A stretch of DNA of 12,671 bases from Gemmataceae bacterium (GTDB lineage Bacteria; Planctomycetota; Planctomycetia; Gemmatales; Gemmataceae): positions 1-12,671 of the forward strand of contig CANLGS010000039.1 of NCBI GenBank assembly GCA_947490035.1, given 5' to 3'. Shown piece by piece: positions 1 to 12,671 of the stretch (position 1 is its first letter; each line of letters begins with the position of its first letter). The translations under genes were made by a program, and so were the position numbers. The notes beneath the pieces are model-generated. The model worked only from the letters and a program-made list of their open reading frames with translations, was not told where the DNA came from and searched no databases.

Positions 1-1
1 C

Positions 2-208
2 CCCGCCGACCTCGCCGACAAGGAGTACGCGACCCTCAACGGCGGGAACATCGTCCAGACGTACGGCAGCGAGGAGTACGGGATCGACGCCATCCAGTTG
101 GAGTTCGGCAACGACTTCCGCGAGAAGAAGGCGCAGGCCGCGACCGCGGAGAAGGTGGCCGCGGCGGTCAAGGCGTTCGCCGAGTTGTACCTGACGAACA
201 AGGACTGA
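2..208 (+). CDS. C-terminal fragment, probably N-formylglutamate amidohydrolase-like protein
   Basis: This is an open frame entering from the left edge and ending at a TGA, so only the last 68 residues are visible. The segment with NGGNIVQTYG followed by GIDAIQLEFG resembles the end of the N-formylglutamate amidohydrolase family, where a GG-xx-V-xx-YG stretch is followed by a G-x-x-A-x-QLE motif. That family hydrolyses N-formylglutamate or related amides in the cytoplasm using a zinc site, but the metal-binding residues would lie upstream and cannot be seen. The tail (AEKVAAAVKAFAELYL) looks like the usual C-terminal helix. The gene converges with the Uma2 gene to its right, 52 bp away. The coding call is firm from the frame and codon use. 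The family call is a moderate-confidence pattern match, and another zinc hydrolase is possible. Confidence 0.55.
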   Translation, partial: PADLADKEYATLNGGNIVQTYGSEEYGIDAIQLEFGNDFREKKAQAATAEKVAAAVKAFAELYLTNKD

Positions 209-260
209 TGCGCGACCCAGTGCGCCAGGGGTTGGAAACCCACCGGACGCGTGATGGCCG

Positions 261-920
261 CTACGCGGGCAACAGATCGCCGACCAGAACCGAGGCGGCC
301 GGTGCCAATCGCGGCGACGCGTGCTCGGTGGCGCCGAGCGTGAAGTGAGTCTTGTACGCCGTCGCGCCCAGACCTTTCGGTAACGCCTGCGGGTCGCGGA
401 ACACGAGCAGTTGCCGGCGTTCGAGGTCGATCACCCAGTACTCCGGCACGCCCGCGGTCGCGTACAGTTCGGCCTTCGTGGTCGTGTCTATGAACAGCGA
501 CGAGTCGGCGACCTCAACGATCAGAGCGGCGCGGGTCGGCGTCGTGGTCGCCCCGCGGATAGAACCCGGAACGACGGCGAGGTCCGGTCCGGGGTCGTTG
601 TCGGTTCCGATGTCGAACCCTTGTTGGTTGCGGATGTAATGGTCGGACGGGCAAACCGTCCGCAGGAACTCGTAGGTCAGGTTCAGCGCGATGTCGTGCG
701 CGGGGTTGGGCATCGCCATGACGTACAACTCCCCGTGGATGAGCATCGTCTTGACATCGTTGAACAGCCCCGTGCGGTAAAGCTCGCGGTACTCGCGAAT
801 CGTCCAGCGGTGCGGCATCAGGCCGCTCACGGGTGCGAGCGGCGGAACGACCGGTTGTGGAGTGGCCGGCGGCGGGGTGCTCGCGGGCGACGAAACCGGG
901 GGCATCGTGATCGTGGACAT
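261..920 (-). CDS. Uma2 family protein (PD-(D/E)XK-like fold)
   Basis: A 219-residue Uma2-family protein (PF05685, formerly DUF820), a family with a restriction-endonuclease-like fold whose biological role is largely unknown. Family marks in order are HGE at 62-64, PDLAVV at 112-117, VEVADSS around 135-141 with E136, K149 in TTKAELYA, Y153, and EYWVID at 160-165. Together these give the D...E...K set expected of the fold (D113, E136, K149), so the active site appears intact. The first 35 residues are a proline-rich, low-complexity extension before the domain. The start ATG follows a strong ribosome-binding site (GGAGG, 6-nt spacer). The gene lies 26 bp downstream of the 215-residue protein on the same strand and is probably cotranscribed with it. 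Any nuclease activity is an inference from the fold. Confidence 0.9.
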   Translation of the reverse strand: MSTITMPPVSSPASTPPPATPQPVVPPLAPVSGLMPHRWTIREYRELYRTGLFNDVKTMLIHGELYVMAMPNPAHDIALNLTYEFLRTVCPSDHYIRNQQGFDIGTDNDPGPDLAVVPGSIRGATTTPTRAALIVEVADSSLFIDTTTKAELYATAGVPEYWVIDLERRQLLVFRDPQALPKGLGATAYKTHFTLGATEHASPRLAPAASVLVGDLLPA

Positions 921-946
921 GCTTCACCTCCGCTGAAAGCGTAGCA

Positions 947-1594
947 TCACTCTTTGCCCAACACGAGGTCAACCACCCAGCACCCGCGGACGTGCTTCGC
1001 GAGCGGGTCGCGGCAGTGGTTGAGGATGTCGTCGCTGTCGCACCCGGCATCTTGCAGCGCGTCCGCGAGAATCGGCATCGCGCTAAAGTCGCGCGACTCG
1101 TACATCCCGCGAGCCAGTGACAACGCGGTGTCAGTGCGCCACGACGGAGAGAAGCGGACGGGGCGGAACGGGTTCCCGAAGATGTCGCGAAGCAAGAGTA
1201 TTTCTTGCGCCGCGATAAGCTTGATAGACTTGCTGAGCGAAACCACAACCGGCGGACTAACTGTAGCCGGCTCCGTTTCCGCGTCGAACCAACGCAACAC
1301 CGCAGCAACCGCCTGCCTCCCGTTCATGTGCGGGTATGCTACCGGCAAGTCTCGTTGCCGTAGTTCCTCGACCCGTCGAGTGTGAACTTCGAGTTCCGCC
1401 CTCTCGACGAGACCGTCGGCATATCTCTCGAACACCAACAGAGCGGCCCGGCATTCGAGGTCTTGGATTCGGCGTTCGACGAGTCGAACTGAGGCGATCG
1501 CAAATAGCCGTAGCTTACGTCCGCTTGTGCCCGTGCCGAGGAACTTAATCATCGACTCCGGCCATTTGCATGCCAGCCATTCCGCTTCGGTCAT
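947..1594 (-). CDS. Gemmata-type hypothetical protein (MTEAEWLACK family)
   Basis: A 215-residue protein of a type I recognise from Gemmata and its relatives, with no assigned function. The start MTEAEWLACKWPESMIKFL and the segment GRKLRLFAIASVR are typical, as is the C-terminal half: LLRDIFGNPFRPV, then ALSLARGMYESRDF, MPILADALQDAGCD, DDILNHCRD and the ending HVRGCWVVDLVLGK. These proteins usually occur as many paralogs per genome, and some relatives carry a TIGR02996 domain, which is absent here. No signal peptide or membrane segment is visible, so it is probably cytoplasmic. The ATG has a GAGGGG ribosome-binding site with a 5-nt spacer. It is the first gene of a two-gene minus-strand unit with Uma2 and is divergent from the hemX-like gene. 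The middle of the gene is less GC-rich than the haem genes next to it (31 of 60 bases at 1201-1260). Confidence 0.8.
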   Translation of the reverse strand: MTEAEWLACKWPESMIKFLGTGTSGRKLRLFAIASVRLVERRIQDLECRAALLVFERYADGLVERAELEVHTRRVEELRQRDLPVAYPHMNGRQAVAAVLRWFDAETEPATVSPPVVVSLSKSIKLIAAQEILLLRDIFGNPFRPVRFSPSWRTDTALSLARGMYESRDFSAMPILADALQDAGCDSDDILNHCRDPLAKHVRGCWVVDLVLGKE

Positions 1595-1606
1595 CGCGTC
1601 CCCTCG

Positions 1607-1635
1607 TTCGCATCGTTCGCGCGTTGCCGTATAAT
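1607..1635 (+). promoter_or_regulatory. Sigma70-like promoter for the hemX-like/hemA operon
   Basis: A perfect -10 hexamer TATAAT (1630-1635) lies 17 bp downstream of a -35-like TTCGCA (1607-1612, 4 of 6 matches to TTGACA). Transcription would begin near 1642, giving a leader of about 33 nt before the ATG at 1675. The position, spacing and orientation all fit the haem operon. The AT-rich patch also reads as TATTAT on the other strand, so it may help the divergent gene, but I see no good -35 box in that direction. Confidence 0.6.
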
Positions 1636-1674
1636 ACCCGCTCCTTCCGAGAGTACGCGAGGTCCCGCCGCACG

Positions 1675-2508
1675 ATGACCGCTGCCCTGATCCAGAACAT
1701 CCACCACTACTGCATCGGACTCAGCTACCTGTGCGCCTTCCTCCTCGAAGCCGGCCGGCTGCTGTGGCCGGCGAAGGGGTGGCGGGTCGCGGGGCTGGGG
1801 TTCGGTGCCGCCGGGCTGTTCGCGCACACCGCGTACCTGCTCGTGCAACACCCGTCGCCGGCCGTACCCTACGGCTCCGTGCTGCTGCTCGCGTGGGTAC
1901 TCGCGCTCTTCTCCTTCTACGGCACCGTGCATCACGCGAAACAAGCGTGGGCGGTGTTCGTGCTGCCGGTCGTCATCGGGCTGGTCGCGCTGTCGCGCGT
2001 CCTGCTCACCGCCGAGCCTGAACACGCGGCGTTCGACCTCGCGGCGTGGGCGAGCGGCGACCGCTTCTGGGGCGGCGTTCACGGCGTACTCATCCTGCTC
2101 GCATCGGTCGGTGTGAGCATCAGCTTCCTCGCGAGCATGATGTACCTGATCCAGGCGCGACGGCTGCGCAGGAAAGTAGCGCCCGGAACCGTCACGCCGA
2201 TGCTCAACCTGGAGCGCCTCGAAACGATGAACCGCCGGGCGCTGAACGGCGCGTTCCCGATGCTCACCGCGGGGCTACTGGTCGGCACGCTGCTCGTCCC
2301 GCACGGCCCTTCCCTCAGTGACAACTGGCTGTCACTGAAGGTACTGTCCACTGCCGGGCTGTGGCTCGTGTTCCTCGTGCTGCTGTACTTGCGGTACGGG
2401 GTCCACGTCCCGGCGCGGCGGCTCGCGCTGTTCTCCGTCGTCGCGTTCTCGCTCCTGCTGGTGGCGCTGGTCGCGTCGCACCCGTTCGCGACCGGGGGTG
2501 CGAAGTGA
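1675..2508 (+). CDS. HemX/CcsA-like cytochrome c assembly membrane protein
   Basis: A 277-residue integral membrane protein of the CcsA/HemX group (PF01578). Eight hydrophobic helices are visible: roughly 12-31, 37-57, 67-86, 91-111, 130-158, then three after a cytoplasmic-looking loop rich in R and K (AFPMLTAGLLVGTLLV, the LKVLSTAGLWLVFLVLLYL stretch, and ALFSVVAFSLLLVALVASH). Family marks include the LLLAWVLALFSFYG segment, a VLPVVIGLV helix, GVHG, and MMYLIQARRL. In HemX proteins encoded next to hemA, the role is thought to be control of glutamyl-tRNA reductase level or haem handling, while CcsA proteins move haem for cytochrome c maturation. The hemA neighbour favours HemX. I place the start at the ATG at 1675, preceded by GAGG 12 nt upstream. 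An in-frame ATG at 1570 is rejected because it lies upstream of the promoter and inside the divergent gene. The stop overlaps the hemA start. Confidence 0.85.
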   Translation: MTAALIQNIHHYCIGLSYLCAFLLEAGRLLWPAKGWRVAGLGFGAAGLFAHTAYLLVQHPSPAVPYGSVLLLAWVLALFSFYGTVHHAKQAWAVFVLPVVIGLVALSRVLLTAEPEHAAFDLAAWASGDRFWGGVHGVLILLASVGVSISFLASMMYLIQARRLRRKVAPGTVTPMLNLERLETMNRRALNGAFPMLTAGLLVGTLLVPHGPSLSDNWLSLKVLSTAGLWLVFLVLLYLRYGVHVPARRLALFSVVAFSLLLVALVASHPFATGGAK

Positions 2509-3773
2509 ACCTCCGCGCCATCGGCTGTAACGTCGCGTCCGCGGCGGTGGAACTGCGCGAACGGCTCGCGTTCAACCCGACCAAGACGCAGACGGCGCTA
2601 ACCGAACTCAACGCCCGGTTCGCGGCCGAAGCGGTCGTCCTCGACACCTGCAACCGCGTCGAAATCTACGTGTCGCGGCAGGACGCCGTCGCGCCGCTCC
2701 ACATCCCATTGATGGCCGAGTTCCTCGCGGAGATTCACGGCGTGCCCGCGAGCGAGATCGTGCCGCACCTCTACGAACACGCCGACGCGCAGGCCGCGAA
2801 GCACCTGTTCCGCGTTGCCTCCGGCCTCGACAGCGGGGTGTTCGGCGAGAGCCAGATCGCGGGTCAGGTGAAGGACGCTTACGAAGTCGCACTGAAGAGT
2901 ACCGCGACCGGGCCGCTGCTCAACGCGCTGTTCCCCTCGGCAATTCGCGTGTCCAAGCGCGTGCGTTCCGAGACCGGCATCGCGCACGGGCACGTCTCCG
3001 TGTCGAGCGCCGCGGTGGACTTCGTGCGTCAGGTGTTCAACTCGTTCACCGACAAGACGGTGCTGGTGATCGGCGCCGGGAAGATGGGTCGGCTCACGCT
3101 GAAGCACCTCGCGGAGTTGAAGCCGGCAATGATTCTGGTCACGAACAGGAGCGCGGAGAAGGCCGCGGACGTGGCGAAGGAGTGCGGCGGCCGCGTGATG
3201 CCGTGGGCACAGATGCACGACGCGCTCGTGCAGGCCGACATCGTGCTGAGTACGACCGGCGCGCCGGAGCCGATCGTGTCGCGCCAAGTGTTCGACAACA
3301 AGGTGCGCCGCCGCCGCGCCGGGCGGCAACTCGTGATCTTCGACATGGCGGTGCCGCGCGACTTCGACGCGAGCATTCACGACGGCGAGGTGAGCGTGTT
3401 CAACGTGGACGACCTGTCGCGCGTGGCCGACGGGTGCATGGCGGAGCGCCGTCGGCACCTGCCCGCGGCGGAGTCCATCATCGACGCGGAGGTGGCAAAG
3501 TTCGTCGGCGACTGGAACACGCGCGCGAACGGCCCGGTGATCGGCCAACTCCTCTCCGAAGCGGACAAACTTCGCGAGTCGCTCCTTGCCCCGCTCCTGG
3601 CGCAGATGAACGGCAAGCTGACGGACAACGAAAAGGCGGACATCGAGAAAGCCTTCCGGCTGTTCCAGGGGCGGTTACTGCACGGCCCGATCGCGGCGTT
3701 AAACCAAGCGAGCCGCGACGGTCACAGCGGTCTCCGCGAAGCGCTGCGGAGGCTCTTCGGGCTGAACGGGTGA
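2505..3773 (+). CDS. hemA: Glutamyl-tRNA reductase
   Basis: Glutamyl-tRNA reductase reduces glutamyl-tRNA(Glu) with NADPH to glutamate-1-semialdehyde, the first step of the C5 route to haem. The 422-residue length is normal. The catalytic domain has the nucleophile C49 in DTCNRVEIY, H100 in KHLFRVASGLDSG, and GESQIAGQVKDAY at 114-126. The NADPH-binding domain begins VLVIGAGKMGRL, followed by the IFDMAVPRDF segment. The C-terminal helices form the dimer domain, ending REALRRLFGL. I chose the GTG at 2505 because the protein then begins MNLRAIGCN, as in the family. It overlaps the upstream gene's TGA (GTGA), with a G-rich ribosome-binding site 6 nt upstream, implying translational coupling. One oddity is that the usual N-H-x-T-A-P motif near residue 9 reads NVASAA. 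The open frame extends further upstream but would overlap the membrane protein. Confidence 0.96.
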   Translation: MNLRAIGCNVASAAVELRERLAFNPTKTQTALTELNARFAAEAVVLDTCNRVEIYVSRQDAVAPLHIPLMAEFLAEIHGVPASEIVPHLYEHADAQAAKHLFRVASGLDSGVFGESQIAGQVKDAYEVALKSTATGPLLNALFPSAIRVSKRVRSETGIAHGHVSVSSAAVDFVRQVFNSFTDKTVLVIGAGKMGRLTLKHLAELKPAMILVTNRSAEKAADVAKECGGRVMPWAQMHDALVQADIVLSTTGAPEPIVSRQVFDNKVRRRRAGRQLVIFDMAVPRDFDASIHDGEVSVFNVDDLSRVADGCMAERRRHLPAAESIIDAEVAKFVGDWNTRANGPVIGQLLSEADKLRESLLAPLLAQMNGKLTDNEKADIEKAFRLFQGRLLHGPIAALNQASRDGHSGLREALRRLFGLNG

Positions 3774-3823
3774 GCCGTTCTCGGCTGATGATTCTGCCCG
3801 CAGTCGGTGGTACACTGCTTACC

Positions 3824-4625
3824 ATGTCGTCCTCGTCCGCCCACCCCACAGTCGCGCACCAGCCGTCAGGCCCCGGCCACAGCACCACCGTGGCCGCGGT
3901 CAGCACGCCCGCCGTCGAACTCCTCCGCGACACCACCACCGACCCGGCGCTGCTCCGCTTCCTGGGCACACCGCCGACGGCACGTTCTACTACGTGATGG
4001 AGTACCTGCCCGGCCCGAACCTGGACCAGCTCGTAACGAAGCACGGCCCGCTCCCGCCGGGGCGCGCGGTTCACTTATTGCGCCAGATTTGCGGCGCGTT
4101 GCGCGAGGCGCATGCGGCCGGTTTGATTCACCGCGACGTGAAGCCGAACAACGTGATGGTGTGCGAGCGCGGTGGCGTGCCGGACGTGCGAAACTGCTCG
4201 ACTTCGGCTTGGTGCAGGCCGACGGCGGCATGACCGACAAACTGACGGTGAGCGGTTCGATCACGGGCACGCCGGCGTACATGAGCCGCGAGCAGGCCGC
4301 CGGGCTACACACCGACGCGCGGAGCGACGTGTACTCGTTGGGCGCGACCGCGTACTTCCTGCTGGTCGGTCGGCCGCCGTTCGTGCGCGAGACGATAATG
4401 CTGACGCTGACCGCCCACATCACCGACGCGCCCCCGCCGCTGGGCGCCGGCGTGCCGGAGGATGTCGCGTCGGTGGTGCTGCGGTGTCTGGCGAAGGAAC
4501 CGGCCGACCGGTTCGCGGACGTGCAACAGCTCGAAGCGGCGCTGGCCGCGTGCGGCTGCGCCGCGGAGTGGGGTGAGTGCGACGCCGCCGCGTGGTGGGC
4601 CGCCTACCGCGACGCCATCGCGTGA
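3824..4625 (+). pseudogene. Decayed Ser/Thr protein kinase lacking the N-lobe
   Basis: Remains of a Hanks-type Ser/Thr kinase spread over three frames. An N-terminal piece starts at ATG 3824 (MSSSSAHPTV...) and ends at a stop at 3995-3997. The kinase core resumes in the next frame from about 3961 (HTADGTFYYVMEYLPG, then the catalytic loop HRDVKPNN). At about 4188 a further shift is needed to reach AKLLDFGLV, which fits loss of one G (GTGGCG becoming GTGCG). From there the C-lobe is clean: GTPAYMSREQA, SDVYSLGATAYFLL, the CLAKEPADRF region, and an ending resembling planctomycete kinases. Between 3774 and about 3960 no frame contains a glycine-rich loop or a VAIK-type lysine, and about 57 codons is too short for an N-lobe. 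So part of the gene has been deleted as well as frameshifted. It follows hemA by 50 bp. The 3' limit is the TGA at 4623-4625. Sequencing error could explain one shift but not the missing lobe. Confidence 0.8.
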
Positions 4626-4639
4626 GGCCGCAGCGCCAC

Positions 4640-5371
4640 TCACCGCTTCTCGTTCCAGTCGCGGTTCGCGTACTTCTCGGTGCGAATCGCCGGGATGTGT
4701 TCCAGCTCTTCCGCGGTCCACGCGCCCGGTGTTAGTGTCCAGCCGGTGTCCGTCGCGAACGCCTGCGTCAGCACTTCCGCCAGCGCCGCGGGTGCGAACT
4801 CCGGCGCGCCGGGCGCGTCGCAAATCCCCGCGAGCGACGGCACGAACGCGCTTCGGCGCAGCAGGATGCTCCCGTGCTGCAGCAGCGCGCCGCGCATCTT
4901 TCGCTGCGCGCTGCCGGCCACTTTCGACCCGCCGATGAGCAGGTCACCGGGCGTCTGGTGCAGGAAGCACACCACCGGCCCCAGCTTCTGCTCTTCGCCG
5001 CAGATCACCGCGCGCGACTCTACTCCGCGTTCCGCCAGCACCCGCCGCACGATGTGGTGCGCGCGGCAGATCCAGTGTTCGCGCGACACCCACTCCGCGC
5101 CCGGCGGCAGCGCGAGCGAGTAGGTCAGCTCGTGGTGATGCACGATCGCCGCGCCGCCGGTCGAGCGGCGGACCCACGGGAGCCGCGCCAGGTCCGCGTC
5201 GCGGTCGGCCGCGGGTTGGAAGTAGCCGAGCGACAGCGTCGGCTCGGTCCACGTGTAGAAGCGCAGTGACGCGACGCCCTTGACGGCGGACTCCAGCACG
5301 GCTTCGTCAGCGGACATGTTCGTCGCGCCATCGGCACCGGCGAACGGCAGCAAGCGGATGGTTTGGCTCAT
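4640..5371 (-). CDS. Lipoate-protein ligase / octanoyltransferase family protein (LplA/LipM-like)
   Basis: A 243-residue member of the biotin/lipoyl ligase superfamily (PF03099), which attaches lipoate or octanoate to lysines of lipoyl domains such as GcvH and 2-oxoacid dehydrogenase E2 proteins. Marks in order are NMSADEAVL at 18-26, LSLGYFQP at 46-53, RRSTGGAAIVHHHELTYSL at 68-86, VVCFLHQTPGDLL at 133-145, and GGSKVAGSAQRK at 147-158 with the conserved lysine K150, then LLQHGSILL at 163-171. The protein is shorter than classical LplA (about 335) and lacks its C-terminal domain. That, together with the CF motif (C135), leans towards octanoyltransferase LipM-like function, which uses a cysteine acyl intermediate. 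A free-lipoate ligase remains possible. Its link to the nearby glycine cleavage genes is functional, because GcvH needs lipoate. It converges with the kinase remnant, 14 bp apart. Confidence 0.87.
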   Translation of the reverse strand: MSQTIRLLPFAGADGATNMSADEAVLESAVKGVASLRFYTWTEPTLSLGYFQPAADRDADLARLPWVRRSTGGAAIVHHHELTYSLALPPGAEWVSREHWICRAHHIVRRVLAERGVESRAVICGEEQKLGPVVCFLHQTPGDLLIGGSKVAGSAQRKMRGALLQHGSILLRRSAFVPSLAGICDAPGAPEFAPAALAEVLTQAFATDTGWTLTPGAWTAEELEHIPAIRTEKYANRDWNEKR

Positions 5372-5377
5372 GCGGGC

Positions 5378-5406
5378 ATTTTACGCCGAGAATCCGACGC
5401 TGACAC
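5378..5406 (-). promoter_or_regulatory. Possible promoter for the lipoyl-transfer gene
   Basis: On the minus strand a -10-like TAAAAT (5383-5378) lies 6 nt before the ATG of the lipoyl-transfer gene, with a weak -35-like GTGTCA (5406-5401) 17 bp further upstream. If used, the transcript would be nearly leaderless, and its -35 would share the same bases as the -35 of the divergent Uma2 promoter. No ribosome-binding site is visible before this ATG, which is compatible with a leaderless message. Confidence 0.3.
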
Positions 5407-5429
5407 GCGCGGCCCGTTCGCGGTACAAT
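5400..5429 (+). promoter_or_regulatory. Sigma70-like promoter for the second Uma2 gene
   Basis: CTGACA (5400-5405, 5 of 6 matches to the -35 consensus) is followed after 18 bp by TACAAT (5424-5429, 5 of 6 matches to the -10 consensus). Transcription would start near 5436, about 21 nt before the ATG at 5457. The orientation and position fit the plus-strand Uma2 gene. Confidence 0.5.
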
Positions 5430-5456
5430 TCGACATGTCACCCGCTGGGAGCAACC

Positions 5457-6134
5457 ATGTCCGTTACCGTCACGATCGCCGAGAACGCGCCCGTCACCAT
5501 CCCCGCCCGCGCCACCGCGAGCCTCGCGTCGTTCCGCGAGTGGTCTGGCGACAACGAATTCCCAGAGAAGACCCGCGTCGATTACTACCAAGGCGAGGTG
5601 TGGCTCGACATGAGCAAGGAACAACTCTTCACCCACGGCTCGCTGAAAACCGAAATCGCGGCCGTTCTGCAAACGCTAACCAAACAAAATAAGTTGGGGC
5701 GTTACTGGTGCAACGGCGTGTTGGTCACGAACGTTATAGCGGAACTGTCCGGTAACCCGGACGGCACGTTCATCTCACACGAGTCGTTCACCACCAAGAA
5801 AGTAACGCTGACCGAGGGAGCCGAAGGGGGATACGTCGAGATCGTCGGGACAGTTGACATGGTTCTGGAAGTCGTGAGCGACAGTTCCGAAAAGAAAGAC
5901 AACCAGACGCTGTTCGAGGCGTACTACGAGGCCGGTATCGCGGAATACTGGCTGGTGGACGCGCGCGGAACGGAGATCGAGTTCCACGTCTACAAGCGCG
6001 GCGCGAAGAAGTACGCCGTCACCAAGAAGCCGCCGGGCGGGTGGACGAAATCGGCCGCGTTCGGCAAGTCGTTCCGACTGGTCCGCGGTAAGGACGCGAC
6101 CGGCAACCCGGGGTTTACGCTCGAAGTGAAGTAA
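5457..6134 (+). CDS. Uma2 family protein, divergent second copy
   Basis: A 225-residue Uma2-family protein (PF05685), only distantly similar to the one at 261-920. Visible marks are YQGEVWLDMS at 44-53, corresponding to the usual GE-x-x-x-M block, H60, PDGTF at 101-105 replacing the common PD-hydrophobic segment, VDMVLEVVSDSSEKKD at 133-148 with the acidic residue E138, K146/K147, Y156 or Y157, and EYWLVD at 163-168. The fold is restriction-endonuclease-like, but substrate and role are unknown. The ATG at 5457 has a GGGAG ribosome-binding site with a 5-nt spacer. An open frame continues upstream but would run into the divergent lipoyl-transfer gene. The local GC content is lower than in the haem and glycine cleavage genes (29 of 60 bases at 5641-5700), which may reflect a different origin. 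It converges with the PARG-like gene, 49 bp apart, with no clear terminator between them. Confidence 0.87.
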   Translation: MSVTVTIAENAPVTIPARATASLASFREWSGDNEFPEKTRVDYYQGEVWLDMSKEQLFTHGSLKTEIAAVLQTLTKQNKLGRYWCNGVLVTNVIAELSGNPDGTFISHESFTTKKVTLTEGAEGGYVEIVGTVDMVLEVVSDSSEKKDNQTLFEAYYEAGIAEYWLVDARGTEIEFHVYKRGAKKYAVTKKPPGGWTKSAAFGKSFRLVRGKDATGNPGFTLEVK

Positions 6135-6183
6135 CGCGAGAACCATTCATGTCGAACGCATCCGACGTGATCCCGGCGCGCGT

Positions 6184-6996
6184 TCAAAAGCCGAACCGCG
6201 CCTCGAACGGGCCGATGAACCGCTTCTCGTCGGACGAGTCCAGCACCGCGAACACGACCTTCGCGAAGCACCCGGCGAACTTGCCGCGGAGCGCCTTCGC
6301 GAACAACTCCGCGATCATCTCCGGTTCGTTCTTGAACACGCCGCAGCCCCACGCGCCGAGTACGACCGCGTCGTGCCCGTGACCGGCCATGAGCGCCAGC
6401 ACCTTCTCGACGCGCTCGCGCATCTCGTCGCGCACCGACTGCCGCTCGCCGTCGCGGATCGCGCCGACGTTCACCGCGGGCGACGTGACGAACGCGCACA
6501 GGTACGGCGCGTCGAGCAACTCGCCCTCGTCGTCCTTGAACACCGGCACGGCGGGCGAGTAGACCGCGTAGTTCGTGTAGAACCCGCCGCTGAGGTGCGC
6601 ATGGTCGCGGTACATCGCATTGCCGTTGATGCATGCGTACAACCCGGACGCGCGGCACAGCGATTCTTCTTGCGCCCGCGCACCGCCGAGGAACCCGCCG
6701 CCGGGATGCCGCGCGCTCGCGAAGTTCAGCGCGACCGGGTTGAACCGGTCCGTGACCAACTTCCGCGCCGCTTCGAGCGTGGTGTCGTTCACCGCCTCGA
6801 ACGCGGTGGGTGTTCCCGAAAGCACGAACCGCGGTAGCGACTCGTCCGGCGGATACGTGAGCGTGCTGTCCCGCGCCGCTTCGACGAGGTGGCGGATGTG
6901 GACCGTTTCGTCTTTGCGGTTCGTGTACCGCCCGGCGGAAACGATCGCGACCGTGTCGTGCGCGATCGAGGCGGCCCGGCTTCGTTTAGGGTACAT
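6184..6996 (-). CDS. TIGR02452 family protein, bacterial PARG-like macrodomain hydrolase
   Basis: A 270-residue protein of the TIGR02452/microbial PARG type, a macrodomain that removes ADP-ribose polymers or ADP-ribose from targets. The diagnostic signature is present: HPGGG (97-101), seven residues, then QEE (109-111), with N91 and the following ESLCRASGLY. E110 and E111 are the expected catalytic pair. Further family marks are AVYSPAVPVFKDDEG at 144-158, TSPAVN at 171-176, and GAWGCGVFKNEP at 214-225. I place the start at the ATG at 6996, preceded by GGAG with a 6-nt spacer. A GTG at 7026 in the same frame would add ten residues but lacks such a site. It is the last gene of the long minus-strand run, 48 bp after the MOSC gene, so cotranscription is possible. 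Its physiological target cannot be read from the sequence. Confidence 0.88.
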   Translation of the reverse strand: MYPKRSRAASIAHDTVAIVSAGRYTNRKDETVHIRHLVEAARDSTLTYPPDESLPRFVLSGTPTAFEAVNDTTLEAARKLVTDRFNPVALNFASARHPGGGFLGGARAQEESLCRASGLYACINGNAMYRDHAHLSGGFYTNYAVYSPAVPVFKDDEGELLDAPYLCAFVTSPAVNVGAIRDGERQSVRDEMRERVEKVLALMAGHGHDAVVLGAWGCGVFKNEPEMIAELFAKALRGKFAGCFAKVVFAVLDSSDEKRFIGPFEARFGF

Positions 6997-7044
6997 GCGT
7001 GGCTCCGTGTGATGTATGACAGACACGGAATGAACCGCGAAGGT

Positions 7045-7503
7045 TCAGGTCGCGGGCGCCAGCACTTCGACCGCGTCGCCAACCGCGACCTCGCCACCGC
7101 CCACGACCGTCGCCAGCACTCCGAGCCGACCCTTCGCATCGTTCCGGGGCTTGCCCTGAATCATCTCGAAACGCGCGCACCCCGTGCGCGGAATGCCCAC
7201 TTTGATTACCGCTTCACCGAGCTTGATATGCGCGCCTTCGACGAGCGCCGCGGGGTCGAGGCCCGCGAGGACGATCTGCTCGCCCATCTCGCCCGGCGCA
7301 ACCCGGAAGCCTTCGCGCCCAAGCTCCGCGAGCGTTTCCGCAAGCATCACATTCAGTTGGCGGTCCGTCGAACCGCCCTTCATGTAGCCTTCGATGCCTT
7401 TGAACTCGACCACCCGCACGCGCGCCGCCGGCACGCGCGAATAGCGGTCTTGCGGGCGCCCGGTCTTCAGCGGCCGGTACACGATGCTCACCACCTGCGC
7501 CAT
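7045..7503 (-). CDS. MOSC domain-containing protein
   Basis: A 152-residue stand-alone MOSC domain (PF03473), the fold found at the C-terminus of molybdenum cofactor sulfurases and in sulfur-carrying or molybdenum-linked proteins such as YiiM and mARC. Visible marks are GIEGYMKGGSTDRQLNVM at 36-53, GEMGEQIVLAGLD at 71-83, and the conserved cysteine C109 in PRTGCARFEMIQGKP. The ending EVAVGDAVEVL is typical of the last strand. It is probably cytoplasmic. The ATG follows a strong AGGAGGG ribosome-binding site that overlaps the end of gcvPB. The gap to gcvPB is only 14 bp, so the two are very likely cotranscribed. There is no obvious biochemical link between a MOSC protein and glycine cleavage, and the substrate is unknown. 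Confidence 0.9.
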   Translation of the reverse strand: MAQVVSIVYRPLKTGRPQDRYSRVPAARVRVVEFKGIEGYMKGGSTDRQLNVMLAETLAELGREGFRVAPGEMGEQIVLAGLDPAALVEGAHIKLGEAVIKVGIPRTGCARFEMIQGKPRNDAKGRLGVLATVVGGGEVAVGDAVEVLAPAT

Positions 7504-7517
7504 CAGTTGCCCTCCTG

Positions 7518-9038
7518 TTACGGCATCCCGGCGGGGTTGCCGGTTGTCACTGTGCGCTCGGTCGGCAGCGCCTCACCCGGCGCCGCGGCCCAGCGCAGCT
7601 TCAGTTCCTTCGCGGCCTTCACCTCGTCCGGGCGGCTCACGATGTGCGTGTGCGGTGCCGTTCGCACAACCTCCGGGTCTTCGGCCTTGATCTTCAGGAG
7701 CGTGTCGGCGAACGCGTCGAGCGTTTCCTTGCTCTCCGTCTCCGTCGGCTCCATCATCAGCGCCTGCGCGACGACCATGGGGAAGGACACGGTGGGCGCG
7801 TGGAAGCCGTAGTCGAGGAGACGCTTGCAGATGTCTATCGCTTTGATCTTGTGCGAGCGCACGAGCGACTGGGCACTCGCGACGAACTCGTGCATACACG
7901 GCCCCGCGTGCGGCACCTCGAAGCCTTCGAGCACGCGCGCCCGCAGGTAGTTCGCGTTCAGCACCGCTTGCTCGCTGACTTCCTTCAAGCCGTCCGGCCC
8001 GAGCGTGCGAATATAGCAGTACCCGCGGAACAGGATGCCGACGTTGCCGAAGAAGCTCCGCACGCGCCCGATCGACTTCGGCATATCGAAGTTGAGTTTA
8101 TACTTCGCGCCATCTTTGACAACAACCGGTGCCGGCAGATAAGGCGCGAGGAAGTCGCGCACCGCGATGGGGCCGGAGCCGGGACCGCCGCCGCCGTGCG
8201 GCCCGGTGAACGTCTTGTGGACGTTGTAGTGCTGCATGTCCGCGCCGAAGTCGCCCGGCCGCGTGATGCCGAGGATCGCGTTCATGTTCGCGCCGTCGAG
8301 ATATACGAGCGCGCCCTTACTATGTAACAAGTCGGTGATGGTGTTAATCTGCGTCTCAAACAATCCCAGCGTGTTGGGGTTGGTAATCATGAACACGGCG
8401 GTGTCATCGCCCAACTTGGCCTTCAAGTCGTTGAGATCAACGAGACCGCTCGCGCCGCTCTTGACGGTGATCGTATCGAACCCCGCGAGTGCCGCACTCG
8501 CGGGGTTCGTGCCGTGCGCGGAGTCCGGCACGAGCACCTTGCGGCGGTGCGTCTCGCCCTTCTCCTTGAAGTACGCCGCCGCGACGAACAGCGCCGTGAG
8601 TTCGCCCTGCGCGCCGGCGGCCGGTTGCAGCGACACCGCCGGCAGCCCGGAAATCTCCGCGAGGTATTGCTGCATCTCGTAGAGCAGTTCGAGCATGCCC
8701 TGCGTTGTGTCGTCGTCCTGAAGCGGGTGCAGGTTGGCGAACCCCGGCAGCGCCGCGAGCCGCTCGTGCCGCTTGGGGTTGTACTTCATGGTACACGACC
8801 CCAACGGGTAGAAGTTGGTGTCGATGCTCATGTTCCGCGCCGACAGATTCGTATAGTGCCGAATGAGGTCGATCTCACCGACCTCCGGCAGCGGCGGCGG
8901 CTTATCCGTAAGGTGCTCGCGCGGAATGAGCGCGTCAAGCGGCTGTAATGAAGGAACATCACAGGCGGGCAGCCGGTGGCACCGCCGCCCGGACTTGGAC
9001 AGCTCAAAGATAACTTCGGTGGATTGCGTGTTGTTCAT
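7518..9038 (-). CDS. gcvPB: Glycine dehydrogenase (decarboxylating) subunit 2
   Basis: Subunit 2 of the two-chain P-protein of the glycine cleavage system. With GcvPA it uses pyridoxal phosphate to decarboxylate glycine and pass the aminomethyl group to lipoyl-GcvH. The 506-residue length is normal for the family. The PLP lysine is K275 in NVHKTFTGPHGGGGPGSGP. Other family blocks are HYTNLSARNMSIDTNFYPLG at 61-80 followed by SCTMKYNP, LQPAAGAQGELT around 138-148, DSAHGTNPASAA at 172-183, and the ending SFPMVVAQALMMEPTETESKETLD. The ATG overlaps the preceding reading frame by 4 bp (ATGA) and has only a weak purine-rich site (GGAAG) upstream, so translation may depend on coupling. Its partner gcvPA lies about 2.5 kb upstream, not adjacent. 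A perfect 15-bp hairpin sits in the coding region at 8477-8509. Confidence 0.96.
   Translation of the reverse strand: MNNTQSTEVIFELSKSGRRCHRLPACDVPSLQPLDALIPREHLTDKPPPLPEVGEIDLIRHYTNLSARNMSIDTNFYPLGSCTMKYNPKRHERLAALPGFANLHPLQDDDTTQGMLELLYEMQQYLAEISGLPAVSLQPAAGAQGELTALFVAAAYFKEKGETHRRKVLVPDSAHGTNPASAALAGFDTITVKSGASGLVDLNDLKAKLGDDTAVFMITNPNTLGLFETQINTITDLLHSKGALVYLDGANMNAILGITRPGDFGADMQHYNVHKTFTGPHGGGGPGSGPIAVRDFLAPYLPAPVVVKDGAKYKLNFDMPKSIGRVRSFFGNVGILFRGYCYIRTLGPDGLKEVSEQAVLNANYLRARVLEGFEVPHAGPCMHEFVASAQSLVRSHKIKAIDICKRLLDYGFHAPTVSFPMVVAQALMMEPTETESKETLDAFADTLLKIKAEDPEVVRTAPHTHIVSRPDEVKAAKELKLRWAAAPGEALPTERTVTTGNPAGMP
8477..8509 (-). repeat. Perfect 15-bp inverted repeat inside gcvPB
   Basis: CGAACCCCGCGAGTG (8477-8491), the triplet CCG, then its exact reverse complement CACTCGCGGGGTTCG (8495-8509). 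In gcvPB mRNA this would form a very stable hairpin with a three-base loop. It encodes conserved family residues (TNPASAALAGF), so the pairing comes from codon choice within a constrained protein. No T-run follows on either strand, so it does not look like a terminator. Confidence 0.85.
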
Positions 9039-9292
9039 ACGTCTTCCATGCGATCAATGCGTGCCAAGTATTCGGTCAAACTGTCAGCGCGTACCTTTGC
9101 CCATCGTTCGGGATCGAACCGCGCCATTTCGCGGTCCAATTCCTCATCGGACCGAGCTTTCCAGAATGAGCCGATGCCGTATGGGTCTCGGTAGTGCAGT
9201 ATCCGCTGTCGCTTCTTACCACGTAGGGGTGGGCGTTCACGAAGGAGGAGACAGTCAAACGCACCAAAGTCTGAACCTGTGAATCCGACCAC
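9035..9292 (-). CDS. C-terminal part of a split SMI1/KNR4-like protein (small ORF before gcvPB)
   Basis: An 85-codon open frame with a GTG start at 9292, ending in a TGA that overlaps the gcvPB ATG. I do not think it is an independent gene. The frame stays open upstream to a TAA at 9350-9352, which is the stop of the TIGR02996/SMI1 gene in exactly the same frame, and the intervening codons (PQNCGFRDSPDERIFTDCTV) read like protein. The GTG has no ribosome-binding site. The segment VGFTGSDFGAFDCLLL, a later RILHYRDPYG, and the ending SLTEYLARIDR fit the second half of an SMI1/KNR4 domain, where glycine-rich strands are followed by a final helix. So this is probably the detached C-terminal half of that protein, made only by read-through or reinitiation, or not at all. 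No nucleotide-level insertion is visible. The family call for this half alone is moderate. Confidence 0.55.
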   Translation of the reverse strand: MVGFTGSDFGAFDCLLLRERPPLRGKKRQRILHYRDPYGIGSFWKARSDEELDREMARFDPERWAKVRADSLTEYLARIDRMEDV

Positions 9293-9349
9293 AGTGCAAT
9301 CTGTGAAAATGCGTTCATCTGGCGAATCCCGGAATCCACAATTTTGTGG

Positions 9350-9865
9350 TTAATACAACTCGTCTGCAAGTCCCTGGACCGTTGGTAGATTGAGGGGGGT
9401 TACTTTATCATTAGACGAACTCCACCCTGTATACATCCCACTTACACCTAACTGAGCGAATCCCATACATTCGTCATCGTAGAACCTGTCCAGAAGCAAG
9501 CCACCATTATAGTTCATCAGGAACGCGACGTACTCGTCTGGGAGGAAGGGAATCGTAGATTCCTGCGCCCGGATATCCTCGATGGTGATGTGAGGACCGG
9601 TAAACTCGAACACCTTGTTCTTGAAGCATGCGCCCAGCGGCGGGCGACTCACGCGATATACCCATACCGCGTCGAGCAACGCTGCCAGTTTGCGAACTTT
9701 CCGCTCCTGCGGCTTCTGCCTACCTTTTTCCCATTGCGCCTCCGCGCGCAAGTATGGGCCACGCGGGTCGCCCCTGTCATCGAGCCAGTCGGCGTAGACC
9801 AGTCGCGGCGTGTCGTCGCCGGGGCTGTCCACGATCACGCGAATGAAGGCTTCGTCTTCGTTCAC
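9350..9865 (-). CDS. TIGR02996 domain protein with truncated SMI1/KNR4-like domain
   Basis: A 171-residue protein. Residues 1-45 (MNEDEAFIRVIVDSPGDDTP, then RLVYADWLDDRGDPRGPYLRAE) are a classic TIGR02996 repeat-companion domain, which is abundant in Gemmata-type planctomycetes and of unknown function. From about 93 the sequence looks like the start of an SMI1/KNR4 domain: ITIEDIRAQE, then FLPDEYVAFLMNYNGG at 107-122. SMI1/KNR4 proteins include immunity proteins against polymorphic toxins, but this does not prove that role here. The protein stops at a TAA after DELY, in the middle of the expected domain, and coding-like sequence continues in the same frame to 9035. The GTG start at 9865 overlaps the stop of DUF4058 copy 2 (GTGA) and has an AAGGGG site 8 nt upstream. 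The frame runs further upstream but only as an overlap of that gene. GC content falls to about 47% over 9301-9540. Confidence 0.8.
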   Translation of the reverse strand: MNEDEAFIRVIVDSPGDDTPRLVYADWLDDRGDPRGPYLRAEAQWEKGRQKPQERKVRKLAALLDAVWVYRVSRPPLGACFKNKVFEFTGPHITIEDIRAQESTIPFLPDEYVAFLMNYNGGLLLDRFYDDECMGFAQLGVSGMYTGWSSSNDKVTPLNLPTVQGLADELY

Positions 9866-9933
9866 GGTAGCAACCCCTTCGCGCGGAGGATGCCTTCGGC
9901 CCACGCCTGCTGTTCCGGCGTCAGCGGCGGGTC
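9856..9933 (-). repeat. Direct repeat, unit 1 (end of DUF4058 copy 2 and start of the TIGR02996 gene)
   Basis: A 78-bp stretch matching 10693-10770 with three mismatches by eye, offset 837 bp. It covers the last codons of the DUF4058 gene (LTPEQQAWAEGILRAKGLLP), its GTGA overlap, and the first codons of the TIGR02996 gene. The third mismatch lies near the far end, where the paralogs begin to diverge. Confidence 0.85.
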
Positions 9934-10665
9934 CGGTTGTTGCTTGGTGTACTTCGCGCGTTTGGCGAAACCGCTTTCGTCGTAGCACCGATCGAACACG
10001 GCTTGCAGATCGATCGTCACCGGCGTTACGCCCGCGTCGAGCGGGATCGGCACTTTCGGCAGCCGTTCGGCCAGTTTGATCGGTGCGACGAAGTAGTGAA
10101 TCGGCGAGCCGGCCACCATCACGCACACGTGGTAGTCGCACTCGGGCGCGACCGCGCGCAGCCGCCCTTCGGGAATAGCCGTCGTGTGCGGGCCGCCGCG
10201 GATCAGATCCAGTTCCACAAGATTCACCCGCGACAGGCGAAACTCGCCCTGCTTCTGTCGGTAGGAAATGCGCCCGTCCTCACCCGCCTTCTTGTTCGTC
10301 GGGCTGACGATCTCGACCGCGGTCACCAGTCGCTCGTCCTCGACGGAGCGAATGGACAGGTACAGTTCCTCGACGGGGTCGCTCACCGCTTCGGTCGCCG
10401 CCGCGAGCAACCCGGCCTGCGCGAGCGTCGCGACAGCCACGGCCGTTCCGCCTCCGGTGTTGTCGTCCGAGCTGAACACGCCGATATCAGGAATGCGACG
10501 CAGTTCAGGATCGACGTAAACGCGGCTGTCGCCCGCGGCGACGTACCCCGCCGGCAGCGCCGCGTTGATTGCTGCCTGAAGGTAGGTAATCAGGCTGTTG
10601 TGGACACTGGGGAACACCGCGGGGCGTTCCAGCCACGGGTCCATTCCGGGAAACGGCGACGGCAT
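9862..10665 (-). CDS. DUF4058 family protein, copy 2
   Basis: A 267-residue DUF4058 protein (PF13267), common in planctomycetes and cyanobacteria and of unknown function. It starts with the family signature MPSPFPGMDPWLE, then has RRIPDIGVF at 57-64, VTAVEIVSPTNKKAGEDGR around 114-132, Y135 and K138, and VNLVELDLIRGGPH. The order PD, then E118, then lysines, together with the phrase EIVSPTNK, resembles Uma2 and suggests a PD-(D/E)XK-like fold. This is inference. No signal peptide is visible. It is a tandem paralog of the next gene upstream, and the last 20 residues are identical in the two copies. The ATG has a strong GGAGGAGGG ribosome-binding site that lies within an 11-codon remnant ORF. 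Its TGA overlaps the GTG of the TIGR02996 gene. Confidence 0.9.
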   Translation of the reverse strand: MPSPFPGMDPWLERPAVFPSVHNSLITYLQAAINAALPAGYVAAGDSRVYVDPELRRIPDIGVFSSDDNTGGGTAVAVATLAQAGLLAAATEAVSDPVEELYLSIRSVEDERLVTAVEIVSPTNKKAGEDGRISYRQKQGEFRLSRVNLVELDLIRGGPHTTAIPEGRLRAVAPECDYHVCVMVAGSPIHYFVAPIKLAERLPKVPIPLDAGVTPVTIDLQAVFDRCYDESGFAKRAKYTKQQPDPPLTPEQQAWAEGILRAKGLLP

Positions 10666-10666
10666 A

Positions 10667-10702
10667 TCAGCCCTCCTCCGCGCGAATAAAAGCTTCGTTC
10701 AC
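10667..10702 (-). pseudogene. 11-codon remnant of a TIGR02996 gene between the DUF4058 copies
   Basis: A GTG that overlaps the stop of DUF4058 copy 1 (GTGA) opens a frame reading MNEAFIRAEEG and closing with TGA one base before the ATG of copy 2. The TIGR02996 gene after copy 2 starts the same way, MNEDEAFIRV, at the same overlap. The short frame is best read as the 5' stub of a second TIGR02996 gene with six bases (two codons) missing, whose remainder was lost. Its end supplies the GGAGGAGGG ribosome-binding site of copy 2, so it may now act as a translated leader. Confidence 0.65.
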
Positions 10703-10770
10703 GGCAGCAACCCCTTCGCGCGGAGGATGCCTTCGGCCCACGCCTGCTGTTCCGGTGTCAGCGGTGGGTC
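10693..10770 (-). repeat. Direct repeat, unit 2 (end of DUF4058 copy 1 and remnant)
   Basis: A partner of 9856-9933, 75 of 78 positions identical by eye. Outside this stretch the two DUF4058 genes are clearly more diverged, so the 3' ends were either duplicated recently or kept alike by gene conversion. Confidence 0.85.
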
Positions 10771-11490
10771 GCACGGCTCGCGGTAGCTGACGAGCGCGTC
10801 ATATTTTCCGCTCGCATAGCAGCGCTCGAGAAGGGGTTGTAGGTTCACGGTGACCGGGGGCACGTCTGGGTCGAGCGGGATCGCGAACGCCGGGAGCGGG
10901 TCGCCGAGTTTGATCGCCGCCGCGTGATACGACGGCACTGCCTCCGCGACCGTCACGCTGATGTGGTAGTCGAACGTGGCGAATGCCTTCCGCAGCCGTC
11001 CGAGCGGCGCCGCGGTGACGTGCGGCCCGCGCCGCAACAGGTCGATTTCCACCAGGTGAACACCGGACAACTCGTACTCGTGCTGCTTCTCCTGGTACGT
11101 CTGACGCCCCTTCTCGCCCGCCTTCTTGTTCGTCAGGCTGATAATCTCGACGGCCGTAACCAGCCGCTTTCCCCTCGGCGACACGATTTCGAGATACGGC
11201 TCTTCGACCGGTTCGGGCGAGAGCCGCTGACCGATCGCGGTCAGCCCGGCGAGCGCAACAACCACCCCACCGTTGCCGTTCGGGTCGCGGTCGCGGCCGA
11301 ACAGCGCCACGTCCGGCTCGCGACGTAGTTCGTCGTCCACCCACACTTTGTTCTTGGTCGTCGCGACGTAGCCCGGCGGGAGCGCGGCGTTGACCGCTTC
11401 CTTGAGCAGAAAGATGAGGCTCTCGTGCAGGTCGGGGAACACTTCTTCCCCCTCCAGCCACGGGTCCATTCCCGGAAACGGTGACGGCAT
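10699..11490 (-). CDS. DUF4058 family protein, copy 1
   Basis: A 263-residue DUF4058 protein (PF13267). Marks are MPSPFPGMDPWLEGEEVFPD at the start, RREPDVALF at 56-64, VTAVEIISLTNKKAGEKGR at 111-129 with E115, Y132 and K135, VHLVEIDLLRRGPHVTA at 144-160, and the end LTPEQQAWAEGILRAKGLLP. The usual S-P-T-N-K reads SLTNK here, so P is replaced by L. It lies only 12 bp after gcvPA, and its ATG has an AGGAGGG ribosome-binding site beginning just past the gcvPA stop, so it is almost certainly cotranscribed with gcvPA. Its stop overlaps a GTG that opens the remnant ORF before copy 2. Function is unknown. The fold resemblance to Uma2 is an inference from motif order. Confidence 0.9.
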   Translation of the reverse strand: MPSPFPGMDPWLEGEEVFPDLHESLIFLLKEAVNAALPPGYVATTKNKVWVDDELRREPDVALFGRDRDPNGNGGVVVALAGLTAIGQRLSPEPVEEPYLEIVSPRGKRLVTAVEIISLTNKKAGEKGRQTYQEKQHEYELSGVHLVEIDLLRRGPHVTAAPLGRLRKAFATFDYHISVTVAEAVPSYHAAAIKLGDPLPAFAIPLDPDVPPVTVNLQPLLERCYASGKYDALVSYREPCDPPLTPEQQAWAEGILRAKGLLP

Positions 11491-11502
11491 CGCACCCTCC
11501 TG

Positions 11503-12671
11503 TTAAACGCTCGCCTTCATCGCCGACACGAAGCCGTCGATCTCGGCTTTCGTGCGCTTCTCCGTGACCGCGACCGTGATGCAGTCCTTCAGCGCCGGAT
11601 ACCACCGGCCGAGCGGCAAGCCGGCGTGGTAACCCTTCGCTCGCAGTTTCGCAAGTAGCACTTCGGCATCGCCCGGAACCTTTAGCGCGAACTCCTTCGC
11701 GAAGGGGGCTTTGAAGCGGAGAGAGACGCCCGCGACCGTGCACAACTGCTCCGCGGCGTAGTGCGCTTTACGCACGCACAGTTCCGCGGTTTCCTTCAAG
11801 CCCTGCGGGCCGACCGCGGTCAGGTACACCGCGGCGCGGAGCGCGAGCAGTCCCTGATTCGTGCAGATGTTGCTCGTCGCCTTTTCGCGCGCGATGTGCT
11901 GCTCGCGCGACGCGAGCGTGAGCACCCACGCGCGCTTGCCATTCCGGTCGGTGGTCTGACCAACGAGCCGGCCGGGCACTTTACGCTGGTACTCGGCGTG
12001 ACACGCGAGGATGCCGAGGTACGGGCCGCCGTACTGGAGCGGCACGCCCAGTCCCTGACCTTCCGCCACCGCGATGTCGGCACCGTGATCGCTCGGCCGC
12101 TTCAACACGCCCACGGAGATGGGATCGAAACTCGCGACGAACAGCGCGCCGACCTTGTGCGCCGCGTCGCCGATGGACTGCATGTCTTCGAGGTGGCCGA
12201 AGAAGTTGGGCGACTGCGCGATCACGCACGCGGTCGCGTCGGTCACCGCGGTCTTCACGTCATCGGGGTTCAGCACACCGTTCGGCGTGGGCAGCGTGCG
12301 CACGCGGCAGTTGAGGTTCGCGGCGTAGGTGAGAAGCGTCTGCCGGTACTCCGGGTGAACGCTCTCCGCGATGAGTATCTCTTGCCGCTTCGTGATGCTG
12401 AGCGCCATCAGCGCCGCTTCGGTCACGCTCGAACCGCCTTCGTAGAGGCTCGCGTTCGCGACCCCCATGCCGGTGAGTTCGCACATCAGCGACTGGTACT
12501 CGAAGACCGCTTGCAGCGTGCCTTGCGAGGCTTCCGCCTGGTAGGGCGTGTACGCGGTGTAGAACTCGCTGCGTCCCGCGATGGCATCGACCACGCTCGG
12601 AATGAAGTGGTCGTACGCGCCGCCGCCGAGGAAGCACACCGCGTCCGACGCGGACTGATTCTTCGCGAGCA
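11503..12671 (-). CDS. gcvPA: Glycine dehydrogenase (decarboxylating) subunit 1, 5' end outside window
   Basis: Subunit 1 of the two-chain glycine cleavage P-protein, partner of GcvPB in PLP-dependent glycine decarboxylation. About 389 of the usual 440-450 residues are visible. The frame is open to the right edge of the window and the start is not seen. A GTG at 12639 is inside the conserved block (NQSASDAVCFLGGGAYDHF) and is not the start. Family marks are FLGGGAYDHFIPSVVDAI, then EFYTAYTPYQAEASQGTLQ, MGVANASLYEGGSS and TEAALMA, SPNFFGHLED, and ASREQHIAREKATSNICTNQ near the C-terminal third. It ends KASV with a TAA. DUF4058 copy 1 follows 12 bp later. The family is usually followed directly by gcvPB, which is not the case here. 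The gcvT and gcvH genes would be expected upstream, outside the window. Confidence 0.96.
   Translation of the reverse strand, partial: LAKNQSASDAVCFLGGGAYDHFIPSVVDAIAGRSEFYTAYTPYQAEASQGTLQAVFEYQSLMCELTGMGVANASLYEGGSSVTEAALMALSITKRQEILIAESVHPEYRQTLLTYAANLNCRVRTLPTPNGVLNPDDVKTAVTDATACVIAQSPNFFGHLEDMQSIGDAAHKVGALFVASFDPISVGVLKRPSDHGADIAVAEGQGLGVPLQYGGPYLGILACHAEYQRKVPGRLVGQTTDRNGKRAWVLTLASREQHIAREKATSNICTNQGLLALRAAVYLTAVGPQGLKETAELCVRKAHYAAEQLCTVAGVSLRFKAPFAKEFALKVPGDAEVLLAKLRAKGYHAGLPLGRWYPALKDCITVAVTEKRTKAEIDGFVSAMKASV

Follow-up and report, generated by a model that had tools for sequence, protein, structure and literature searches.

Why do the two subunit genes of glycine dehydrogenase, gcvPA and gcvPB, stand apart in a Gemmataceae genome, and do the guest genes between them belong to glycine metabolism or only to its operon? 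The window analysed here (12,671 nucleotides) is the entire contig CANLGS010000039.1 of a metagenome-assembled genome that is 68% complete, and gcvPA (subunit 1; minus strand, 11503..12669; NF001696, E 6.3e-166) is therefore incomplete, its 5' end being cut by the contig end. Together with gcvPB (subunit 2; minus strand, 7518..9038; NF003346, E 6.4e-210), it scores above the curated equivalog cut-off (552.7 bits against 364 and 697.9 against 441, respectively). Between them, on the same strand, lie two guest genes with full-length matches to PF13267 (184.8 and 197.9 bits; gathering score 25): DUF4058a (10699..11490; E 2.5e-54), 12 bp after gcvPA, and DUF4058b (9862..10665; E 2.4e-58), the two separated by a 33-bp spacer (10666..10698) visible in the junction sequences. 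A TIGR02996-SUKH gene follows, joined to DUF4058b by a GTGA overlap (9862-9865) and to gcvPB by an ATGA overlap (9035-9038). Its 5' piece (9353..9865) matches TIGR02996 (E 4.1e-18; 64.9 bits, curated cut-off 29.05) and, below cut-off, SMI1_KNR4 (E 0.0023); reading-frame inspection places an in-frame TAA at 9350..9352 and the 3' remainder of the frame at 9035..9349. The coordinates bear out every gap that a sequence-only reading of this DNA had claimed (12 bp, 33 bp, GTGA, ATGA); its 'split gene' is truly interrupted, as a single frame running from 9865 to 9035 and broken by that one TAA. Further along the minus strand lies a lipoate-protein-ligase-like gene (4640..5371; NF053750, E 7.5e-12, below cut-off, and synteny), which many relatives have immediately after gcvPB; in the window, MOSC and TIGR02452/PARG genes and an opposite-strand Uma2 gene separate the two.

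The 4-bp stop-start overlaps of the guest genes would allow the stretch from gcvPA to gcvPB to be transcribed as a unit. Two origins had been proposed from the sequence, and the entry of accessory genes into an operon without breaking its transcription is the better-fitting one, given the common strand, the overlaps, the lack of any minus-strand terminator-like site between gcvPA and gcvPB in a crude consensus scan, and the closeness of the two genes in all 41 measured loci outside the branch described below. Weak promoter-like sites on the minus strand, which are consensus matches only, fall inside the SUKH gene (one) and inside gcvPB (two). The window contains no tRNA and, at Rfam gathering scores, no glycine riboswitch or other RNA element.

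The arrangement extends well beyond this genome. Our comparison drew on 80 loci, the best 80 of 247 when ranked by likeness to the window gcvPB, and on 18 further hand-picked stretches; rows sharing a contig with another row (L121 with L054, L129 with L078), rows with gcvPA only (L125-L128) and short duplicates (L001-L031) were removed before counting. Guest genes adjoin gcvPB in 33 of the 93 compared loci, and all 33 fall on one 41-row Gemmataceae branch of the gcvPB tree (SH-aLRT support 94, slightly below the mark of the tool). The gcvPA-gcvPB gap, where measured, spans 420-3264 bp in 28 guest-bearing loci and 2-438 bp in all 41 measurable loci outside the branch. The expectation that the two genes usually lie side by side holds outside the branch, and the comparison of spacing across relatives that the sequence-only reading had proposed reveals wide spacing recurring throughout one clade. 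The guests' entry into the gcv locus is old and clade-wide; an insertion that is recent and peculiar to the window genome is ruled out by this recurrence. Assembly error, raised earlier as a cause that would undo the observation, is unlikely, given how many assemblies share the arrangement, and the single-contig genomes among them (G010, G011, G071 and G074) rule it out for the arrangement as a whole; it may still account for the single TAA. Within the branch, eight rows are empty for the families sought, six carry SUKH without DUF4058 and 13 carry DUF4058 without SUKH. Parsimony on the gcvPB tree requires 12 changes for the presence of DUF4058 and six for that of SUKH, which points to frequent gain and loss of the guests.

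The DUF4058 guests form a conserved lineage of their own. On the DUF4058 tree, 36 gcv rows and 25 others require four label changes, against 19.6 for shuffled labels (none of 500 shuffles was as low), and 21 of the 25 non-gcv rows constitute one clade of dispersed paralogs (support 99/93) outside which the gcv-interval genes are placed, four gcv rows (L042, L119, the second L116 copy and the first L049 copy) lying nearer to it. The gcv-interval genes are under purifying selection (dN/dS 0.06-0.20 in 13 comparisons). DUF4058a of the window clusters with the L035, L122 and L114 copies (dN/dS 0.12-0.18 against these and L039); the nearest copy to DUF4058b is that of L033 (86%, dN/dS 0.14). Compared in bins of 20 codons, the DNA of the two window genes is about 42-78% identical along the body and reaches 97% and 89% in the two final bins, a pattern also seen for L035/L113, and the DUF4058-SUKH junction is a 4-bp overlap in seven of the seven cases printed. 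All 36 aligned proteins match PF13267, and 17 of them also hit, at E <= 0.1 and under the score cut-off, the Uma2 profile of a 'putative restriction endonuclease' (lowest E 3.2e-4). As signs of a Uma2-like PD-(D/E)XK nuclease these matches are weak, and hhalign against five Uma2 (PF05685) proteins gave no significant match. A sequence comparison with the PDB gave no meaningful match.

In the SUKH gene, a conserved TIGR02996 domain is followed by a variable SUKH part, the first portion of which completes the 9353..9865 piece. This 171-aa piece reaches 19 bits against PF09346 (SMI1/KNR4; gathering score 25.4), a score surpassed in relatives (L033 26.7, L036 35.0, L038 31.7, G051 38.9 and G021 68.3 bits) and nearly so in L085 (24.7 bits, itself below the gathering score); all 17 relatives scanned match SMI1_KNR4 at E <= 0.1, the SUKH core motifs are retained, and the sole PDB match is 3d5p, a putative Smi1/Knr4 protein (E 0.025). 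The nearest allele, the 281-aa protein of L085, reads through the position of the window's TAA and has a C-part 41% identical to that of the window across both pieces, and an ORF at 9035-9292 offers a possible restart at GTG after the TAA. The window allele appears to have been inactivated recently, through a single nonsense codon, or else to contain a sequencing error. PADLOC returned no match for DUF4058 or SUKH, and the Pfam-scanned neighbours (gcv, DUF4058, MOSC, PARG and Uma2 genes) contain no known toxin domain; with no directly linked toxin gene, we do not class the window SUKH as a polymorphic-toxin immunity gene.

The SUKH gene is hypervariable, while the surrounding enzyme genes hardly change. 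G009 and G010, whose flanking DNA is 97-98% identical across some 700 bp per side, differ in that G009 has DUF4058 and G010 does not, the break point being the gcvPA stop; within SUKH, the first ~118 bp are 93% identical, after which identity collapses, to recover at the start of gcvPB. Protein identity stands at 99% for gcvPB and 26% for the SUKH C-part, and dS rises from 0.07-0.14 in the flanks to 0.67 in the SUKH N-part and saturation in the C-part. Constraint on the C-part is thinly supported, as only two of 20 comparisons give a finite dS (dN/dS 0.17 and 0.31). Fast C-parts may also be general to TIGR02996 proteins, since a neighbouring LRR-like TIGR02996 gene, 84% identical between G009 and G010, is only 40% and 37% identical to its G012 counterpart. 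The SUKH tree contains five groups with starred support (window+L085; L036+L115; L032+L033+L113; L034+L051+L114+L060; L038+L122), and gcvPB DNA rejects all five groupings tested (p-AU 0.001 or less; the L032+L033+L113 group tested as the pair L033+L113). Two SUKH genes are present in each of L060 and L085, so tandem copies followed by differential loss could mimic exchange.

Among 19 genomes of the genus, each with 14-96 TIGR02996 matches, three allele-type queries gave 13 matches (E <= 1e-3), all beside gcvPB and three of them the query itself. Single-allele queries are the fairer test of location: a SUKH profile was built from gcv-locus proteins, and its strongest matches fall at gcv partly by construction. 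At E <= 3.2e-22 the profile gave 22 matches, 20 beside gcvPB, one beside the relocated gcvPA of G021 and one off-site in G051; nine weaker matches, to 1e-12, comprise that of the window itself and eight on other contigs or at far coordinates. G051, a complete genome, encodes GcvP as a single fused frame of 946 aa and has its DUF4058 (2.5e-52) and SUKH (1.6e-09) genes flanked by a TPR gene on one side and one for an alpha/beta-hydrolase on the other, the pair keeping its GTGA and ATGA overlaps.

On this evidence, the gcv interval is probably an old operon-guest cassette, in which an immunity-like SUKH gene has been exchanged or sorted between lineages, rather than a component of glycine cleavage. 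The guest site has a fixed position, immediately downstream of gcvPA and immediately upstream of gcvPB, and its occupants are one to three DUF4058 genes and then a TIGR02996-SUKH gene, linked by 4-bp stop-start overlaps. DUF4058 is conserved, and the SUKH gene retains its TIGR02996 start while its SUKH part takes the form of deeply divergent allele types, replaced or sorted between lineages. Recombination probably does this by way of two arms, one formed by the conserved DUF4058 3' end and TIGR02996 start, the other by gcvPB. The evolutionary part of this reading is well supported: the anatomy of the site, its spread across the clade, the turnover of SUKH alleles, their conflict with the gcvPB tree and one copy of the pair housed in an unrelated operon were all observed directly. 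The SUKH protein itself may serve in immunity or counter-conflict, with toxins or factors from phages as its ligands, and a place in a housekeeping operon would secure its steady expression. A stronger version is possible and more tentative: a site given over to allele exchange of an orphan-immunity-like gene, comparable to a self-recognition locus, where housekeeping genes provide homology arms and transcription, the DUF4058 3' end and TIGR02996 start form the inner crossover, and SUKH alleles that predate the species pass from one species to another.

The guests might instead act with glycine cleavage, by regulating the P-protein or helping to assemble it, which would explain their long stay. 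The locus-specific DUF4058 lineage, its deep and clade-wide position and its conservation, close to that of gcvPA and gcvPB, are compatible with such a role, but it has a low probability: relatives lack DUF4058, SUKH or both (the SUKH-only, DUF4058-only and eight empty rows of 41), the closely related G009 and G010 differ in DUF4058, and SUKH is hypervariable where its supposed partners are not. The pair in the TPR-hydrolase context of G051 further weakens this second option of the sequence-only reading, although G051, having lost the split enzyme, also fits a past link between guests and P-protein. That the guests are decaying passengers that persist by chance, SUKH varying for want of constraint, is unlikely, if somewhat easier to entertain: the nonsense codon in the window, a frame change in the G012 SUKH, a G087 DUF4058 broken into two frames, a third-position GC lower in SUKH than in the gcv genes, and frequent loss all fit decay, whereas the dN/dS values of DUF4058 and of the two measurable SUKH C-part pairs, the retained core motifs and the SMI1_KNR4 matches in 17 of 17 relatives do not, and decay alone leaves unexplained why SUKH allele groups conflict with the gcvPB tree.

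A toxin-antitoxin or nuclease-immunity pair made of DUF4058 and SUKH is improbable. Its adjacency with a 4-bp overlap, the joint occurrence in G051, the Uma2 profile matches, another guest identified by PADLOC as a PD_DExK protein (3.1e-46) and the link between SUKH and nuclease toxins described in the accessible part of PMC3482391 speak for it; yet each gene is often present where its partner is missing, the DUF4058 a-line accompanies different SUKH groups, DUF4058 is conserved whereas toxins of polymorphic systems vary, and the Uma2 matches fall below cut-off, profile-profile comparison yielding none. Least probable is a mobile or selfish element inserted at the gcv locus, possibly repeatedly: genomes do contain dispersed DUF4058 paralogs, gain and loss recur on the tree and G051 offers a second kind of site, but the gcv copies form their own lineage, unmixed with dispersed ones, and the subset of interval ORFs scanned against Pfam includes no recombinase or transposase.

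SUKH-type proteins often serve as protection against toxins, and searches for variable immunity genes usually start from neighbouring toxins or recombinases. A core amino-acid operon that has long harboured a hypervariable SUKH gene would be a place that genome surveys overlook, and the slot, if correctly read, is a natural example of conflict-gene swapping that leaves the surrounding operon undisturbed; should the guests act on the P-protein, it would instead reveal a new glycine-cleavage factor. The locus also gives a first genomic context for one DUF4058 lineage. The gcv-locus proteins (17 of 17 relatives) fall in the same superfamily as the SUKH (SMI1/KNR4) immunity proteins known from polymorphic toxin systems, which PMC3482391 connects with nuclease toxins, and like those they have diversified strongly in sequence; unlike those, they have no linked toxin found, are fused behind TIGR02996 and are fixed in a glycine-cleavage operon. 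The rAID loci of Bacteroidales, recombinase-associated arrays of orphan SUKH immunity genes in which, according to the available portion of PMC12247911, ~30-39% identity is reportedly still protective in some cases, resemble them in orphan SUKH genes diverging fast from their relatives; the gcv locus differs in holding one or two SUKH genes in a housekeeping operon, with no recombinase among the scanned ORFs. As in the Gemmata paralogs of TIGR02996 (rpt_mate_G_obs), an N-terminal TIGR02996 domain precedes a variable C-part, the gcv-slot members carrying SUKH where the other paralogs inspected appear LRR-like by eye. The open-access literature searched contained no paper naming DUF4058 or TIGR02996, and our searches found nothing on the Gemmata glycine cleavage operon, on this gcvPA-guest-gcvPB arrangement or on Uma2 in Planctomycetes, nor anything relevant in the accessible part of PMC8567305.

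The 33-bp spacer between the two DUF4058 genes contains a frame that begins with GTG and encodes VNEAFIRAEEG before a stop, comparable to VNEDEAFIRA at the start of the gene at 9865, and it reads as a fossil TIGR02996 gene start.

On the minus strand of the window, which is the complete contig G000:C39 of a 68%-complete MAG in 754 contigs, gcvPA (truncated by the contig end) is followed by two DUF4058 genes (a and b), a TIGR02996-SUKH gene and gcvPB. The successive junctions are gaps of 12 and 33 bp followed by GTGA and ATGA overlaps, which bears out the sequence-only reading, in which gcvPA and gcvPB are held apart by an accessory block inside one tightly packed run. The gene described there as split is indeed interrupted, but is really a single frame, 276 codons long up to the final stop, with one TAA at 9350-9352. 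Its nearest allele, at locus L085 (281 aa), is 41% identical in the C-part, the match spanning both pieces of the window frame, and intact-looking SUKH versions in the listed relatives measure ~240-320 aa. Other broken copies are the SUKH gene of genome G012 and the DUF4058 gene of G087. The 33-bp spacer between DUF4058a and DUF4058b starts in a TIGR02996-like manner (GTG AAC GAA GCT TTT ATT CGC) and is interpreted as the remnant of a lost unit's beginning.

The comparison covered 93 gcvPB loci. Besides the window, these comprised the best 80 of 247 in the genome collection and 12 of 18 stretches from whole genomes, the other six being duplicates or containing gcvPA only. Accessory ('guest') genes, detected by tblastn (DUF4058 and SUKH) or by profiles (two further families), occur beside gcvPB in 33 of the 93 loci: DUF4058 in 26, SUKH in 19 (13 with both), a PD_DExK protein in 4 and an 83-aa family in 6. 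All 33 fall on a single 41-row branch (SH-aLRT 94) of the gcvPB tree, which was built from 93 rows by a quick method. The remaining rows of this branch (L048, L050, L053, L054, L072, L095, L105 and L123) are guest-free, although L050, so counted for the families sought, has a 751-bp gap. Outside the branch, the gcvPA-gcvPB gap, measurable in 41 of 52 rows, is always 2-438 bp. Because presence requires 12 changes on the gcvPB tree for DUF4058 and 6 for SUKH, gain and loss of guests are frequent. Gene order is nonetheless stable in the mapped loci, with DUF4058 after gcvPA and the SUKH or 83-aa gene before gcvPB. At L054/L121, gcvPA, gcvPB, an lplA-like gene and hemA are clustered, as they are in the window, but the gcvPA-gcvPB interval is free of guests.

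Guest genes are co-directional with gcv and show 4-bp overlaps, and a crude scan of the minus strand between the window gcvPA and gcvPB saw no terminator-like site. The best-supported reading of this arrangement is that the DUF4058-SUKH block is an operon guest of gcv. Of the two options offered by the sequence-only reading, entry of accessory genes into the operon without breaking transcription is thus supported in modified form, as an old, clade-wide association with one hypervariable member.

That member is SUKH, in which the TIGR02996 part is conserved and the C-part variable. The clearest case is G009 (L035) versus G010 (L115), whose flanks share 97-98% DNA identity over ~700 bp on each side. 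Only one of the two has DUF4058, and the break point coincides with the gcvPA stop. SUKH starts at 93% identity for ~118 bp; similarity then collapses and recovers at the gcvPB start. Protein identity is 99% for gcvPB and 26% for the SUKH C-part, and dS is 0.07 for gcvPA, 0.14 for gcvPB, 0.67 for the SUKH N-part and saturated for the C-part. Conversely, distant genomes share allele types (C-part identities of 66% for L033/L113, 55% for L034/L051, 54% for L036/L115, 45% for L038/L122 and 41% for window/L085), and these groups lie on starred branches of the C-part tree (19 loci). The gcvPB DNA rejects all five SUKH groupings tested, which were named only after SUKH similarity was seen (p-AU 9.6e-5, 1.6e-59, 0.001, 1.9e-6 and 1.9e-72). 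A finite dS was obtained for only 2 of the 20 C-part comparisons (dN/dS 0.17 and 0.31).

SUKH exchange would proceed by recombination between the gcv locus and incoming DNA, ending in gcvPB on one side and in a DUF4058-3'/TIGR02996-5' island on the other; these proposed ends are places where close genomes regain identity. Between window DUF4058a and DUF4058b, base identity per 20-codon bin is 42-78% in the body, rising in the final two bins to 97% and 89%, a pattern repeated in L035 versus L113 (97% and 100%). Instead of exchange, tandem copies may have been sorted, since L060 and L085 each contain two SUKH genes. Nor is rapid C-part divergence of TIGR02996 genes confined to the gcv slot, as a neighbouring LRR-like TIGR02996 gene diverges too (84% identity between G009 and G010; 40% and 37% against G012); for another G010 TIGR02996 gene, no close counterpart was found in five other genomes (best 37-40%).

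Three allele-type queries against 19 genus genomes returned 2, 5 and 6 matches (E <= 1e-3), all 13 adjoining gcvPB and three being the queries themselves; the same genomes hold 14-96 TIGR02996 matches each, and the 11 of them searched for SMI1_KNR4 hold 1-31 such matches each. In every one of 11 genomes, the top match of a gcv-slot C-part profile adjoined gcvPB, a partly circular test. Across 95 family genomes, 22 of its matches reach E <= 3.2e-22: 20 adjoin gcvPB, one adjoins the relocated gcvPA of G021 and one, in G051, is off-site. Of nine weaker matches, one is the window's own and eight lie elsewhere. SMI1_KNR4 matches, several with identical scores, also cluster on G011:C1 at ~4378583-4404426, 5187913-5216137 and 5497680-5505462; these clusters look like a poly-immunity-type SUKH array.

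DUF4058 gave dN/dS of 0.06-0.20 in the 13 comparisons made (gcvPA, 0.07-0.27; gcvPB, 0.01-0.18). Its tree comprises 36 gcv-locus rows and 25 others, the latter a subset of matches from loci returned for 12 genomes (61 rows in all). The gcv/other label requires 4 changes versus 19.6 in shuffles (0/500 as low). Twenty-one of the others form one dispersed clade (support 99/93), outside which fall L140 (G051), the long-branched L041 and L060, and L085, counted as 'other' although actually upstream of gcvPB; four of the gcv rows are placed closer to this dispersed clade. Window DUF4058a (with L035, L122 and L114) and DUF4058b (with L033, L038 and L039) represent two old lines.

In G016, G019, G021 and G023, gcvPA lies away from gcvPB. 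G021 keeps guests at both halves, on one contig carrying gcvT, gcvH, a Uma2 gene, gcvPA, DUF4058 and SUKH, and another carrying DUF4058, SUKH, PD_DExK, SUKH and gcvPB; in G023, a PD_DExK gene immediately follows gcvPA. Upstream of the SUKH-gcvPB block, L041 (G019) has a phosphofructokinase gene, and L038 and L060 have frames with similar ends (compared by eye). The best gcvPB matches of G004, G051, G052 and G053 lie in open frames of 959-1000 aa. In these genomes, of which only the G051 frame was read through, the frames suggest that a fused GcvP replaces the split enzyme. On its single contig, G051 has one 946-aa GcvP frame with both halves inside (by eye), the gcvPB-like half matching at 44%; the best match in G053 is inside a long 963-aa frame. 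Gcv-type DUF4058 and TIGR02996-SUKH lie side by side in G051, with GTGA at DUF4058/SUKH and ATGA at SUKH/hydrolase, the same two overlaps as in the window. Since this pair is flanked by a TPR gene on one side and an alpha/beta-hydrolase gene on the other, it can live away from gcv. The other option, that the products act with glycine metabolism, becomes less likely. The G053 DUF4058 copy has a different context, with no adjoining TIGR02996 gene.

Judging from its superfamily, SUKH may be an immunity-like binder. SUKH proteins are linked with many nuclease toxins (PMC3482391), and divergent orphan SUKH proteins are reported to protect against a toxin (PMC12247911); a Pfam scan of the window neighbours found no toxin gene. 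PADLOC matched neither DUF4058 nor SUKH, but recognized the conserved PD_DExK guest (204-209 aa; L039 8730-9356, L085 8458-9069, L112 9937-10563(-), L122 2384-3007(-) and L127 7934-8557; E 3.1e-46 for the L085 copy), a further guest family of the gcv interval. The 83-aa family (L044 9739-9987; also L037, L039, L046, L049 and L060), mostly just upstream of gcvPB, had no convincing Pfam match.

At 6184-7503 and 5457-6134 of the window, gcvPB and a lipoate-ligase-like gene are separated by a gene with a MOSC domain (15 bp past gcvPB), a TIGR02452/PARG gene and a Uma2-like gene on the opposite strand. In L036 and L040, too, gcvPB is followed by MOSC and PARG genes. A protein-kinase gene at 3807-4625 (+) is apparently broken into two frames covering complementary Pkinase parts (3994-4233, profile 76-135; 3807-4625, profile 135-253).
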